Both the position numbers and the translations under genes were made by a program. This document shows, piece by piece, positions 1 to 64,000 of a stretch of 64,000 nucleotides of DNA (positions are counted from its first letter, which is position 1; every line of letters begins with the position of its first letter). The DNA is from an uncultured Pseudomonadota bacterium (GTDB lineage Bacteria > Pseudomonadota > Gammaproteobacteria > Steroidobacterales > Steroidobacteraceae), in NCBI GenBank assembly GCA_903884105.1, contig CAISDJ010000042.1, positions 62,001-126,000 of the forward strand, in the 5' to 3' direction. The notes under the pieces were generated by a model that was given only the letters and a program-made list of their open reading frames with translations, ran no database searches and was not told the origin of the DNA.

Positions 1-440
1 CGCTGGCCGACGGCGACAGCCTCGTCTACTTCCGCCGCTCGGACGTCCTGGCGACGGGTGACCTCTTCACGCCGGGCCGCTTCCCGGTTATCGACCTCGC
101 GCAGGGTGGCAGCATCAACGGCCTGATCGGCGCCGTGAACAAGGCGCTCGAAATCACCGTCCCGGCCGCATTCCAGGAGCGCGGCACCTACGTCATTCCG
201 GGACACGGCCGCGTGTGCGATGAAGCCGACCTGTCCGAATTCCGCGAGATGCTCACGGTCGTGCGTGACCGCGTGCAGGCGATGATCAACGACAAGAAGA
301 CGCTGCAGCAGGTTCAGGCCGCGCGACCGGCGTTCGACTACGAAAACACTTACGGCGGCAAGAACGGCGGACCCACGGCACAAACGTTCGTCGAGACCGT
401 CTACAAGAGCCTGACCGCGCCCCCGAAGGGAGCCAAGTAA
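1..440 (+). CDS. MBL-fold metallo-hydrolase-like protein, 5' truncated by window edge
   Basis: Only the last 145 codons are visible; the reading frame is open from base 3. The piece aligns along its length with the complete protein at 2298-3299: both have a DGD turn followed by (V/Y)FRR, then a TGD(L/I)F strand, an IPGHGR(V/L)CDE loop and a C-terminal TTQ/TAQ-F-tail. The IPGHG histidine, usually the last metal ligand of the metallo-beta-lactamase fold, is kept, but the position before DGD that is normally His (as in HTxGD) is Leu here, so the metal site looks incomplete. The next gene starts one base after the stop, so the two are probably one operon. Family assignment is firm; substrate is unknown. 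Confidence 0.85.
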   Translation, partial: LADGDSLVYFRRSDVLATGDLFTPGRFPVIDLAQGGSINGLIGAVNKALEITVPAAFQERGTYVIPGHGRVCDEADLSEFREMLTVVRDRVQAMINDKKTLQQVQAARPAFDYENTYGGKNGGPTAQTFVETVYKSLTAPPKGAK

Positions 441-441
441 G

Positions 442-1236
442 ATGAAGTCCATTAAACCTACGGTCGCGCTGCTGGTCGCGATGTCTTCCCTGTTCGCGGT
501 GACCGCAGCCGATGCAGCGCAGCCGCCGCCGCAAGCCCCGCGGACGCCTAAGGCAGCCGCGCCGGCCGACCTCACCGGACAGTGGGTCTCCGTCATCAGC
601 GAGGACTGGCGCTGGCGCATGGTCACACCGCTCAAGGGCGATTTCGCGAACATCCCCGTCACTGAAGCCGCGCGAAAGGTCGGCATGCAGTGGGATCCTG
701 CGAAGGACGAAGCGGCAGGCGACCAGTGCAAAGGGTATGGCGCCATGGCCGTCATGCGTGAACCGGGCCGCTTCCGGATCACGTGGCAGGACGAGAGCAC
801 GCTCAAGATCGAAACGGACTCGGGCCAGCAGACGCGCGTGCTGCACTTCGGCGAGAAGGCGCCGCCTGCCGGCACGCCCGCGACATTGCAGGGCTATTCG
901 ATTGCGGAGTGGGAGGCCCCGCCCGGCGGACGTCCGAACGGCCTCGCGATCGGCGTGGTGCGCGGCGGCAGGGTGTCGAACACGCTCAAAGTGACGACGA
1001 CCAATATCAAGCCAGGCTACCTCCGCAAGAACGGCATCCCGTTCGGCGAGGGCGCCAAGCTGACCGAGTACTTCGACAAGTTCGAGGAGACGGATGGCAC
1101 CGAGTGGTTCGTCATCACTACGCTGGCCGAAGACCCTGTCTACCTGAACGCGCCTTGGCTCACGTCGCTGAACTTCAAGAAGGAGAAGGACGCGGATCGC
1201 GCCAAGTGGCATCCGACGCCGTGCTCGGCGCGGTAA
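442..1236 (+). CDS. secreted protein of unknown function, MBL-associated
   Basis: 264 aa. The N-terminus is a classical signal peptide (Lys-rich start, hydrophobic stretch to about residue 20, then ADA). The mature part starts with a low-complexity Pro/Ala linker, then DLTGQWVSVISEDWRWRM, and is predicted beta-rich. Landmarks are QDESTLKIETDSGQQTR near the middle, then PGYLRKNGIPFGEGAKLTEY and a C-terminal KWHPTPC. It is clearly paralogous to 3296-4177 and more distantly to 1391-2287. One base separates it from the upstream MBL-fold gene, as in the second copy of the pair, so the two products likely act together in the periplasm. I do not recognise a named domain and assign no function. Confidence 0.85.
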   Translation: MKSIKPTVALLVAMSSLFAVTAADAAQPPPQAPRTPKAAAPADLTGQWVSVISEDWRWRMVTPLKGDFANIPVTEAARKVGMQWDPAKDEAAGDQCKGYGAMAVMREPGRFRITWQDESTLKIETDSGQQTRVLHFGEKAPPAGTPATLQGYSIAEWEAPPGGRPNGLAIGVVRGGRVSNTLKVTTTNIKPGYLRKNGIPFGEGAKLTEYFDKFEETDGTEWFVITTLAEDPVYLNAPWLTSLNFKKEKDADRAKWHPTPCSAR

Positions 1237-1301
1237 CCAGATCGACCACAGAGGCTTGCTCTTCAGGCTGAAGGCCTGCTGCGATGACGGAAAAATCCGC
1301 A

Positions 1302-1329
1302 TTGCAGCGGGTCGGTTGACTGCTAGTAT
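1302..1329 (+). promoter_or_regulatory. possible sigma70-type promoter
   Basis: TTGCAG (1302-1307) and TAGTAT (1324-1329) are separated by 16 bp in the 154-bp gap ahead of the gene starting at 1391. Only a pattern match; the spacing is acceptable but neither box is perfect. Confidence 0.3.
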
Positions 1330-1390
1330 CGTTGGAGGTTCGCTGGCGAAGACCAGTGACCACCACAGAAAGAGTTGCTCGGGGGAGTCC

Positions 1391-2287
1391 ATGTTGTGCG
1401 AGGGAGTGATGCGCTCACAGGTGCCGCGGTGCCTGTCTGCTTTGGTGACGCTCGGTGCGACGCTGCTGTCGGCACTGACGCCTGCCCACGCCCAGGTCAA
1501 CCTGGCCGGCGGATGGGGCTTCCGTTTCCACGAAGACTATTCTGATCGCTGGCCCGGCCCGCGTGCGGGCGACTACATGGGGCTGCCGATCAACGACGCC
1601 GCCCGCATGGCGGCGGACAGCTGGAATCCCGCTCTGATCACGATGCCGGAAAGGCAGTGCATCCCGCATCCGTCCGACTACGGTACCCGCAGTCCCGCGA
1701 ACCTTGTCTGGTGGAATGAAGTCGATCCGGGCACGCAGCGGATCATTGCGTGGAAGTTCCGCCTGTCGTGGATGAGCCCCGAACGCACCATCTGGATGGA
1801 CGGTCGTCCGCATCCTCCTGAAAATACCCGCCATACGCGCCAGGGATTCAGTACCGGCAAATGGGTCGGCGATACGCTGGTCACCTGGACCACCCACCTG
1901 AAGCTCGGCTACATCAAGCGCAACGGCGTGCCGCGCAGCGACCGCGCGACCTTCAGCGAGCACTGGATGCGCAACGGACCGTACCTGACGCTCGCGACCA
2001 TCGTTTACGACCCCGTGTATCTGACGGTACCGCATATTTCCACGCAGACCTTCGTACAGGACGACACGCTGCAGCGGCTTGCACGTCCCTGTTACCCGAC
2101 GATTGAAGTCCCGCGCGAGAAGGGCTTGGTGCCGACCACCCTGCCGTGGGCCAATCCGGACCTGAAGGAGCTGGCGCTCGAAACCGGCCTGCCGCTGTCA
2201 GTCGTACGGGGCGGCACCGATATGACGTATCCCGAATTCATCATGACGCTGTCGACGCTGCCGGGCACACCGCCCGCGGCGCGCTGA
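1391..2287 (+). CDS. secreted protein of unknown function, distant relative of its neighbours
   Basis: 298 aa from the ATG at 1391, which follows a GGGGGAG ribosome-binding site; the frame is open further upstream (to a TTG at 1256), but that stretch is not protein-like. A second in-frame ATG at 1409 is possible. The signal peptide ends in PAHA before QVNLAGGWGFRF. The core has the family landmarks IWMDGRPHPPE, STGKWVGDTLVTWTT, GYIKRNGVPRSDRATFSEHW and YDPVYLTVPHI, so it links the KWHPTPC-type proteins of this block to the GRWEGDTLV-type proteins at 36-46 kb. It has an extra C-terminal tail of about 60 residues. No enzyme motif is apparent. The next gene starts 10 bp downstream. Confidence 0.85.
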   Translation: MLCEGVMRSQVPRCLSALVTLGATLLSALTPAHAQVNLAGGWGFRFHEDYSDRWPGPRAGDYMGLPINDAARMAADSWNPALITMPERQCIPHPSDYGTRSPANLVWWNEVDPGTQRIIAWKFRLSWMSPERTIWMDGRPHPPENTRHTRQGFSTGKWVGDTLVTWTTHLKLGYIKRNGVPRSDRATFSEHWMRNGPYLTLATIVYDPVYLTVPHISTQTFVQDDTLQRLARPCYPTIEVPREKGLVPTTLPWANPDLKELALETGLPLSVVRGGTDMTYPEFIMTLSTLPGTPPAAR

Positions 2288-2297
2288 GGAACAGCCG

Positions 2298-3299
2298 ATG
2301 ATCTTCAAGAGCCCCAAGACTCTCCACGCCCTGCCGCTGCTGCTTGCAGCGGTGCTGGCTGTCCCGACGATGGCCGCCGCGCCTGCGCTTCGTGATCGCA
2401 TGAAGGTGCCGAACGTGGTCCCGCCGCTCGACCCGAATGAAGTCACGGTCCTGCCCGTGCGTGACAACATCTACATGCTGACCACCAGCGCCGGCAACAT
2501 CACGGTGCACTTCGGTGACGGCGGCGTGATGATCATCGATTCCGGCGACGGCACCCTGACACCGAAGGTACTTGCTGCCATTCGCGCGCTGACATCGAGG
2601 CCGATCGCCTACGTCGTCAATACGTCCGCGGAGGCCGAGCACATTGGCGGCAATGCCGACCTTGCCCGTGCCGGCAGTCCGCCCGGCGTCCCCGATGCAG
2701 ATCCCCAGATTGCCCATGTGGTGGCACACGAGGCGGCATCGCTGCGCATGCAGAAGGCGTCGCCCGACCAGAAGGCGATCGACAGTGCGGGGTGGCCCTT
2801 TGTCACGTACTTCGTCGATACCCTGGAGATGTATTTCAGCGGCACGCCTGTCCAGCTCATCCACGTACCGGCGGCACGCACCGACGGCGACACCCTGGTC
2901 GTGTTCCGTCGCCCGGACGTGGTCAGCACTGGCGACATCTTTTCGCCGGATCGATACCCGGTGATTCGTCCTGAACGCGGCGGCAGCCTGAAGGGCACGA
3001 TCGATGCGCTCAACCGCCTGCTGGACATCACGGTGCCGGAGGACCTGCAAGAGGGTGGCACGCTGGTGATCCCGGGTCATGGGCGCCTTTGCGATGAAGG
3101 CGAAGTCGTCGAGTACCGTGACATGCTGACCGTGGTTCGGGAGCGCATCAGCGACCTGATCCGCCAGGGAAAGACGCTCGAGCAGGTGCTCGCGGCAAAG
3201 CCAACGCTGGACTACGACGGCATGTACGGCTCGACGCAAGGGCCCTGGACGACTACCCAGTTCATCACGGCTGCTTACCGGGAGCTCGCGAAAAAATGA
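2298..3299 (+). CDS. MBL-fold protein with degenerate metal site
   Basis: 333 aa with signal peptide (to about residue 27, ending AAAPA). The fold is recognisable from GNITVHFGDGGVMIIDSGDG, the IAYVVNTSAEAEHIGGN strand-loop and the final IPGHGRLCDE loop. In active enzymes the loop reads NTHxHxDHxGGN; here it is NTSAEAEHIGGN, so the first two His and the Asp are replaced and only the last His remains. The next expected ligand is also changed (AARTDGDT, Arg where His is normal). The protein is therefore probably not a standard di-zinc hydrolase; a binding role or altered metal site is possible. It overlaps the next gene by 4 bp (ATGA), repeating the gene order seen at 1-1236. Confidence 0.88.
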   Translation: MIFKSPKTLHALPLLLAAVLAVPTMAAAPALRDRMKVPNVVPPLDPNEVTVLPVRDNIYMLTTSAGNITVHFGDGGVMIIDSGDGTLTPKVLAAIRALTSRPIAYVVNTSAEAEHIGGNADLARAGSPPGVPDADPQIAHVVAHEAASLRMQKASPDQKAIDSAGWPFVTYFVDTLEMYFSGTPVQLIHVPAARTDGDTLVVFRRPDVVSTGDIFSPDRYPVIRPERGGSLKGTIDALNRLLDITVPEDLQEGGTLVIPGHGRLCDEGEVVEYRDMLTVVRERISDLIRQGKTLEQVLAAKPTLDYDGMYGSTQGPWTTTQFITAAYRELAKK

Positions 3300-4177
3300 T
3301 CGCCGCAACATCCTGGCGCCGTGTGGCGCTCCATTCGGCGCTGCTGTTCCTTGCCGGATCGCTGGCTGCGCACGCCGCCGCGCCACCTCCTTTCCGGCCG
3401 CCGCCCGGTGTCGGCGGGGGACCGAGCATGGTCCCGCCGCAGCCGCTCGAGGCTCCGCGTGCCGGCGCGAAGATCGACATGACCGGCATGTGGGTCGCCG
3501 TTGTCAGCGAGGACTACCAGTGGCGGATGATCACGCCGCCCAGGGGCGAGTTTGCGAGCTTGCCGCTCACAGCCGCCGCGGTGGCTGTTGCGAACAACTG
3601 GAATCTCGATGCCGATAATGCCGCCGGGTTGCAATGCAAGGCGTTCGGCGCCCCGGGCGTCATGCGACTGCCGACGCGGCTTCGCGTGAGCTGGCAGGAC
3701 GACACCACGCTCAAAGTGGAGACGGATGCGGGCGAGCAGACGCGACTGTTGCGCTTCGGCGCACCGACCCCGCCCGCGGGCGATGCAGGTTGGCAGGGCT
3801 TCTCCGTCGCTGCGTGGCAGAGGGCCTCGCCCGGTCGTGACGTCGGTACGAACGGCCAGGCCTTCGGTCGCGTGGGGGCAGGTCCCGGGGGGGCGCTCAA
3901 GGTCGTGACCTCCAACTTGCGTCCAGGCTACCTGCGCAAGAACGGCATTCCCTACAGCGCGAAGCTGAGCCTGACCGAGTACTTCAATCGCATCGAGGAA
4001 CCCAATGGCGATTCCTGGCTGATCGTCACCACGATCATGGAGGATCCGGAGTACCTGTCGCTGCCGTTCATTACGTCAACGCACTACCTGCGGGAAGCGG
4101 ACGGTTCGAAATGGCATCCCACCCCGTGCCAGACCGGCCCGCCGCTGCGCGAGAAGGCCGCCAAGCTCCAGGAATAG
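3296..4177 (+). CDS. secreted protein of unknown function, paralogue of the 442-1236 product
   Basis: 293 aa; its ATG overlaps the TGA of the upstream MBL-fold gene. Signal peptide to about residue 26 (HAAAPP), followed by a Pro/Gly-rich linker and then KIDMTGMWVAVVSEDYQWRM. It shares with the 442-1236 protein the segments QDDTTLKVETDAGEQTRLLRF, PGYLRKNGIPYS, LTEYFNRIEEPNG, IMEDPEYLSLPFITS and KWHPTPC. A cysteine in the middle (LQCKAFG) and one at the C-terminus are conserved in both, so a structural disulfide is possible. Function unknown; position and coupling tie it to the MBL-fold protein. An inverted-repeat element follows directly downstream. Confidence 0.85.
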   Translation: MIAATSWRRVALHSALLFLAGSLAAHAAAPPPFRPPPGVGGGPSMVPPQPLEAPRAGAKIDMTGMWVAVVSEDYQWRMITPPRGEFASLPLTAAAVAVANNWNLDADNAAGLQCKAFGAPGVMRLPTRLRVSWQDDTTLKVETDAGEQTRLLRFGAPTPPAGDAGWQGFSVAAWQRASPGRDVGTNGQAFGRVGAGPGGALKVVTSNLRPGYLRKNGIPYSAKLSLTEYFNRIEEPNGDSWLIVTTIMEDPEYLSLPFITSTHYLREADGSKWHPTPCQTGPPLREKAAKLQE

Positions 4178-4186
4178 CCCTCGCTC

Positions 4187-4322
4187 GGAAGTCCAGGAAG
4201 CCATGGAAGCCGGGGAAGCTCGGGAAGCCAGAAGACTCACGCTGCACAGCAATTTCTGAGGTATCGGGATCCTTATCTGGCTTCCTGAGCTTCCTCGCTT
4301 CCTAAGCTTCCTCGCTTCCTCA
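4187..4322. repeat. intergenic inverted repeat of 9-bp GGAAGNNNN units (copy 1)
   Basis: The left arm (4187-4233) is five consecutive 9-mers beginning GGAAG; the right arm (4278-4321) is the complementary style, runs of GCTTCC. GGAAGCTCGGGAAGCCAG in the left arm pairs well with CTGGCTTCCTGAGCTTCC in the right, giving a long imperfect hairpin with a loop of about 45 bp. Three more elements of the same build lie at 7815, 31284 and 54491. Confidence 0.75.
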
Positions 4323-4410
4323 GTCCGCGTCGCTGTGATTGCTGCCCCATTTCGCGGGTGACATACTCGCCCGCTGCCGCTCCAATCTCGAAGCGTGAGG
4401 GATCCTTAAA

Positions 4411-4890
4411 ATGGCTACCGTGCGACTCAACGTCAATGGACAGAACCGGGTCATCGAGGATGTCGATGCCCAGACACCGCTCTTGTGGGTGCTCCGGGAC
4501 AGCCTCGGGCTCGTCGGCACGAAGTACGGGTGCGGCGTGGCCCAGTGCGGTGCCTGCACCGTGCACATGAACGGCAACCCCGTGCGGTCTTGCCAGATTC
4601 CCGCTGCCGCCGCGAGTGGCGCGGCCATCACCACGGTGGAAGGTCTCGCCAAGGCCGATGGGACGTTGCATGTCGTGCAGCAGGCCTGGATGGACCACGA
4701 CGTTCCCCAGTGCGGCTACTGCCAGGCGGGACAGATGATGTCCGCGTCGGCGCTGCTCGCGCAGAACCCCAAGCCTACCGATGCCGATATCGACGCAGCC
4801 ATGGCCGGCAACCTCTGCCGCTGCGGCACGTACCACCGCATCCGCAAGGCGATCCATTCCGCAGCTGAAAAGCTGCAGAAGAGGGGTTAA
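4411..4890 (+). CDS. (2Fe-2S) subunit of a molybdenum hydroxylase (isoquinoline 1-oxidoreductase alpha type)
   Basis: 159 aa, no signal peptide. It has the two [2Fe-2S] domains of the xanthine dehydrogenase family small subunit: a plant-type ferredoxin domain with [18 protein letters not shown] at about residues 43-60, and a helical domain with [11 protein letters not shown] (about 99-110) and [11 protein letters not shown] (about 135-145). These eight cysteines carry electrons from the Mo centre to an external acceptor. The short form with no FAD subunit is typical of isoquinoline or aldehyde oxidoreductases that use cytochromes or other acceptors. The large subunit starts 5 bp downstream. 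Substrate cannot be read from the sequence. Confidence 0.95.
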
Positions 4891-4894
4891 TCGC

Positions 4895-7183
4895 ATGAAC
4901 ACCGTTACCGAAGGCCGCCTCGCCGCCGAACGTCATGTCCTCGAGATCCTTTCCGCTGCAGAAGCGCAGGTGCCGGCAACCGCCGCCACCTTCAGCCGCC
5001 GCTCGTTCCTCAAGGTCACCGGTCTCGCGAGCGGCGGGCTCGTGCTCGCCTTCTGGATGGGTGATGAAGCCACCGCCGTCGCTGCCGAGGCTGCGGGCGG
5101 CGCCAAGTCGTTCGCGCCTAACGCGTTCCTGCAGATCGCCGCCGATGGGACGATCACGATCCTGTCGAAGGGACCCGAGATCGGCCAGGGAATCAAGACT
5201 GCGTTCCCGATGATCATCGCCGAAGAGCTCGACGCCGACTGGTCGAAGGTGAAGATCGAGCAGGCGCCCATCAATCCCAAGGTCTTCGGTCGCCAGAGCG
5301 CGGGTGGGTCGCGTTCGATTCCGACGAGCTGGGACCAGCTGCGCCAGGCCGGTGCCGTGGGACGCGCGATGCTCGTGTCGGCCGCCGCTGCCGAGTGGAA
5401 GGTGCCGGCCACTGAACTTACCACCGAGAAGAGCTTCGTCATCCACAAGGCGAGCGGCCGCAAGCTGGCCTATGGCGCGCTGGCCGCGAAGGCGGCCGCA
5501 TTACCGGTGCCCGACGCCAAGTCGGTGAGCCTCAAGGAGCGCAAGGACTACAAGATCATCGGCACGTCGATCCACGGCGTCGACAACCGCAAGGTCGTTA
5601 CGGGTGCGCCGCTCTTCGGCATCGACCAGACGCTGCCCGGCATGCTGTACGCCGTCTACGAGAAGTGCCCGGCCACCGGCGGCAAGGTGAAGGAAGCCAA
5701 CCTGGACCAGATCCTCAAGCTGCCCGGCGTGAAACAGGCGTTCATCGTCGAAGGCAACGGCCGGACGACGGAAGTGATGCCCGGCGTTGCGATCCTCGCG
5801 ACGACGACGTGGGGTGCGTTCAGCGCGAAGCGCCAGCTCCGTGTCGTCTGGGACGAGACGAACGCGGCGACCGACAGCTCGAACGAGATCCTCGCGAAAG
5901 CGCAGGAGCTCGGCAAGCTGGCACAGGGCCCCGGTGTCGTTCGCGCAGACGGCGATGTCGACAAGGCACTGGCCACCGCAGCGAAGCAAGTCGAGGCGTT
6001 CTACAGCTATCCGTTCGTGTCGCACTCGCCGCTCGAACCCATGAACACCACGGCATGGGTCAAGGGCGATACCGTTGAGCTCTGGTCGCCGACGCAGACG
6101 CCGGATCCCGCGCTTGGGCTTGTCGCCAATACGCTCGGTATTCCGGTCGACAACGTGAAGATCAACCAGACCCGTGTGGGCGGTGGCTTTGGTCGCCGTC
6201 TGATGAATGACTACGCCTGCGAAGCGGCACAGATCTCGAAGCAGGCCGGCGGCATTCCAGTGAAGCTGCAGTGGACCCGCGAAGACGACATGACGCACGA
6301 CTTCTATCGTCCTGCCGGCTTCCACTCGTTCAAGGGAGCGGTGGACGGCTACGGCAAGCTGACCGCCTGGGCCAATCATTTCATTACCTTTACGGTGGAT
6401 GGCAAGGTGCCTTCAAACTCGGCGAACTATCCTGCTGACGAGTTCCCGGCGATGCTCGTGCCGAACTATCGCGTCACGCAGTCGTTGCTGCAGCTCGGTA
6501 CGCCGACGGGTCCGTGGCGCGCGCCGCGTTCCAACGGCATCGCGTTTGCCGTGCAGTCGTTCCTGCATGAACTGTCTGCAGCAGCCGGCCGAGACCATCT
6601 CGAGTTCCTCATCGACGTCATGGGCGAGCCGCGCTGGCTCGAGCCTAGAACTGAGTTCGCACTCAACACGGAACGCGCGATTGCCGTCATCAAGCTCGCT
6701 GCTGAAAAGGCTGGCTGGGGCCGCAAGCTGCCGGAAGGCCGCGGCATGGGGCTCGCGTTCCACTTCAGCCATGCAGGTCATTTCGCTGAAGTGGCCGAAG
6801 TCAGCGTCGACCGCGCCAAGCGCCTCACTGTCCACCAGGTCACGGTGGTGGGCGATATCGGCCCGATCATCAACATGAGCGGATCGCTCGCTCAGTGCGA
6901 GGGTGCTGTCATCGACGGCCTGTCGACCATGTTCGGCCTCGAGATCACGATCGAGGCCGGTCGCGTGCAGCAGTCCAACTACGACCGCTATCCGATCCTG
7001 CGCCAGGGGATGCACATTCCGAAGATCGAGTCGCACTTCATCCAGAGCGCGTATCCGCCCACCGGCATCGGCGAGCCCTCGCTGCCGCCGGTTGCGCCAG
7101 CGATCTGCAATGCGATCTTCGCGGCCTCGGGCCAGCGAGTCCGCACGCTGCCGCTCGTGAAGTCGGGGTACACGCTGGCGTGA
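4895..7183 (+). CDS. molybdopterin-binding subunit of xanthine dehydrogenase family oxidoreductase (IorB type)
   Basis: 762 aa from the ATG at 4895; the frame extends upstream into the small-subunit gene, but 4895 fits the operon spacing. A twin-arginine signal (SRRSFLKVTGLASGGLVLAF, about residues 31-50) predicts export of the folded complex with its partner. Family motifs: VGGGFGRRLMNDYACEA in the Mo-cofactor-binding part, GPWRAPRSNGIAFAVQSF, and near the C-terminus GIGEPSLPPVAPAICNA with the Glu that is the catalytic base in this family. With no FAD subunit, electrons probably go to a periplasmic or membrane acceptor; the nearby c-type cytochromes are possible partners (inference). The substrate may be an N-heterocycle or an aldehyde. 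Confidence 0.93.
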   Translation: MNTVTEGRLAAERHVLEILSAAEAQVPATAATFSRRSFLKVTGLASGGLVLAFWMGDEATAVAAEAAGGAKSFAPNAFLQIAADGTITILSKGPEIGQGIKTAFPMIIAEELDADWSKVKIEQAPINPKVFGRQSAGGSRSIPTSWDQLRQAGAVGRAMLVSAAAAEWKVPATELTTEKSFVIHKASGRKLAYGALAAKAAALPVPDAKSVSLKERKDYKIIGTSIHGVDNRKVVTGAPLFGIDQTLPGMLYAVYEKCPATGGKVKEANLDQILKLPGVKQAFIVEGNGRTTEVMPGVAILATTTWGAFSAKRQLRVVWDETNAATDSSNEILAKAQELGKLAQGPGVVRADGDVDKALATAAKQVEAFYSYPFVSHSPLEPMNTTAWVKGDTVELWSPTQTPDPALGLVANTLGIPVDNVKINQTRVGGGFGRRLMNDYACEAAQISKQAGGIPVKLQWTREDDMTHDFYRPAGFHSFKGAVDGYGKLTAWANHFITFTVDGKVPSNSANYPADEFPAMLVPNYRVTQSLLQLGTPTGPWRAPRSNGIAFAVQSFLHELSAAAGRDHLEFLIDVMGEPRWLEPRTEFALNTERAIAVIKLAAEKAGWGRKLPEGRGMGLAFHFSHAGHFAEVAEVSVDRAKRLTVHQVTVVGDIGPIINMSGSLAQCEGAVIDGLSTMFGLEITIEAGRVQQSNYDRYPILRQGMHIPKIESHFIQSAYPPTGIGEPSLPPVAPAICNAIFAASGQRVRTLPLVKSGYTLA

Positions 7184-7193
7184 AGGGAACCTA

Positions 7194-7232
7194 CCGGACT
7201 GCCTTCGGCTTCTCTCCGGCCGGGCAGTCCGG
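7194..7232 (+). terminator. hairpin after the Mo-hydroxylase operon
   Basis: CCGGACTGCC (7194-7203) is perfectly complementary to GGCAGTCCGG (7223-7232). No T tract follows, so it may be a weak or factor-assisted terminator or simply a processing hairpin between the operon and the methyltransferase gene. Confidence 0.45.
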
Positions 7233-7250
7233 AACCGGATCAAGACGGGC

Positions 7251-7835
7251 ATGAATCGCCGTGATCTCATGCTGCTCGGTGCAGTGAGTCCCTGGGTGTT
7301 CACCGAGGCCCGAGCAAGCGACATCCCGAAACGGTTGCCTCCCTATGTGCTGACGACGCCGACGCTGGTCGGTCACATGCTGCGCCTCGCGAACGTGCGC
7401 CCCGGCGACATCGTGTATGACCTCGGCTGCGGTGACGGCCGCATCGTCATCGAAGCGGCCAAGCGCTTCGGCTGCGAAGGATATGGTGTCGACATCAATC
7501 CCCAGGCAGTCGCCGTCGCCCGCGCGAACGCCAAGGCGGCCGGGGTCGACAAGTTCGTCAAGTTCACGCACGGCGACCTGTTCGACCTCGACATCTCCCG
7601 CGCGACCGTCGTCACGCTGTATCTGTTCGCCGAGATGAACCTGCGCGTGAAGCCGAAACTGTTTCGCGAGTTGGCCGAGGGCGCGCGCGTCGTGTCGCAT
7701 GATTTCGACATGGGCAAGGGCTGGCCGCCGGCCAAGCAATACGATTTCGGCACCGATGCCATCTACCTGTGGACCATGCCGCCCAGGGCAGAGCGAACGC
7801 TCCAGCAGAGGGGCGAGGAAGCCGGGAAGGCATGA
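7251..7835 (+). CDS. class I SAM-dependent methyltransferase with signal-like N-terminus
   Basis: 194 aa. SAM-binding motif I is clear (VYDLGCGDGRIVIEA, about residues 56-70) followed by the acidic end of strand 2 (YGVDINPQAV). The length and layout match small Rossmann methyltransferases annotated only as SAM-dependent methyltransferase. The N-terminus MNRRDLMLLGAVSPWVFTEARAS looks like a short export or twin-arginine-like signal, which is odd because SAM is cytoplasmic; it may instead be an uncleaved anchor. The last codons (EEAGKA) lie inside a GGAAG repeat element, so the C-terminus was probably altered by that element. Target unknown. Confidence 0.82.
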   Translation: MNRRDLMLLGAVSPWVFTEARASDIPKRLPPYVLTTPTLVGHMLRLANVRPGDIVYDLGCGDGRIVIEAAKRFGCEGYGVDINPQAVAVARANAKAAGVDKFVKFTHGDLFDLDISRATVVTLYLFAEMNLRVKPKLFRELAEGARVVSHDFDMGKGWPPAKQYDFGTDAIYLWTMPPRAERTLQQRGEEAGKA

Positions 7836-7975
7836 AGGCAGGGAGCCAGGAAGTAGGGGAAGCCGGGAAGCACAGCAAGCCGGAGCATGCGCCGGCCGCC
7901 TTCACATCCGCTTCATTGACTCTGGCTTCCACGGCTTCCCAGACTGCCTCGCTTCACCGCCATTCCCCGAGGTTC
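7815..7975. repeat. inverted repeat of GGAAG-type units (copy 2), overlaps a gene end
   Basis: The left arm (about 7815-7871) has repeated GGAAGCC, GGAAGG and GGAAGT words and covers the last six codons and stop of the methyltransferase gene; the right arm (7921-7940 and beyond) has TGGCTTCC and CGGCTTCCC. It fills the whole gap up to the tesB start. The 9-bp phase is less regular than in copies 1 and 3. Confidence 0.65.
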
Positions 7976-7976
7976 C

Positions 7977-8852
7977 ATGGACGCCGCCCTCGCTGACCTG
8001 CTGGTCCTGCTCAATCTCGAACGCCTCGAGGTGAACATGTACCGCGGGACGAGCCGCGACATCGGCAGTCCGCAGGTCTTCGGCGGGCAGGTGCTCGGTC
8101 AGGCGTTGATGGCGGCAACCGGCACCGTCGAGGATCGCATCGTGCATTCGCTGCACGCGTACTTCCTGCGCGCCGGGGACTTCAACCTGCCGATCGTGTA
8201 TGAAGTCGATCGCAGTCGAGATGGTTCGCACTTTTCCAGCCGTCGCGTCGTCGCGATCCAGAACGGCCAGCAGATCTTCCACATGTCGGCCTCGTTCCAG
8301 TCGCCGGAAGAGGGCCTCGAGCATCAAACGCAGATGCCTGACGTACCGCCTCCGGAGTCGCTGCCGGAGCGATCTGTATTGGCAAACAGTCCCCTGGTCT
8401 CTGAGCAGCAACGACGCTTCTTCAGCCGAGTGCGCCCGTTCGACATCCGGCTGGTCGGGATGGAAAGGCTGCTGAGTGGTCTGGCAATGGAGCCCTCGCT
8501 GCAAGTCTGGTTTCGTGCCTCCGACCCGCTTCCCGACGGCGAATCCCTGCATCGCGGCATGCTCGCTTACGTCTCGGACTTCTACTTGCTGATGACTGCG
8601 ACCTTGCCGCATGGAATTCCGTTCCCGAGCAAACAGCTGCGCTGCGCGAGCATTGACCATGCCATGTGGTTCCACCGCCCCGTGCGCGTCGACGAGTGGT
8701 TGCTGTATTCCATGGACAGCCCCAGCGCCTCCGGCGCGCGCGGCCTCTCGCGCGGCAGCATCTTCAGCCGTGATGGTCGCCTCGTCGCGTCGACGGCGCA
8801 GGAAGGGCTGATGAGGGTGATGACGGAGAGGGGGAAGGGCGGAGACGGGTAG
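7977..8852 (+). CDS. tesB: acyl-CoA thioesterase II
   Basis: 291 aa, the usual length of TesB. Double hotdog protein: the first domain has YRGTSRDIGSPQVFGGQVLGQAL (split here as residues 22-44) and the following HSLHAYFLRAGD, the second has IDHAMWFHRPVRVDEWLLY and GARGLSRGSIFSRDGRLVAS, both hallmark segments. It hydrolyses medium- and long-chain acyl-CoA to free acid and CoA in the cytoplasm. The start at 7977 follows the repeat element directly, with CGAGGTTCC just upstream as a weak ribosome-binding site. It appears to be transcribed alone. Confidence 0.95.
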   Translation: MDAALADLLVLLNLERLEVNMYRGTSRDIGSPQVFGGQVLGQALMAATGTVEDRIVHSLHAYFLRAGDFNLPIVYEVDRSRDGSHFSSRRVVAIQNGQQIFHMSASFQSPEEGLEHQTQMPDVPPPESLPERSVLANSPLVSEQQRRFFSRVRPFDIRLVGMERLLSGLAMEPSLQVWFRASDPLPDGESLHRGMLAYVSDFYLLMTATLPHGIPFPSKQLRCASIDHAMWFHRPVRVDEWLLYSMDSPSASGARGLSRGSIFSRDGRLVASTAQEGLMRVMTERGKGGDG

Positions 8853-9011
8853 GCCGGTGGACTCTGACAACAAGCATGCTTGCCGACAGTCCTGCTTGGC
8901 GGAGCCCGACCTTGACGGCACCCCGCTGGCCGGCAGGCCTGCCCGCCTTTGTTCCGTGTACCATGTCGCCGCCCGGGCGCAGTGCCGGTGCCGTCGTCTC
9001 GGGGGGATCGA

Positions 9012-10640
9012 TTGAACCGTCCAACACTCCGCGTGGAATCGCTGGTTGCGTTGATTGCGCTCTATTGCGTGGTCTTCGGCAACGGCCCGTGGTGGTCGGC
9101 GGTGGCCGCGGGACGGTCGCTGGGCGATCCGGCCACGTGGCTGTTCATGGGGTGCTGCTTCGTGATGCTGGTGGCGCTGCACTTCTTCGTGCTCGCGCTG
9201 CCCGCGACGAGATGGACGGCCAAGGCATGGCTGACGCTCATCGTCATCGGCACGTCCTTCGCCGTGTACTGGATGCGAACGTACGCGGTGATGCTCGATC
9301 CCTCGATGCTCCGCAATGTCGTGAGTACGGACAAGCGCGAAGCGAGCGAGCTGCTGACGGCGGCACTCGCCGTGAACGTTGTTGTCTGGGCCGTGGTGCC
9401 CGTCGCTTTCATCTGGTGGGTGCGGCTCGATGAGCGGCCCTTGCTGCGGGCCGCCGGGTTCAAGGTGGCTGCGCTGATCATTGCCCTCGTGGTCGCCGTC
9501 GCTTCGGTGATGCCCGTGTCTCGTGACCTCACGTCGCTGATGCGCAACCAGCGCGAGCTGCGGTACCTCGTGACACCGGGCAACTACCTCTACTCGCTCG
9601 GGCGCAATGTCATGACCGATGCGAAGGCGGTCAATGCGCCGAAGGGGGTGGTGGGCGCCGATGCGCAGCGCGTGGCTGCCGTGGTTTCCGCAAAGCCGAA
9701 GGTGTTCGTGTTCGTCGTTGGCGAGACGGCGCGCGCAGCGAATTTCTCGCTGTTCGGTTACTCGCGCGAGACGACGCCCGAGCTGCCGACGCTCGAGATC
9801 CTGCCCTTCAGCAACGTCAAGGCTTGCGGAACCTCGACCGAAGTGTCGCTGCCCTGCATGTTCTCGCCGTTCGGTCGCGCCGATTACGATGAAGACCAGA
9901 TCCGCGGTAGTGAGGGTCTGTTGCAGGTACTCGCACGCGCCGGCGTGGTCGTGAAGTGGACCGACAACCAGTCGGGCTGCAAGGGTGTCTGCGATGGCCC
10001 CGGAATCGAATACCGCAAGCCCGACAAGGCGTACGCACCGGACCTGTGCGACAGCGACGAATGTCTTGATGAAGTCCTGGTCCGTACGCTGCAGCAGGAT
10101 CTGGATGCGGCCAGTGGCGACACCGTCATCGTCCTGCACCAGATGGGCAATCATGGCCCCGCGTACTTCCGGCGCTATCCTCCGGCTTTCCGCCGCTTCA
10201 CGCCCGATTGCGCCACGGCGGAGTTGCGCAACTGTTCGGCAGAAGAGGTCGTGAACGCGTACGACAATGCCATTCTGTATACGGACCACGTGCTTGCCGA
10301 CATCATCCGGCTGCTGTCGGCTCAGTCACAGCGGGTCGATACGGCCTTTCTGTATGTATCTGATCATGGCGAATCACTGGGCGAGTCCGGTCTGTACCTG
10401 CATGGCCTGCCCTATGCGATTGCGCCAGAGCTGCAGACGCATGTACCCATGATCGTGTGGATGTCACCGGGCTTCGCGGCCACGAGCCACGTGGATGTGG
10501 CTTGCCTGCGGGGCCGGACCAAGGCGGCCTATTCGCACGACAATCTCTTCCACTCGCTGCTTGGAATCCTCGACGTGACGACTACCGTCTACAAGCCCGA
10601 GCGCGACCTGTTTGCACCGTGCCGCACGGGCGGCACCTGA
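9012..10640 (+). CDS. lipid A phosphoethanolamine transferase (EptA/MCR-like)
   Basis: 542 aa from a TTG at 9012, chosen because it follows GGGGGGA at 5 bp and begins the first membrane helix; the upstream open frame is low complexity. About five N-terminal membrane segments (to about residue 190) precede a periplasmic sulfatase-like domain. Signatures: VVGETARAANFSLFGYSRET with the nucleophile Thr, CGTSTEVSLPCMFS, NQSGCKGVCDG, HQMGNHGPAYF and YVSDHGESLGE with metal ligands; multiple Cys for disulfides. The family moves phosphoethanolamine from phosphatidylethanolamine to lipid A or core sugar, lowering surface charge and polymyxin binding. Chromosomal and stand-alone, so probably a normal envelope gene. 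Confidence 0.93.
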   Translation: MNRPTLRVESLVALIALYCVVFGNGPWWSAVAAGRSLGDPATWLFMGCCFVMLVALHFFVLALPATRWTAKAWLTLIVIGTSFAVYWMRTYAVMLDPSMLRNVVSTDKREASELLTAALAVNVVVWAVVPVAFIWWVRLDERPLLRAAGFKVAALIIALVVAVASVMPVSRDLTSLMRNQRELRYLVTPGNYLYSLGRNVMTDAKAVNAPKGVVGADAQRVAAVVSAKPKVFVFVVGETARAANFSLFGYSRETTPELPTLEILPFSNVKACGTSTEVSLPCMFSPFGRADYDEDQIRGSEGLLQVLARAGVVVKWTDNQSGCKGVCDGPGIEYRKPDKAYAPDLCDSDECLDEVLVRTLQQDLDAASGDTVIVLHQMGNHGPAYFRRYPPAFRRFTPDCATAELRNCSAEEVVNAYDNAILYTDHVLADIIRLLSAQSQRVDTAFLYVSDHGESLGESGLYLHGLPYAIAPELQTHVPMIVWMSPGFAATSHVDVACLRGRTKAAYSHDNLFHSLLGILDVTTTVYKPERDLFAPCRTGGT

Positions 10641-10674
10641 TAGTTCGATCACACTCAAGTTCCAAGGAGCTGAC

Positions 10675-11286
10675 ATGAATTTCACGAAGCGAAGCGGCGC
10701 GGCGCTGGTTGCCACCCTGATGCTGCTCGGTGGCTGTGCCACGACGGGCAGCGGCGGATCCTGGCAGACGCTGATTGACGGCGCGAAGGGCCTCGACAAC
10801 TTCAAGGCCGTCGGCGACGCCAACTGGCGTGCGGAAGGCGGCGCCATTGTGGCCGACAAGGGCAAGGGCGGCTTCCTCGTGTCGAAGCAGACGTATCGCG
10901 ATGTCGAGATCAAGGCGGAGTTCTGGGCCGACGACACCACCAACAGCGGCATCTTCGTCCGGGCGTCCGATCCCGGGACGATCACCGCGACCAATGCCTA
11001 TGAGGTGAACATCTATGATCGCCGCCCCGATCCGACGTATGCCACCGGCGGCATCGTCGACGTCGCGAAGGTCAAGGGCGTGTACAAGGCAGCGGGCAAA
11101 TGGAACACGATGGTCATCACCGCGAAGGGCGACCAGTTCGTCATCGTGCTCAATGGCGTCGAAACGTCGAGGGGCAGCGACGCCAAGCACCCGCAGGGAC
11201 CGATCGCGCTGCAGTTCGGTGCGGGTCCGGAAGGCTCGCCGCTCGGCAGCATCAAGTGGCGCAAGGTGCAGGTCAGGTCGCTCTAA
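10675..11286 (+). CDS. DUF1080 (3-keto-disaccharide hydrolase-like) lipoprotein
   Basis: 203 aa from the ATG at 10675, preceded by AAGGAGCTGAC, a near-ideal ribosome-binding site. The N-terminus is a lipoprotein signal with lipobox LLGGC at about residues 18-22. The rest is a single DUF1080 jelly-roll domain: WQTLIDGAKGLDNF, then NWRAEGGAIVADKGKGGFLV, YRDVEIKAEFWADDTTNSGIF, WNTMVITAKGDQFVIVLNG and GPIALQFG. Members are concanavalin-like beta sandwiches linked to 3-keto-glycoside cleavage, though most are uncharacterised. It lies 34 bp behind the phosphoethanolamine transferase but has a strong own ribosome-binding site. Confidence 0.9.
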   Translation: MNFTKRSGAALVATLMLLGGCATTGSGGSWQTLIDGAKGLDNFKAVGDANWRAEGGAIVADKGKGGFLVSKQTYRDVEIKAEFWADDTTNSGIFVRASDPGTITATNAYEVNIYDRRPDPTYATGGIVDVAKVKGVYKAAGKWNTMVITAKGDQFVIVLNGVETSRGSDAKHPQGPIALQFGAGPEGSPLGSIKWRKVQVRSL

Positions 11287-11330
11287 GGCGCAAGACACCC
11301 TTTCGCGCCCCTGGCGGCGCGGCGAGCGGG

Positions 11331-11358
11331 AACCCCCCCCTGCCGGCCCGGGGGGTTT
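11331..11358 (+). terminator. possible terminator hairpin
   Basis: AACCCCCC (from 11331) and GGGGGGTT (to 11357) can form an 8-bp stem around a short GC-rich loop, followed by one more T. It lies 45 bp after the DUF1080 gene. Weak U tract. Confidence 0.4.
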
Positions 11359-11463
11359 CGCGCTACGATCGCGCCCGGGAAGGGATCTGCCCGGCTTTTC
11401 ATTGCAGCGCAAGAAAACGTCCGGCAGATCGCGTGATCCATGAATCCACCGAGTGAAATAAAG

Positions 11464-13575
11464 ATGGCAAGACAGAGCAAGAGTCTGCAAGTAGGCCTGC
11501 TGATGGGCGGGCTTGTGGTGTCCGGGGCGGTGTTCGCCCAGAACCAGCCCGTTTATTCAAGCGCTCAGGTTGACCGCGCCAAGGCGACGTACGCTGGCGC
11601 CGGCGGCTGTTTCGCCTGTCACGGCCCGGATCTCGGCGGGGGTGAATTCGGACCGCCGCTGCGCGGCGTCAACTTCCGCAATCGCTGGGCCGGAGCCACG
11701 ATGGCCGAGCTGTTCGACCAGCTCAAGCAGATGCCTCCGGGCGGTGCCGCCAACCTCGGCGACAGCACCTATGCCGACCTCGCTGCGCTGATCCTCTCCG
11801 AAAACGGCTATACCGCCGGCGCTACCGGCTTCCCGACGGACCGCGCCACGTTGCAGACGATGGCCATGCCGGGTGAGCGTCCGAAGCAGCAGGGTGGCCA
11901 GCGCCTGTCGTCGCTCGCAAAATTGCCTTTCTACCCGACGCCCCCGAATCCGCTCGACAAGATTTCGCCGGTGACCGATGCACTGCTCACCAGCGCGCCT
12001 GAAGGCGAATGGCTGCAGTGGCGTCGCACGTGGGACGCCCATGCGTACAGCCCCCTCAAGGAAGTGACGCGCGCCAATGCGGATAACCTTCGCCTCAACT
12101 GGTCGTTTGCGTTGCCCGCGGGTGCCAATGCGACCACGCCGCTGGTCCACGACGGCGTGATGTTCCTGTATGCGCAGGACAACGTCATCGCGCTCAACGC
12201 CAAGACGGGCGAACTGCTGTGGCGCTACGTTCCGGAGCTGGCCAAGGACACGCGCTCCAACGTCAAACGGTCGCTCGCTCTGTATGGCAACAAGGTCTAC
12301 ACAGCGACTTCCGACGGACGCGTCATTGCCCTCAACGTGCAGACCGGCAAGGTGGTGTGGAACGAGCCGATCGACGAGCAGGTGCAGGCTGGCACTTCCG
12401 GCGGTCCGCTGGTCGCGAAGGGCAAGCTGATGATCGGCGTGCTCGGCCGCCCGAATCCCGGTGGTGGCTACATCCAGGCCTTCGATGCCGAGACGGGCAA
12501 GAAGGCCTGGCGCTTCTACAGCATTCCGCGTCCGGGCGAGGTGGGTGCCAATTCGTGGAACGGCGTCGACCTCTCGAAGCTGACCGGCGGTTCCGTGTGG
12601 ACGCCGGGCTACTACGATCCGGTCAACAACCTCGTGTTCTTCAGCCCGACACCGACGTACGACACGCTGCCGCTGCGTGACAAGGTGAAGACGAAGGGCG
12701 TGACCAATGACGCGCTGTTCACCGACACGACCATTGCGCTGAATCCCGACACGGGCAAGCTCGTCTGGTATTACCAGCACATGCAGAACGACCAGTGGGA
12801 TCTCGACTGGGGCTTCGAGCGCCAGATCGTGAACCTGAAGGTGGGTGGCGTGGAGCGTCGTGCAGTCGTCACCGGGGGCAAGCTCGGCATCTTCGATGCG
12901 ATGGATGCAAAGACCGGCGAGTACCTGTCGTCCACCGATGTGGGCTGGCAGAACCTCGTCACCAAGATCGACCCGAAGACGGGCTACAAGACGACGAAGC
13001 CCGAACTGCTGCCCGGCGACGGCAAGTCGAAGTTCATGTGCCCGCATGCGGGCGGTGGTCGCAGCTGGATGCCGACGGCGCTGAACCCGAACACGAAGAT
13101 CCTCTTCGTGCCGCTCGTGGAGTCCTGCATGGCGCTGGCGCAGGTTGCTGCGGGTGAGCGCGGGTCGCTGACTACGGGCGTCCGTTGGGAACTGATGCCG
13201 CACGAGAAGTCGGACGGCAAGTATGGCCGCGTGCAGGCGATCAACCTCGAGACCCACCAGACGGTGTGGACGGCGCGTGATCGCGCTCCGACCAGCACGG
13301 GCGTCCTTGCAACGGCGGGCGGCGTGGTATTCGCCGGTGCACTCGACCGCTACTTCAAGGCCTACGACGAGACCAACGGCAACGTGCTGTGGAAGGCTCG
13401 CTTGAGCGACGTGCCGAGCACTGCCCCGATCACCTACTCGGTGGACGGCAAGCAGTATGTCGCGATCGTGGTCGGCTACGGCAGCGCCCAGTCTGCATCG
13501 TTCGGTGCCCTCGTGCCCGAGATCATCGTGCCGGTGATTCCGAGTTCGTCGGTCTACGTGTTCGCGCTGCCCTAG
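11464..13575 (+). CDS. cytochrome c / PQQ-binding beta-propeller dehydrogenase (copy 1)
   Basis: 703 aa from the ATG at 11464, which starts the signal peptide (ending VFAQNQPVY); an in-frame ATG at 11440 would add eight polar residues. An N-terminal cytochrome c domain carries one haem site (CFACH, about residues 49-53). A quinoprotein beta-propeller follows, with blade repeats such as DNVIALNAKTGELLWRY, DGRVIALNVQTGKVVWNE and QAFDAETGKKAWRFY, and the segment QHMQNDQWDLDWGF in the place where quinoprotein alcohol dehydrogenases carry their WDxD catalytic Asp. The adjacent-cysteine ring of methanol dehydrogenases is absent. Likely periplasmic oxidation of an alcohol with electrons passed to the fused haem; substrate unknown. 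Tandem paralogue follows. Confidence 0.92.
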   Translation: MARQSKSLQVGLLMGGLVVSGAVFAQNQPVYSSAQVDRAKATYAGAGGCFACHGPDLGGGEFGPPLRGVNFRNRWAGATMAELFDQLKQMPPGGAANLGDSTYADLAALILSENGYTAGATGFPTDRATLQTMAMPGERPKQQGGQRLSSLAKLPFYPTPPNPLDKISPVTDALLTSAPEGEWLQWRRTWDAHAYSPLKEVTRANADNLRLNWSFALPAGANATTPLVHDGVMFLYAQDNVIALNAKTGELLWRYVPELAKDTRSNVKRSLALYGNKVYTATSDGRVIALNVQTGKVVWNEPIDEQVQAGTSGGPLVAKGKLMIGVLGRPNPGGGYIQAFDAETGKKAWRFYSIPRPGEVGANSWNGVDLSKLTGGSVWTPGYYDPVNNLVFFSPTPTYDTLPLRDKVKTKGVTNDALFTDTTIALNPDTGKLVWYYQHMQNDQWDLDWGFERQIVNLKVGGVERRAVVTGGKLGIFDAMDAKTGEYLSSTDVGWQNLVTKIDPKTGYKTTKPELLPGDGKSKFMCPHAGGGRSWMPTALNPNTKILFVPLVESCMALAQVAAGERGSLTTGVRWELMPHEKSDGKYGRVQAINLETHQTVWTARDRAPTSTGVLATAGGVVFAGALDRYFKAYDETNGNVLWKARLSDVPSTAPITYSVDGKQYVAIVVGYGSAQSASFGALVPEIIVPVIPSSSVYVFALP

Positions 13576-13592
13576 GCGTTCAATGACTGGAG

Positions 13593-13620
13593 GGCAACGG
13601 ACCGTTCGCGGTCCGTTGCC
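13593..13620 (+). terminator. strong hairpin between the two PQQ dehydrogenases
   Basis: A perfect 12-bp stem, GGCAACGGACCG (13593-13604) with CGGTCCGTTGCC (13609-13620), closes a TTCG tetraloop, an exceptionally stable RNA hairpin. No T run follows. It may end or attenuate transcription between the paralogues, or protect the upstream mRNA 3' end. Confidence 0.6.
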
Positions 13621-13708
13621 GCTTCCCGGTCAGGCGTGTGCAGGCGACCGTCCTGTTGCATGCAACCCAAGCTCCGTCTTCTCCTTACGCTTCCGCGAGT
13701 ACCCGTCC

Positions 13709-15817
13709 ATGACAACGACAGCCAGCTACCGCCTGCGATGGGCTATCTTGATTGGCGGGCTCGCCGCTTCAGGTGCACTGTATGGGCAGAACGCGCCGGT
13801 GTACTCGAGCGACCAGGCAGAGCGCGGCAAAGCCACTTACACCGGTGCCGGCGGCTGCGTCGCCTGTCATGGCCCGGACCTGTCTGGCGGCCAGTTCGGC
13901 CCGTCCCTGAAGGGTGTCAGTTTCCGCAACCGCTGGTCCGGGATGACGATGGCCGAGCTGTTCGCGCAGCTGAAGCAGATGCCGCCGGGGGGCGGAGGGA
14001 GCCTTGGCGATGCCGTCTATGCAGATCTCGCTGCGCTGATCCTGTCGGCGAATGGTTTTTCAGCCGGCAGTGCGTTTCCAACGGATCCGACAGCGCTCAA
14101 GGCAATGGCCATGCCGGGCGAGCGGCGCGCAGAGACAGGCTTTGTCCGCCTGAAACCCGGCACGAAGCTCCCTTTCTATCCCACGGCGGCGAATCCGCTC
14201 GAGAAGATCACGCCGGTCACGGATGCGCTGCTCACGACTGCGCCCGAAGGCGAGTGGCTCCAGTGGCGTCGTACCTGGGACGCGCATGCTTATAGCCCGT
14301 TGAAGCAGGTGACGAAGTCCAATGCAAAGAACCTGCAGCTCGCGTGGTCTTTCGCATTGCCCGCCGGTCCGAATACGACGACACCGCTGGTCCATGACGG
14401 CGTGATGTTCCTGTTTGCACAGGACAACGTGCTGGCGCTCGATGCCCGGAGCGGCGAGCTGCTCTGGCGTTACGTCCACACGCTGCCGCAGGGCGATCGT
14501 TCCAGTGCCAAGCGTGCACTGGCCCTGTACGGCAACAAAGTCTACGCACCGACCTCCGATGGACGCGTCGTCGCGCTCGATGTGCAGACCGGCAAGGTCG
14601 TGTGGAACGAGCCGGTCGACAATGACGTCAAGGCCTCGACCACCGGCGGACTCCTCGCGGCGAAGGGCAAAGTCATGCTCGGCACGACCGGCTTCGCGCC
14701 GGGCGGCGGGTACATCCAGGCGTTCGATGCGGAGACCGGCAAGAAGCTGTGGCGCTTCTACGGCATCCCGCGCCCGGGTGAGAAGGGCAGCGAGACGTGG
14801 AACGGCACTGAGCTTGGCAAGATGTCCGGCGGCTCCGTGTGGACGCCCGGCTACTACGATCCGGTGAACGACCTCGTGTACTTCAGCCCGACACCCACGT
14901 ACGACACGAAGCCGTTGCGGGATCCTTCCGGCGTACCGGGCACAACCAACGATGCGCTGTTCACCGACACGACCATTGCGCTGAATCCGGATACGGGCAA
15001 GCTGGTCTGGTACTACCAGCACATGCAGAACGACCAGTGGGATCTCGACTGGGGCTTCGAGCGCCAGATCGTGAACCTCAAGGTCAACGGTGTGGATCGT
15101 CGCGCGGTCGTCACGGGCGGCAAGCTCGGCATCTTCGATGCGATGGATGCGAAGACGGGCGAGTACCTGTCGTCCACCGACATGGGCTGGCAGACGCTGG
15201 TGACGTCCATCGATCCGAAGACGGGCCACAAGAACTACGACCCCAATATGGTCCCTGGTGATGGCGTGGCGAAGTTCCTCTGCCCGCATGCAGGCGGTGG
15301 CCGCAGCTGGATGCCGACGGCCATGAACGGTGCCGCGAAGGTCATCTACATCCCTGCCGTCGAGACGTGCATGAACATGGCGCCGGTCGCCGCGGGCGAA
15401 CGAGGTGCGCTCACCACAGGCGTCAACTGGGAGTTGCAGCCGCATCCGCAGTCCGATGGCAATTTCGGCCGTTTGCAGGCCATCAACGTGGAGACCCACA
15501 AGACGCTGTGGACGCAGCGCGAGCGCGCGCCTACGACGACAGGCGTGCTGGCCACGGCAGGCGGTGTGTTGTTCTCAGGCTCGCTCGACCGCTTCTTCAA
15601 AGCGTATGACCAGTCGACCGGCAAGATGCTCTGGAAGAGCCGACTCGGCGACGTTCCCAGCGCGGCCCCGATCACCTATTCGGTGGGTGGCAAGCAGTAC
15701 GTCGCGATGGTCGTCGGCTACGGTGCCCCGCAGTCCGCATCGTTCGGTGCACTGGTGCCGGAGATCGTGACGCCGGTGATTCCGAGTTCGTCGGTGTCGG
15801 TGTTCGCGCTGCCGTAG
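13709..15817 (+). CDS. cytochrome c / PQQ-binding beta-propeller dehydrogenase (copy 2)
   Basis: 702 aa from the ATG at 13709, chosen because it begins the signal peptide (ending LYGQNAPVY); the open frame upstream crosses the hairpin region and is not protein-like. Haem site CVACH at about residues 50-54, then the same propeller as copy 1. Long stretches are identical between the two, for example the region around QHMQNDQWDLDWGF and DAMDAKTGEYLSSTD, so this is a fairly recent tandem duplication. Differences concentrate in the cytochrome linker and in loops such as LRDPSGVPGTTNDA against LRDKVKTKGVTNDA, which could mean a shifted substrate range. Periplasmic; electrons probably pass from PQQ to the fused haem. 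Confidence 0.92.
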   Translation: MTTTASYRLRWAILIGGLAASGALYGQNAPVYSSDQAERGKATYTGAGGCVACHGPDLSGGQFGPSLKGVSFRNRWSGMTMAELFAQLKQMPPGGGGSLGDAVYADLAALILSANGFSAGSAFPTDPTALKAMAMPGERRAETGFVRLKPGTKLPFYPTAANPLEKITPVTDALLTTAPEGEWLQWRRTWDAHAYSPLKQVTKSNAKNLQLAWSFALPAGPNTTTPLVHDGVMFLFAQDNVLALDARSGELLWRYVHTLPQGDRSSAKRALALYGNKVYAPTSDGRVVALDVQTGKVVWNEPVDNDVKASTTGGLLAAKGKVMLGTTGFAPGGGYIQAFDAETGKKLWRFYGIPRPGEKGSETWNGTELGKMSGGSVWTPGYYDPVNDLVYFSPTPTYDTKPLRDPSGVPGTTNDALFTDTTIALNPDTGKLVWYYQHMQNDQWDLDWGFERQIVNLKVNGVDRRAVVTGGKLGIFDAMDAKTGEYLSSTDMGWQTLVTSIDPKTGHKNYDPNMVPGDGVAKFLCPHAGGGRSWMPTAMNGAAKVIYIPAVETCMNMAPVAAGERGALTTGVNWELQPHPQSDGNFGRLQAINVETHKTLWTQRERAPTTTGVLATAGGVLFSGSLDRFFKAYDQSTGKMLWKSRLGDVPSAAPITYSVGGKQYVAMVVGYGAPQSASFGALVPEIVTPVIPSSSVSVFALP

Positions 15818-15832
15818 CGATTCCCTGCATCG

Positions 15833-15856
15833 GTGCCGGCCTTGGCGGGCCGGCAC
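15833..15856. terminator. bidirectional hairpin between convergent genes
   Basis: GTGCCGGCC (15833-15841) and GGCCGGCAC (15848-15856) form a perfect 9-bp stem with a 6-base loop, 16 bp after the PQQ gene and 30 bp before the end of the minus-strand acyl-CoA dehydrogenase gene. Confidence 0.55.
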
Positions 15857-15885
15857 TACGGCGAGACTTGCATCGACGATTGTGA

Positions 15886-17067
15886 TCAGAAGGCGGGGAT
15901 CCCGGTGATTGCCCGCCCGAGGATCAGCGCATGGATGTCGTGTGTGCCCTCATAGGTGTTGACCACCTCGAGATTCACCAGGTGTCGCACGACGCCGTAC
16001 TCGTCGCTGATGCCGTTGCCGCCCATCATGTCGCGGGCCAGACGGGCGATCTCCAGCGCTTTGCCGCAACTGTTGCGTTTCAGGATGCTGGTCACTTCAA
16101 CCGGGGCGATGCCTTCATCGCGCATCCGTCCAAGCCGCAAGCAGGCCTGCAGCCCGAGTGCGATTTCCGTCAGCATGTCCGCGAGCTTCTTCTGGATCAA
16201 CTGATTGGCGGCCAGCGGCTTGCCGAACTGCTTGCGATCGAGCACGTACTGCCGCGCGCGGCGGTAGCAGTCTTCGGCTGCACCGAGTGCGCCCCAGGCA
16301 ATCCCGAAGCGCGCACTGTCGAGGCAGGTAAAGGGACCTTTCAGCCCGCGCACATCCGGAAACGCGTTCTCGTCGGGGCAGAACACGCCGTCCATCACGA
16401 CCTCGCCGGTGATGCTGGCTCGCAAACCGACCTTGCCGTGGATGGCTGGCGCCGACAGGCCTTTCCAGCCCTTCTCGAGCACGAAGCCACGGATGCTGCC
16501 CTCGTCGTCCTTCGCCCAGATGACAAACACGTCGGCGATGGGGCTGTTCGAGATCCACGTCTTGGCGCCCGACAGCGACCAGCCTCCCGCCACTTTCTTT
16601 GCACGCGTGATCATGCTGCCCGGATCGGAGCCGTGATTCGGCTCGGTGAGACCGAAGCAGCCGATCCACTCGCCTGTCGCGAGCTTCGGCAGGTATTTCT
16701 GTTTCGTGGCCTCATTGCCGAATTCATTGATCGGCACCATCACCAGCGATGACTGCACGCTCATCATCGAGCGATAACCTGAATCGACGGTCTCTACCTC
16801 GCGGGCGATGAGGCCGTAGCAGACGTAATTGAGCGCAGCGCCGCCGTACCGTTCTGGAATGGTCGGGCCCAACAGTCCAAGTTCGCCCATCTCGCGGAAG
16901 ATGGCCACGTCGGTTTTCTCGTGCCTGAACGCCTCGAGCACGCGGGGCTGCAATTGCTCCTGGCAGTAGCTGTGCGCCGCGTCGCGCACGGCACGTTCAT
17001 CGTCGGTCAGTTGCGCGTTGAGCAACAGTGGATCGTCACGGTCGAAGGCGGCTTTTCTTCCAGCCAT
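15886..17067 (-). CDS. gcdH: glutaryl-CoA dehydrogenase
   Basis: 393 aa from the ATG at 17067; the frame is open further upstream but that part lies in the MFS gene. The protein follows the glutaryl-CoA dehydrogenase pattern closely: [72 protein letters not shown] and, at the C-terminus, [17 protein letters not shown] containing the catalytic Glu (YEGT) of this group. It oxidises and decarboxylates glutaryl-CoA to crotonyl-CoA with FAD, a step in lysine, tryptophan and benzoyl-CoA-type aromatic degradation. It lies 26 bp behind an MFS transporter gene, so both are probably cotranscribed. Acyl-CoA dehydrogenase of another dicarboxylate is the alternative. Confidence 0.93.
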
Positions 17068-17093
17068 GGTTAGGTTCCCTGGAGTCCTGAAGT

Positions 17094-18395
17094 TCAGCGC
17101 AAGCCAGCGGTATTCGGGGCGGGAGCCTGCGCTTCCTGTTTGAGACGCAAACCCCTGGTTTCTGGCAGTAGCCATACAGCCAGGCCTGCCAGCAACGCGA
17201 AGGGCACGGCCAGCGCGATGCCAGCGCCAAACGTGGAGCGCGACGCGACCCACGCAATGGCGATGGGGGCGAGGAACTGCGCGCCGCGCGAGAAGTTGTA
17301 GATGATGCCGAGGGCGGACGCCCGCACTTTCGTCGGGAAGACTTCATTCAACATGGGGCCGACGCCGCCCCAGTTGCCTTCACCAAAACCGACGAGCAGC
17401 ATGAAGCCGAAAATCACCCAGGTGTAGCCGCCGGCCACATTCCAACCGACCGTGACCATCAACAGCCCGATTGCCTTGAGGACCGAAAACAGCGTGAAAC
17501 TCGGGCGGCGTCCCCAGCGATCGGCCAATTGGCCGAATGCCACGTATCCGAACAGCGATCCAATCTGGTCCATCAGCAGGAGTGCAGCGACCTGGCCGAG
17601 GGTGAGGCCGCGACCCTGTACCAGATACGTCGGCAGCCAGATGGTCTTGAACCAGAAGGCGGACATGTTCAGTGTCGTCAATGTCATTGCCACTGCGGTC
17701 GTCTTGCGCAGCGCAGGTCCCACCATTTCCGTGACCACTTGCCATGGCGACATGGCGACCCGCCCCGCGTTCTTCAAGCGCAACCAGATGTCCGACTCCG
17801 GCATCTGAGAACGGATGAATACGACGATCAACGCCGGAACGGCAGATATCATGAAAGTGGCGCGCCAGCCGATCCATGGCGCGAGCATCGTGCCTGCAAG
17901 GGTGGCGAAGAAGCGTGCGAATGCGGAGCCGCTCTGCAGGTACGAGCCGTAGCGGCCCCGGACATGGGGCGGGACCGTCTCGCCCACGAGCGCGTGCGCT
18001 ACCGCCCATTCACCGCCGATGCCGAAGCCGGTGATGGCGCGTGCGATGAGGAGCGTCCAGTAGCCGGTCGCGAAGCCGGAAAGCAGCGTGCCGAAGCTGT
18101 AGATCAGGATCGTGATCATCAGCAGCGGCTTGCGTCCATAGCGGTCTGCAAGCGCTCCGCCGAAAATTCCGCCCACCGCAGAGAATGCGAGCGCAGTGCC
18201 GAGCAGTACGGCCACTTCCTTCTGGCTGAGCGCGAGGTCCGTGGTAAGGGTCGTCGAAGCGACCAGGAAACTCAGCAGCACCAGGTCATAGAAATCGAAG
18301 ACCCAGCCAATGAACGAGAATCCCAGGATCTTGCGATGAATTGGCAGGACCGTCGGGCTCTCGCTAAGCAGTGGGGTGTTTTCTTGTTGGTGCAC
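17094..18395 (-). CDS. MFS transporter, metabolite:H+ symporter type
   Basis: 433 aa, 12 predicted membrane helices. Begins with a GTG (MHQQENTP). The family loop between helices 2 and 3 is [15 protein letters not shown], repeated in the second half as [14 protein letters not shown], and the central [15 protein letters not shown] motif is that of the metabolite:H+ symporter/sialate-type branch, which takes up small organic acids and aromatic acids. Coupling to gcdH suggests import of an aromatic or dicarboxylic acid degraded through glutaryl-CoA (inference). A conserved 31-bp sequence shared with the divergent TonB receptor promoter lies 50 bp upstream. Confidence 0.93.
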
Positions 18396-18445
18396 TGCAG
18401 TTCAATCCGTCTGGGTGGTTGGCAGCAATCGGACGAGTGGGAGCA

Positions 18446-18476
18446 CACTCATGCATTCTTGTAGCAAATTCAAGTT
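18446..18476 (-). promoter_or_regulatory. shared operator/promoter-like sequence, copy upstream of MFS-gcdH
   Basis: On the minus strand it begins AACTTGAATTT and matches the sequence at 20255-20285 at 21 of 31 positions without gaps: a common 11-bp block, then AAG, TG and ATGA at the same spacing. It lies 50 bp before the MFS start. Probably a promoter or a binding site for the XRE-cupin regulator encoded between the two copies. Confidence 0.5.
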
Positions 18477-18517
18477 TCGTTGATTCCTGCGGCTGCTGCC
18501 AGCCGGCTCGCGTGAGG

Positions 18518-19411
18518 CTACGGGTCCCCCTGGAAACGGGCAGCCTTCGCCGCTGCGCGCTTGGCGAAGAACTGGTGGCGCAACGCCTTTGACTCGGTCG
18601 AGAACAGGCATTGCGCAAAGAGCTCTCGCTCGCGGATCGAGCCCGCGTCGAAACCAGTGTCGATGCCATGTTGAATGCTGACCATCGCGGCTTGCGATGC
18701 TTGGGATCCGGGTGCCGCGCCGCCCTGCGTGCCTTGTGTCGATTGGGCGAGCAAGCGCGCATGGGGCTTGTTCGCGATCCTGTCAGTGAGGTCGCGAGTC
18801 TTGCGCGTCACGGCCCGCGATCTGGCATAGCGGACGGCTGAGTCAAGCAGGTCGCCGCTGGTGATTCCATCAACGAGCCCGGCCGCGAGCGCCTCCAGGC
18901 CGGATATCGGCTTGCCGTCGGTGCACATGCGCATGGCCAGTTCGGGTCCGACGAGCCGCGGCAATCGCTGCGTCCCTGCAGCGCCCGGGATGAGGCCGAG
19001 CAGGACCTCAGGCTGGCCGACCTTTGCATCTGCAACGGCGATACGGTAGTGGCAAGCCATGGCCAGCTCATTGCCGCCCCCGAGCGCGTAGCCGCGAATG
19101 GCGGCGATGACGGGCTTGGGGCTGTCCTCGATCCGGCGCAGGCTCGCGTGAATCCCTGCGGATCTGCTGAGCGAGTCGCGTGCGGTCTTCAGCGTGTCGA
19201 ATACGCGGATGTCGGCGCCGGCCACAAATGACGATCCCGCGCCAATCATTACGATCGCGTCCGCGGCACTGTCCGCGACGGCGCGAGCGATGGAATGGTC
19301 GAGCGCACTCCAGGCGAGCGCGCTCAGCGCGTTGACGGGAGGGTTGTCGATCGTGAGGACGGCGACTCGATCGACAACCCAGTAGTGCACCACGTCAGTC
19401 ACGAACACCAC
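18518..19411 (-). CDS. enoyl-CoA hydratase/isomerase family protein
   Basis: 297 aa. Crotonase fold: VDRVAVLTIDNPPVNALS at the N-terminus, the oxyanion-hole segment SSFVAGADIRVF, GYALGGGNELAMACHYRIA and the catalytic loop PEVLLGLIPGAAGTQRLPRL, in which the Glu of each half (GGGNELA and QPEVLLG region) matches hydratases. The start of the sequence resembles the hydratase half of the multifunctional fatty-acid oxidation protein, but no 3-hydroxyacyl-CoA dehydrogenase domain follows; the last 90 residues are a helical tail found in such N-terminal halves. Likely hydrates crotonyl-CoA or a related enoyl-CoA, which fits glutaryl-CoA dehydrogenase next door. 42 bp downstream of the XRE regulator gene. 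Confidence 0.9.
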   Translation of the reverse strand: MVFVTDVVHYWVVDRVAVLTIDNPPVNALSALAWSALDHSIARAVADSAADAIVMIGAGSSFVAGADIRVFDTLKTARDSLSRSAGIHASLRRIEDSPKPVIAAIRGYALGGGNELAMACHYRIAVADAKVGQPEVLLGLIPGAAGTQRLPRLVGPELAMRMCTDGKPISGLEALAAGLVDGITSGDLLDSAVRYARSRAVTRKTRDLTDRIANKPHARLLAQSTQGTQGGAAPGSQASQAAMVSIQHGIDTGFDAGSIRERELFAQCLFSTESKALRHQFFAKRAAAKAARFQGDP

Positions 19412-19453
19412 GCAACTGTTTCAAGCTTGCCCGGGGATCGTGGACGCGAGCAC

Positions 19454-20095
19454 TCACTTGTCCTTCGGAACGTGGGATCGCGATGCGAATTCGATCGGAG
19501 GTGCCAGTACGAACATCACGCGGGTCTTGCGCGTTCCGGCATTGGCAAAGCTGTGGGTCCGGTCATACGTGAAAGCAAACGAGTCACCGGAGTCCAGATG
19601 GTGGGGCTTGCCATCTACGGTCAATCTGAACTTGCCTTCCATCACGTAGCCAAGCAGTTCCCCCGGGCCGTGCTGCATCGGCATGTCGGACTTCGCGCCG
19701 GGAACCATTTCCAGGATGCTGGCTTCCATGCGGTGCTCCGGTCGCGCTGGCAGCAGCAACGTCCACTCCATCCCAGTCGTGTGATAAACGGGGTGATGCC
19801 CGGCCTTCGTGACAATCGCGCGCGCGGCACTACGGCTCTGCAAGAGTGTCGTGACATCCATGCTCAGCGCATTGCAGATGCGGTACAACATGCCGAATGA
19901 TGGCGCCGCCTTCTGGTTTTCGATCTTTGACAGGGCGCTAGGTGAGCAGCCGATGCTCTCTGCCAACTCATCGAGCGTGAGATGGCGGATCCGGCGCGCC
20001 TTCTTCAAAGCGGGGCCGAAGGAATCCTTCGCGCCCTCCGGAAGCTGCGTGCCACGAGCCGGTGAAACCTTCTTTGTTGCCTTGGACATCGTCAT
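19454..20095 (-). CDS. XRE-family regulator with C-terminal cupin domain
   Basis: 213 aa. Helix-turn-helix of the Cro/CI type at about residues 30-85 (LKKARRIRHLTLDELAESIG, CSPSALSKIENQKAAPS), then a cupin-2 barrel (MVPGAKSDMPMQHGPGELLGY, LDSGDSFAFTYDRTHSFAN). Such two-domain regulators sense a small ligand or metabolite in the cupin and usually control the neighbouring uptake or catabolic operon. It is divergent from the TonB receptor gene and lies upstream of the enoyl-CoA hydratase gene on the same strand. The two copies of a shared motif at 18446 and 20255 make it the obvious candidate controller of both transport operons. Start at 20095 or two codons later. Confidence 0.9.
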   Translation of the reverse strand: MTMSKATKKVSPARGTQLPEGAKDSFGPALKKARRIRHLTLDELAESIGCSPSALSKIENQKAAPSFGMLYRICNALSMDVTTLLQSRSAARAIVTKAGHHPVYHTTGMEWTLLLPARPEHRMEASILEMVPGAKSDMPMQHGPGELLGYVMEGKFRLTVDGKPHHLDSGDSFAFTYDRTHSFANAGTRKTRVMFVLAPPIEFASRSHVPKDK

Positions 20096-20254
20096 TCCCG
20101 TTTCGATGGCATCCGACTTCGTGGCTGTCTCTTGCTGCGTTGCGACAACCCTACTGCGTTGTGCCAGTGGTTGGCAATTCTAGAGCACTTGCTTCGCTTC
20201 GCCACAGTGGATCCCGAGGAAGATGCCGATCGATCCACGAACGGAATTCAAAAG

Positions 20255-20285
20255 AACTTGAATTTTGAGAAAGGTTGTATGAATC
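20255..20285 (+). promoter_or_regulatory. shared operator/promoter-like sequence, copy upstream of TonB receptor
   Basis: Starts AACTTGAATTT and ends near TATGAATC; partner of the minus-strand copy at 18446-18476 (21 of 31 identical). It lies about 100 bp before the receptor start within the 291-bp gap between the divergent regulator and receptor genes, which holds nothing else I can assign. Confidence 0.5.
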
Positions 20286-20386
20286 TATGCCCGCACCCGA
20301 TGCCGTGCGGTTCGGGCGTCAGGTTGTTCTTGATTGAAAGCCAGCCCCGCAGAGGGCTCAACACAAAACTGGGGGAGATACGCGCA

Positions 20387-22825
20387 ATGAGCTTCCATTC
20401 ACATGGACGGTCCGCAGTGCTGGGTGCGGCGATCGGCATCATCCTGGGTACGCCGGCGTTTGGCGCTGCTCCACCCGCCGGTGGCATCAAGCTCGAAGAA
20501 ATCGTCGTGACGGCGCAGCGCGCCGAGACGAACCTGCAGGAGACGCCCATCTCCGTGGCCGCGGTCAGCGGCGAGCAACTGGCGCAGCAAGGCGCCTCTA
20601 CGCTGCTCGATCTCGCTTCATTCATTCCGAACCTGCAGGTCGGCAGCACGACGTTGCAGGGCGCGGGCAACGGCCGCTTTGCGATCCGCGGCATCGGCCA
20701 GGAAGCCGGCACGCAGGCATCGGTCGGCTTGTATATCGATGAAGTCTACTATCCGACCGGTGCGGGCAACCTGATGGGCTTGTTCGATGTCGATCGCGTC
20801 GAAGTATTGCGTGGACCGCAGGGCACTCTGTTCGGCCGCAACACGATCGGCGGCGCGATCCAGTACGTCACCGTCATGCCCGGCCGCGAATTCGGCGGGT
20901 ATGGCGAGGCGACGCTTGGCAATTTCGGACGCACGGACTTCAACGGCGCACTGAACATTCCGCTCGGAGAAACGCTGGCGGCACGCGTCGCGGTGGGCTA
21001 CAACTCCCGTGACGGCTACGTCCATGACGACCTGCGCAACGTTGATCGCGGCGATGACACACGCAAGGCGGGTCGCGTGCAGGTGCGCTGGACTCCCACC
21101 AGCAACCTGACCCTCGACCTCAAGGGTGAGTGGTTGTCCACCGACAACAATGGTCGTGCATCGACGATCCACGGATATGCCGGTTCCGTGTTCCCCAATG
21201 GGCAGAACGATGGCGCACAGTTCACCACGCTAGGGCGCATTCTGTCCGCCACCCCCTACAACGTGCACCTGTGTCCGGCCATTGGCGCTCCGCCCGCAAG
21301 CGGGCCCTGTCTCGATGCTGCCTCGACCGGCGAGTACCAGGTCGCGGGCTACAATGCCGACGAGTTCTCAAGACTCGACTACACCTCGGGGGCCCTGGTC
21401 GCGAACTGGACCCTGAGCGAGGCCGCCACTCTCAAGTCGATCACGGGTTACAGCCTCACCAAGAACAACTCGGCCGTCGACTATGATTCGACCCCGGGGA
21501 GCTTCTTTGCCGGCGTCACCCCGAAGAACGATACCACCGCATTCTCCGAGGAATTACAACTGCGTCTGAACCTGGCCGACGGGCGTCTGCGCTGGACGAC
21601 CGGGCTGTTCTACTACGACCAGGAGCTCAAGACCCTCACGGCGATTGCATTCGGACTCGGCACGCCCAATCCGGCCAACGCGACAGGCAACAAGAATGGC
21701 CTGACTTCCAGGGCCCTCTTCTCGCAGGCGTCCTTCGATTTCACCGACAGGCTGTCGGGGACCGTCGGATTACGCTACAGCGAGGAAGAAGTGACCTCGC
21801 GGACGCTGACCGCAACCGGGATCCTCGGTCCGCAGGTCAAGGCCAAGTTCACGGATACGTCCCCGCAGTTCGGCCTGCAGTTCCAGGCGACAGACGACCA
21901 GATGTACTACGCCAACGTCGCGAAGGGTACCCGCGCCGGTGGCTTCGGCACGAACGTGGGCTTCGTCAACGGCTTCAAGACATTCGAGCCGGAAGAGGCA
22001 TGGACGTACGAGCTCGGTGCCCGCCTCGAGTTCATGGACCGCCGTCTGCGAATCAACCCGACCGTCTTCTGGACCGAGTGGACGGGCATCCAGGTCAACA
22101 CGCTGGTTACCGTTCCGGAGCCGGGTGCAACCTGCCCGGCAGGTGCCAACAATTGCCCGGGTGTCGGCACGGTGCCCCAGAACGTCGGCGATGCACGGAT
22201 CAAGGGACTCGAGATCGAGACCCTGTTCCAGGCTACGGATCGGGTGACGCTGCAGGCCTCTGTCGGCCTGCTGGACAGCAAGTACACCAAGGTCGGCGTG
22301 GACCGCGGACAGATTTACCCGGCGTCCACGGGTGGCTTCTTCGCTGCGCCGGTGTTTGTCCCGAACCTGTGCGACGGCAACAACGATCCCACGTTGGCGC
22401 AGCTGAACCCGACCCGTACCACGGCCCAACTGGCGCCACTGGTTCCGCTCTATGAGTGCAAGGGCGGGAGCGACCTCAGCCGTTCACCCGAGCTGAAGTT
22501 CTCGGTAGGCGCGCGCTATGCACACCCGCTGGCCGGCGGCGCGGAGATCGTCACCAGCGCGGATTACGGCTGGACCGACAAGCAGCGCAGCCAGGTTGCC
22601 AACCTCGACTACGTGCCGTTGCCCAGCTTCGGCGTGCTGAACGCCCGCGTGCAGTACAACGCGCCGGACAACCGCTGGAGCCTCGCGGTCTTCGGGACCA
22701 ACCTGACCGACGAGTACTACTACTACGGCGGCACGGATTTCGCGACGGGCTACACCCCCGGCACGACCGTGTGGGATCCGGCGCGTCCTGCGGAATATGG
22801 CGCAACGGTGAAGTTCAACTTCTAG
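20387..22825 (+). CDS. TonB-dependent outer-membrane receptor
   Basis: 812 aa from the ATG at 20387, preceded by GGGGGAGA; the open frame further upstream contains the regulatory region and is not coding. Signal peptide to PAFGA, TonB-box-like LEEIVVTAQ, plug domain with VDRVEVLRGPQGTLFGRNTIGG at about residues 130-151, then the 22-strand barrel ending in the terminal Phe required by outer-membrane assembly (VKFNF). The plug wording (TPISVAAVSGEQL) is that of the large receptor group of Sphingomonas and related genera that import hydrophobic or aromatic compounds and plant products rather than siderophores. Its regulator and the gcdH operon next door suggest uptake of a catabolised substrate. 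Confidence 0.95.
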   Translation: MSFHSHGRSAVLGAAIGIILGTPAFGAAPPAGGIKLEEIVVTAQRAETNLQETPISVAAVSGEQLAQQGASTLLDLASFIPNLQVGSTTLQGAGNGRFAIRGIGQEAGTQASVGLYIDEVYYPTGAGNLMGLFDVDRVEVLRGPQGTLFGRNTIGGAIQYVTVMPGREFGGYGEATLGNFGRTDFNGALNIPLGETLAARVAVGYNSRDGYVHDDLRNVDRGDDTRKAGRVQVRWTPTSNLTLDLKGEWLSTDNNGRASTIHGYAGSVFPNGQNDGAQFTTLGRILSATPYNVHLCPAIGAPPASGPCLDAASTGEYQVAGYNADEFSRLDYTSGALVANWTLSEAATLKSITGYSLTKNNSAVDYDSTPGSFFAGVTPKNDTTAFSEELQLRLNLADGRLRWTTGLFYYDQELKTLTAIAFGLGTPNPANATGNKNGLTSRALFSQASFDFTDRLSGTVGLRYSEEEVTSRTLTATGILGPQVKAKFTDTSPQFGLQFQATDDQMYYANVAKGTRAGGFGTNVGFVNGFKTFEPEEAWTYELGARLEFMDRRLRINPTVFWTEWTGIQVNTLVTVPEPGATCPAGANNCPGVGTVPQNVGDARIKGLEIETLFQATDRVTLQASVGLLDSKYTKVGVDRGQIYPASTGGFFAAPVFVPNLCDGNNDPTLAQLNPTRTTAQLAPLVPLYECKGGSDLSRSPELKFSVGARYAHPLAGGAEIVTSADYGWTDKQRSQVANLDYVPLPSFGVLNARVQYNAPDNRWSLAVFGTNLTDEYYYYGGTDFATGYTPGTTVWDPARPAEYGATVKFNF

Positions 22826-22837
22826 CAGCGGTGAATG

Positions 22838-22871
22838 CGGACCACGGTGCGGGAGCCCGCGCCATGGTCCG
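22838..22871 (+). terminator. imperfect hairpin after the receptor gene
   Basis: CGGACCACGGTGCGGG and CCCGCGCCATGGTCCG pair over 16 positions with two mismatches and a 2-base loop. There is no T tract, and the DUF6152 gene starts 33 bp later, so it may attenuate rather than end transcription. Confidence 0.4.
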
Positions 22872-22903
22872 GCGCGATAATCACGAGAATTGGAGAACCA
22901 GAG

Positions 22904-23344
22904 ATGATGCGTTTCCGACTTGCCCTCGCCGCACTGGGCTGCATGGTTGCCTGCGCTGGCGCCATGGCACATCACTCGATCGCGATGTTCGACGACAACA
23001 AGCCGGCAGTCCTGACCGGTACTGTCCAGGCGTACTACTGGCGCAATCCGCACGCGATGCTGGTCATCGATGCCGACGCGGTGAAGAACGGCAAGGGGGA
23101 GGCTGAACCCGGCCAAGTGGGCGTCTGGTCGGTCGAGCTGCACAGCACGTCGATCATGATGCGGCGCGGCTTCACGAAGGACTACTTCAAGCCAGGGGAC
23201 AAAGTCACCGTGACGGGTGGCCGCATGCGCGACGGCTCGAAGATGATCCGCCTGTTCAACGGCAAGAAGGCGGACGGGACGGCCTTCTACGGTGACGACT
23301 TCCGTCCGGAGTCGACTGGCAACAACCAGTCTCCCTCGAATTGA
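22904..23344 (+). CDS. DUF6152 periplasmic protein (module 1)
   Basis: 146 aa from the ATG at 22904. Short signal peptide ending AGAMA; predicted cleavage leaves a mature N-terminus HHSIAMFDD. The remainder is the small beta-rich DUF6152 domain: VLTGTVQAYYWRNPHAM, then RRGFTKDYFKPGDKVTVTG and RMRDGSKM. The mature domain is about 125 aa, somewhat longer than the other four copies because of an insert near GKGEAEPGQVG. It is followed 10 bp later by a cytochrome c fused partner protein, and sits downstream of a TonB receptor. Function is unknown; the His-rich mature start could bind a metal (inference). Confidence 0.88.
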   Translation: MMRFRLALAALGCMVACAGAMAHHSIAMFDDNKPAVLTGTVQAYYWRNPHAMLVIDADAVKNGKGEAEPGQVGVWSVELHSTSIMMRRGFTKDYFKPGDKVTVTGGRMRDGSKMIRLFNGKKADGTAFYGDDFRPESTGNNQSPSN

Positions 23345-23354
23345 GGTGACCACC

Positions 23355-24443
23355 ATGAACGCACGCCGCACGTTGCGGGCAGCTCTGCCGGTCGCTGCCC
23401 TATATGCCCTGATCACCTCGACGACCTACGCGCAAATCGCGCAGCTTGGGCCTGGCGGGGCGCCTCCGGATCCCAACCCGAAGAGCGCCCGCGTGGGCCT
23501 CGAGCGGTTGCCCAATGTCGCCGGCAGGGATGACGTTGGCGCGGTGTGCTCGCGCTGTCACAACATCGAGCGGATTGCGAAGCAGCGCCGGACTGCTCGG
23601 CAGTGGCAGGCCATGGTTCCCTTGATGACCAATCGCCTGGGAGATGCCGCAGATGCGCCCGACGAACAGGATGTCCGCGCTGTCTCGACCTACCTGAGCA
23701 ATCACTGGAGCCGGCCGGAGACAACTGCGGAAGCTGCGCAGAAGGATCCCCTGCACGAACCCGATGCCCCCTTGCCGCTTGCGCAGGCGCGGGACCTGTC
23801 GGGCACCTGGATGACGGCGATGTGGTACACGATGCTCAACATGGGCCCATCCGACGGATTGCCCATCAGCCGCGGTTTCCGCAGCACAGTGAACCCGAAG
23901 AACGACATCGGAGCCGTGTTGACTCCGTTGTCCAGGGAGAAAGCGAAGGCCTGGACGATTTACAACGACCCACTTACGAAGTGCAATTCTCCGGGGCCGC
24001 TGGCTTACAACAGCCCGTACGTGTTCGAGATACTGAGTTCGCCACAGCGGGTGACGTTGATCACCGAATACTTCCACGAAGTGCGGCGTATCTTCCTCGA
24101 CGGTCGGCAGCATCCGCCCGGCAACCCCGATCCGACTGCAATGGGGCATTCGGTTGGACGATGGGAAGGCGCAACCCTGGTGGTCGACTCCCGGAACTTC
24201 AAGGAAAGCCCTGCCTTCCAGGTGCCGTGGAGTGACCAGTTCCATCTGGTCGAGCGCATTCGGCGCGTCAAGGACGGCAATGTGCTTGAGATCGACGTGA
24301 CGATCGAGGATCCGCTGGCATTCAAGGAGCCGTTGCGCGGCATCTTCTATTTCAAGAAGGATCCATCGCTCGAGTTCGGCGAGTGGAACTGCGACGGGTT
24401 CTTCGACTACGAGCCCTTTGCTCCGAAGGACGCGAAACCGTAA
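23355..24443 (+). CDS. cytochrome c domain fused to secreted partner-family domain (module 1)
   Basis: 362 aa. Signal peptide to TTYAQ. A small cytochrome-like domain follows: CSRCHNIERI with a CxxCH haem site at about residues 65-69, then ARQWQAMVPLM and a helical segment ending in SNHW, as in single-haem domains. From about residue 150 (DLSGTWMTAMWY) the protein is a member of the same secreted family as 36473-37273: RRIFLDGRQHPPGNP, GHSVGRWEGATLVVDSRNF, FHLVERIRRVKDGNVLEID and EDPLAFKEP. This is the only copy of the family in the window with a haem domain. The fusion points to a redox role for the family, which is otherwise uncharacterised. Confidence 0.87.
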   Translation: MNARRTLRAALPVAALYALITSTTYAQIAQLGPGGAPPDPNPKSARVGLERLPNVAGRDDVGAVCSRCHNIERIAKQRRTARQWQAMVPLMTNRLGDAADAPDEQDVRAVSTYLSNHWSRPETTAEAAQKDPLHEPDAPLPLAQARDLSGTWMTAMWYTMLNMGPSDGLPISRGFRSTVNPKNDIGAVLTPLSREKAKAWTIYNDPLTKCNSPGPLAYNSPYVFEILSSPQRVTLITEYFHEVRRIFLDGRQHPPGNPDPTAMGHSVGRWEGATLVVDSRNFKESPAFQVPWSDQFHLVERIRRVKDGNVLEIDVTIEDPLAFKEPLRGIFYFKKDPSLEFGEWNCDGFFDYEPFAPKDAKP

Positions 24444-24462
24444 GCGTATGCGAGGTCACCGC

Positions 24463-24510
24463 GGCCTGAACCTCGAAGGGTCACTTGGAGGTTCGGGCCG
24501 GTTCGATTTT
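24463..24510 (+). terminator. rho-independent-like terminator
   Basis: GGCCTGAACCTC (24463-24474) pairs with GAGGTTCGGGCC (24488-24499) over 12 bp with one G-T pair; a moderately T-rich stretch GTTCGATTTT follows. It ends the receptor/DUF6152/cytochrome group 20 bp after the last stop. Confidence 0.65.
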
Positions 24511-24640
24511 CCGCGACGGCGGTGGGGCAAGTGCCGAGGTGACGCATCCGGGGCACGCGCTCCCATCCCATCCCCCGCCGGCATCACCACATAGCCATTC
24601 CCTATTTCGGTCACAGTGAGGTGCCTGTACAGTTCCGGCA

Positions 24641-26299
24641 ATGTACGTATACGACGAAATCGACCAGCGGGTGGTGGATGAGCGGGTTGCTCAGTTCCGC
24701 GACCAGACCCGTCGCTTCCTCGCGGGCACGCTGCATGAGGACGATTTCCGTGCGCTGCGCCTCCGCAATGGCCTTTATATTCAACGACATGCGCCGATGT
24801 TGCGGGTCTCGGTGCCGTACGGGCTGATGGCGTCGAAGCAGGTGCGGATGCTGGCCCGGATTGCCCGCGAGTACGACAAGGGGTTCGGCCACTTCAGCAC
24901 CCGGCAGAACATCCAGTACAACTGGCCGAAACTCGAGACGGTGCCGGACATTCTGGAGCTGCTTGCCAGCGTCCAGATGCACGCGATCCAGACCAGCGGC
25001 AATTGCATCCGTAATGTCACGGCGGACCATTTCGCCGGTGTGGCGCCCGATGAACTCGACGATCCCCGGCCCTGGTGCGAAATCATCCGCCAGTGGGCCA
25101 CGCTCCATCCCGAGTTCTCGTTCCTGCCGCGCAAGTTCAAGATCGCCGTCACGGGCTCGCCGCAGGACCGTGCCGCCTCGAAGGTGCATGACGTCGGTCT
25201 CAACCTCGTCCGCAATGGCGCGGGCGAGATCGGCTTCGAAGTGCTGGTGGGCGGGGGCCTCGGCCGCATGCCGATCATCGGCCATGTCATCCGCGAATAC
25301 CTCGCCCCTCGCGACCTGCTTGCGTACCTCGACGCAATCCTGCGCGTATACAACATGGGCGGTCGCCGCGACAACATCCACAAAGCCCGCATCAAGGTGC
25401 TCGTGAAGGCGGTCGGCCCTGCGAAGTTCCGCGAGATGGTCGATGCCGAGTTCGAGAAGTCGCGCGACATCGCGCCGGTGCTGACCGACGCCGAGATCGC
25501 GCGCGTAAAGTCCCATTTCGTGCCGCCGAAGTACGAGTTACTGCAGGACGAAGATGTCGTCACCGGCGCCGGCAACGAATTCCGCAATTGGTACCAGCGC
25601 AACACGCGCAAGCACAAGATCGGAGGCTACCGCGCCGTGGTCGTGTCGCTCAAGTCGCCCCAGCGTCCACCTGGCGACATCACTGACGTCGAGATGGAAA
25701 AGGTCGCGGATCTCGCGGACCAGTATTCATTCGGCCTCGTGCGCTCGACGCATGACCAGAACCTGATCCTCGCCGACGTGCGCCAGCAGGACCTCAAAGC
25801 CGTGTGGCAGGCGCTGCAGGCTATCGATCTCGCTTGCCCGAACATTGGCACGCTGACGGACATGATCGCGTGCCCCGGTCTTGACCTTTGCAGCCTCGCG
25901 AACGCAGGCACGCTCGATGTCGCACGGCAGATCAACGAACGCTTCGATAATCTCGATTACCTGTACGACATCGGCGATCTTGAACTCAAGATGTCGGGGT
26001 GCATGAACGCCTGCGGTCACCATCACGTCGGCCACATCGGCATCCTCGGCGTCGACAAGAGCGGCGAGGAGTGGTACCAGATCACTCTGGGCGGTTCGGC
26101 CGGCGGCCAGGACGCCGCGCTCGGCACGGTCATCGGTCCGTCTGTCGCCAAGAACGACGTGCCCGAAACCCTCGACCGGCTGATTTGCGTGTATCTCGAA
26201 CAGCGCGTGGAAAGCGAGCGGTTTGTCGATACGTTCCGCCGCATTGGCGTGGCTCCATTCAAGGCTCGCGTGTATGCCCCAGCTGATCAGGCAGCGTAA
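24641..26299 (+). CDS. cysI: sulfite (or nitrite) reductase haemoprotein
   Basis: 552 aa. Sirohaem/[4Fe-4S] reductase: the coupled cofactor ligands are CPGLDLC (Cys at about 411 and 417) and SGCMNACGHHHVGHIG (Cys at about 454 and 458). Two ferredoxin-like half domains are visible (RLRNGLYIQRHAPMLRVSVP and RPPGDITDVEMEKVADLADQY). It reduces sulfite to sulfide with six electrons. The setting with DUF934, APS reductase and siroheme synthase genes argues for sulfite rather than nitrite. No flavoprotein CysJ is present nearby; a ferredoxin-NADP reductase closes the gene group and may supply electrons. Start: the ATG at 24641 follows no strong ribosome-binding site but matches the family N-terminus. 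Confidence 0.93.
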   Translation: MYVYDEIDQRVVDERVAQFRDQTRRFLAGTLHEDDFRALRLRNGLYIQRHAPMLRVSVPYGLMASKQVRMLARIAREYDKGFGHFSTRQNIQYNWPKLETVPDILELLASVQMHAIQTSGNCIRNVTADHFAGVAPDELDDPRPWCEIIRQWATLHPEFSFLPRKFKIAVTGSPQDRAASKVHDVGLNLVRNGAGEIGFEVLVGGGLGRMPIIGHVIREYLAPRDLLAYLDAILRVYNMGGRRDNIHKARIKVLVKAVGPAKFREMVDAEFEKSRDIAPVLTDAEIARVKSHFVPPKYELLQDEDVVTGAGNEFRNWYQRNTRKHKIGGYRAVVVSLKSPQRPPGDITDVEMEKVADLADQYSFGLVRSTHDQNLILADVRQQDLKAVWQALQAIDLACPNIGTLTDMIACPGLDLCSLANAGTLDVARQINERFDNLDYLYDIGDLELKMSGCMNACGHHHVGHIGILGVDKSGEEWYQITLGGSAGGQDAALGTVIGPSVAKNDVPETLDRLICVYLEQRVESERFVDTFRRIGVAPFKARVYAPADQAA

Positions 26300-26762
26300 G
26301 TTCGTCGCCGACGACTGGCGCAACATCGACGACGACCCGACAGGTCGCGAGCGGGCACTCATCATTCCGTTCGCGCGCTGGCAGGCTGAGCGCGACCAGT
26401 GGTGGCTGTGGGACGGCAAGCTCGGTGTCCGGATCGGTCCGACCGACGCCGTTGAGGCGCTGGAGCGTGATTTCCTCAGGATCTCGCTCGTCGCCATCGA
26501 ATTCAGCGGCATTGGCGAGGGCAGGGGCTACACGCAGGCCCAGCTGCTTCGGCGGCGCTACCAGTTCACGGGTGAGATTCGCGCAGTCGGCAAGGTCCAG
26601 CGGGACCAGCTCTTCTACATGGCCCGCTGCGGGTTCGATGCCTTCGAGCTGCCGGATGGCGCTGATACGGCCGTTGCCCTCACTGCGTTCGATGACTTTT
26701 CAGTGAAATATCAAGACTCTATTGATCCGGGGTTGAATCTCAGGCGGCGCGCAGGGACCTGA
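26274..26762 (+). CDS. DUF934 protein, sulfite-reductase-associated
   Basis: 162 aa from the ATG at 26274, which overlaps the end of cysI by 26 bp. The DUF934 pattern is seen in LIIPFARWQAERDQWW, FLRISLVAIEFSGIGEGRGY, QLLRRRYQFTGEIRAVGKV and LFYMARCGFDAFELP. DUF934 proteins are encoded directly behind sulfite reductase in many proteobacteria and are thought to assist it; the exact role is not established. No membrane segment or cofactor motif is seen. The long overlap suggests tightly coupled translation with cysI. Confidence 0.92.
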   Translation: MPQLIRQRKFVADDWRNIDDDPTGRERALIIPFARWQAERDQWWLWDGKLGVRIGPTDAVEALERDFLRISLVAIEFSGIGEGRGYTQAQLLRRRYQFTGEIRAVGKVQRDQLFYMARCGFDAFELPDGADTAVALTAFDDFSVKYQDSIDPGLNLRRRAGT

Positions 26763-26949
26763 GTTTCCATTCCAGCCGCACTGGGGCTCGCGGATGACCC
26801 GCGGTCGTTCCCGTCGTTGATAACACCGCCGCATCAAGACAGAACTAAAGGGTCTTTCCGGTTATAGCCCCCCCTTGGGTAGAGTGCAGGAATGGGCACT
26901 TCCTTCACAACGCGGTAACCGCAGCGAACCGCGGGCCAGCAGAGTCGCC

Positions 26950-27699
26950 ATGACCACTCCTGAAGAACTATCTCCGCGCCTCGCGGAACTCGCACGCGAG
27001 TCCGGTGCGCAGTTGGCCCAGGCCATCCGCGACTACGGCAAGGTCGTGTATTCGACGAGCTTGGGCCCCGAGTCCGCCGTGCTGACGGACCTGATCAGCA
27101 CCTTCGCGCCCGACATCGAGATGTTCACCATCGATACGGGTCGTTTGCCTGATGAAACCCTCGCGCTGCTCGACCGGGTCGAGCGCCGCTACGAGCGCCG
27201 CATCAAGGTGTATTACCCCAACAGCGCGGCCGTCGAAGCGTACGTGCAGGCGAACGGCATCAACGGGTTCTACTCCGGCCTCGAAGAACGGCAGTCCTGC
27301 TGCCATGTCCGCAAGGTGGAGCCGTTCAAACGGGCCGTCGTCGGCTACAAGGCCTGGATCACGGGCGTGCGCCGCGAGCAGTCCGCCGAGCGCGCCAAGG
27401 GTGAAGTGCTGGCCTGGGACGACCGCCACGACATGTGGAAGGTCAGCCCGCTGCTCGACTGGACCGAAGAGGACATCTGGAACTTCATCCGGGCCCGCAA
27501 CCTGCCGTATAACCCGCTGCACGACAAGGGCTACCCCAGCATCGGCTGCGCGCCCTGCACCCGTGCAGTAGAACCGGGGACTGACCCGCGCTCGGGCCGC
27601 TGGTGGTGGGAGAATCCCGATACCCGCGAGTGTGGCCTGCAGCCGCGCCGGCGAGTCATTCCGATCAAGCCAGAGCCGCGTCGCGCCGCCGGCGGCTGA
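26950..27699 (+). CDS. cysH: adenylyl-sulfate (APS) reductase, [4Fe-4S] type
   Basis: 249 aa from the ATG at 26950. PAPS/APS reductase fold with VVYSTSLGPESAVLTDLI near the N-terminus and FTIDTGRLPDETLALLDRV. It carries two cysteine pairs, ERQSCCHVRKVEP (Cys 117/118) and YPSIGCAPCTRAVEPG (Cys 200/203), which bind a [4Fe-4S] cluster; this separates APS reductases from the E. coli PAPS enzyme, which lacks the cluster. It reduces APS to sulfite with thioredoxin, so no APS kinase step is needed. A 187-bp gap separates it from DUF934, so it may have its own promoter. cysG follows after 18 bp. Confidence 0.94.
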   Translation: MTTPEELSPRLAELARESGAQLAQAIRDYGKVVYSTSLGPESAVLTDLISTFAPDIEMFTIDTGRLPDETLALLDRVERRYERRIKVYYPNSAAVEAYVQANGINGFYSGLEERQSCCHVRKVEPFKRAVVGYKAWITGVRREQSAERAKGEVLAWDDRHDMWKVSPLLDWTEEDIWNFIRARNLPYNPLHDKGYPSIGCAPCTRAVEPGTDPRSGRWWWENPDTRECGLQPRRRVIPIKPEPRRAAGG

Positions 27700-27717
27700 G
27701 CCGGTACCGGAATCCCG

Positions 27718-29160
27718 ATGGAATACTTCCCGATCTTCCTGCGCCTCGCGGGTGAACCCGTGCTGGTCGTCGGCGGCGGCGAAGTGGCTGCGCGCAAGGT
27801 CGATCTGTTGTTGCGTGCCAGCGCCGACGTCACGGTTGTTTCGCCGGAGCTCGAGCCGCGCCTCGCAGCAATGCTGCTGGCGGGCGCCATTGCGCACGTC
27901 GCGCAGGAGTTCCAGCCAGAACACTTGAACGGAATGCGGCTCGCAATTGCAGCCACGGATCGCCACGCGGTGAACGCGTGGGTGTCCCATCAGGCGGAAA
28001 GTCGAGGCATCAACGTCAACGTGGTCGACGACCGCGAGTTGTCGCGCTTCATCATGCCCGCCATCATTGATCGCTCGCCGATCCTTGCCGCGGTGACGAG
28101 CGGTGGCGATGCGCCGGTGCTTACGCGCCGGCTGCGCGAGAAACTCGAGGCCTTCCTGCCGCACCGGCTCGGGGAGCTGGCGAAGTTCTCCGGCAGTTTG
28201 CGCGGTCTCGTGAAGAAGCGGCTTGACCAAGCCCCGGCACGCCGGCGCTTCTGGGAAGCGTTCTTTGACGGTCCCCTGGCCGCCGATGTGCTGGCAGGGC
28301 GCGACCATGCGACCGTGGCCCGCAGTGTCGAGTCCGCTTTGGTCCAGGCCGAGTCCGCGCTGGCTACCAGGCCTGGGACCGGCGAAGTCGCCCTGGTCGG
28401 TGCCGGTCCCGGCGATCCGGGCCTGTTGACGCTGCGTGCACTGCGGGTGCTGCAGAATGCCGATGTCGTGTTGTACGACCGGCTGGTGTCCAACGCAGTC
28501 CTCGATCTCGCGCGCCGCGATGCAGAGCAAATCTATGTCGGCAAGGTGGCAGGCACAGCGAGTTCACAAGCGGACATCAACGCTTTGCTCGTGAAGCTCG
28601 CGCTCGAAGGCAAACGCGTGTGCCGGCTCAAGGGCGGTGACTCTTTCATCTTCGGCAGGGGCGGCGAAGAACTCGAAGCCCTCGCGAAGCACGGCATCCG
28701 CTACGAAGTCGTCCCCGGGATTACTGCTGCGATCGGTTGCGCCGCGTACGCAGGCATTCCGCTCACGCACCGCGAGCATGCGCAGTCGCTGACCTTCGTG
28801 ACCGGTCATGCCAAGGACGATGGCGACATGCAGGTGGACTGGGAGGCCCTTTCGCGGCCCAACCAGACGATCGTGTTCTACATGGGGCTCAAGTCGTTGC
28901 CCTCGATTGTCGCGCAGTTGCGGGCCCACGGGGCCCCGGAGCAGCGTGCCGCGGCTGTGGTCGAGCAGGGTACCTGCGCCTCGCAGCGAGTGGTCACGGG
29001 CACGCTGGCAACACTTGAACGGGAAGTGGCATCCGCCGGTCTCGATTCGCCGAGCCTGCTGATTGTCGGTGAAGTCACGCGTCTCCATGAGACGCTGAAA
29101 TGGTTCAAGGCAGGCGCTGCCACGGACGAGTCGCTGGCTTCAGGGAGATTGTCGGCATGA
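27718..29160 (+). CDS. cysG: siroheme synthase, trifunctional
   Basis: 480 aa, the usual length for fused CysG. The N-terminal part (to about residue 200) is precorrin-2 dehydrogenase/sirohydrochlorin ferrochelatase: FLRLAGEPVLVVGGGEVAAR and MPAIIDRSPILAAVTSGGDAP. The C-terminal part is uroporphyrinogen-III methyltransferase: LVGAGPGDPGLLTLRALR, CRLKGGDSFIFGRGGEEL, VVPGITAAIGCAAYAGIPL and TFVTGHAKDDG. It makes the sirohaem needed by the sulfite reductase encoded 1.4 kb upstream. Its stop overlaps the next start (ATGA), so the cysteine synthase gene is translationally coupled. Confidence 0.96.
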   Translation: MEYFPIFLRLAGEPVLVVGGGEVAARKVDLLLRASADVTVVSPELEPRLAAMLLAGAIAHVAQEFQPEHLNGMRLAIAATDRHAVNAWVSHQAESRGINVNVVDDRELSRFIMPAIIDRSPILAAVTSGGDAPVLTRRLREKLEAFLPHRLGELAKFSGSLRGLVKKRLDQAPARRRFWEAFFDGPLAADVLAGRDHATVARSVESALVQAESALATRPGTGEVALVGAGPGDPGLLTLRALRVLQNADVVLYDRLVSNAVLDLARRDAEQIYVGKVAGTASSQADINALLVKLALEGKRVCRLKGGDSFIFGRGGEELEALAKHGIRYEVVPGITAAIGCAAYAGIPLTHREHAQSLTFVTGHAKDDGDMQVDWEALSRPNQTIVFYMGLKSLPSIVAQLRAHGAPEQRAAAVVEQGTCASQRVVTGTLATLEREVASAGLDSPSLLIVGEVTRLHETLKWFKAGAATDESLASGRLSA

Positions 29161-30173
29161 GCAGCATCGCCCGGGGATTCGCAGGGGCCGTCGGCAACAC
29201 GCCACTGATCCGGCTCGGCATCCTGAGCGAGGAGACCGGCTGCGAAATCCTCGCCAAGGCCGAGTTCATGAATCCCGGCGGCTCCGTCAAGGACCGCGCG
29301 GCGCTTGCGATCATCGAAGACGCTGAACGCAGTGGGCGGCTTCGCCCAGGTGGCATCGTTGTCGAGGGCACCGCGGGCAATACGGGCATCGGCCTGGCTC
29401 ACGTGTGCAACGCCCGTGGCTACCAGCTGATCATTGCGATGCCGGACAACCAATCCGAGGAGAAATTCCGGCTGCTCGAGACCTTGGGTGCGGACGTGCG
29501 CCGCATCAAGACCGTTCCGTACAGCGATCCGAATCACTACCAGCGCGTGGCAGAGCGTCTCGCGCTCGAGTTCGAAGGCGCGGTGTGGGCTAACCAGTTC
29601 GACAACACTGCAAATCGTGAAGCGCACGAGCGCACCACCGGCCCCGAGATCTGGGCGCAGACCGATGGCAAGCTCGATGCGTTTGTCACCTCCACGGGCA
29701 CGGGCGGTACGCTCGGCGGGATCTCGCGGTACCTGAAGAAACAGAATCCGAACGTGCTGACCGTGCTCGCCGACCCGCAAGGCAGCGCCCTCTACGAGTG
29801 GGTGCTGCACGGCCAGCTCAAGGCCACCGGCCCGGGCTCGATCACCGAAGGCATCGGCATCGGCCGCGTGACGGCGAACCTCGAAGGCGCGCCGCTCGAT
29901 ACAGCCGTACACGTGGGCGACGCCGAGTGTGTAAAGTACGTGTATCGCCTGCTGCGCGAGGAAGGCCTGTTCCTCGGCAGTACCAGTGGCGTCAACGTTG
30001 CGGCCGCCGTGCAGGTTGCGAAGCGTCTGGGTCCCGGACACACGATCGTGACGATCCTGTGCGACACGGGCGCCAAGTATCAGTCACGTCTCTTCGACCG
30101 CAAGTGGATTGCGGAGAAGAGCCTCACCGAGAGTATCCAGAGTGTCGACCCCCGGATCCGCGCCCATGATTGA
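29157..30173 (+). CDS. cysK: cysteine synthase (O-acetylserine sulfhydrylase)
   Basis: 338 aa from the ATG at 29157, in a 4-bp overlap with cysG. PLP fold type II: NPGGSVKDRAALAII holds the Schiff-base Lys, EGTAGNTGIGLAHVCNARG binds the substrate carboxylate, TSTGTGGTLGGISRYL binds the PLP phosphate, and FLGSTSGVNVAAAVQVA closes the site. It joins sulfide and O-acetylserine to cysteine. It is somewhat longer than typical CysK (about 310-320 aa) and its motifs are intermediate with cystathionine beta-synthase-like enzymes, so substrate preference is not certain; the operon position strongly supports sulfide use. Confidence 0.9.
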   Translation: MSSIARGFAGAVGNTPLIRLGILSEETGCEILAKAEFMNPGGSVKDRAALAIIEDAERSGRLRPGGIVVEGTAGNTGIGLAHVCNARGYQLIIAMPDNQSEEKFRLLETLGADVRRIKTVPYSDPNHYQRVAERLALEFEGAVWANQFDNTANREAHERTTGPEIWAQTDGKLDAFVTSTGTGGTLGGISRYLKKQNPNVLTVLADPQGSALYEWVLHGQLKATGPGSITEGIGIGRVTANLEGAPLDTAVHVGDAECVKYVYRLLREEGLFLGSTSGVNVAAAVQVAKRLGPGHTIVTILCDTGAKYQSRLFDRKWIAEKSLTESIQSVDPRIRAHD

Positions 30174-31266
30174 GCCAACTGCATCGAGCCCCATTACCAC
30201 CGACGTCGTCATTGTCGGCGCGGGTCCCTGCGGCCTGTTCCAGGTGTTCGAGCTTGGCCTGCTGGGCCTGAAGGCCCATCTCGTCGATGCGCTCAAGGAG
30301 CCGGGTGGCCAGTGCATCGAGCTCTATCCGGACAAGCCGATCTACGACATTCCCGCTGTGCCGGTGTACACGGGCAAGGAACTGACGGACAACCTGATGG
30401 AGCAGATCAAGCCCTTCAGCGCCGAGTTCCACCTCGGCCAGGAAGTGACGACGGTGCTGCGCCAGGAGAGTGGCCGGTTCCAGGTGGCGACCAACACGGG
30501 CACGCAGTTCGATGCGGGTGCTGTGGTCATTGCCGGCGGAGTCGGCTCCTTCCAGCCGCGCAAGCTCGACGTGCCGGGCGCAGCCGAACTCGAAGGCAAG
30601 CAGGTGCACTACAAGGTTCGCGAGCCGCAGTCGTATGCGGGCAAGGACATCGTGATCTTGGGTGGCGGCGATTCCGCGCTCGACTGGGCACTCGCTCTGG
30701 TCGACATCGCCAACAGCATCGTCGTCGTGCATCGCCGTCCTGAATTCCGCGGCGCGCCGGCTTCCGTTGCCAAGCTGCTGGCGCTGCGTGATGAGCATCG
30801 CGCCGACGTGCTCGTGGGCCAGGTGAAGGACCTCGTGCTCGACGACACTGGTTCGATGAAGGCCGTGCGCGTGCAGGGCGCCGATGGCGTCGTGCGTGCG
30901 GTCGATGCCCAGCAGGCACTGGTGTTCTACGGGCTGTCGCCGAAGCTTGGTCCGATCGCCGAGTGGGGCCTCGAACTCAACAAGAAGCAGCTGACGGTGA
31001 ACGTCGCGACGTTCCAGACCAGCGTCCCGGGAATTTACGCCGTGGGCGACATCAATACGTACCCCGGCAAGAAGAAGCTGATCCTGTCGGGCTTCCACGA
31101 AGGCGCGCTCGCTGCGTTTGCGATCAAGGAGTACCTTGAGCCCGGCAAGAAGGTGCACCTGCAGTACACGACGACGAGCCCGATCATGCACAAGCGGTTG
31201 GGCGTGGTGCATGAGTCGCACGCCGAAGAGCACGAGCGCAAGAAGGCCGCGGCAGCCGAAGGCTGA
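30166..31266 (+). CDS. ferredoxin-NADP+ reductase, thioredoxin-reductase-like type
   Basis: 366 aa; its ATG overlaps the cysteine synthase stop by 8 bp. Two Rossmann motifs: DVVIVGAGPCGLFQVFELG for FAD and KDIVILGGGDSALDWALAL for NADPH, with VPGIYAVGDINTYPGKKKL near the C-terminus. The redox-active CxxC of thioredoxin reductase is missing, which is the mark of the YumC/TrxR-like ferredoxin-NADP reductases. As the last gene of the cysteine operon it may feed electrons through ferredoxin to the sulfite reductase in place of the absent CysJ (inference). A GGAAG repeat element starts 18 bp after the stop. Confidence 0.92.
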   Translation: MIEPTASSPITTDVVIVGAGPCGLFQVFELGLLGLKAHLVDALKEPGGQCIELYPDKPIYDIPAVPVYTGKELTDNLMEQIKPFSAEFHLGQEVTTVLRQESGRFQVATNTGTQFDAGAVVIAGGVGSFQPRKLDVPGAAELEGKQVHYKVREPQSYAGKDIVILGGGDSALDWALALVDIANSIVVVHRRPEFRGAPASVAKLLALRDEHRADVLVGQVKDLVLDDTGSMKAVRVQGADGVVRAVDAQQALVFYGLSPKLGPIAEWGLELNKKQLTVNVATFQTSVPGIYAVGDINTYPGKKKLILSGFHEGALAAFAIKEYLEPGKKVHLQYTTTSPIMHKRLGVVHESHAEEHERKKAAAAEG

Positions 31267-31283
31267 CCCAAGAAGAGTAGCCA

Positions 31284-31340
31284 AGGAAGCAACGGAAGTG
31301 ATGGAAGCTAAGGAAGCCAGCAAGCGCGATCCGGCTTCCC
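31284..31340. repeat. GGAAGNNNN tandem/inverted repeat (copy 3)
   Basis: Four in-phase 9-mers, each beginning GGAAG, run from 31284 to 31319, followed after a 13-bp loop by GGCTTCC (31333-31339), so only a short hairpin forms. Same unit and phase as copy 1. Confidence 0.7.
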
Positions 31341-31387
31341 CCCGCTGTTTTCTCGTGTGTCGCTGACGACTCAGGACTACCCCAACC

Positions 31388-31567
31388 ATGCGGCCTGCGA
31401 TCCTCATCTTCCTGCTCGCCGTTGCATTGATGGCAGGCGGCCTGCTCGCGTTCCTCAGGAATGCGAAGCAGGATCTGCCGAAGAACTTGCCACCGCCCCT
31501 CAAGGACGATCCCGAGGACAACTGGGGTGCGCTGCCGCCGCCCAAAGACAATGACCCCAAGCCGTGA
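31388..31567 (+). CDS. small single-span membrane protein
   Basis: 59 aa. MRPAILIFLLAVALMAGG is a membrane segment from residue 3 to about 24; the tail is acidic and proline-rich (LPKNLPPPLKDDPEDNWG, then PPPKDNDPKP). The stop TGA overlaps the GTG start of the MFS gene (GTGA), which supports genuine translation. I do not recognise the family. The hydrophobic start without a clear cleavage site suggests an N-in membrane anchor with a periplasmic tail. It could be a small accessory of the transporter, inferred only from the coupling. Confidence 0.7.
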   Translation: MRPAILIFLLAVALMAGGLLAFLRNAKQDLPKNLPPPLKDDPEDNWGALPPPKDNDPKP

Positions 31568-32805
31568 CCCTTAAGCCGGTCGCCGCCACGCTCGAACGCG
31601 GCACCCCTGCCTTTCGCCGCGCCAACTGGGCGCTCTTCCTGGCCGCGTTCTCCATGTTCGGTTCGCTGTACTCGGTGCAGCCGTTGCTGCCGATCTTCGT
31701 CACCGAGTACGGTGTTCGGGCGGACGAGAGCAGCCTCGCGCTGTCGCTGACCTCTGCCGTGCTCGGCATCTTCATGGTCTTTGCCGGTGCGTTGTCCGAT
31801 GCGGCAGGTCGCAAGCGCCTGATGGTCGCTTCGCTTTGGCTGACCGCGGCACTCAACTTTGCCGTCATGCTCGCGCCGACATGGACGACGCTGCTGGTCG
31901 CAAGGACGCTGCTCGGCCTGGTCCTCTGCGGCGTTCCGTCCGTGGCGATGGCCTACATCGCCGAGGAGATGGATCCCCGGTCGCTGTCCTTCGCGATGGG
32001 GCTCTACATCGGCGGCACGGCTATCGGTGGCATGGTGGGCCGCGTCCTCCTCGGCGTGATGGCGGACGTGGCGTCGTGGCGAACCGGCATGGGGTTGTTC
32101 GCCGCACTGGTGCTGTTGAGCGCGGTCGCCATGCAACGGCTCCTGCCCGAGTCGCGGCATTTTGTCGCGCAGCGTTTCGCGGCGAGCCGGTTCCTGCCCG
32201 GGCTTGGGCAGTTGTTCAGGGACACCGGACTGCGCTGGCTGTACGTCGAAGCCTTCCTGCTGATGGGCAGTTTCGTCACGGTCTTCAACTACATCGGGTT
32301 TCGCCTGTCGGCGGCGCCTTATTCGCTGAGCCACACACTCATTTCCTTGCTGTTCCTGAGCTACGTGGTGGGCACTGCCGGCTCTTCCGCGGCCGGCGCA
32401 CTTGCGGACCGGATGGGTCGGCGCAATGTCCTGTGGTGGATGGTACTGATCATGGTTGTCGGCCTCGCGCTGATTTCAATGCGGCCCCTCGCTGCGGTCG
32501 TTGCCGGGGCCATCGTGCTGCCCTTCGGGTTCTTCGGCAGCCACACGATCACGAGCAGCTGGGTGGGCCGGCGTGCGCTGGGTGCGCGTGCCCAGGCCTC
32601 ATCGTTGTACCTGCTCTTCTATTACATGGGTGCGAGCTTCATCGGGACAGCGGGCGGCTGGTTCTGGATCCGGCAAGCCTGGCCCGGTGTCGCCCTCCTG
32701 GTGGGGGCGTCGTTGCTGCTCGCGCTCGCGGTTGCGATCCGGCTCTTCTTCCTCCCGCCCCTGCCGATCCCCGAGACGCACGCGTCCCCGGTGCCCGCTC
32801 CGTAG
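31564..32805 (+). CDS. MFS transporter, YnfM/arabinose-efflux-like
   Basis: 413 aa beginning at a GTG that overlaps the stop of the 59-aa protein. Twelve predicted helices. Motifs: FAGALSDAAGRKRLMVASLW after helix 2, LLGLVLCGVPSVAMAYIAEEM in helices 4-5, AAGALADRMGRRNVLWWMV in the second half. This is the drug:H+ antiporter-like branch with 12 helices, close to the poorly characterised YnfM group, so it is probably an exporter; substrate unknown. Directly upstream of the PhoX gene (46 bp gap), but no functional link is apparent. Confidence 0.92.
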   Translation: MTLKPVAATLERGTPAFRRANWALFLAAFSMFGSLYSVQPLLPIFVTEYGVRADESSLALSLTSAVLGIFMVFAGALSDAAGRKRLMVASLWLTAALNFAVMLAPTWTTLLVARTLLGLVLCGVPSVAMAYIAEEMDPRSLSFAMGLYIGGTAIGGMVGRVLLGVMADVASWRTGMGLFAALVLLSAVAMQRLLPESRHFVAQRFAASRFLPGLGQLFRDTGLRWLYVEAFLLMGSFVTVFNYIGFRLSAAPYSLSHTLISLLFLSYVVGTAGSSAAGALADRMGRRNVLWWMVLIMVVGLALISMRPLAAVVAGAIVLPFGFFGSHTITSSWVGRRALGARAQASSLYLLFYYMGASFIGTAGGWFWIRQAWPGVALLVGASLLLALAVAIRLFFLPPLPIPETHASPVPAP

Positions 32806-32851
32806 GCACCTGTGTCATGCTCTTGTCACTGGCCCCTACTACGGTTGCACC

Positions 32852-34894
32852 ATGAGCCGCTCAGCCGACGATCCCGGGTACTTTGGCAACATCCTCGCGC
32901 AGCGGCTGACGCGGCGAACCGTCTTGCAGGGTGCGTTGTCTGCCGTGCCCGCGCTCGCAGCCGCAGGGCTGCTGCCCTTCGATACGACGAGTGCAGCCGT
33001 CGCGCCCGGCGGTGGACTCACCTTCAACGCAATCAGGGGCAGCAAGGACGACCGCGTCGTGCTGCCGGCCGGCTATGTCGCCGACGTCGTGATCCGCTGG
33101 GGCGAGAGCCTGTTCCCCGGTACGCCCGACCTCGATACCCGTTCGATGGCTGGAGGGGGGTTGGTCAGTGCAACTGCAGCTGCCAGGCAGACGCGCCAGT
33201 TTGGCTACAACTGCGATGCCATCGCATTCTTTCCGCTCAATGCCGACAACTCGAGCGGCGTGCTCTGCGTCAACAACGAGTACACCGAAGATTCGCTGCT
33301 GTTTCCGGACTACGGTGGTAGCGGCGGTCGCGATGCGTGGCTGGAAAGATTTGTCACGAAGTTCCCGGAGTCGGTCGCCTTCGCGAAGGCGGCGCATGGC
33401 GTGTCCATCGTGGCCGTCGGTCGCGACAGGAAGCGCAACGGCCCATGGAGTGCCGACAAGGCGTCTCGCTTCAACCGGCGCATCACTGCCGACACGCCGA
33501 TGTCGATCAACGGCCCTGCCCGCGGCTCGCCGTTGCTGCGGACAAAGGCAGACCCCGAAGGCATACGCGTGAACGGTACGCTGGCCAACTGCGCAGGAGG
33601 CATGACGCCGTGGGGCACGTACCTTTCGGGTGAAGAGAACCTCGAAGACTACTTCGGCAATTTCCGGGCGATGAAGGCGCGACGGGATCTCGACCCCGCC
33701 CTGCAGGATGCGCACCGGCGCCTCTGGCTGTGGAATACCGCGTCGATCCACGGCTGGGAGTTCATCGACAAGCGCTTCGACGCCGCGGTTGAGCCGGCGG
33801 AGGCATTGCGCTTCGGCTGGATCGTCGAGATCGATCCGCGCAATCCTGCCTCGAGTCCCAAGAAGCGGACCGCGCTCGGCCGCTTCTCGCACGAAGGGGC
33901 GAACCCGATCGTCGCGAAGGATGGCCGCGTCGCGGTGTACATGGGCGATGACGAGAAGTTCGAGTACGTCTACAAGTTCGTGACGCGGCTTCCGCTCGAT
34001 CCCCGCAATCCGGCAGCGAACGCGGACTTGCTCGATGACGGCACGCTGTATGCGGCGCGTTTCGATGCAAGCGGAGAGGGCGAATGGCTGCCGCTGGTGT
34101 TCGACGCGAACGGCAAGCTGAATCCGGGGACCGGCTTCGCCAACCAGGCCGAAGTGCTCATCAAGGCCCGCGCTGCCGCCGATGTACTGGGCGCGACGCC
34201 GATGGATCGGCCGGAAGACGTCGAGCCGAATCCCGTGAATGGCCGTGTCTACGTGACTTGCACGAACAACGAGAATCGCACCGGCGGTGTCCTTGAAGTG
34301 ACGGGTCGCACGCTCAACATGGGTCCCAACGCGGCCAACCCTCGAGCGGGCAACAGCTGGGGCCACATCATCGAGATCACCGAGGACGACGGCGACCACG
34401 CTCGAACCCGCTTCAAGTGGGAAGTCTTCCTGATGGCGGGCGATCCTACGAAGGGCAAGCTGATCACGAAGCTCGAGGACCTTAAAGTAGGCAAGGTGGA
34501 GCGGCAGGACACGTACTACGCAGGCTTCGCCGACGCCGCGCGCCTGAGCCCGATCGGCTCCCCGGACAACATCGGCTTCGATCGCGCGGGCAACCTGTGG
34601 ATCGTCACGGACGGCGCGCAGCCCAATGACGCCAACGATGGGTGCTTTGCGTGCCCGACTGCCGGCCCGGAGCGCGGCCTGCTGAAGCAGTTCATGAGCG
34701 GGCCCGTGGGCTGCGAAGTGGCGGGTTGCGAATTCACGCCGGACAACGGCACGCTGTTCCTCAGCATCCAGCATCCGGGCGAGGGCGGCACGGTCAAGGA
34801 GCCGAAGAGCCATTGGCCCGACGGCGGCGATTCGCAGCCGCGGCCGAGCGTGATCGCGGTCCGGCGCGAAGATGGGGGGGTGATAGGGCGCTAG
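32852..34894 (+). CDS. PhoX-family phosphatase (DUF839), Tat-exported
   Basis: 680 aa from the ATG at 32852. The N-terminus has a twin-arginine signal, LTRRTVLQGALSAVPALAA (about residues 18-36). The DUF839 propeller follows, with PAGYVADVVIRWGESLFPG, CVNNEYTEDSLLFPD, NGPARGSPLLRTKADPEGI, CAGGMTPWGTYLSGEENLEDY, MGDDEKFEYVYKFV and DRPEDVEPNPVNGRVYVTCT, which contain the Glu and Asp ligands of the Ca/Fe site of PhoX. PhoX releases phosphate from phosphomonoesters in the periplasm. No Pho box was identified. Length and motif order are normal for the family. Confidence 0.93.
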   Translation: MSRSADDPGYFGNILAQRLTRRTVLQGALSAVPALAAAGLLPFDTTSAAVAPGGGLTFNAIRGSKDDRVVLPAGYVADVVIRWGESLFPGTPDLDTRSMAGGGLVSATAAARQTRQFGYNCDAIAFFPLNADNSSGVLCVNNEYTEDSLLFPDYGGSGGRDAWLERFVTKFPESVAFAKAAHGVSIVAVGRDRKRNGPWSADKASRFNRRITADTPMSINGPARGSPLLRTKADPEGIRVNGTLANCAGGMTPWGTYLSGEENLEDYFGNFRAMKARRDLDPALQDAHRRLWLWNTASIHGWEFIDKRFDAAVEPAEALRFGWIVEIDPRNPASSPKKRTALGRFSHEGANPIVAKDGRVAVYMGDDEKFEYVYKFVTRLPLDPRNPAANADLLDDGTLYAARFDASGEGEWLPLVFDANGKLNPGTGFANQAEVLIKARAAADVLGATPMDRPEDVEPNPVNGRVYVTCTNNENRTGGVLEVTGRTLNMGPNAANPRAGNSWGHIIEITEDDGDHARTRFKWEVFLMAGDPTKGKLITKLEDLKVGKVERQDTYYAGFADAARLSPIGSPDNIGFDRAGNLWIVTDGAQPNDANDGCFACPTAGPERGLLKQFMSGPVGCEVAGCEFTPDNGTLFLSIQHPGEGGTVKEPKSHWPDGGDSQPRPSVIAVRREDGGVIGR

Positions 34895-34938
34895 GGAACG
34901 TCAGGTTGACCTGTGCACATGGGTCAGCAAGAGGGCCC

Positions 34939-35598
34939 TCAGGAACGTGGCCCTCCGGCTTTCCGTTTCGGGCCCGACCTTTTCGAGGGCTTGCCCCGCT
35001 TCTTGATGACTCCCCGTCCGCGGAGTGCCCGATCCCCGCTTGCCGGGGCGGTCTTCGGACTGGATGCCACCAGTTCCCTCAGGGCAACTCGCGCATCCAG
35101 AAGCAGCTCCCCAAGCTGCTCCAGCTTCTGCTGGCCGAGCGCAGCCTCGAAAGAGGCGAAACGCTGGGTTGTCTTCGGCAGGAGCTTGACGATCAGCCTG
35201 CGCCCCGTGGCCGTCAGTGCAACCATTCCCCATCTTTGCCCCTGCGGTACCTTACGGGCTACCCAGCCGATTTCCGTCATGCGGTCCAGGATGCCGGTCA
35301 TGCTGGGTGCGGCAATCCTGGCATGCCGGGCGAGCTTGCTGGTCTCCAGATCGCCCATGCGAAAGAGGATGCTCAGAACACGGTATTGCTGGTCAGTAAC
35401 ACCGAACTCGCGGAACACCGAGCGGAAGGCTCCCAGGAATCCCTCGCGCACATCGAGGAGAAGATTGGGCAGCACGTTGTTCTCACCCTCTTCGTCCTTT
35501 CCGGCGCGAACGATCGACGGATCGACATTCGCGGATGTGGATGCGGGTTCGAGTGAGGCACGGATTCCGCTCACTCCGGCCTTCCGGATACTCTTCAT
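34939..35598 (-). CDS. MarR-family transcriptional regulator (copy 1)
   Basis: 219 aa from the ATG at 35598 (MKSIRKAG); the longer open frame up to 35886 crosses the divergent promoter region. Winged helix core: VLPNLLLDVREGFLGAFRSVF, DQQYRVLSILFRMGDLETSKLAR, SMTGILDRMTEIGWVARK and LTATGRRLIVKLLP, as in HpaR-like members. The last 40 residues are a Lys/Arg-rich tail, unusual for MarR proteins. Closely related to the regulator at 37382-37990. Divergent from the DUF6152 module at 36018, which it probably represses; MarR proteins commonly respond to aromatic ligands. Confidence 0.92.
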   Translation of the reverse strand: MKSIRKAGVSGIRASLEPASTSANVDPSIVRAGKDEEGENNVLPNLLLDVREGFLGAFRSVFREFGVTDQQYRVLSILFRMGDLETSKLARHARIAAPSMTGILDRMTEIGWVARKVPQGQRWGMVALTATGRRLIVKLLPKTTQRFASFEAALGQQKLEQLGELLLDARVALRELVASSPKTAPASGDRALRGRGVIKKRGKPSKRSGPKRKAGGPRS

Positions 35599-36017
35599 AT
35601 GGCCGATTGCTCCGCTGCGTGTCGGGTTGAGGTGCGGCAGTCTAGCATCACCGTCCACGGCTTCGCCGTCCCAGCCCCAACCGCCGCCGGCATTGACAGG
35701 TGACGTTGCCGATGGTGGCCACGCCCTTCCTCCCGCGAGCGCGATGTGCGGGCAGGCTGGTTGTCCACCAACGCTCATTGGCCCAGTCCGGGGCACCGTC
35801 CTTTGCGGCGGAAGCCCTTGTTGTCGACTCACTCGGCAGTGGCCATGCAGGGTGCCCAGTCCCCGGAGATCGACTCCACCATCCATTGCGATTGCCCGTG
35901 ATTGTGTTTATGTTATTGTCTTCATGTATGAACGCAGCGCACTTAATATATGCATTGCGGGCAGGAAAGGTAACGCGGTCAAACTGATTTTGGTGCGCAG
36001 CACCAGAGGGGGCGCTG
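35599..36017. other. 419-bp divergent intergenic region
   Basis: Holds the control region for the MarR gene (minus) and the DUF6152 module (plus). Apart from the promoter-like elements at 35921-35949 it is without a supported gene; the open frames across it lack start signals and family resemblance. AT content rises between about 35895 and 35960. Confidence 0.6.
35921..35949 (+). promoter_or_regulatory. promoter of DUF6152 module 2 with half-site
   Basis: TTCATG (35921-35926) and TAATAT (35944-35949) are 17 bp apart. ACTTAAT (35941-35947), resembling the ACTTAAC half-site of the palindrome at 38196, overlaps the -10 box. The -35 box is weak. Confidence 0.4.
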
Positions 36018-36476
36018 ATGATGAAAAGGATTGCCTTCAGGGCAGTGTTCGGGGTTGTCGCGCTATCGGCCATGGTAGTGGGGGCGCCATCAATCGCACA
36101 CCATTCCGCCTCCATGTTCGATATGCAGAAACGCGTCGAGGTCAAAGGGACGGTCAAGGACTTTCGCTGGACGAACCCACATAGCTGGCTGGTGCTGACG
36201 GCGACGGACGAGGCGAACAAGGGAGCCGAGTACAACATCGAGATGAATGGTCCGGGCTACCTCGTGCGCAACGGCTGGAAGCGTGAAAGCATGAAACCGG
36301 GCGATGTGGTCACTGTCACCATCAATCCACTCCGCGACGGCACCGCGGGTGGCAATCTGGTCAAGGTGACTACGGCTGACGGAAAGGAGCTTTCCGCACA
36401 GGTGGGAGGAGGGGCGCCGCCCGGAACTGCCGGAGCACCCGCCGCACCCCAGGCTTCCCCGGGAGCGCAGCCATGA
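36018..36476 (+). CDS. DUF6152 periplasmic protein (module 2)
   Basis: 152 aa; ATG at 36018 (or the next codon) behind GAGGGGG. Signal peptide ends GAPSIA, giving mature HHSASMFDMQ. The domain has VEVKGTVKDFRWTNPHSWL, MNGPGYLVRNGWKRESMKPG and INPLRDGTAGGNLVKVT, and ends in a Gly/Ala/Pro-rich tail of about 25 residues. Nearly the same as the module 3 protein through the core. Overlaps the next gene by 4 bp (ATGA). Regulated probably by the divergent MarR gene. Function unknown; N-terminal His-His after processing is a possible metal ligand. Confidence 0.88.
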   Translation: MMKRIAFRAVFGVVALSAMVVGAPSIAHHSASMFDMQKRVEVKGTVKDFRWTNPHSWLVLTATDEANKGAEYNIEMNGPGYLVRNGWKRESMKPGDVVTVTINPLRDGTAGGNLVKVTTADGKELSAQVGGGAPPGTAGAPAAPQASPGAQP

Positions 36477-37273
36477 GAGGCGCTCGCACGTTGAGCACGG
36501 TCGCTTTGGCGGCCTGTGTCGTCACGACCTTGGGGATGTCGCAAGCGGTTGCCCAGACCGCGCAGCAGGGCAAGAACCTGAGCGCCCTGGCGCCCGAGAA
36601 TCTGCAGAAGCCCCGGCCAAAGCCCCCCTTTGACATGACGGGCACGTGGGGCTTTTCTCCGGCTGCGAATGCGAAGACAGGCAGGCATTTGTTCCTGCCA
36701 TTGCCGGAACTCACACCCGCCGCCCAGGCCGCATCTGCAAAGCACGCGGAGTACAGGGCGAAAGGTCTCGAGTATCGCGATGACTCAGGCGCCTGCTGGC
36801 CGCTCGGCGTACCCCGGATGATGACCCGCTTCTGGCCCATCCAGATCATCCAGTTGCCGACCATGGTGCAGCTGACGACCATGTTCAACAACGACGTGCG
36901 CTGGATTTACACCGATGGGCGCGGTCATCCGCCGGCGGATGAAATCGTCTTCACCTACAACGGCCATTCCATCGGCCGCTGGGAAGGGGACTCCCTGATC
37001 GTCGATACCGTCGGCTTGACCGGCGACCATAGCTGGATACAGGAAGGCATTCCGGCAAGCGACAAACTGCACGTGGTCGAGCGCTTCCGCATGATCGAAG
37101 GCGGCAAGGCGCTTGAGGTCCAGTTCACGATGACCGATCCGGACAACTGGAAGGGCGAGTGGGTCAGCACCAAGCGCTACGATCGTGACGATCGTGCGGA
37201 CATCGAGGAGCACGGCTGCATCTTCGAGCAGGAAAGCAAGCTGCCCAGCTTCAAGTACAACATACGTGAGTAA
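36473..37273 (+). CDS. secreted partner-family protein (module 2)
   Basis: 266 aa, coupled to the DUF6152 gene by ATGA. Signal peptide ends QAVAQ. The mature protein starts TAQQGKNLSALAPENL, then PFDMTGTWGFSPA, a conserved GACWPLGVPRMMTRFWPI, VRWIYTDGRGHPPADE, GHSIGRWEGDSLIVDTVG, DKLHVVERFRMIEGG, TMTDPDNWKGEWVSTKRY and EEHGCIFEQ. Two conserved cysteines may form a disulfide. It is strikingly similar to 38820-39626 and more distant from 40047-40913, 45716-46456 and 23355-24443. Predicted beta-rich periplasmic protein; I find no enzyme motif and assign no function. Confidence 0.88.
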   Translation: MRGARTLSTVALAACVVTTLGMSQAVAQTAQQGKNLSALAPENLQKPRPKPPFDMTGTWGFSPAANAKTGRHLFLPLPELTPAAQAASAKHAEYRAKGLEYRDDSGACWPLGVPRMMTRFWPIQIIQLPTMVQLTTMFNNDVRWIYTDGRGHPPADEIVFTYNGHSIGRWEGDSLIVDTVGLTGDHSWIQEGIPASDKLHVVERFRMIEGGKALEVQFTMTDPDNWKGEWVSTKRYDRDDRADIEEHGCIFEQESKLPSFKYNIRE

Positions 37274-37300
37274 GCAGCCAAGTCGTCCATGAGTCGGATT

Positions 37301-37336
37301 GGCAGGGTGATGCAAGAGCCTTTGCATCACCCTGCC
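37301..37336. terminator. bidirectional terminator between convergent genes
   Basis: GGCAGGGTGATGCAA (37301-37315) and TTGCATCACCCTGCC (37322-37336) form a perfect 15-bp stem with a 6-base loop, 27 bp after the module 2 stop and before the end of the second MarR gene. Confidence 0.75.
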
Positions 37337-37381
37337 GGTTCCGGATCCTTCCTCTTGCGCACGTTCGCCGGCCCGACGGGT

Positions 37382-37990
37382 TTATGCGCGAAGCTTCCTG
37401 CCGGCTTTCCTGCGACGCGACGCAGTACTCCCGGCTCTCGAGGGTAACTTCGGGCCGGGCAACCTCAGATTCCTGGCCGTATCTCGCGCCCTCACGAGCA
37501 GCTCAACAAGTACAGCGAGTTGTGCCGTGCCCATCGCTGTGGAAAATGCAGCGTTCCGGCTGTCGATTTGGGGTTGCAGCTGCTGGATCAGGTTGCGCCC
37601 CGCAGCGGTCAGCGAGATGGCCCCCCACCGCTGGCCTTTCAATGGCTTCCGGGTAACCCAGCCGATTGCAGCCATCCGGTTCAGGATGCCGGTCATGCTG
37701 GGGCCGATGATCCTGCAACGCCGGGCGAGCTTGCTGATCTCCAGATCGCCAGAGAGATGCAGGATGCTGAGCACACGGAATTGCTGATCCGTGGTGCCGA
37801 ACTGGCGCAAGACCGGACGGAAGCTGGTAAGGAACGCCTCCCGGACGTCCAGCAACAAGTTGGGGAGCACGTCGTCGAACCGGTCATCCCCTGGCGCCGG
37901 GTGCACTTCATGTGATCCGGACATATGCCCAGGCTCCGCCGCGGGTACAAGCCCCGCCTTGTCCCCTTTCTGCATCCGCATACGCTTCAT
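37382..37990 (-). CDS. MarR-family transcriptional regulator (copy 2)
   Basis: 202 aa. Paralogue of the 34939-35598 regulator: DVLPNLLLDVREAFLTSFRPVL, DQQFRVLSILHLSGDLEISKLAR, GPSMTGILNRMAAIGWVTRK and LTAAGRNLIQQLQP, again with a basic tail (SRRRKAGRKLR). Divergent from DUF6152 module 3, whose promoter holds a perfect palindrome (38196-38213) of the kind MarR dimers bind. The two regulator/module arrangements look like one duplicated unit. Start codon at 37990 or the Met two residues later. Confidence 0.92.
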   Translation of the reverse strand: MKRMRMQKGDKAGLVPAAEPGHMSGSHEVHPAPGDDRFDDVLPNLLLDVREAFLTSFRPVLRQFGTTDQQFRVLSILHLSGDLEISKLARRCRIIGPSMTGILNRMAAIGWVTRKPLKGQRWGAISLTAAGRNLIQQLQPQIDSRNAAFSTAMGTAQLAVLVELLVRARDTARNLRLPGPKLPSRAGSTASRRRKAGRKLRA

Positions 37991-38403
37991 TTCCAGCCTG
38001 CTCCCCGCGCTCTATCTGGCACCGCCGCAGAAGCTTATCACTGCAAGGAGCGAAGCCAGTGCGGCCCGCCAGCGGGCCCCGCTCGTCGCGAGCGCCCGCG
38101 GAATGGTGCGCTGCATCCGACCCCGGTCACCTCGTGATCACATCAAATGGGCCATAAATAGGCCATATAGGATGTTAAGTATGCAAGGACGTATTGACTT
38201 AACTTGTTAAGTCGGAGTAGATTCTCGTCACGACTTGCTGATGCTGATTTCCGTCGGGTTCCGACACTCCTCTGGTGCAACCGCATTGAGGGCATCCACT
38301 TCCTCAATGGTCCAGGCAGCGTCGAGGCCGTCGTTGCACGCCCACGGGAATGCGGTGCCACGGTTCGTTTCGATTTCCGAGGACTCCATTTAGGAACACC
38401 GCC
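37991..38403. other. 413-bp divergent intergenic region
   Basis: Control region between MarR copy 2 and module 3. It contains the promoter and operator at 38194-38223, a further GTTAAGT half-site at 38174-38180, and two near-repeats of GGCCATA (about 38150-38168). No gene supported. Confidence 0.6.
38194..38223 (+). promoter_or_regulatory. promoter with perfect MarR-type operator palindrome
   Basis: TTGACT (38194-38199) and TAGATT (38218-38223) are 18 bp apart. GACTTAAC-TT-GTTAAGTC (38196-38213) is a perfect 18-bp inverted repeat that overlaps the -35 box and fills the spacer, the classic place for repressor binding. The divergent MarR gene is the likely source of the repressor. Confidence 0.65.
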
Positions 38404-38823
38404 ATGAATCACGCTCCCGCTCGACAGGTCTGGTACGCAACGCTGGCGTCGCTGACAGTCAGTGCATCTGCATGGGCACACCATTCATTCTCGGCGTTCG
38501 ACATGGCCAAGGAAGTCGATGTCCAGGGTGTCGTCAAGGAATTCCGCTGGACGAACCCGCACAGCTTCCTCGTGTTGAACGGCAAGGATGCTGCCGGCAA
38601 GCCGGCGGAAGTCCGTGTCGAGATGAACGGCCCGGGCTATCTCGTCCGCAACGGCTGGAAGCGGGAGAGCCTGAAGCCCGGTGATGCCGTGACCGTCACG
38701 GTGCATCCGCTGCGGGACGGCACGCTGGGTGGCGACCTGGTCAAGGTTGTCTTTGCCGACGGCCGCACGCTCTCGGCAGCGATCACGCTGAATACTGCCC
38801 CGGCAGCGGGCGAGCAGCGATGA
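38404..38823 (+). CDS. DUF6152 periplasmic protein (module 3)
   Basis: 139 aa from the ATG at 38404; the frame is open upstream but in the leader. Signal peptide ends SASAWA, so the mature form begins HHSFSAFDMA. Core: VDVQGVVKEFRWTNPHSFLV, MNGPGYLVRNGWKRESLKPG, VHPLRDGTLGGDLVKVVFADG. Very close to the module 2 protein. Overlaps the partner gene by 4 bp. A leader of about 175 bases lies between the predicted promoter and the start. Confidence 0.88.
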   Translation: MNHAPARQVWYATLASLTVSASAWAHHSFSAFDMAKEVDVQGVVKEFRWTNPHSFLVLNGKDAAGKPAEVRVEMNGPGYLVRNGWKRESLKPGDAVTVTVHPLRDGTLGGDLVKVVFADGRTLSAAITLNTAPAAGEQR

Positions 38824-39626
38824 TCGGTCGCCATCCGGAAAGGCGGGCTGGTGGCGCGCTCCTGCTGTTCTCTTGCGCGCTTGTGACGCTGGTTGCGCCG
38901 CTCGCTTTCGCGCAGACGTCGCAAGAAGGCAAGAACCTGGGTGCGTTGACGCCGGAAAACCTGGCCAAGGCTCGTCCCAAGGCACCGTTTGACCTCACCG
39001 GGACCTGGAACATGCTGGTCGACCCCAAGACAGGGATGCACCAGTTCATGCCTCTCCCGGAACTCACGCCTGCGGCACAGGCGGCACTGAAGAAGCACGA
39101 CGAGTATTCCGCAAAGGGACTCGAGTACCGCGACGATCCGGGCGCGTGCTGGCCTCTCGGCTTGCCGCGCATGATGACTCGTTTCTGGCCCATCCAGATC
39201 ATCCAGCTGCCGACGATGGTGCAGTTGACGACGATGTTCAACAACAGCGTTCGCTGGATCTACACGGATGGCCGGCCGCATCCGTCTGACGACGAGCTTG
39301 TGTACACCTACAACGGCCATTCCATCGGGCGCTGGGAAGGCGACACCCTGGTTGTGGATACGGTCGGCATGACGGGCGAGCGTCACTGGATACAGGAAGG
39401 GGTCCCGGCGGGCGAAAAGCTGCACGTAGTCGAGCGCTATCGCATGGTCGACGGCGGCAAGGCCTTTGAAGTGCAGTTCACGATGACGGACCCGGATAAC
39501 TGGAAGGGCGAGTGGGTCAACACCAAGCGCTTCAGGCGAGAGGAGCGCACCGACATCGAAGAGCACGGCTGCATTTACGAGCAGGTCAGGGACCTGCCGA
39601 GCTTCAAGTCGAACATCCGAGAGTGA
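38820..39626 (+). CDS. secreted partner-family protein (module 3)
   Basis: 268 aa, ATGA-coupled to its DUF6152 gene. Signal peptide ends PLAFAQ; the mature protein starts TSQEGKNLGALTPENLAKA. It shares nearly the whole sequence with the module 2 partner: PFDLTGTWNMLVDPKTG, GACWPLGLPRMMTRFWPI, VRWIYTDGRPHPSDDE, GHSIGRWEGDTLVVDTVG, EKLHVVERYRMVDGG, TMTDPDNWKGEWVNTKRF and EEHGCIYEQ. The pair of pairs (module 2 and 3) probably arose by duplication of a MarR-DUF6152-partner unit. No domain name or function recognised. Confidence 0.88.
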   Translation: MIGRHPERRAGGALLLFSCALVTLVAPLAFAQTSQEGKNLGALTPENLAKARPKAPFDLTGTWNMLVDPKTGMHQFMPLPELTPAAQAALKKHDEYSAKGLEYRDDPGACWPLGLPRMMTRFWPIQIIQLPTMVQLTTMFNNSVRWIYTDGRPHPSDDELVYTYNGHSIGRWEGDTLVVDTVGMTGERHWIQEGVPAGEKLHVVERYRMVDGGKAFEVQFTMTDPDNWKGEWVNTKRFRREERTDIEEHGCIYEQVRDLPSFKSNIRE

Positions 39627-39666
39627 TGGCGCACGTCGCCACGCAGATTGCATGAGGATTATTGCC

Positions 39667-40050
39667 ATGAACGTACGTATGCTGGTCTGGTCAATTGCCG
39701 GGTTGGGTGCATTGCTGGTGGCCGCCGCCCCCGTGTTTGCGCACCATTCCTTTGCGATGTTCGACATGCAGAAGGAAGTGACTGCCAAAGGTGTCGTGAA
39801 GGAGTTCCAGTGGACCAATCCGCACTCGTGGGTCCAGATCGAAATCAAGAACGACAAGGGTGCCACGGAGGAATGGGCGCTCGAGGCATTGAGTCCCAAC
39901 GTGCTGAGCCGCATGGGCTGGAAGCGCAACTCGCTGAAGGCCGGTGAAACCATCACGGTGGTCTACCATCCCGCCCGCGACGGGTCCCATGGCGGGCATC
40001 TGGTCAACGTCACGCTGGCAGACGGCACGACGATCGGTGGCGTGCAATGA
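39667..40050 (+). CDS. DUF6152 periplasmic protein (module 4)
   Basis: 127 aa from the ATG at 39667, preferred over the in-frame ATG at 39652 because GAGGAT lies about 8 bp before it. Signal peptide ends APVFA; mature start HHSFAMFDMQ. Core: VTAKGVVKEFQWTNPHSWVQ, ALEALSPNVLSRMGWKRNSLK and YHPARDGSHGGHLVNVTLADG. It diverges from modules 2 and 3 in the middle (SPNVLSRMGW in place of GPGYLVRNGW) and is closer to module 5. 40 bp behind module 3, so modules 3 and 4 are likely one transcript. ATGA overlap with the partner gene. Confidence 0.86.
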   Translation: MNVRMLVWSIAGLGALLVAAAPVFAHHSFAMFDMQKEVTAKGVVKEFQWTNPHSWVQIEIKNDKGATEEWALEALSPNVLSRMGWKRNSLKAGETITVVYHPARDGSHGGHLVNVTLADGTTIGGVQ

Positions 40051-40913
40051 GTCGGTCGTTGCGCTTGTCCGTGACAGCGGCGCTGGCCGCTGCCGGAATG
40101 GTGTCCGGTTTGATGGGTGTGTCGGTGCCCGTCGCGTCTGCAGCGCAGCCGGCTGCCAAGGCTAAGCAGGAGGTTCCGCAGCCCCGGCGCCTGTCCGACG
40201 GCAAGCCCAACTGGACCGGCTTCTGGTCACCCGTCGGCGGGTTGCTCGAGCAGTATCGCGGCCCCGGCGGCACTGCAGTCGCTGCGGGCGACAGCGTCAG
40301 GTCCGACGGCGGGCCAGCCTCGCAGAAGCCTCCCTTCTCCGGTGCTTCGCCGCTGAAGTCCCCGTACAAGGAGCAGCACGAGGCCTATCTCGCGAAGGCC
40401 GCCAAGGGCAGCGTCGCGGATCCGGTCGCGCTCTGCTATCCACCTGGCATGCCGCGCATGATGGTGATGGTCTACGGCATGGAGCTGCTGCAGACGCCAG
40501 GCCAGATCGCCATGACCAGCGAGTGGCAGGCCGCATCGCGCCGCATCTGGTTGAACGACAAGTCGCATCCGGATCCGGAGGAGCTGAACCCGACCTACGC
40601 CGGCCATTCGATCGGCAAGTGGGAAGGTGACACGCTGGTGATCGATACGGTAGGCATCCGGACGGACGTGCCGGTCGACTTCCTCGGCCTGCCCCATAGC
40701 GACAAGCTGCACGTGGTCGAGAGGATCACGGAAAGGTCGCCGGGCATCCTCGAGAGCGAGATCACGATCGACGATCCTGAAGCGTTCACCGCCCCGTGGA
40801 AGACGACGATGACCTACCGGTATCGACCGGACCTCCGCCTGCAGGAATACACCTGCCTGGAGAACAATCGCAACGTCGGCGCAAACGGCGAGCAGGATTT
40901 CGGGCGCAAGTAA
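40047..40913 (+). CDS. secreted partner-family protein (module 4)
   Basis: 288 aa, ATGA-coupled. Signal peptide ends PVASA. Mature part: RRLSDGKPNWTGFWSPVGGL, a variable linker, then ALCYPPGMPRMMVMVYGME, RRIWLNDKSHPDPEE, GHSIGKWEGDTLVIDTVGI, DKLHVVERITERSPG, ITIDDPEAFTAPW and EYTCLENNRN. The ENNRN ending is shared with the module 5 partner. Two conserved cysteines (CYPPG and YTC) could pair. The protein belongs to the same family as the partners in the other modules but to a different subgroup from modules 2 and 3. Function unknown. Confidence 0.87.
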   Translation: MSRSLRLSVTAALAAAGMVSGLMGVSVPVASAAQPAAKAKQEVPQPRRLSDGKPNWTGFWSPVGGLLEQYRGPGGTAVAAGDSVRSDGGPASQKPPFSGASPLKSPYKEQHEAYLAKAAKGSVADPVALCYPPGMPRMMVMVYGMELLQTPGQIAMTSEWQAASRRIWLNDKSHPDPEELNPTYAGHSIGKWEGDTLVIDTVGIRTDVPVDFLGLPHSDKLHVVERITERSPGILESEITIDDPEAFTAPWKTTMTYRYRPDLRLQEYTCLENNRNVGANGEQDFGRK

Positions 40914-41146
40914 GCCAAGCGCTGGTTGGCACTGAAGGGGGGACAGCGGTGGGCTTCTGCAGCCGTCCCGCACGCGTCGGTGGAGCAGGTGCGGGCGGTC
41001 GTTCCCAAAGTCTAGTTCTTCGGGCCGATCTTCCGCCCAGTCGAAAGCAGTGACGCCGATCTCGATACTTTTGCCGCGTACCTGACCCGGAACAGCGGCG
41101 AGTGGTTTGTAGTCCGCGCCGGGTTCCCTTACTAGCAGGAGTTTCC

Positions 41147-41593
41147 ATGAGCAGTCTGATCAATCGTCTTGTCGCGACCAACGAGAGTATTGCCCCGCTG
41201 GCGCTTCGGGTCCCGGTCGGCATCGTCTTCGCCGCACACGGCGCCCAGAAGCTGTTCGGCTGGTTCGGCGGCTACGGCCTTGCCGGTACTGGTGGGTACA
41301 TGGAATCGATTGGTCTGTCCCCGGGAACGGTTATGGCTGCGCTGGCAGGCGGGGCAGAGTTCTTCGGTGGCTTGGCTTTGGTGGTCGGCTTGCTGGTGCG
41401 CCCCGCGTCCGCGGTGCTTGCCTTTACGATGCTGGTCGCGATTTTCAGTGCCCATATCAGCAAGGGTCTGTTCATTGCCAATGGCGGCTACGAATACGCA
41501 CTCGCCCTGCTGGCCGTGACCGTCTCATTGCTCATCAGTGGCGCGGGTCGCCTCTCGGTGGACGGCGCCATGGGAAGCACTGCGAAAGGCTGA
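41147..41593 (+). CDS. DoxX-family membrane protein
   Basis: 148 aa from the ATG at 41147 behind AGGAG. Four membrane helices. DoxX signature: LALRVPVGIVFAAHGAQKLFGWF near the N-terminus, GGAEFFGGLALVVGLLVRPAS in the second and third helices, and a final helix LLAVTVSLLISGAGRLSVDG. Bacterial DoxX proteins are small inner-membrane proteins associated with redox or thiol stress functions in some genera; a specific reaction is not established. It is followed by a strong terminator, so it is probably a single-gene transcript or the end of the module 3-4 transcript (234-bp gap). Confidence 0.92.
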   Translation: MSSLINRLVATNESIAPLALRVPVGIVFAAHGAQKLFGWFGGYGLAGTGGYMESIGLSPGTVMAALAGGAEFFGGLALVVGLLVRPASAVLAFTMLVAIFSAHISKGLFIANGGYEYALALLAVTVSLLISGAGRLSVDGAMGSTAKG

Positions 41594-41613
41594 TGCAAGA
41601 GTGATCCCTCTGC

Positions 41614-41649
41614 GGGTGATGCGTCGAGGAGACCATCACCCGATTTTTT
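41614..41649 (+). terminator. rho-independent terminator of doxX
   Basis: GGGTGATG (41614-41621) pairs with CATCACCC (41634-41641) around a 12-base loop and is followed by GATTTTTT. The best canonical terminator in the window. Confidence 0.85.
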
Positions 41650-41996
41650 CTGTCTCCCCGGCGTAACTGCGGCCGGGATGGGGCAGAAGTTACCGTACGT
41701 TGCCGTGGGCGTAGATCCCTACTCGCGGCGGGTGCGAGGTGGGTCCGGTGATCCGCTGTTGGCGCTACGCTGATACTCAATGCCGGCACTCAATGGCTGT
41801 TCAAGTCAGCACCCATCGAGTTCGAGCAACAGGCAAATCGCATCAATCCGCTGCCAGGCTAAGCCAGAGCGGATCGGCTCAGGGCGGGGGGAATACGGTT
41901 GTCGCGGGCACTTGCTTCGGTGGCGGATCAGTGTCTCGCTGAAGCTGCCTGACGCGTGGATCGCGATGTGATCCGCGCAGGGTTCTTGCAGGAGAG

Positions 41997-42030
41997 GCAG
42001 ATTGCGCCGGCTTACACCGGCGCAATCTGC
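41997..42030. terminator. bidirectional hairpin after the TonB receptor gene
   Basis: GCAGATTGCGCCGG (41997-42010) and CCGGCGCAATCTGC (42017-42030) form a perfect 14-bp stem with a 6-base loop, 11 bp beyond the minus-strand receptor stop. No T run on the minus strand. Confidence 0.65.
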
Positions 42031-42041
42031 CCAATTGCGGC

Positions 42042-44822
42042 TTAGAAGTTGAACCGCACGCCGGCCCGGTAGAGGCGACCGATCAGATCATAGTTGACGA
42101 AGCCGCTGGCGAAGCCGCCGGCACCCTCCGGCGGATCCTTGTCCATGACGTTGTTGATCACGCCATAGATCTGGACCCGGCGGTCGCCGTCACGCACGAG
42201 GTCGTACTGCGCCGACAGGTTCAGGTACACAGCGGAAGGCACCGTGTTGTCGCTGATCGTGCCTGGCAGGGCCGGGTTGTACGCCGGGTTGTCCGGGCCG
42301 ATCAGCGTGGTGTCGCGGATCGCATCACCGACGTAGCGCAACTGCGCATTGCCGGTGAACTGGCCCACGATGTAGTTCACGTCGAACGTCCAGAGCCATT
42401 CCGGCACCGTCTGCTTGACCCTGTCCACTGTGCCGACGGAGTCGGTCGTCGACAGTTCGTTGACCAACGCACCGAGCGCACGGACCTGGAACTGGCCGGG
42501 CACGAGCAGGTCGCTGGGCAGGGAGTAGACAGCTTCGAAGTCCCATCCGGTCGTCTCGATCGCATTGAAGTTGAGCAACTTCAGCGTGACCGCGGTGACC
42601 GACCCGTTCGGGGCGCGGGTAATGTCCCCGCAAAGCTCGAGGGCGCCCGCGGCGCAACGGTCGACCGTCTGCTGCGCGGTCAGGCGCGTGATGGCCCCGT
42701 TGATCTTGATGTCGTGGTAGTCAGCCGAGAGGCTGAGCCGCGGCACGAACGTCGGCTGGAACACGATGCCGGCGGTGAAGGTATCTGCCTCTTCCGGTAA
42801 CAGGTTGGGGTTGCCGATGCTGTTGGTGTTCTGCTGGGCGCCGTTGACGAAGTCTCGTCCCTGGACCCCCGCGGAGTAGAGTTCCTGCAGGTTTGGCGCG
42901 CGGATGTCGCGCGACTTCGTGGCCCGGAACCGCACCGACTGGACCGGCTCCCAGCTGGCGCCTGCCTTCCACGTCGTGACGCCGCCGGAAGTCGAATAGT
43001 CGGTGTAACGAACAGCACCGTTCACGTCGAGGCTCTGGGCGAAGGCCTTGTCCCTCAGGATCGGGACCGCGACTTCACCATACAGCTCCTGGGTATGGAA
43101 ATCGCCCGCGATGGGCTGGAAGTTATTGAGGTCATAACGCCTCAGGCGCGAATTGCTGTCGACCTTGCTGGCGACTTCCTCCATGCGGTATTCCGCGCCG
43201 GCAGCGACGGCCACGGGGCCCGCCGGCAAAGTGAACAGATCGCCGTTCACGTTCACTGCGCCTGCCTGCTGTCTGTAAGTCACGTCGTTGATGCCGACTC
43301 CGCGGACGTAGTCGACGGCCGCCTGCGATGGCGCGTTGCGGCCGAAGATGTTGAACGGCACGCAACCCGGATCCGCCCCGACTCCGGTCAGGTTCCGGCA
43401 GACGATCTGGCCGCCGACGAGAACTGCGTCCGTCGCTGCCGCGAAGTTCGTATTGATGGTCGACTGGTTCCGTTGCTTGAAGTGGTTCTGGCCGTACTGA
43501 TAGTACGCATCCCACCTCCAGGATCCACCCAGTTCGCCCTTGAAGCCGCCCGCGACGCGCTCGGTCTGCTGGCCGGTGAGGGTCGTGTAGAAGTTGTAGT
43601 TGTCGTCCAGCGCGATGCGGCCGACATTGATGGTGGCGAGGTTCAGGTTCACCATCTGCGTGCGGATCGCGGTAGGCAGGAAAGCGTTGTCCTGCCGGAC
43701 GACGATGGTGCCCTGGTCGCGTCGGCTGGCCGAGAAGCCCTCGTAGGCCGACACGGCCCGGGATGCCTCGATGAAGCCCTCGAGGGAATCGGTGAAGTCC
43801 CACTTAACGCGCACGAGTGCCGAGTTGCGCTCGATGGGGTTCACCAGATTGGAGCCGTCGATGACGCGGAGGTCGGCATTACTGTTGTTGGCCCCGCCGC
43901 CGATCATGTTCGTGCCGGCGACCAACGTGCCGGGCGTGAAGATGCCGGTGTTCTGGCCGCCCAGGAACGTGATGTTGTCCAGCGGGCCGCCGACGATCAC
44001 GCCGCCCGAAGAAGCCGTGTCGCCATTGCGGAAGTCCTCGGAGAAGACGCGCTGCGGCACGCCGGCCGGACGCGGTGCGGCGCCGTAGTTGAAGAGCGTG
44101 CCGGTCCACGACCTCTTCATCCAGTCGCGAGTGCGGAAGCCGTCCGCGATGCCGTCGTTCTTGACGTAGTCGAAGCCGGCGATCACGTGGCCGCGTCCGC
44201 CTGCGAAGTCGGTGCCGCCCGCGAGATTGATCGTGCTTTCAATGTAGTCGCTGTGGCCCGTCTGTGCGTAGGCGACATGGCTCTGGATCCCCTGCAGGTT
44301 GTCCTTCAGGAGGATGTTTACCACGCCTGCCACGGCGTCGGAGCCCCAGGCGGCCGATGCGCCGCCGGTGACCACCTCGGTCCGCTCGACCAGGCCGGTC
44401 GGGATCATGTTGAGGTCGACCAGGCCGGAGACGGTGCTCGGCACATGACGACGGCCGTCGATCAGTACGAGGGTGCGCGCGACGCCTCCGTTCAAGCCGC
44501 GCAAATCCAGGGAGCTGCCGCCCGAAGAGCCGCCGCCGCGCTGAGCGGTGGCAGGGCCGTTGGAGGCGCGGAACACCGGTGTTTCGTTGATGGCGTCGGT
44601 GATGTTCGTGAAGCCGCGGGCTTCAAGCTGCAGCTCGCTGATCACCGTCGTCGGCGTCGGGGCGTTGAAGCCTTCGCGCGAAACCCGGGAGGCCGTGACG
44701 ACGACGTTGTCGAGCTGAGTGTCGCCCGGGGCAGCGGCGGGCGCTTGCGCTGCAGCTGCAGAAGCCATGAGCTCGGCGGCGATGCCAAGCATGAGGATGC
44801 GATTTCGACTGGACTTCATCAT
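42042..44822 (-). CDS. TonB-dependent receptor, large plug-rich type
   Basis: 926 aa from the ATG at 44822, which follows AGGGGAG; the frame upstream is non-coding. Signal peptide ends SAAAA; TonB-box-like LDNVVVTASRV. The plug has TLVLIDGRRHVPS, LNMIPTGLVERTEVVTGGASA and SDAVAGVVNILLK, the layout of the IroN/oar-like receptors common in Xanthomonas and Sphingomonas relatives. The barrel ends YRAGVRFNF with terminal Phe. Such proteins import complex carbohydrates, peptides or hydrophobic nutrients. It is divergent from module 5, and its promoter carries the same TTAAGT element as the module promoters, so receptor and modules may be one regulon. Confidence 0.95.
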   Translation of the reverse strand: MMKSSRNRILMLGIAAELMASAAAAQAPAAAPGDTQLDNVVVTASRVSREGFNAPTPTTVISELQLEARGFTNITDAINETPVFRASNGPATAQRGGGSSGGSSLDLRGLNGGVARTLVLIDGRRHVPSTVSGLVDLNMIPTGLVERTEVVTGGASAAWGSDAVAGVVNILLKDNLQGIQSHVAYAQTGHSDYIESTINLAGGTDFAGGRGHVIAGFDYVKNDGIADGFRTRDWMKRSWTGTLFNYGAAPRPAGVPQRVFSEDFRNGDTASSGGVIVGGPLDNITFLGGQNTGIFTPGTLVAGTNMIGGGANNSNADLRVIDGSNLVNPIERNSALVRVKWDFTDSLEGFIEASRAVSAYEGFSASRRDQGTIVVRQDNAFLPTAIRTQMVNLNLATINVGRIALDDNYNFYTTLTGQQTERVAGGFKGELGGSWRWDAYYQYGQNHFKQRNQSTINTNFAAATDAVLVGGQIVCRNLTGVGADPGCVPFNIFGRNAPSQAAVDYVRGVGINDVTYRQQAGAVNVNGDLFTLPAGPVAVAAGAEYRMEEVASKVDSNSRLRRYDLNNFQPIAGDFHTQELYGEVAVPILRDKAFAQSLDVNGAVRYTDYSTSGGVTTWKAGASWEPVQSVRFRATKSRDIRAPNLQELYSAGVQGRDFVNGAQQNTNSIGNPNLLPEEADTFTAGIVFQPTFVPRLSLSADYHDIKINGAITRLTAQQTVDRCAAGALELCGDITRAPNGSVTAVTLKLLNFNAIETTGWDFEAVYSLPSDLLVPGQFQVRALGALVNELSTTDSVGTVDRVKQTVPEWLWTFDVNYIVGQFTGNAQLRYVGDAIRDTTLIGPDNPAYNPALPGTISDNTVPSAVYLNLSAQYDLVRDGDRRVQIYGVINNVMDKDPPEGAGGFASGFVNYDLIGRLYRAGVRFNF

Positions 44823-45031
44823 TGTCTCCCCTGTGGACTGGATGTCCTGACTCGTCATTGTTAGTGCGCGATGCTGGGGCAGGAAACCCAAGTGGACACC
44901 GGCGTTCCGCAGTCAACCAGAAGAAAAGCAGCCTTTCCCCCGGCAGCTCAAATGCTCATTCTTTCCTTTATCGACCGGCTGCGACGGCCGGTCATCGATA
45001 ACGCAAGGAACTGTTCGCTGTAGTATGAGTG

Positions 45032-45060
45032 AACTTACTTAACATGTAAATTGACGTCAA
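45032..45060 (-). promoter_or_regulatory. promoter of TonB receptor with TTAAGT element
   Basis: On the minus strand TTGACG (plus 45055-45060), a 17-bp spacer ending in ATGTTAAG, and TAAGTT (plus 45032-45037). GTTAAGTAAGTT overlaps the -10 box and matches CTAAGTACGTT in the opposed promoter. Confidence 0.55.
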
Positions 45061-45127
45061 GCGCTCCAGTTGCGGCAACGCGACATCCCGCCTTCGATCA
45101 GCTGATGCACTGCAGCGCGAACCCCGC

Positions 45128-45156
45128 TTGACGGCAGTTAAGATACTAAGTACGTT
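45128..45156 (+). promoter_or_regulatory. promoter of DUF6152 module 5 with TTAAG elements
   Basis: TTGACG (45128-45133) and TACGTT (45151-45156) are 17 bp apart; the spacer carries GTTAAG (45137-45142) and ACTAAG, the latter running into the -10 box. Same architecture as the receptor promoter at 45032 and the module 3 promoter at 38194. Confidence 0.55.
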
Positions 45157-45317
45157 TTGCGCCTTCGCGAGCCGCCCCTTCTTTATCGCAATTCGACTGA
45201 CGCGCCGAGTCGGTGTCAAGTAACACGACTTTCCGTGCGTGGGCATCGGACAACTGTCGATCAAGGCTACATTTTTTGCGGCGGGCATTGGCGTTTCAGG
45301 CGCAGGGGAGAGGTAGG

Positions 45318-45719
45318 ATGGCACTTAGAGGGTTTCCCGGTATCCGCTCGGCAGCGCTGCTCCTCGCGCTGTTGACGTCGTTCCCGATCGCCGCGCATCA
45401 CTCCTTCGCGATCTTCGATCGCGATGTCCAGATCACGTTGACTGGAACCGTCAAGGCTTTCCAGTGGACCAACCCGCATGTGTTCATCCAGCTCATGGTG
45501 AAGAACGCCGAGGGAGTGGACGAGGAATGGAGCATCGAGGGTGCGAGTCCGAACATGCTGTTCCGCAGCGGCTGGACGAACCAGTCCTTCAAGCCAGGCG
45601 ACAAGGTCACGATCGTCGCCAATCCCCTCAGGGACGGGAAGCACGGCGCGAATTTCGTGTTTGCCCAGCTGCCCGACGGCAAGACGCTGGGGCAGCTCAA
45701 CTCGCGGGCGCCCGGATGA
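45318..45719 (+). CDS. DUF6152 periplasmic protein (module 5)
   Basis: 133 aa from the ATG at 45318 behind GAGAGG; upstream open frame is in the leader. Signal peptide ends FPIAA, giving mature HHSFAIFDRD. Core: ITLTGTVKAFQWTNPHVFIQ, SIEGASPNMLFRSGWTNQSFK and ANPLRDGKHGANFVFAQLPDG. Together with module 4 it forms the SPNML/SPNVL subgroup. ATGA overlap with the partner gene. No regulator gene is adjacent; the shared promoter element suggests control by one of the MarR proteins 8-10 kb away (inference). Confidence 0.88.
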   Translation: MALRGFPGIRSAALLLALLTSFPIAAHHSFAIFDRDVQITLTGTVKAFQWTNPHVFIQLMVKNAEGVDEEWSIEGASPNMLFRSGWTNQSFKPGDKVTIVANPLRDGKHGANFVFAQLPDGKTLGQLNSRAPG

Positions 45720-46456
45720 TGAAGCGGCGGGCGCTGTTGATCCTGCTGGCAAGCGTCCTTGCCTGCCAGACCCCGGCAAATGCCGCCGAGCCCGCTGCGC
45801 TCCCACGCAGCGGCATGAATGGCATCTGGTCAGGGGAGCAGGGTGTTCTCTGGGACACCTCGGTGAAGCCCGGCCAGAAGCCCCGGGCCCCGTTTACGCC
45901 CGAGTACGCCGCGATCTACCAGGAAGCGCTCGATGCGTCCGCCCGTGGCCAACCCAAGGCGGATCCCCCGGCCGGCTGCCTGCCTCCCGGCGTGCCCCGC
46001 ATCATGGCATCGCCTTTTCCCTTCGAGATCGTGCAGACGCCCGAGATCACCTACATCCTCTATGAGTACATGAGCCAGATCCGGCGCGTCTACATGACAG
46101 GTGCGGCGCCGGCGGCGATGGGTTTGCCCACGTTCAATGGCCGCTCTACGGGAAAATGGGAAGGTGCGACGCTGGTCATCGAGACGACCGACATGAACCC
46201 GCTTTCGGTCCTCGACACGACGCATCTTCCCACCAGTGATGCCTTGAAGGTGACCGAGCGGCTGCGCCTGCTGGCGCCGGACAGGCTCGAAGCGACCATC
46301 ACGCTGACGGATCCGAAGGCCTACACGGAACCCTGGACGGTGGTCAGGACCTACAAGCGCAAGCAGGGCGAGCAGATCCTCGAGTATGTTTGCGAAGAGA
46401 ACAATCGCAACCCGGTGCAAGAGGACGGCTCGACGGGATTCATCGGCGCGCAGTAG
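45716..46456 (+). CDS. secreted partner-family protein (module 5)
   Basis: 246 aa from the ATG at 45716, ATGA-coupled. Signal peptide ends PANAA. It has GMNGIWSGEQGVL, GCLPPGVPRIMASPFPFEI, RRVYMTGAAPAAMG, GRSTGKWEGATLVIETTDM, DALKVTERLRLLAPDR, ITLTDPKAYTEPW and EYVCEENNRNP. The histidine-proline pair after the (V/I)(W/Y)xxx strand of other members is replaced by APAA here, so that part is not universally conserved. Clearly homologous to the module 4 partner over the C-terminal half. Function unknown. A 253-bp gap with no recognisable gene follows before the PQQ enzyme. Confidence 0.87.
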   Translation: MMKRRALLILLASVLACQTPANAAEPAALPRSGMNGIWSGEQGVLWDTSVKPGQKPRAPFTPEYAAIYQEALDASARGQPKADPPAGCLPPGVPRIMASPFPFEIVQTPEITYILYEYMSQIRRVYMTGAAPAAMGLPTFNGRSTGKWEGATLVIETTDMNPLSVLDTTHLPTSDALKVTERLRLLAPDRLEATITLTDPKAYTEPWTVVRTYKRKQGEQILEYVCEENNRNPVQEDGSTGFIGAQ

Positions 46457-46709
46457 CAACACGGGTTTCCTGCCCTCGGCCGACTAAAACATCAGCTCGG
46501 GATTCGGCCGGTTCGACTTCCTGCAGGATTTTCGTGTGCCAGGAAGACAAACGGAGCGTCGGCGTGAACGGCGAGCCGGTATTCAAGTGGCGCGATGCCA
46601 CGGCGGCAATCACTGACCGGGATAGCCAGCCTGCACCAGGTGTGATCTTGTGTGCGACCGTCGCATCGCCTGGCGCATTGCCGCGTCCACACTGTGCAGG
46701 GGAATATCG

Positions 46710-48611
46710 ATGCGCGTGAGCATTCAACACAGCGAGCCGGGAACGATAGAAGGCCCGCGGACCCGCCAGCCTGCTTTGCTGCTCTTCGCAAGCGCACTGG
46801 TCTTCGGGCTGGCCGGGTCGACCGCAGCACTCGCTGCCGAAGCGGGCGGCGAAGCGGTGTATGCGCAATACTGTGCATCGTGCCACGAGCAGGTAAGCCC
46901 GCGCATACCCACACGCGAGGCCCTCACCAAGATGTCTCCCGCGCGCATCCTGCGCACGCTCGATTTCGGATTGATGATGAGCATTGCCTATCCGATAAAG
47001 CGCAACGAGCGCGAAGCCGTTGCCCGGTTTCTCGGCAAGGGAAAGGATGAAGCGGCGTTGCCTGCGAGCGCCTACTGCAAGGCAGACCGGCCCATCATGT
47101 CCGCCGCATCGCTTGGGAACTGGACCGGCTGGAGCCCGTCGCAGGACAACACGCGGTTCCAGACTACCGAGCGCGCCGGCCTTGCAGCAGCCGATATCGG
47201 GAAGCTGGAACTCAAGTGGGCGTATGGTTTTGCAGGTGACGTGATCGCATTCGCGGCGCCGACGCTCTTCAACGGCACGCTGTTTGTCGGCAGCGCCGGT
47301 GGTGCCGTGCAGGCCCTCGACGCGAGCACGGGTTGCGTCCACTGGATCTATCAGGCGAACGGACCGGTGCGCACCGCGATGACGGTTGCAGAAGAAGGCG
47401 CACGCAAGACGCTGCTGTTCAGCGACCAGAACGGCTGGGTGTACGCGCTCGATGCGCGCACGGGGAAATCGCGCTGGAAGAAGAAGGTCGAGGAACATGA
47501 GGCCACCCGGCTGACAGGTTCGCTCGCAGTTCACGATGGCGTGGCGTTCGTGCCCGCCGCGTCGTGGGAGGAGACCCGCGCGATCGATCCTGCGTACAAG
47601 TGCTGCACGTTCCGCGGCAGCGTGACCGCCGTGCGTGTTCGCGACGGGGCCAGGGTCTGGAAGACATATCTGGTAGACCAGCCGAAGAAGATCGGTACGA
47701 CAGCGGTTTCCACCGAGACCTATGGGCCTTCGGGAGCGGGCGTCTGGTCGACACCCACCATTGATGCCGTGCGCGGCCTGCTGTACGTCACGACAGGCGA
47801 CAACTACTCCCATCCCGCGACGGCGACCAGCGACGCTGTGATCGCACTCAACCTCAAGTCGGGTGCAATCGCATGGTCGCAGCAAACCACGCCGAACGAC
47901 GTCTACAACTCGTCCTGCGGCAGCCGCGGGGCGAATTGTCCCGAGGACAACGGACCTGATTTCGACTTCGGTGCGTCGGCAATGCTTGTGAAGACGGCGG
48001 ACGGTCGAGACGTGCTAGTCGCCGGTCAGAAGTCGGGAATGGTCTACGCCCTGGATCCCGCGAACAACGGCAAGCTCTTGTGGCAGACGCGCGTCGGCAA
48101 GGGCGGTGTCAACGGTGGAGTCCAGTGGGGCATGGCGAGCGACGGCCGCACTGTCTACGCCTCGGTTTCCGATGTCGTGCGCCCCGCCGGCACGATGGGT
48201 GCGGCGCCCATCGGCAACGCCTTGCTTGATCCGGAGAAGGGCGGCGGACTCACTGCGCTGAACATCGCGGACGGGACCAAGGTCTGGTTCGCGCCTGGCA
48301 TTCCCTGTGCTCCTCCGCGGCCCGGTTGCAGTCCCGCACAACCCGCCGCAGTCACGGTGCTGCCCGGTGCCGTGTTTTCCGGTTCGATGGACGGCCACTT
48401 CCGTGCGTTCTCGACTGAGGATGGGAAGCTGCTCTGGGACTTCGACACGCTGAAGAATTTCACGACCGTGAATGGCGTGCCGGCATCAGGCGGATCGCTG
48501 GATGGAGCGGGTCCGCTCGTTGCCGGCGGCATGGTGTTCGTGAATTCCGGCTATCCCCGCTTCGGCGGCATGCCGGGAAATGTGCTGCTGGCATTCGGGG
48601 TCGCAAAGTGA
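46710..48611 (+). CDS. cytochrome c / PQQ-type dehydrogenase, polyvinyl-alcohol-dehydrogenase-like
   Basis: 633 aa from the ATG at 46710. Signal peptide ends ALAAE. An N-terminal cytochrome c domain with one haem site (CASCH, about residues 55-59), then WTGWSPSQDNTRFQT and a propeller with blades such as AVQALDASTGCVHWIY, GWVYALDARTGKSRWKKK, AVIALNLKSGAIAWSQ and HFRAFSTEDGKLLWDF. It is not closely related to the tandem pair at 11-16 kb; the WSPSQxNTRFQ segment and blade order recall the polyvinyl alcohol dehydrogenase (cytochrome) group. Probably a periplasmic alcohol oxidase donating to its own haem. Substrate inference is weak. Confidence 0.9.
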   Translation: MRVSIQHSEPGTIEGPRTRQPALLLFASALVFGLAGSTAALAAEAGGEAVYAQYCASCHEQVSPRIPTREALTKMSPARILRTLDFGLMMSIAYPIKRNEREAVARFLGKGKDEAALPASAYCKADRPIMSAASLGNWTGWSPSQDNTRFQTTERAGLAAADIGKLELKWAYGFAGDVIAFAAPTLFNGTLFVGSAGGAVQALDASTGCVHWIYQANGPVRTAMTVAEEGARKTLLFSDQNGWVYALDARTGKSRWKKKVEEHEATRLTGSLAVHDGVAFVPAASWEETRAIDPAYKCCTFRGSVTAVRVRDGARVWKTYLVDQPKKIGTTAVSTETYGPSGAGVWSTPTIDAVRGLLYVTTGDNYSHPATATSDAVIALNLKSGAIAWSQQTTPNDVYNSSCGSRGANCPEDNGPDFDFGASAMLVKTADGRDVLVAGQKSGMVYALDPANNGKLLWQTRVGKGGVNGGVQWGMASDGRTVYASVSDVVRPAGTMGAAPIGNALLDPEKGGGLTALNIADGTKVWFAPGIPCAPPRPGCSPAQPAAVTVLPGAVFSGSMDGHFRAFSTEDGKLLWDFDTLKNFTTVNGVPASGGSLDGAGPLVAGGMVFVNSGYPRFGGMPGNVLLAFGVAK

Positions 48612-48647
48612 GGCCACTCCCAGCGCACCGTTCTCTTTCTTCGAAGA

Positions 48648-49070
48648 TCAGGGCGCGCGGTTCGGATCGTCCAGCGTCGTCGCGTACTGCGGCAGCCCGT
48701 CACCGAGCTTGACCCACGGTAGCTTGTCCTGCACCCAGATGTGCGCCGTCGGTGCGAGTGCCGCTGCGTCATCGAAACTTGCCAGTGTCACGTCGATCTC
48801 GCCGGCCCTCGATTCGTGGCTGTAGGTCAGCGACGTGCCGCAGTCCGCGCAGTGGCCGCGCAGGACCCCGGGCGATGAGGCGTACTCCGTCACCTCTCCT
48901 CGAGTCACCCGGAACTGCGAGGTTGCGAAGGTACCCCACGGGACCATCGGCGCGCCCACGGCCCAGCGACAGCTTTCGCAGTGGCAGATGCATTGCGAGA
49001 GCGGTTCGCCCGCAGCGACATAGCGCACGGCACCACAGAAACAGCCGCCTTCGCGTTGCAAGTCAGTCAT
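48648..49070 (-). CDS. GFA-family (Mss4-like) zinc protein
   Basis: 140 aa. Mss4-like fold with three Cys groups: GGCFCGAVRY at residues 8-17, CHCESCRW at about 29-36 and HCADCGTSLTY at about 90-100, which bind zinc. The family includes glutathione-dependent formaldehyde-activating enzyme, but most members, including short ones like this, act on unknown aldehyde-glutathione adducts. Start ATG at 49070 behind GAGGGGGAC. Convergent with the PQQ enzyme gene (36-bp gap). Confidence 0.93.
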   Translation of the reverse strand: MTDLQREGGCFCGAVRYVAAGEPLSQCICHCESCRWAVGAPMVPWGTFATSQFRVTRGEVTEYASSPGVLRGHCADCGTSLTYSHESRAGEIDVTLASFDDAAALAPTAHIWVQDKLPWVKLGDGLPQYATTLDDPNRAP

Positions 49071-49132
49071 GTCAGTCCCCCTCGACGGAAAAGCGGCTGG
49101 TCGTGATCGACAACCGCGGGTAGAGTCCGGGT

Positions 49133-49597
49133 ATGGAAACTCCTGTCATGACGTTCCCCTTCGCGGATGCCCTGCAGCAGTCTGCCGCCTACCCCGCCAT
49201 TGTAACGTTGCACATCGTGGGTTTCGTGATGCTTGTGGGGGCCGTCGCCGTGTTCGACTTGAGGGTCCTCGGATTCGGCAAGGCGCTTCCCGTCCGCAGC
49301 CTGGCCCGCTTGTGCCTGCCTTGGGCCGCGCTGTCCCTCGTGCTGGTGGTGCCGACTGGACTGCTCATGTTCATCGCCTATTCCGCGGAACTGCTCGGCA
49401 GCGGCGAGTTCCTGTCGAAGCTCGGCCTGCTGTTGCTCGCGGCGATCCTGGCGATCGTCTTCCACTCCGGCCCATACGGCAGCGTTGATGCGTGGAATGT
49501 GGATGCACCTGCGCCGCTGGCCGCCAGGCTCATTTGCGCTGCGTCGCTCATCAACTGGATCGCCGTGATTTTCGTCGGCCGGATGCTGACGTACTAG
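49133..49597 (+). CDS. four-helix membrane protein of unknown function
   Basis: 154 aa. Four hydrophobic helices: VTLHIVGFVMLVGAVAVF (about 25-42), LPWAALSLVLVVPTGLLMFI, LGLLLLAAILAIVFHSG and a C-terminal ICAASLINWIAVIFVG. A conserved His (TLHIVG) and Arg (FDLRVLG) in the first loop resemble the small DUF6644-type membrane proteins that look like half of a cytochrome b or copper-resistance D unit, but I would not assign a cofactor. Start at 49133 or the second Met at 49148. The flavoprotein gene follows 8 bp later. Confidence 0.82.
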   Translation: METPVMTFPFADALQQSAAYPAIVTLHIVGFVMLVGAVAVFDLRVLGFGKALPVRSLARLCLPWAALSLVLVVPTGLLMFIAYSAELLGSGEFLSKLGLLLLAAILAIVFHSGPYGSVDAWNVDAPAPLAARLICAASLINWIAVIFVGRMLTY

Positions 49598-49605
49598 GCT
49601 TCCAC

Positions 49606-50709
49606 GTGACGGCAGCCCGTGTCGATGCAATGGTCGTCGGGGCCGGCGTGGTGGGGCTGGCGGTGGCCCGCGCGATGGCACTGGCCGGCCGCGAAGTCGT
49701 GGTCGTCGAACGCCATCGCTTGCCGGGCCAGGAAACCACGTCGCGGAACTCCGGCGTCATCCACTCCGGCATCTACTACCCGAAGGACGGCCTGAAGGCA
49801 AAGCTCTGCGTACGTGGACGCGACTTGCTGTACGCGTTCTGCGAGGCCCGGGACATCGCCCATTCCCGCTGCGGGAAGGTCATCGTCGCACAGGAGGCGC
49901 AGATTCCCGCCCTCAAGGTGCTTGAGCAGAAGGGCCGCGCCAATGGCGTCGAGGATCTCGCCTGGCTGTCTGCCGCGCAGGTTCGCGAGCTGGAGCCCGA
50001 AGTGCGATGCGCAGGAGGTCTGTGGTCGCCGTCCACGGGCGTGATCGACGTGCACGAGTACGTCACGACGCTGGTTGCCGATCTCGAGGCCCACGGCGGG
50101 ACGGTGGTCTACGGCGCGGAGCTGCAGGGCGTTGCAGTGAAGCCGGGTGGGTTCGAGGTCGCCGTGACCAGTGACGGCAGTGCCGACATCTTCGAGTGCC
50201 GCAACCTGGTCAACAGTGCCGGCCTGAATGCCGCCAACCTGCTGCGCCAGATCAGGGGATATCCGGAGAAGGGCCTGCGCACGGCGTACTTCGCCAAGGG
50301 CAACTACTTCGCGTGCCATGGGGTGCGCCCGTTCCGGCATCTCGTGTATCCGATGCCGAGCGAAGCAGGGCTTGGCGTTCACGCCACGCTGGATCTGGAC
50401 GGCTCGACGCGATTCGGCCCCGACGTGCAGTGGATCGACGAACTGAACTACGACGTCGATGCGACCCGCGCTCCGAGCTTCTATGCGGCGATCCGCGAGT
50501 ACTGGCCGGGCATGCCGGACGGCTGTTTGCAACCGGGTTATGCCGGCGTGCGGCCAAAGCTGGTGGGCGAGGGCGCAGCCGCCGCGGACTTCGTGATCGA
50601 AGGCTGCGAGACGCACGGTATCGCAGGCCTGGTGAATCTCCTCGGCATCGAGTCTCCCGGCCTCACGTCCAGTCTTGCGCTCGCAGAGGAAGTAGCGAGC
50701 CGTCTTTAG
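49606..50709 (+). CDS. FAD-dependent oxidoreductase, L-2-hydroxyglutarate oxidase-like
   Basis: 367 aa from a GTG at 49606 (an ATG eight codons later is the alternative); the longer open frame lies inside the membrane-protein gene. DAO fold with MVVGAGVVGLAVARAMALAG (dinucleotide site), TSRNSGVIHSGIYYPKDGLKAKLCVRG, the segment typical of L-2-hydroxyglutarate dehydrogenase/oxidase, and near the end PGYAGVRPKL and GIESPGLTSSLALAEEV. It should oxidise a 2-hydroxy acid to a 2-oxo acid and pass electrons to quinone or oxygen. An enzyme resembling D-2-hydroxyglutarate dehydrogenase is encoded 4 kb away. Confidence 0.88.
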   Translation: MTAARVDAMVVGAGVVGLAVARAMALAGREVVVVERHRLPGQETTSRNSGVIHSGIYYPKDGLKAKLCVRGRDLLYAFCEARDIAHSRCGKVIVAQEAQIPALKVLEQKGRANGVEDLAWLSAAQVRELEPEVRCAGGLWSPSTGVIDVHEYVTTLVADLEAHGGTVVYGAELQGVAVKPGGFEVAVTSDGSADIFECRNLVNSAGLNAANLLRQIRGYPEKGLRTAYFAKGNYFACHGVRPFRHLVYPMPSEAGLGVHATLDLDGSTRFGPDVQWIDELNYDVDATRAPSFYAAIREYWPGMPDGCLQPGYAGVRPKLVGEGAAAADFVIEGCETHGIAGLVNLLGIESPGLTSSLALAEEVASRL

Positions 50710-50721
50710 TTTGCTTCGCGT

Positions 50722-53697
50722 TTACTCAAGCTTCAGCTCCATCTTCACGGCTGCCGGGTCTTTCTGCTCGCCCGCTTCCCGAGTCGTCAGGAACAGGCGC
50801 TCGGCGGCGATCTCTCCCGAGCCGAGCAACGCACCCTGAACTGCTTCGGCGCGGTTGCGTGCGAGCGCATCGAGCTGTGCCGCGGTCGGGGCAAACTTCT
50901 CCAGCAACGCGGATTCGAGTGCGGCAACCTCCGCTCGCAACGCAGTCGCGTCCGGCGGTGGCGCCCCTTTCGGCGCGGGCTTCGGCGGCGGTTCCGGCGT
51001 CGTGCCGTCGACGCGTGCCGCGGCATCCTTCAGCGCCTGCAGGCGCAATTGCAGCGTCGCCACCTCATCGGCGCCCGCCGCCGCGGCTGGCACCGCCTCG
51101 GCAAACGCGGCTTGCGTCAGGGCGTCCGCATCCGCGGGCGTGCGCACCGCCAGCGGAATGTCCAGCTTGAGTTGCGGGCGCTCGATCAGTGCCTTCGCGA
51201 GGGTACCGAGCTTCTGCGTCGCATCCGGTGTCAGCGCCGCGGAGCCGGGCGCGAAGTCGACGAACGCCATGTCCTCGCTGCCGCCGAACAGCGACCCGAG
51301 CAGCGCGAACGGGGCCGTCACGATGCGTGTCATCAGGCCCATGACGGCTTTCCACACGATCGGGCCGATCTTGAAGCTCGGGTCGTCGATGCTGCCGCGG
51401 ACGGGCAGGTTGATGTCGATGACGCCGTTGCGGTCCTTGAGCAGCGCGACGGCGAGCTTGATCGGCAGCGGCACCGCATCCTTGCTGTCGGTGGCCGAGC
51501 CGAACTCCAGCTGATCGAGCACGACATGGTGTTCGGCCTCGAGCTGGCGATCGGCCACCTTGTACTTGAGTTCTGTCGACAGCTTGCCCTTCGCGATGCT
51601 GTAGCCGGCGAATTTGCCCGAGTACGGATTGAAGGTGGTCAGCTCCATGTTGCTGAAGCTCAGCGCCATGTCAGTGTACAGCGCGGCGGACAGCAGGTTC
51701 ACTTCACCGGCGATGACGACGGGCGAGAAGCGATCGACATTGCCCTTGATGTCCACCTTGGCGCGCGACTCCGGGTTCGACGACAGGCCGCGGATCGTGC
51801 CGGCGAGCGACTGCATGCCGGTCGCAAACGACGGGTTGACGGAATAGTCCGCGAAATTGGCGGAGCCGTTCTCGACCACCACCGTGTTGATCCGCATCGG
51901 CATCGGTGGCGGCGAGGCCTTCGCAGGCACCCTGGGTGCTGATTCGGTCTTGTCGGACTCCTCTGGCGCGGGCTCCGGCTCATCGGCGGCGCCCGGGTTC
52001 AGGACCTGCGTGACATTCAGCTTCGAGTCTGTGCTTATGATCACGCGCGCATAGGGTTCGCGGGCCAGGGCGCGGTCGATGGTCAGGCGGTCCGGTTTGA
52101 AGGCATAGTCGATGCCGGTGACGCTGAGCAGGCCGAGCTTGATGAAGTCCTCCTTTAGGACCGTGTCCTGCGACGCGAAGTCCGCCACGTCGAGGCTGCC
52201 GGTGGACCTGAGCTCAGGCTGAGGGGCGACAGGGACAGCGGTGTAGTTCACGTGACCCTTGAGCCCCAAGCGCCCCGAGTCGACCGTCATTGCCGTGGAC
52301 TGCGACAGGTAGGGTTGCAAGACCGGCAGACCGAAATCCGTCAGCTCCACATCGAGGTCTGCGAGCAGCGACTGCGGCCGCACCTTGCCTGTCACCTTGA
52401 GTCGGCCGGCCTCGTTGATGCCGAGGTCGGCACTGACATCGATGGTCTGTCGCAGGTCCGAGCTGACGTTCTCGAGTGTCAGCGACAGCGGCGACAGTGC
52501 GATGGCGACGGCTGGATCAACGCTGCGGTCCGCGGCGTTCACCGTCATGCCGGAAATCGCCACCTTCGCGAGTTCCACCTGCCACGTCGGCGTGGTGTTC
52601 TCGTTGGCCGGTGTTTCTGCGGCGGTCGTCGCCGACGCGTCAGGCGCTGCACCGGCCGCTGGACTCGCGAGCTTGGCGAGATTGAGCGAGCCGTCGGCCT
52701 CGCGCCACGCGTCGATGAGCGCGTTGTTGACGGCGACTTCCTCGATCTTCACGCGACGGTCGAGCAGCGAGAAGGAGGTGTTGCGCACCGCGAGTTCCGG
52801 CAGGGTGATCCACGATTCGTCCTCCGCCCCCTTGAGGCCGATCGACACGTTGCTGAGCTTCACCTCGGGCAATTCGATGCCGAGGTCCACCTCGTTGCGC
52901 TCGTTGACGGCGAGGCGGTAGCTGCCGCTCAAGTCGATCAGCCCGGACGGCAACGTGAACGCCACTTGATCCTGGATGTAAGCCCACAGCGTGCTAGCCT
53001 TGAAGCCGCCGATCGAGAACGTGCCCTCCGAGCCGAGCGGCTGGACCGAGAAGGCTCCGGCCCATTTGAGTCGCTCGCCAGCCTGCGTCGTACCCGCGAA
53101 TTCGTAAGCGTTCTGGTAGTTCGCGGTCGTACGGAAATCATTCAGCGTGAACTGGATGGGCGTGACGGTGGCACGGAACGGTGTCGCGCGTGTCTGGTCC
53201 TCGAGCGCGACGCGTCCGGCAGAAACTTGCAGCAGGCCGATACGGATGTTGGGCAGCTCGGCCTCGGGCTCTGGCACGGGTTCCGTGGCGGGCGGCGCCA
53301 GCGAGGCGAGATTGAGCTTGCCGGCTGCATCGATCACGGCCTCGACGGAGGGTCCCGCCAGCGTGATCTCGTCGAACGTCACTCCACGGTGCCACAGCGA
53401 GGAGACCTGCACGTTGACGTACAGGCTGTCGAAGGCGATGAGCGACTTGCCGTCCGGTTCGGTGAGCTTGAATCCCGTCACCCTCGCAGCGAGCAGGAAG
53501 GGATTGAACTCGAGTCGTCCAATCGCCACCTGCTTGCCGATCTTCTGCGTGACGAAGTCGGTGATGGCGCTGCGTGCGAGCTTCGGCACCAGGAAGAAGC
53601 CGGCAAGCGCATAGAGCAGCACCAGCACGCAGGCGCAGGCTATCCAGCGCCAGCGTGCCAGGATCCGGGAACGAGCCGGTGCTTCAGTCTCGGTCAC
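50722..53697 (-). CDS. DUF748 AsmA-like inner-membrane-anchored protein
   Basis: 991 aa from a GTG at 53697, chosen because AGAAGGAT lies just upstream and it begins 7 bp after the aquaporin stop. One N-terminal membrane segment (IACACVLVLLYALAGFFLVP), then a long beta-rich periplasmic region of the AsmA/DUF748 kind: IGKQVAIGRLEFNPFLLAA, VNVQVSSLWHRGVTFDEI, ITLPELAVRNTSFSLLDRR, GMQSLAGTIRGLSSNPESRA and DINLPVRGSIDDPSFKIGP, ending in a proline-rich, helical stretch with ELKLE. Such proteins form elongated periplasmic channels and have been linked to lipid transport or outer-membrane integrity; the exact role of DUF748 is not settled. Confidence 0.9.
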   Translation of the reverse strand: MTETEAPARSRILARWRWIACACVLVLLYALAGFFLVPKLARSAITDFVTQKIGKQVAIGRLEFNPFLLAARVTGFKLTEPDGKSLIAFDSLYVNVQVSSLWHRGVTFDEITLAGPSVEAVIDAAGKLNLASLAPPATEPVPEPEAELPNIRIGLLQVSAGRVALEDQTRATPFRATVTPIQFTLNDFRTTANYQNAYEFAGTTQAGERLKWAGAFSVQPLGSEGTFSIGGFKASTLWAYIQDQVAFTLPSGLIDLSGSYRLAVNERNEVDLGIELPEVKLSNVSIGLKGAEDESWITLPELAVRNTSFSLLDRRVKIEEVAVNNALIDAWREADGSLNLAKLASPAAGAAPDASATTAAETPANENTTPTWQVELAKVAISGMTVNAADRSVDPAVAIALSPLSLTLENVSSDLRQTIDVSADLGINEAGRLKVTGKVRPQSLLADLDVELTDFGLPVLQPYLSQSTAMTVDSGRLGLKGHVNYTAVPVAPQPELRSTGSLDVADFASQDTVLKEDFIKLGLLSVTGIDYAFKPDRLTIDRALAREPYARVIISTDSKLNVTQVLNPGAADEPEPAPEESDKTESAPRVPAKASPPPMPMRINTVVVENGSANFADYSVNPSFATGMQSLAGTIRGLSSNPESRAKVDIKGNVDRFSPVVIAGEVNLLSAALYTDMALSFSNMELTTFNPYSGKFAGYSIAKGKLSTELKYKVADRQLEAEHHVVLDQLEFGSATDSKDAVPLPIKLAVALLKDRNGVIDINLPVRGSIDDPSFKIGPIVWKAVMGLMTRIVTAPFALLGSLFGGSEDMAFVDFAPGSAALTPDATQKLGTLAKALIERPQLKLDIPLAVRTPADADALTQAAFAEAVPAAAAGADEVATLQLRLQALKDAAARVDGTTPEPPPKPAPKGAPPPDATALRAEVAALESALLEKFAPTAAQLDALARNRAEAVQGALLGSGEIAAERLFLTTREAGEQKDPAAVKMELKLE

Positions 53698-53704
53698 GCG
53701 AGCA

Positions 53705-54400
53705 TCAATCCTTCTTCTCGAGGAAGCGGTACACGATGCCCGCTGCAGCGGCGCCGACAACGGGCGCTACCCAGAACAACCACAGCTGCGACAGGGCCCA
53801 GTCGCCGACGAACAGGGCCGGACCCGTGCTGCGGGCGGGATTCACGGAGGTGTTGGTGACCGGAATGCTGATGAGGTGAATCAGCGTGAGCCCGAGGCCG
53901 ATCGCAATCGGCGCAAAGCCGGCGGGGGCGCGCTTGTCGGTGGCGCCCAGGATGATCATCAGGAACATGAACGTCATGACGACTTCGGTCACGAGGCTGG
54001 CAAGCAGCGTGTAACCGCCGGGTGAATGCTCGGCATAGCCGTTCGACGCAAAGCCGCCTGCGAGGTCGAAGCCCGCCTTGCCGGACGCAATCAGGTACAG
54101 CACGGCAGCGCCAGCGATCGCGCCCAGCACCTGCGCGATGATGTAAGGAATAAGATCACTGGCCGGAAAGCGGCCGCCCATCCACAGCCCCACCGAGACG
54201 GCCGGGTTCAGGTGGCAGCCGGACACGTGGCCGATGGCATAGGCCATCGTCAGGACCGTGAGGCCGAACGCGAGAGAGACGCCGGCGAGGCCGATGCCGA
54301 CTTCCGGGAAGGCCGCTGCCAGCACTGCACTGCCGCAGCCTCCGAGCACCAACCAGAAGGTACCGATGAATTCCGCCGTCAGCTTCTGGGACATGGACAT
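53705..54400 (-). CDS. aqpZ: aquaporin Z
   Basis: 231 aa, six helices plus two half-helices. Both signature NPA motifs are intact: [13 protein letters not shown] at about residues 60-72 and [15 protein letters not shown] at about 184-198. The His and Arg of the water filter ([13 protein letters not shown] region and NPARS Arg) match AqpZ. Passive water channel in the inner membrane. Start at 54400 or 54394 (MSMSQK). Its 3' end is 7 bp from the DUF748 start, so they form one operon. An inverted-repeat element lies in the 215-bp gap upstream. Confidence 0.95.
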
Positions 54401-54490
54401 GGAGGCTCCCCAAATTGCCGTACCGCGGCATTCTCGGCGGGTGTAATGATCGTCTGCGCGTGCGGGGACCGCAAGAAGGAGAGCGCCTGA

Positions 54491-54607
54491 TGGAAGTCAG
54501 GGAAGTCAGGGAAGTCAGGAAGCAAAGAAGCACCGGAATCCAGAGACCACCTTGGAGCTTGCCTCCGCGTCTGGCTTCCCAAGCTTCCCGCCTTCGGTCG
54601 CTTCCCC
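54491..54607. repeat. inverted repeat of GGAAG units (copy 4)
   Basis: The left arm starts at 54491 with three 9-bp units of GGAAGTCAG type then GGAAGC; the right arm (54571-54607) has TGGCTTCCC, AAGCTTCCC and TCGCTTCCC. It lies between the stop of the FAD-oxidoreductase gene and the aquaporin start. Confidence 0.65.
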
Positions 54608-54615
54608 CCTCTCCG

Positions 54616-56025
54616 TCAGATGACCTTGCCGGGATTCATGATGCCGTTGGGGTCGAGCGCGTCCTTGATGGCCCGCATGACCTCGAGGTCGGCCGAGCTC
54701 TTGTAGTGCTCGAGCTCTTCGCGCTTCAGGCGGCCGATGCCGTGTTCGGCGCTGATGCTGCCCCGGTACTCCGCGATCAGGTCGTGGATGGCTTCGTTGA
54801 TGGCGGGTGCGCTGGCGAGGAACGTCTTGCCATCGCCGCCCATGGGGACGGTCACATTGAAGTGCAGGTTACCGTCGCCCAGGTGTCCGTAGGCGACCAG
54901 TCGCGCGGTGGGGGCGAGGCGCTTCACGATGGCCGCGCCTTCCTCCATGAACGCGGGCAGCCGGCTGATCATCACCGACACATCGTGCTTGATGCTCGCG
55001 CCTTCCTGCCTTTGCGCCTCCGGGATGGTTTCGCGAATCCGCCAGAACATCTGCCGCTGCGCTTCGCTCTGCGCGACGGCGGCATCAGACAGCAGGCCCG
55101 CTTCCATTGCGTCGCCCAGCGCCGCTTCCATGATCGACTCCAGCGGGTCACCGACTCGCGGACTGGTGGCCTCGGCGAGCACATACCATTGCGAGGGCGC
55201 ATCGAACGGGTCGCTGACGCCGGTGATGTGCTTCAGCGTCAGCTCGATGCCGATCCGTGGCATCAGCTCGAAAGTCGTCAGGCTGCCGGTCGCAGAGCGC
55301 AAGCGCCCGAGCAGGTCCACCGCAGCTTGCGGCGTAGTAACCGCAATCAGTGCCGTTGCAACTGATGCCGGGCGTGGAAACAGCTTCAGGCTTGCGGCCG
55401 TGATGACGCCCAAAGTCCCTTCGGCGCCCATGAATAGATGCTTGAGGTCGTAGCCCGTGTTGTCCTTGCGCAGACCCTTGAGGCCATCGAGCACGCGGCC
55501 GTCAGCGAGCACGACCTCGAGTCCCAGTACGAGATCACGAGTCATGCCGTAGTGCAGGACTGCCGTGCCGCCGGCATTCGTCGAGAGATTGCCACCGATC
55601 TGGCAGGAACCCTCCGATCCGAGGCTCAGCGGAAACAGCCGGTCGACGCCTTCCGCCGCCTTCTGGACTTCCGCGAGTACGCAACCCGCTTCGACAATCA
55701 TCGTATTGTTGACGGGATCGATCGTCCGCACGCGCTTCAGCCTCCCAAGCGACAGCACGATCTCGCTGCCGTCTGCGTTGGGGACGGTTCCCCCGCAGTA
55801 ACTGGTGTTCCCGCCGAACGGCACAACGCCGACGCCAGCTTCATTGCATGCCGAGAGGATCCGGCTCACCTGGTCCGTGGAATCGGGTCGCAAAACCAGC
55901 GCCGTCGCGCCGCGATAGAGCTTGCGATGGTCAACCAGGTACGGCTCGATATCAGCCGCCTGGTCGAGATACCCCGCAGGGCCGACGATCGAGCGGAGGT
56001 GGGAGAGGAGTTCGGGAGTGGGCAT
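54616..56025 (-). CDS. FAD-linked oxidoreductase, D-2-hydroxyacid (D-2-hydroxyglutarate) dehydrogenase-like
   Basis: 469 aa. PCMH-type FAD domain: VVPFGGNTSYCGGTVPN, DPVNNTMIVEAGCVLAEVQ, GNLSTNAGGTAVLHYGMTR and LFMGAEGTLGVITAASLKL. The C-terminal oxidase domain has YGHLGDGNLHFNVTVP, with two metal/substrate His, and EHGIGRLKREELEHYKS. This combination is typical of D-lactate/D-2-hydroxyglutarate dehydrogenases and glycolate oxidase GlcD. Electrons probably go to an electron-transfer flavoprotein or quinone. No glcE/glcF genes follow, which favours the single-subunit D-2-hydroxyglutarate type. The L-type enzyme at 49606 suggests clearance of both stereoisomers. Confidence 0.9.
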   Translation of the reverse strand: MPTPELLSHLRSIVGPAGYLDQAADIEPYLVDHRKLYRGATALVLRPDSTDQVSRILSACNEAGVGVVPFGGNTSYCGGTVPNADGSEIVLSLGRLKRVRTIDPVNNTMIVEAGCVLAEVQKAAEGVDRLFPLSLGSEGSCQIGGNLSTNAGGTAVLHYGMTRDLVLGLEVVLADGRVLDGLKGLRKDNTGYDLKHLFMGAEGTLGVITAASLKLFPRPASVATALIAVTTPQAAVDLLGRLRSATGSLTTFELMPRIGIELTLKHITGVSDPFDAPSQWYVLAEATSPRVGDPLESIMEAALGDAMEAGLLSDAAVAQSEAQRQMFWRIRETIPEAQRQEGASIKHDVSVMISRLPAFMEEGAAIVKRLAPTARLVAYGHLGDGNLHFNVTVPMGGDGKTFLASAPAINEAIHDLIAEYRGSISAEHGIGRLKREELEHYKSSADLEVMRAIKDALDPNGIMNPGKVI

Positions 56026-56188
56026 GCAGAGAGTCTAGCAATTTGGGCTCAGGAGCGGCTGCGTTCGCGGTCGCCAAGACGGGTTTCCGCAGCGCTCGTT
56101 CCCATCCGCTGCCGCTGATTGCCGTCTCATGGTGAGGCGTGGTATCAAACCAAGCGACGCTCCCGCCTGCAACAAGAGGAATCTATTC

Positions 56189-56380
56189 ATGCGCATTACC
56201 CTGCACGCAGTCGGGTTTCTTCTGATCCTGAACGGCGCAATCTGGTTCTTTCAGGGCATCAATGTTCTGCCCGGCAGCTTCATGACCGGACAGATGAAGT
56301 GGGCGGTCTATGGAGTCCTGTGCAGCGCGGTCGGGATAGGCTTTGTAGTTGCGGCGCGGCGGATCGGCAAGAAATCGTAG
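56189..56380 (+). CDS. small two-helix membrane protein
   Basis: 63 aa from the ATG at 56189 behind AGAGGAAT; the open frame upstream (from 56129) lacks coding character. Two hydrophobic segments: ITLHAVGFLLILNGAIWFFQG (about residues 3-23) and WAVYGVLCSAVGIGFVVAA (about 36-54), with a short loop NVLPGSFMTGQMK and a basic end RRIGKKS. The pattern is common among unnamed small inner-membrane proteins. No partner in the neighbourhood and no function recognised. Confidence 0.75.
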   Translation: MRITLHAVGFLLILNGAIWFFQGINVLPGSFMTGQMKWAVYGVLCSAVGIGFVVAARRIGKKS

Positions 56381-56452
56381 GGTCGTCTTGGCTCTGTCGA
56401 GCGTAGTCGCAAGGCGTGTCCGCGGGCACAGTGGTTCCCGCAGTCCTGCTCT

Positions 56453-56737
56453 CTAAGCCCTCTTCTTCTTGACGACGTATTCCGCCAATGCGGCATTCAT
56501 GCGCGTCTGCCAGCCGGGACCGCTGTCGCGGAAGAAGGTGACGATCTCCGGATCGAGGCGCACGGTGACGGAGATCTTCGGTGAATCGGATTTCGGTCGG
56601 CCGCGGCGGAAGGGCTGCATGCCTGCGATTTCTTCATCCGAAAGTTCGTAGGTATCCGGATCGGCGGCGATGCCCGCGTTGATCCTCTCTTCCTCCTCGG
56701 GAGTCGGGCTAATCAACTTGCGCTTTTTTTTAGGCAC
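56453..56737 (-). CDS. brnA: BrnA-family antitoxin, orphan
   Basis: 94 aa from a GTG at 56737. C-terminal ribbon-helix-helix DNA-binding domain with KISVTVRLDPEIVTFFRDSG, GWQTRMNAALAEYV, preceded by the RPKSDSPK linker; the N-terminal EEEERINAGIAADPDTYELSDEE is the toxin-binding arm as in BrnA. In BrnT/BrnA systems the toxin gene brnT precedes brnA. Here only a 22-codon remnant of brnT overlaps the brnA start (56730-56798), so the antitoxin is orphaned. BrnA normally represses its own promoter; a 20-bp palindrome sits just upstream. Confidence 0.9.
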   Translation of the reverse strand: MPKKKRKLISPTPEEEERINAGIAADPDTYELSDEEIAGMQPFRRGRPKSDSPKISVTVRLDPEIVTFFRDSGPGWQTRMNAALAEYVVKKKRA

Positions 56738-56798
56738 GTTGCTCTCTCGGATTTGCCTCTCTCAGGCTGATGACGCGGCAGGCATCATCATTTCCATT
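56730..56798 (-). pseudogene. brnT: remnant of brnT toxin gene (3' end only)
   Basis: The minus strand encodes DDACRVISLREANPREQRA followed by a stop that overlaps the brnA GTG. This matches the C-terminus of BrnT toxins (pattern RIISARxAxRRERRAYE) in sequence and in the overlap with brnA. A TAG lies directly upstream at 56799-56801, then the 20-bp palindrome, so the first roughly 70 codons are gone, as if by an internal deletion that kept the operator. No frame offers a toxin-length protein. Confidence 0.72.
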
Positions 56799-56801
56799 CT
56801 A

Positions 56802-56821
56802 TTTTATGTACGTACATAAAA
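56802..56821. promoter_or_regulatory. 20-bp perfect palindrome, likely BrnA operator
   Basis: TTTTATGTAC-GTACATAAAA is symmetric over all 20 bases and sits 65 bp upstream of the brnA start, between brnA and the divergent DUF2283 gene. AT-rich, unlike the surrounding sequence. Ribbon-helix-helix antitoxins bind such sites to autoregulate. Confidence 0.7.
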
Positions 56822-56927
56822 GCAAGCGTGCTGTGCGAAGATGGCCGTGGATGGAAGGCTGCTACAACGCGCATTTGTGCCCAATTAGTGCAATTCTCCA
56901 GACCTGTCTAGAGCGGCGGCACCAGTC

Positions 56928-57146
56928 ATGCAGATCAGCTATCACTCCGACACCGACTCGCTGTACATCGACCTGTCCGAGCAGGCGAGCGCCGAAAGTC
57001 GCGAGATATCCGCGGGCGTGGTTCTCGACTACGACGGCAAGGGAAACCTGGTGGGTATCGACATCGATAACGCCAGCCAGAAAGTCGACCTTCGCAAGCT
57101 CACGTTGTGCGGCTTACCGGGAAAGGTGGAGACCGTCGCAGCCTGA
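56928..57146 (+). CDS. DUF2283 small protein, possible orphan antitoxin
   Basis: 72 aa. DUF2283 domain almost end to end: ISYHSDTDSLYIDLSEQAS, ISAGVVLDYDGKGNLVGIDIDNAS. DUF2283 genes often lie directly behind a DUF4258 gene and are thought to be antitoxins; no DUF4258 gene or remnant is visible in the preceding 106 bp. The start ATG at 56928 gives the family N-terminus; no strong ribosome-binding site (AGCGGCGGCACC). Divergent from brnA across the palindrome, so BrnA could affect it as well. Confidence 0.85.
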   Translation: MQISYHSDTDSLYIDLSEQASAESREISAGVVLDYDGKGNLVGIDIDNASQKVDLRKLTLCGLPGKVETVAA

Positions 57147-57197
57147 GTAAAGGCTGTCTGATTCGTCCCGGGGCAAGCCGCTCCGGATGCGCCGTCC

Positions 57198-58529
57198 TCA
57201 GCGCTCGGACGACTCTACAGTTGGCTCGCTAGCTGCTCTTCTCTGCAGCAGCGGGATCAGCCACGCCGCTGCTGCCAGCACCACGAGCAGGAGCAGCCAG
57301 CGCAGGCTGCTCGCAAGTCCAGCTGCGGTGACGGTGGGCCAGGGGAACTGCCGCAGTACGTCAAACCGCTCGAGCATCCAGTGCCACGCCGTATGCGCGA
57401 CGATCACCATCAGGATGATCGTCCCGACGCGTTCGGCCTGCTTGTAACGGAACAGGAGACTCAGCAGCGGCAGGCAGATCGCGAGCACGAGCAACTGCCC
57501 GAGCTCGATACCGACGTTGAATGCGAGCAGCGAAGTCACCAGGTGCGAACCGGCAAACTGCAGCGTGTGCTGCAGCCCGAACGAAAACCCGAATCCGTGC
57601 ACGAGGCCGAACAGGAACGTGATGATCCAGCGGCCCCCGAGGCGCGCGGACACGATGTTCTCGAGCGCGAGGTAAACGATGGACATCGCGATCAGCGTCT
57701 CGATGAGCGGCGGGAACCACAGGGCATCCGGTGCGAGGTTGTAAGCCGCGGCGATCAGAGTGATGGAGTGCGCGACCGTGAACGCGGTGACGATCGGGAT
57801 GAGCGTGCGTGCGCGCCGGAACGGAATGACGATGCACAGCAGGAACAGCAGGTGGTCCATGCCGCCGAGGATGTGCTGGAAGCCCAGCACGACGAAGCGT
57901 GCTGCCGCCTGATGCCATTGCGGGTCGAGGTTCACGAGCCCTGCGTCGCCTTCCAGAAGATAGGCGCGCAAGGTTCCGCCGGGTGGAATGAATTGCAGCG
58001 AGGTCACGACCTTCAGTGCGAGTCGGTCGAACGCCGCGTGGACAGAAAAATGCGCAACGTCCGACTCGATCGGATACTCGAACAGCACATCGAGAATGCC
58101 TTGTTCCCAATAGATCGAGGTGTCGGCAGGCAGCCCAGGACCGGTCACATGGGCCAGAGCTTCATCGAAGGTGGCGAACGACCGATCCGATTCGAGGGAC
58201 ATCCGCGCTGACACAATGCGCGGGCTCGCGAGCGGCGTGTCGTCTTCGCGAAGTTCGAGGTTGTTGGACAGCAGCAGCCTTGCGGCATCGTCCAGCGCTT
58301 GGTCGACGCGTTCGAGGTCCACGAAGTCGCGTTCGCGCCGTGGAAACTCAACGTCGGAGAGGGCTCGAAGCGGCACCCGCGCCAGAACCCGCAACGTTTG
58401 CCCGTCGGGTTTGACGAATGTCTGTACGGTGACGTCCCGCGGAATGTCATGGGCACAGGCCGTCCCTGCAACGCATGCCAGCGTCGCCACGAATGCTGCG
58501 ACGTAGCAGACGAGGGACCTGATCGACAA
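57198..58529 (-). CDS. HupE/UreJ-like membrane protein
   Basis: 443 aa from a TTG at 58529, supported by AGGAG 5 bp before it and by the signal peptide (ends GTACA before HDIPRD). The N-terminal half is an extracytoplasmic beta domain (VTVQTFVKPDGQTLRVLARV). The C-terminal half has about six helices with the HupE/UreJ-2 motifs FVVLGFQHILGGMDHLLFLL, TAFTVAHSITLIAAAYN, FLFGLVHGFGFSFGLQHTL and FNVGIELGQLLVLA; the conserved His and Asp/Glu in the helices fit a metal (nickel or cobalt) permease. The substrate is not established for this two-domain type. A hairpin separates it from the upstream gene. Confidence 0.88.
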   Translation of the reverse strand: MSIRSLVCYVAAFVATLACVAGTACAHDIPRDVTVQTFVKPDGQTLRVLARVPLRALSDVEFPRRERDFVDLERVDQALDDAARLLLSNNLELREDDTPLASPRIVSARMSLESDRSFATFDEALAHVTGPGLPADTSIYWEQGILDVLFEYPIESDVAHFSVHAAFDRLALKVVTSLQFIPPGGTLRAYLLEGDAGLVNLDPQWHQAAARFVVLGFQHILGGMDHLLFLLCIVIPFRRARTLIPIVTAFTVAHSITLIAAAYNLAPDALWFPPLIETLIAMSIVYLALENIVSARLGGRWIITFLFGLVHGFGFSFGLQHTLQFAGSHLVTSLLAFNVGIELGQLLVLAICLPLLSLLFRYKQAERVGTIILMVIVAHTAWHWMLERFDVLRQFPWPTVTAAGLASSLRWLLLLVVLAAAAWLIPLLQRRAASEPTVESSER

Positions 58530-58537
58530 GACTGCTC

Positions 58538-58565
58538 CTAGGGAACCCGTGCAGAGGTTCCCTAG
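58538..58565 (-). terminator. hairpin overlapping a stop codon, upstream of the HupE gene
   Basis: CTAGGGAACC (58538-58547) and GGTTCCCTAG (58556-58565) form a perfect 10-bp stem with an 8-base loop. It includes the stop codon of the propeller gene and lies just before the ribosome-binding site of the HupE gene, so it may attenuate or shield translation of the downstream gene. Confidence 0.5.
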
Positions 58566-59797
58566 CGGGACGCAGGCCAGACGGTGCCCTGATCCTTGGT
58601 CTTTACGGGTGCGAGCCCCTTATTGACGAAGCGCTGCAGTCGTTTGCCTTCGTAGGTTTCCGTCGTGTACAGGTTGCCCTTCGAATCGATCGCAATGCTG
58701 TGCACGCCGTAGAACTGGCCGGGCTGCCGTCCTCCGTCACCAAACGTCGTTACCTCGCGCAGCGTCTGGCGGTCGATCACCCGGACCTTCTCGTTCACGC
58801 CATCCGCCATGAAGATGAACCGCTGTTCCTTGTCCTTGGAGAATGCGATGTCCCAGGCCGAGCCCGAGTTCTTCGTGTTCTTCGCGAAAAACCCTTCCTT
58901 GATGAACTTGCCCTCGGGCGTGAACACCTGCAGTCGGTCGCCAACGCGGTCGCAAACGTAAATCATGCGGTCGACGGACATGTCGGCACAGTGCACGGGA
59001 TTGTGGAACTGCTGTGTCGGCTGGGCAGCCGGATCGTACGCCGGGAGCGGCGTATCGTCGGGGACGTTGCCGTACGCGCCCCACCAGCGCTTCATCTTGC
59101 CCGTGTCCGCATCGAGGACCGCCACTCGCTTATTGAGGTAGCCGTCCGCGATATAGGCTTCATTGGCTTGTCGGTCAACGAAGATCTTTGCCACGCGCCC
59201 GAAGCTCACCTGGTCGTTGCTGCCACCCACGAAGTTCGAGACATCCCCTTCATTGCTCCCGGCTGCGGCGCCTTCCTTGCGGCGTGCACCCTTCTTGCCG
59301 ATCTGCATCAGGAACTTGCCATCCTTTGTGAACTTGAGGATGTGCGAGTCGGGGCCGCCGTTGCCGCCAATCCAGACGTTGCCCTTGTGGTCGATGAAAA
59401 TGCCGTGATTGGAATCCGGCCATTCATAGCCTTCACCCGGCCCGCCCCAGTGCCGCAGCAGGTTGCCGGCCTGATCGAACTCGAGCACTGGCGGCGCGCC
59501 GGCGCAGCATTCGCCCGTCTGCATTTCGAGCGGCCTTTCGTTGACGGCCAGCGTGGCCGAACTGCGGTGGACGATCCAGATGTGGTCGTCCGAGTCGACC
59601 CAGACGCCGATTGCCGAGCCCAGCACCCAGTGATTGGGCAGCGGCTTCGGCCACATCGGGTCGACTTCGAAACGCGGTGCCTGATTCCCCGCCTGGGCTT
59701 GCGCGGTCGCAGTCCTGTCCAGTGCAAATTGCCCGATGGTCAATGCAACGACAACCGCTGCAAAGACAGCGCCGATGTAGAGGTTTCGCGAGCGCAT
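58562..59797 (-). CDS. NHL-repeat beta-propeller protein, peptidyl-hydroxyglycine amidating lyase-like
   Basis: 411 aa from the ATG at 59797 (MRSRNLYIG), which begins the signal anchor; the earlier open frame is not coding. Signal ends ATAQAQ. Six-bladed propeller with VDSDDHIWIVHRSSATLA, EFDQAGNLLRHWGGPGEGYEWPDSN (blade 2), IDHKGNVWIGGNGGPDSHIL, VDRQANEAYIADGYLNKRV and GVHSIAIDSKGNLYTTETYEGKRLQ. The His/Tyr pattern resembles the lyase domain of peptidylglycine amidating enzyme, but bacterial proteins of this kind are mostly uncharacterised. Exported. Same strand as HupE (32-bp gap). Confidence 0.85.
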   Translation of the reverse strand: MRSRNLYIGAVFAAVVVALTIGQFALDRTATAQAQAGNQAPRFEVDPMWPKPLPNHWVLGSAIGVWVDSDDHIWIVHRSSATLAVNERPLEMQTGECCAGAPPVLEFDQAGNLLRHWGGPGEGYEWPDSNHGIFIDHKGNVWIGGNGGPDSHILKFTKDGKFLMQIGKKGARRKEGAAAGSNEGDVSNFVGGSNDQVSFGRVAKIFVDRQANEAYIADGYLNKRVAVLDADTGKMKRWWGAYGNVPDDTPLPAYDPAAQPTQQFHNPVHCADMSVDRMIYVCDRVGDRLQVFTPEGKFIKEGFFAKNTKNSGSAWDIAFSKDKEQRFIFMADGVNEKVRVIDRQTLREVTTFGDGGRQPGQFYGVHSIAIDSKGNLYTTETYEGKRLQRFVNKGLAPVKTKDQGTVWPASR

Positions 59798-59905
59798 CTT
59801 GAGTTCCCCTGGGGCTGCCTGTTCTGTTTCGAATCCGTCGCGATGAAGCGTGGCACGGGGGATTGAGCGATACAAGAGCGCGTTGTCAGCGACGCCCGCA
59901 GCGCA

Positions 59906-60277
59906 TCATTTGATTCCGACGGTGATCACCTCGAACTCCACAGTGCCCGTATTCGTGACGGAGTGGACGACGTCGTGCGGCACGAACTGGACTTCGCCGG
60001 CCTTGACCGAGGTGGTCTTGCGGTCGCCGACCATGATCACGGCCGGTCCGCTTTTCACCGGGACGATCATGATGTCGTAAGGGTGCGTGTGCGGCACTTC
60101 ACCGGCACCCGGCGAGAAGACGACTCGTGTCACCGAGTACTTCGCGTCGTCCTTGAGCGTCGTGCGGGTGACGCCGGGCGTAGCGGGCCGATTGCCGGCG
60201 AGGTCGACGGACAACTGCGCGCCAACCAGGGAGGGGAGGACCAGCGAAAGCGCGACGAGCACGGCACGAGACAACAT
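59906..60277 (-). CDS. secreted cupin-domain protein
   Basis: 123 aa. Signal peptide ends SLVGAQ. Single cupin barrel: VVFSPGAGEVPHTHPYDIMIVPV contains the first motif with two His and a Glu-like position, then GEVQFVPHDVVHSVTNTG the second with His. The metal ligands are present. Periplasmic small cupins may be sugar or acid binding or enzymatic; nothing more specific is readable. It stands alone between the propeller gene and the CFA operon. Confidence 0.88.
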   Translation of the reverse strand: MLSRAVLVALSLVLPSLVGAQLSVDLAGNRPATPGVTRTTLKDDAKYSVTRVVFSPGAGEVPHTHPYDIMIVPVKSGPAVIMVGDRKTTSVKAGEVQFVPHDVVHSVTNTGTVEFEVITVGIK

Positions 60278-60335
60278 GACTGTTCTCCTTTGCGGGAGCC
60301 CACTCTACCAGCCCGATCGGGCTTTTTGCATCCGC

Positions 60336-61616
60336 CTAGCCCCGCCAGTCGGGCCTCGTCAGCAGCATGTGCACGTCACCAAGCTGGCGCTCCGCGAAAC
60401 CACCTTCGCAATAGCAGAAGTAAAAGTCCCACATGCGAATGAAAGTGTCGGGCAGGCCGAGCGCCCTGATCTCCGGCAGGTGGCTGAAGAACGCCTCGCG
60501 CCACTTGTGCAGCGTCGTAGCGTAGTGAGGGCCAATGTCGCGGAGATGGCTCACCTTCATGTCGGTCGCGCGTGTCACGGAGTGGGTGATCGCCGTGACA
60601 GAGGGGATGAAGCTGCCGGGGAAGATGAACCGCTGGATGTAGTCGACGCTCTGCAGCGCCTGTTCGTAGAACTGGTCCTGGATCGTGATGGCCTGCAGCA
60701 GCATGGCGCCTTCAGGCTTCAGCAGCGACGCACACTTGGCGAAGTACGTGTCGAGGTACTGCGGGCCGACGGCTTCGATCATCTCCACCGAAACCAGCTT
60801 GTCGAACCCGCCACTTCCCGCCGGCGGCTCGAGATCGCGATAGTCCTGAAGCAGCAGCGTGATCTGGTCTTCCATCCTGGCGGCTTTCACGCGCGCGACC
60901 GAATGCGCGTACTGCTCCTTCGAGATGGTCGTCGTGGTGACACGGCAGCCGTACTTCTCGGCGGCATGCAACGCCAACCCACCCCAGCCGGTGCCGATCT
61001 CCACAAGGTGATCGCCGGGCTGCAAGTCCAGCTTGCGGCAGATCTCGTCGAACTTGGCGAGCGACGCCTCGTGCAGCGTCGAGTCGTCACGCTCGAAGAT
61101 GCCGCACGAGTAGGCGAGTGTCGGGTCGAGGAACAGCGCAAAGAAATCGTTGCCGAGGTCATAGTGGGCGGCGATGTTGCGCTGGCTGCCTTCTTTAGAA
61201 TTGCGGTTGAGCCAGTGCAGGACACGACGCGTCGGTGCGGTCACCCACGCGAGGCCACGCTCCATGCCATTCATGACGTCGCGGTTCAGCACCATGATGC
61301 GGATCAGCGCTGTCAGGTTGTCGCAGCGCCATGTCCCGTGAATGAAGGCTTCGCCCGCACCGACCGTGCCGCCGAATGCGGCATCCGCCCAGAATTGCGG
61401 CTCGAGCACCTCGATGCTCGCGACCAGTGTTGCGCTCTCTGCCGGCTCGCCAAAGCGGTGGGTGCGCCCCGCTTCGATCACCGTAAGGGTGCCGATGGCC
61501 AGCTTCCGCAGTTGCCCGAGCAGCGCCGAGCGACCGAGGTTCTGCAACGCCGTGATGGATGAGGTGCTCGCGCGTACGTCGAGATCGGCGATGGAGCCTG
61601 CTTTGCCCTGCGTCAT
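60336..61616 (-). CDS. cfa: cyclopropane-fatty-acyl-phospholipid synthase family methyltransferase
   Basis: 426 aa. The C-terminal two thirds is the SAM methyltransferase: DHLVEIGTGWGGLALHAAEK at about residues 210-229, TTTISKEQYAHSVARVKAA, KLVSVEMIEAVGPQYLDTYF, and YCEGGFAERQLGDVHMLLTRP at the end with the family's catalytic-region residues. N-terminal substrate domain with HYDLGNDFFALFLDPTLAYS. It methylates unsaturated acyl chains of membrane phospholipids to cyclopropane or methylated products. It overlaps the DUF1365 gene by 4 bp, and the whole desaturase-to-cfa group reads as one operon. Confidence 0.93.
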   Translation of the reverse strand: MTQGKAGSIADLDVRASTSSITALQNLGRSALLGQLRKLAIGTLTVIEAGRTHRFGEPAESATLVASIEVLEPQFWADAAFGGTVGAGEAFIHGTWRCDNLTALIRIMVLNRDVMNGMERGLAWVTAPTRRVLHWLNRNSKEGSQRNIAAHYDLGNDFFALFLDPTLAYSCGIFERDDSTLHEASLAKFDEICRKLDLQPGDHLVEIGTGWGGLALHAAEKYGCRVTTTTISKEQYAHSVARVKAARMEDQITLLLQDYRDLEPPAGSGGFDKLVSVEMIEAVGPQYLDTYFAKCASLLKPEGAMLLQAITIQDQFYEQALQSVDYIQRFIFPGSFIPSVTAITHSVTRATDMKVSHLRDIGPHYATTLHKWREAFFSHLPEIRALGLPDTFIRMWDFYFCYCEGGFAERQLGDVHMLLTRPDWRG

Positions 61617-62392
61617 CGGGATTGTCCGGAGCCGGTTGCGGCCAGTTTATCGGGGTGGGTGTGGAACGGCGCCTTCTTCAGCCACAACTTCAGCGCCTGC
61701 CAGTAGATGGCCAGGCTCACCTTCGCCGTGATGAGCGGGAAGGAAAGGAGCGTCTTCGCGAGCGCCGCGCCTGTGATTTCCTCACGGTCGAGCGCGAGCG
61801 TTGCATCGAACGCCTTTTCGCCGGTACGGAAGTTCTCCATGTGCACGAGCAGCCGGTCTTCCGGCGCGGAAAAGCGCCAGTCGTACTGCATGTCCATCGG
61901 CAGGAACGGCGACACATGGAACTGCTTGTCGAACTTAAAGCGCAGCTTGCCGCCGTCCATCGTGCTGCCACTCGCGGGGAGCACGTACGCGTGCCGTTCA
62001 CCCCACGGTGTATTGGTGATCTCGGCGACGATGGTTTCGACGTGCGTGTCCGCGGCATCGAAGCAGTAGTACAAGCTCACCGGATTGAAGCAGTAGCCGA
62101 AGTAGCGCAAGTGCGTCAGCAGGCGGATCGGGCCCTGCGGCCGGGTGCCTGTCTCTTTCGCCACGAGGTCGCGCACGGCCGTCTCGAGCGGCTGGTCTTT
62201 CGCGCCGTAGTAGTCCTGGCGGCGAAATCGCGCGAGTGCAGGGCGGCGAGCCGACCACAGCCAGAATCTTGAGAACAGCGTGGGCAGTTCGGCGAGGTCG
62301 AGATACGTCATGAAGATCCGGTAGCGGAACTCATGCGCCTGCGGCCCCGCCCGGCGATGCCTAACCCAGCCGTTGTAGAGGCAGCTCTTCAC
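61613..62392 (-). CDS. DUF1365 protein
   Basis: 259 aa. DUF1365 hallmarks: VRHRRAGPQAHEFRYRIFM near the N-terminus, RLLTHLRYFGYCFNPVSLYYC, EITNTPWGERHAYVLPA, KQFHVSPFLPMDMQYDWRF and a C-terminal SLAIYWQALKLWLKKAPFH. The family is nearly always encoded between an FAD amine-oxidase-like gene and a cfa-like gene, as here, and takes part in making an unusual membrane fatty acid, with unproven chemistry. It overlaps the upstream FAD gene by 32 bp and cfa by 4 bp. Confidence 0.93.
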   Translation of the reverse strand: MKSCLYNGWVRHRRAGPQAHEFRYRIFMTYLDLAELPTLFSRFWLWSARRPALARFRRQDYYGAKDQPLETAVRDLVAKETGTRPQGPIRLLTHLRYFGYCFNPVSLYYCFDAADTHVETIVAEITNTPWGERHAYVLPASGSTMDGGKLRFKFDKQFHVSPFLPMDMQYDWRFSAPEDRLLVHMENFRTGEKAFDATLALDREEITGAALAKTLLSFPLITAKVSLAIYWQALKLWLKKAPFHTHPDKLAATGSGQSR

Positions 62393-63653
62393 TGGTGTCT
62401 TTCCGGAAATGATCCACCGCCGCCTGGCCGCTCACGACGCCGTCCTCGTGGAAGCCGCAGCGCCAGTACGCGCCGCAATAGTACGTGCGGCGCGCGCCGT
62501 TGATCTCGCGATGCCGGGCTTGTGCGGCGACGCCCTGGGGCAGGTACACGGGATGGTGGTACATGAAGCGCCGCAGGATCTTTTCCTCGTCGATCGCGCG
62601 GGTGTGGTTCAGCGTGACGAGGAACTTCACGGGGGCCGCAATGTTCTGCAGCACGTTCATGTCGTACGTGAGCGCTACCGGGTCCTGCGGCTGTGCAAGC
62701 AAGTGGTAGTTCCATGCGGCGCGAGCGAGCGGTCGACGGGGCAATACCGAGTCATCGGTATGCAGCACGGTCTCGTTCGCGGCAAACGGAAAGCTGCCGA
62801 GCACTTCGCGCTCGGCCGGGGTCGGATCGTCCAGCATCCTGAGCGCCTGGTCGGCGTGGCTCGCGATGAAGACCTGATCGAAGGATTCCACGGCGCCGGC
62901 CGCGGTGCGGATCTGGACCTGGTGGGGCAGGCGGCGAATGCTGGCGACGGGCGTGGAGACGCGCACAGTCGCCCTCAACTTCGACAGCATGCGGCGAACG
63001 TACTCGCGTGAACCGCCCCGAACCGTGCGCCACACCGGCCGGTCGCTGATGTTGAGGAACCCGTGGCGCGCGAAGAAATCGATGAAGAACCGCGCCGGGA
63101 AGTCGAGTATTGCCCGCTGTTCCGCTGACCAGATCGCGCGGCCCATCGGCAGGATGTACTGCTCGATGAACTGTGGAGAATAGCGGCCCCCAAGCAGGAA
63201 CCGCTGCAGCGTGTGGTGCTCCTCCGCCTCGCCGTCCACTGGCGGCTCTGCTGCAAATTCCTTGGCCTCGCGGTTGAAACGCAGGATGTCCGTGAGCATG
63301 CGCAGGAAGCGGGGATTCACGAGGTTTCGCCGCTGCGCGAACAGCGAGTTCAGCGACGTGCCGTTGTACTCGAGGCCGCTGCGCTCGCAGGACAGGCTGA
63401 AGCTCATGTCGGAGAACTGCCATTCGACGCCCAGTTCGTCGAGCAGCGCAATGAAGTTCGGGTACGTCCAGTCGTTGAAGACGATGAAACCGGTATCGAT
63501 GGCATAGGCGCGCCCGGCCCATTCGACATCGACCGTGGCCGTGTGGCCGCCGACGTAGTCTGCCGCTTCGAACAAGGTGACGTCGTGGTCCTTGTCGAGG
63601 CGCCATGCGGCGGTGAGACCCGCAATGCCTGAGCCGACGACGGCGATCTTCAT
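62361..63653 (-). CDS. FAD-dependent amine-oxidase-like oxidoreductase
   Basis: 430 aa. Dinucleotide-binding start KIAVVGSGIAGLTAAWRL, then EAADYVGGHTATVDVEWAG. Middle: PMGRAIWSAEQRAILDFPARF and YVRRMLSKLRATVRVSTPVAS; late: FIASHADQALRMLDDPT. These match the NAD(P)/FAD oxidoreductases that accompany DUF1365 and cfa genes. It presumably oxidises an acyl chain or carotenoid-like substrate in the same pathway; substrate unproven. Overlaps the desaturase gene by 4 bp upstream and DUF1365 by 32 bp downstream. Confidence 0.9.
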   Translation of the reverse strand: MKIAVVGSGIAGLTAAWRLDKDHDVTLFEAADYVGGHTATVDVEWAGRAYAIDTGFIVFNDWTYPNFIALLDELGVEWQFSDMSFSLSCERSGLEYNGTSLNSLFAQRRNLVNPRFLRMLTDILRFNREAKEFAAEPPVDGEAEEHHTLQRFLLGGRYSPQFIEQYILPMGRAIWSAEQRAILDFPARFFIDFFARHGFLNISDRPVWRTVRGGSREYVRRMLSKLRATVRVSTPVASIRRLPHQVQIRTAAGAVESFDQVFIASHADQALRMLDDPTPAEREVLGSFPFAANETVLHTDDSVLPRRPLARAAWNYHLLAQPQDPVALTYDMNVLQNIAAPVKFLVTLNHTRAIDEEKILRRFMYHHPVYLPQGVAAQARHREINGARRTYYCGAYWRCGFHEDGVVSGQAAVDHFRKDTSEELPLQRLG

Positions 63654-64000
63654 CCCGGTTCGACGGCGACCGGGGGGGCAGATACCGCGTGGGCTTCACG
63701 GACTTGCAGCGGCACGGGCTTCAGGTCGCGGATCAGGCCAAGCACGGCGAGCGCCTTCAAGCCGTAGTACGTCAGGTCGATCTCCCACCAGTAGAACCCC
63801 TGGCGCGCTGAGGCGGGATAGTGGTGATGGTTGTTGTGCCAGCCTTCGCCCAGCGTGACGAGTGCCAGCCACGGGTTGTTGCGGCTGTCGTCGTTGGTGG
63901 CGTAGCGGCGGCGGCCAAAGCGGTGCGCGAGCGAGTTGATCGTGTACGTGGCGTGATAGCAGGCCACCGTCGAGATGCAGAAGCCCCAGACGAGCATCTG
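63650..64000 (-). CDS. membrane fatty-acid (acyl-CoA) desaturase, C-terminal part
   Basis: At least 116 codons of the 3' end are visible; the gene continues past the window edge. It has the third histidine box HNNHHHYPASARQGFY and a preceding TYTINSLAHRFGRRRYATNDDSRNN segment, both typical of class III membrane desaturases that introduce a double bond into acyl-CoA or phospholipid chains. It is the first visible gene of the lipid-modification operon, giving the unsaturated chain that the FAD enzyme, DUF1365 and cfa products could process. Confidence 0.88.
   Translation of the reverse strand, partial: QMLVWGFCISTVACYHATYTINSLAHRFGRRRYATNDDSRNNPWLALVTLGEGWHNNHHHYPASARQGFYWWEIDLTYYGLKALAVLGLIRDLKPVPLQVREAHAVSAPPVAVEPG

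Follow-up and report, generated by a model that had tools for sequence, protein, structure and literature searches.

Predicted HpaR-type MarR operators at the promoters of DUF6152 modules, TonB-dependent receptors and a p-cresol-methylhydroxylase-like flavocytochrome in a freshwater bacterium

The promoters of three DUF6152 modules and of a gene for a TonB-dependent receptor, all lying in the 64,000-nucleotide stretch of DNA from a freshwater bacterium that was analysed here (the window), carry sites built like the operator of HpaR, a MarR-family regulator of aromatic catabolism. These sites are most likely HpaR-type MarR operators through which two regulators encoded in the same locus, MarR1 and MarR2, jointly repress the uptake system, the modules and an oxidase encoded elsewhere in the genome until a phenolic ligand is present. 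Pfam searches recovered the gene set around both MarR genes as the earlier note had described it, with the two paralogous MarR genes divergent from modules 2 and 3 (Table 1). Each module consists of a DUF6152 gene (gene A) and a second gene (gene B); gene B of module 2 has no match in Pfam or NCBIfam. No operator-like site is found upstream of gene A of module 4, and this module is probably co-transcribed with module 3.

Table 1. Genes, promoter and predicted operators of the locus, with the distant flavocytochrome gene pair. Positions are those of the window unless another locus is named.
Feature	Position	Strand	Support or remark
MarR1, HpaR-like MarR regulator, 219 aa, divergent from module 2	34939..35598	-	Pfam MarR 1.4e-10
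Module 2 predicted operator CACTTAATATATGCATTG	35940..35957		Matrix score 15.3, 4th in window
Module 2 gene A, DUF6152	36018..36476	+	PF19649 4.4e-34
Module 2 gene B, 266 aa, probably exported	36473..37273	+	Kin of B genes in modules 3, 4, 5
MarR2, HpaR-like MarR regulator, 202 aa, divergent from module 3	37382..37990	-	TIGR02337 103 bits
Module 3 upstream predicted operator CATATAGGATGTTAAGTA	38164..38181		Matrix score 15.0
Module 3 promoter TTGACT-18-TAGATT	38194..38223	+	Promoter scan
Module 3 main predicted operator GACTTAAC-TT-GTTAAGTC, within promoter	38196..38213		Matrix score 17.1
Module 3 gene A, DUF6152	38404..38823	+	PF19649 2.8e-33
Module 3 gene B	38820..39626	+	73% identity to module 2 gene B
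Module 4 gene A, DUF6152	39667..40050	+	PF19649 5.9e-38
Module 4 gene B	40047..40913	+	Related to B genes of modules 2, 3, 5
DoxX-family membrane protein, 3' of module 4	41147..41593	+	PF07681 4.9e-24
TonB-dependent receptor, 926 aa	42042..44822	-	Plug and beta-barrel domains
TonB receptor predicted operator TACTTAACATGTAAATTG, overlaps receptor promoter	45036..45053		Matrix score 25.4, top of window
Module 5 predicted operator CAGTTAAGATACTAAGTA, directly 3' of TTGACG	45135..45152		Matrix score 18.5
Module 5 gene A, DUF6152	45318..45719	+	PF19649 2.6e-34
Module 5 gene B	45716..46456	+	Related to B genes of modules 2, 3, 4
PQQ-type beta-propeller protein with cytochrome c domain, 3' of module 5	46650..48611	+	PF13360, PF13442
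VAO-type flavoprotein gene, then small cytochrome c gene	L078:13770-15410, 15407-15781 (G000:C105)		

The earlier note had drawn these promoters together through a common TTAAGT element. Half-sites of this kind are present at modules 2 and 3 and at the TonB receptor, but module 5 has no exact TTAAGT or ACTTAA and offers merely GTTAAG and CTAAGT (GTTAAG-AT-ACTAAGT at 45137-45151). The hexamer alone is weak evidence, because its seven copies in the window (3.1 expected) are also reached in 2 of 100 shuffles. The sites themselves are present where the note had placed them, with the corrections given here, and the full element stands far above chance; the informative unit in them is not the TTAAGT hexamer but a 12-bp TTAA-N4-TTAA-like core with a flanking ...AAGTA. 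At module 3 the core, TTAACTTGTTAA, is a perfect TTAA-N4-TTAA, as it is at the flavocytochrome genes of both species considered below, all other sites being imperfect. The main module 3 site lies inside the promoter, beside the -35 hexamer, in agreement with the overlap reported previously; of the "perfect 18-bp palindrome" claimed for it, the two 8-bp arms are perfect, but the central TT is not palindromic. A second site, TAGGATGTTAAGTA at 38168-38181, is found upstream of the main one. The TonB receptor gene (minus strand) is preceded by ACTTAAC at 45037, and module 2 by ACTTAATAT at 35941, a single good half-site that makes this module the weakest case of the set.

HpaR of Yersinia pseudotuberculosis and of E. 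coli W binds TTAA-N4-TTAA (PMC7180172). Among 29 HpaR-like loci of other genera or families, a TTAA inverted repeat with spacing 4 was found at six (0.4 expected), as against 0 to 2 for the other spacings from 0 to 8, and it was absent from all 18 loci of other MarR genes. The surroundings of the six loci were read as largely hpa-type clusters, with what we take to be HpaE-like and HpaF-like proteins. A symmetric matrix of 18 columns was derived from nine TTAA-N4-TTAA sites beside these HpaR-like genes, none of them from this genus, and was run over the window and over another 244 kb taken from elsewhere in the genome; a mild circularity attaches to it, as the TTAA half-site was chosen after inspection of the window, though it is also the published one. 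The five best sites in the window, starting at 45036, 45135, 38196, 35940 and 38164, all score at least 15 and all fall in the three intergenic regions of modules 2, 3 and 5/TonB. The sixth-best scores 6.2, and no site of at least 15 was found elsewhere in the window or in the 244 kb. None of 500 symmetric column permutations of the matrix gave five matches in these regions (one gave three), and shuffled windows contained a mean of 0.02 sites at or above 15, with a top score of 17.7 in 200. The independent matrix thus singles out exactly the four promoters that the earlier note had assigned to a small MarR regulon. Of the upstream regions of the 36 DUF6152 genes in the genome, those of modules 2, 3 and 5, which adjoin the MarR genes and the TonB receptor, alone reach this score (3/36), the next best standing at 10.0; the element therefore marks a subset of these genes and not DUF6152 at large.

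Comparison with a second species of the genus (G001; the genome containing the window is G000) points in the same direction, since the sites are kept while the surrounding sequence has diverged. G001 has MarR1, MarR2, modules 2, 3 and 4 and the DoxX gene, and its two regulator genes, like those of G000, are found a short way from the predicted operators of modules 2 and 3. In its module 3 promoter (TTGACTTATCATGTTAAGTGAGAATAGATT), 25 of 30 bases are kept, versus 45% of the reference bases across the region; TTAGGATGTTAA is found at the position matching the upstream site, and in either genome a distance of 32 bp, about three helical turns, separates the two cores. The ACTTAATAT half-site of module 2 is identical in G001, and the inverted repeat is kept between the two genomes at the module 3, TonB and flavocytochrome promoters. 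In G001, module 5 is inverted and sits between module 2 and MarR1, and no strong site precedes it; the TonB gene of G001 is located away from the MarR locus, so that the module 5/TonB arrangement is not conserved. Between module 5 and module 2 of that genome (L097:12290-12480, G001:C79), a fragment resembling the end of a TonB receptor can be made out by eye, perhaps the remnant of a receptor gene that once adjoined module 5.

Promoter-like pairs overlap all of the predicted sites, and at the TonB genes and modules 3 and 5 a TTGAC stands ahead of the element. This might be expected of a core promoter feature (a -35/-10 pair or a preference in the spacer) or of promoter DNA that is just rich in A+T. 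Such an origin is very improbable. The distance to the hexamers varies, the element lying beside the -35 at module 3 and at the spacer end in module 5 and the TonB genes; a second, conserved copy lies 32 bp upstream at module 3; the 33 other DUF6152 upstream regions are without the element; and column-permuted matrices of equal composition miss these promoters.

The predicted regulon appears wider than the earlier note had proposed, taking in a further TonB receptor as well as an enzyme resembling p-cresol methylhydroxylase. A paralog of the receptor, 91% identical, is encoded about 102 kb off on the same contig (G000:C42:2069-4846), and an 87% relative is present at G001:C67. All three genes carry the element (TTTACATGTTAAGTA, TTAGGATGTTAAGTA and TTACGATGTTAAGTA), in each case shortly after TTGAC, and TTA(G/C)GATGTTAAGTA is common to the paralog and the G001 gene. 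The latter is divergent from a relative of the PQQ-type gene found 3' of module 5 in the window. Elements are also found upstream of a flavoprotein gene in both genomes (TTAACATCTTAA at G000:C105:66445, TTAACATGTTAA at G001:C174:2110). This is the same gene in the two species, the proteins being 95% identical, and its product matches p-cresol methylhydroxylase 9h40 at 1.9e-171; 15 of the 16 bases of the element are kept between G000 and G001, while the left flank is poorly conserved. With the cytochrome c gene that follows it, the flavoprotein gene at C105 forms a pair like that of the p-cresol methylhydroxylase/vanillyl-alcohol oxidase family (PDB 9h40, 1dii), and a predicted target of this kind points to a phenolic compound. 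In the literature searched, no paper was found that places p-cresol-methylhydroxylase-type genes under an HpaR-type regulator. At both loci (G000:C105, L078:13284-15781; G001:C174, L153), genes for two DUF6644 proteins and a DUF6152 gene precede the flavoprotein/cytochrome c pair. At G001:C3:17938 (L098:3936), a palindrome, TTATCATGATAA (score 15.7), was seen. It is flanked by genes for an aldehyde dehydrogenase and a PQQ-type dehydrogenase, with a further HpaR-like MarR gene and a phenol-hydroxylase-reductase-like gene about 2 kb away.

Since module 3 is a paralog of module 2 (their B genes share 73% identity) and the two TonB receptors of G000 are so closely related, the likeness of their promoters could in principle be that of upstream DNA duplicated along with the genes and not selected as operators. 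This is scarcely credible, the upstream regions being hardly alike outside the element: between the TonB receptor gene and its paralog, BLAST similarity is significant only in about 90 bp around the start codon, and the flavocytochrome promoter, unrelated to the others, has the element in both genomes even though its left flank has diverged.

Pattern scans covered the 3.73-Mb genome. Exact copies of ACTTAACNNGTTAAGT occur at module 3 only, and allowing up to two mismatches adds the TonB site alone; at three mismatches, 13 matches compare with 52 for the reversed control. Exact matches to TTANNATGTTAA, a pattern drawn from the TonB-type elements with the flavocytochrome sites of both genomes unused in its making, number four in G001 and two in G000, and each lies at a promoter of the proposed regulon, whereas at one mismatch in G000 the pattern and its reversed control give 12 matches each. 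With CTTAACATNNTAA at one mismatch, six of seven matches in G000 fall at regulon promoters (control, 3). As the loose patterns do not rise above their reversed controls, counts alone were dropped as evidence; the signal is where the sites lie, not how many there are. Some candidates were discarded. A TTAAGT upstream of a DUF6152 gene (C105:57633) apparently lies in the coding end of the preceding gene; a site before another module, TGTAGATATTAAGTC at C41:19166, scored 15.4 with a first matrix but below 15 with the independent one, and no convincing ortholog of it was found in G001; a site at C71:48336 was taken as a chance match, the adjoining gene having no visible link. An identical perfect palindrome, TTACGATCGTAA, followed by GTG was observed near the starts of two contigs (G000:C46:443 and C130:484), its copies possibly belonging to a repeat element.

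The nature of the two regulators fits the proposal of a small MarR regulon, both falling in the HpaR-like group, for which TTAA-N4-TTAA is the published operator. Both have the MarR winged-helix domain, above the Pfam MarR cut-off, and the best family model for both is HpaR TIGR02337 (MarR1, 95.0 bits; MarR2, 103.0 bits). As these scores and those of the G001 orthologs (91.5 and 103.8) stay below the TIGR02337 cut-off of 121.2 bits, the proteins are described as HpaR-like and not filed as HpaR. The solved chain nearest to MarR2 is 5aip (2.2e-21), with 2fbi and HpaR 7el2 also near; we take 5aip (5aiq) to be NadR of Neisseria, the structure table itself labelling 5aip as MarR family. In the alignment, the wing motif is GQRW in all four MarR1 and MarR2 sequences of the two species and DQRR or DQRQ in the other HpaR-like proteins, a replacement that may alter DNA contacts.

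Among the latter is a third HpaR-like MarR of the genome, encoded on contig C6 beside genes that we read as hpaG-like. This protein, 41% identical to MarR2 and endowed with the usual DQRR wing, could be the global binder of sites that are real HpaR-type operators, MarR1 and MarR2 then acting only locally or on other targets; the resemblance of the sites to those of hpa clusters would agree with such an assignment. It is nonetheless improbable, as the protein's own hpaG/hpaR intergenic region has no strong site by the independent matrix and as, in both species, the genes near the sites of modules 2 and 3 are those of MarR1 and MarR2. Their neighbours are the DUF6152 modules and not an hpa cluster, the hpaG-linked gene lying separately on C6. 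Judged by position, MarR1 and MarR2 are the likeliest binders of the element.

Computation shows where the sites lie, that they are conserved and confined to these promoters, and that both regulators are HpaR-like; from this we infer that the regulators bind, in which direction they act, what kind of ligand releases them and which of them acts where. MarR1 and MarR2 would sit, as dimers, on the 12-bp cores overlapping the promoters of the TonB receptor gene and of modules 2, 3 (with 4) and 5. The second TonB receptor and the flavocytochrome would be controlled in the same way, and at module 3 two sites on one helical face would be occupied. Bound dimers would hinder RNA polymerase and so block transcription. 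Binding would weaken in the presence of a phenolic ligand, be it 4-hydroxyphenylacetate, p-cresol or a related compound, whereupon outer-membrane uptake, the exported DUF6152/B proteins and the oxidase would be made together. With an HpaR-type switch at four promoters and HpaR-like genes beside two of them, the genes are probably induced together by a phenolic compound. Repression and the type of ligand are suggested by analogy with HpaR and NadR, and the modules may process the compound in the periplasm, as the earlier note had supposed.

The proposed system shares with HpaR of E. coli W and Yersinia (homoprotocatechuate/4-hydroxyphenylacetate; TIGR02337; PMC7180172) a MarR-family regulator, the TTAA-N4-TTAA operator, a link to aromatic catabolism and two operator sites at a controlled promoter (here module 3). 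It differs in that MarR1 and MarR2 score below the family cut-off, have the GQRW wing and are encoded beside DUF6152 modules instead of hpa genes, and in its predicted targets: TonB receptors, DUF6152 modules and the p-cresol-methylhydroxylase-like enzyme. NadR/FarR of Neisseria meningitidis, the closest solved relative of MarR2, is likewise a MarR repressor with several operators, and 4-hydroxyphenylacetate weakens its DNA binding (PMC4841544); unlike MarR1 and MarR2, it controls an adhesin gene, through operators that span 22 bp. In Sphingobium sp. SHPJ-2, uptake and catabolism are coupled by a similar logic: when the repressor PheR is lost, aromatic-degradation genes and TonB-dependent receptors both rise in expression. 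PheR, however, belongs to the IclR family, has the motif GCAACG and is concerned with phenanthrene (PMC13273656).

The 3.7-Mb genome contains 36 genes of DUF6152 (PF19649), a family without known function of which no mention was found in the literature searched; the 14 control genomes contain no such gene, so that the expansion is large. AlphaFold gives a small barrel for a DUF6152 protein, whose OB-fold-like matches are weak (best E 3.7e-03), and a poor model for gene B (mean pLDDT 58.8), so that neither model supports a functional claim. The assignment of three DUF6152 genes and a TonB receptor to a predicted HpaR-type switch shared with a p-cresol-methylhydroxylase-like enzyme provides a testable hint at function. 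It also names candidate inducers and suggests the class of substrate that the hitherto anonymous TonB receptor is likely to take up, and the HpaR-type operator proves recognisable outside hpa clusters. It seems conceivable, as a tentative extension, that a duplicated HpaR-like pair with an altered wing carried the HpaR operator over from 4-hydroxyphenylacetate catabolism to a new regulon, one that links the uptake of a phenolic compound through the outer membrane with the DUF6152/B modules. If this were true, the DUF6152/B proteins would take part in the handling of phenolics, for example as a carrier or by exchanging electrons with the PQQ and p-cresol-methylhydroxylase-like enzymes.
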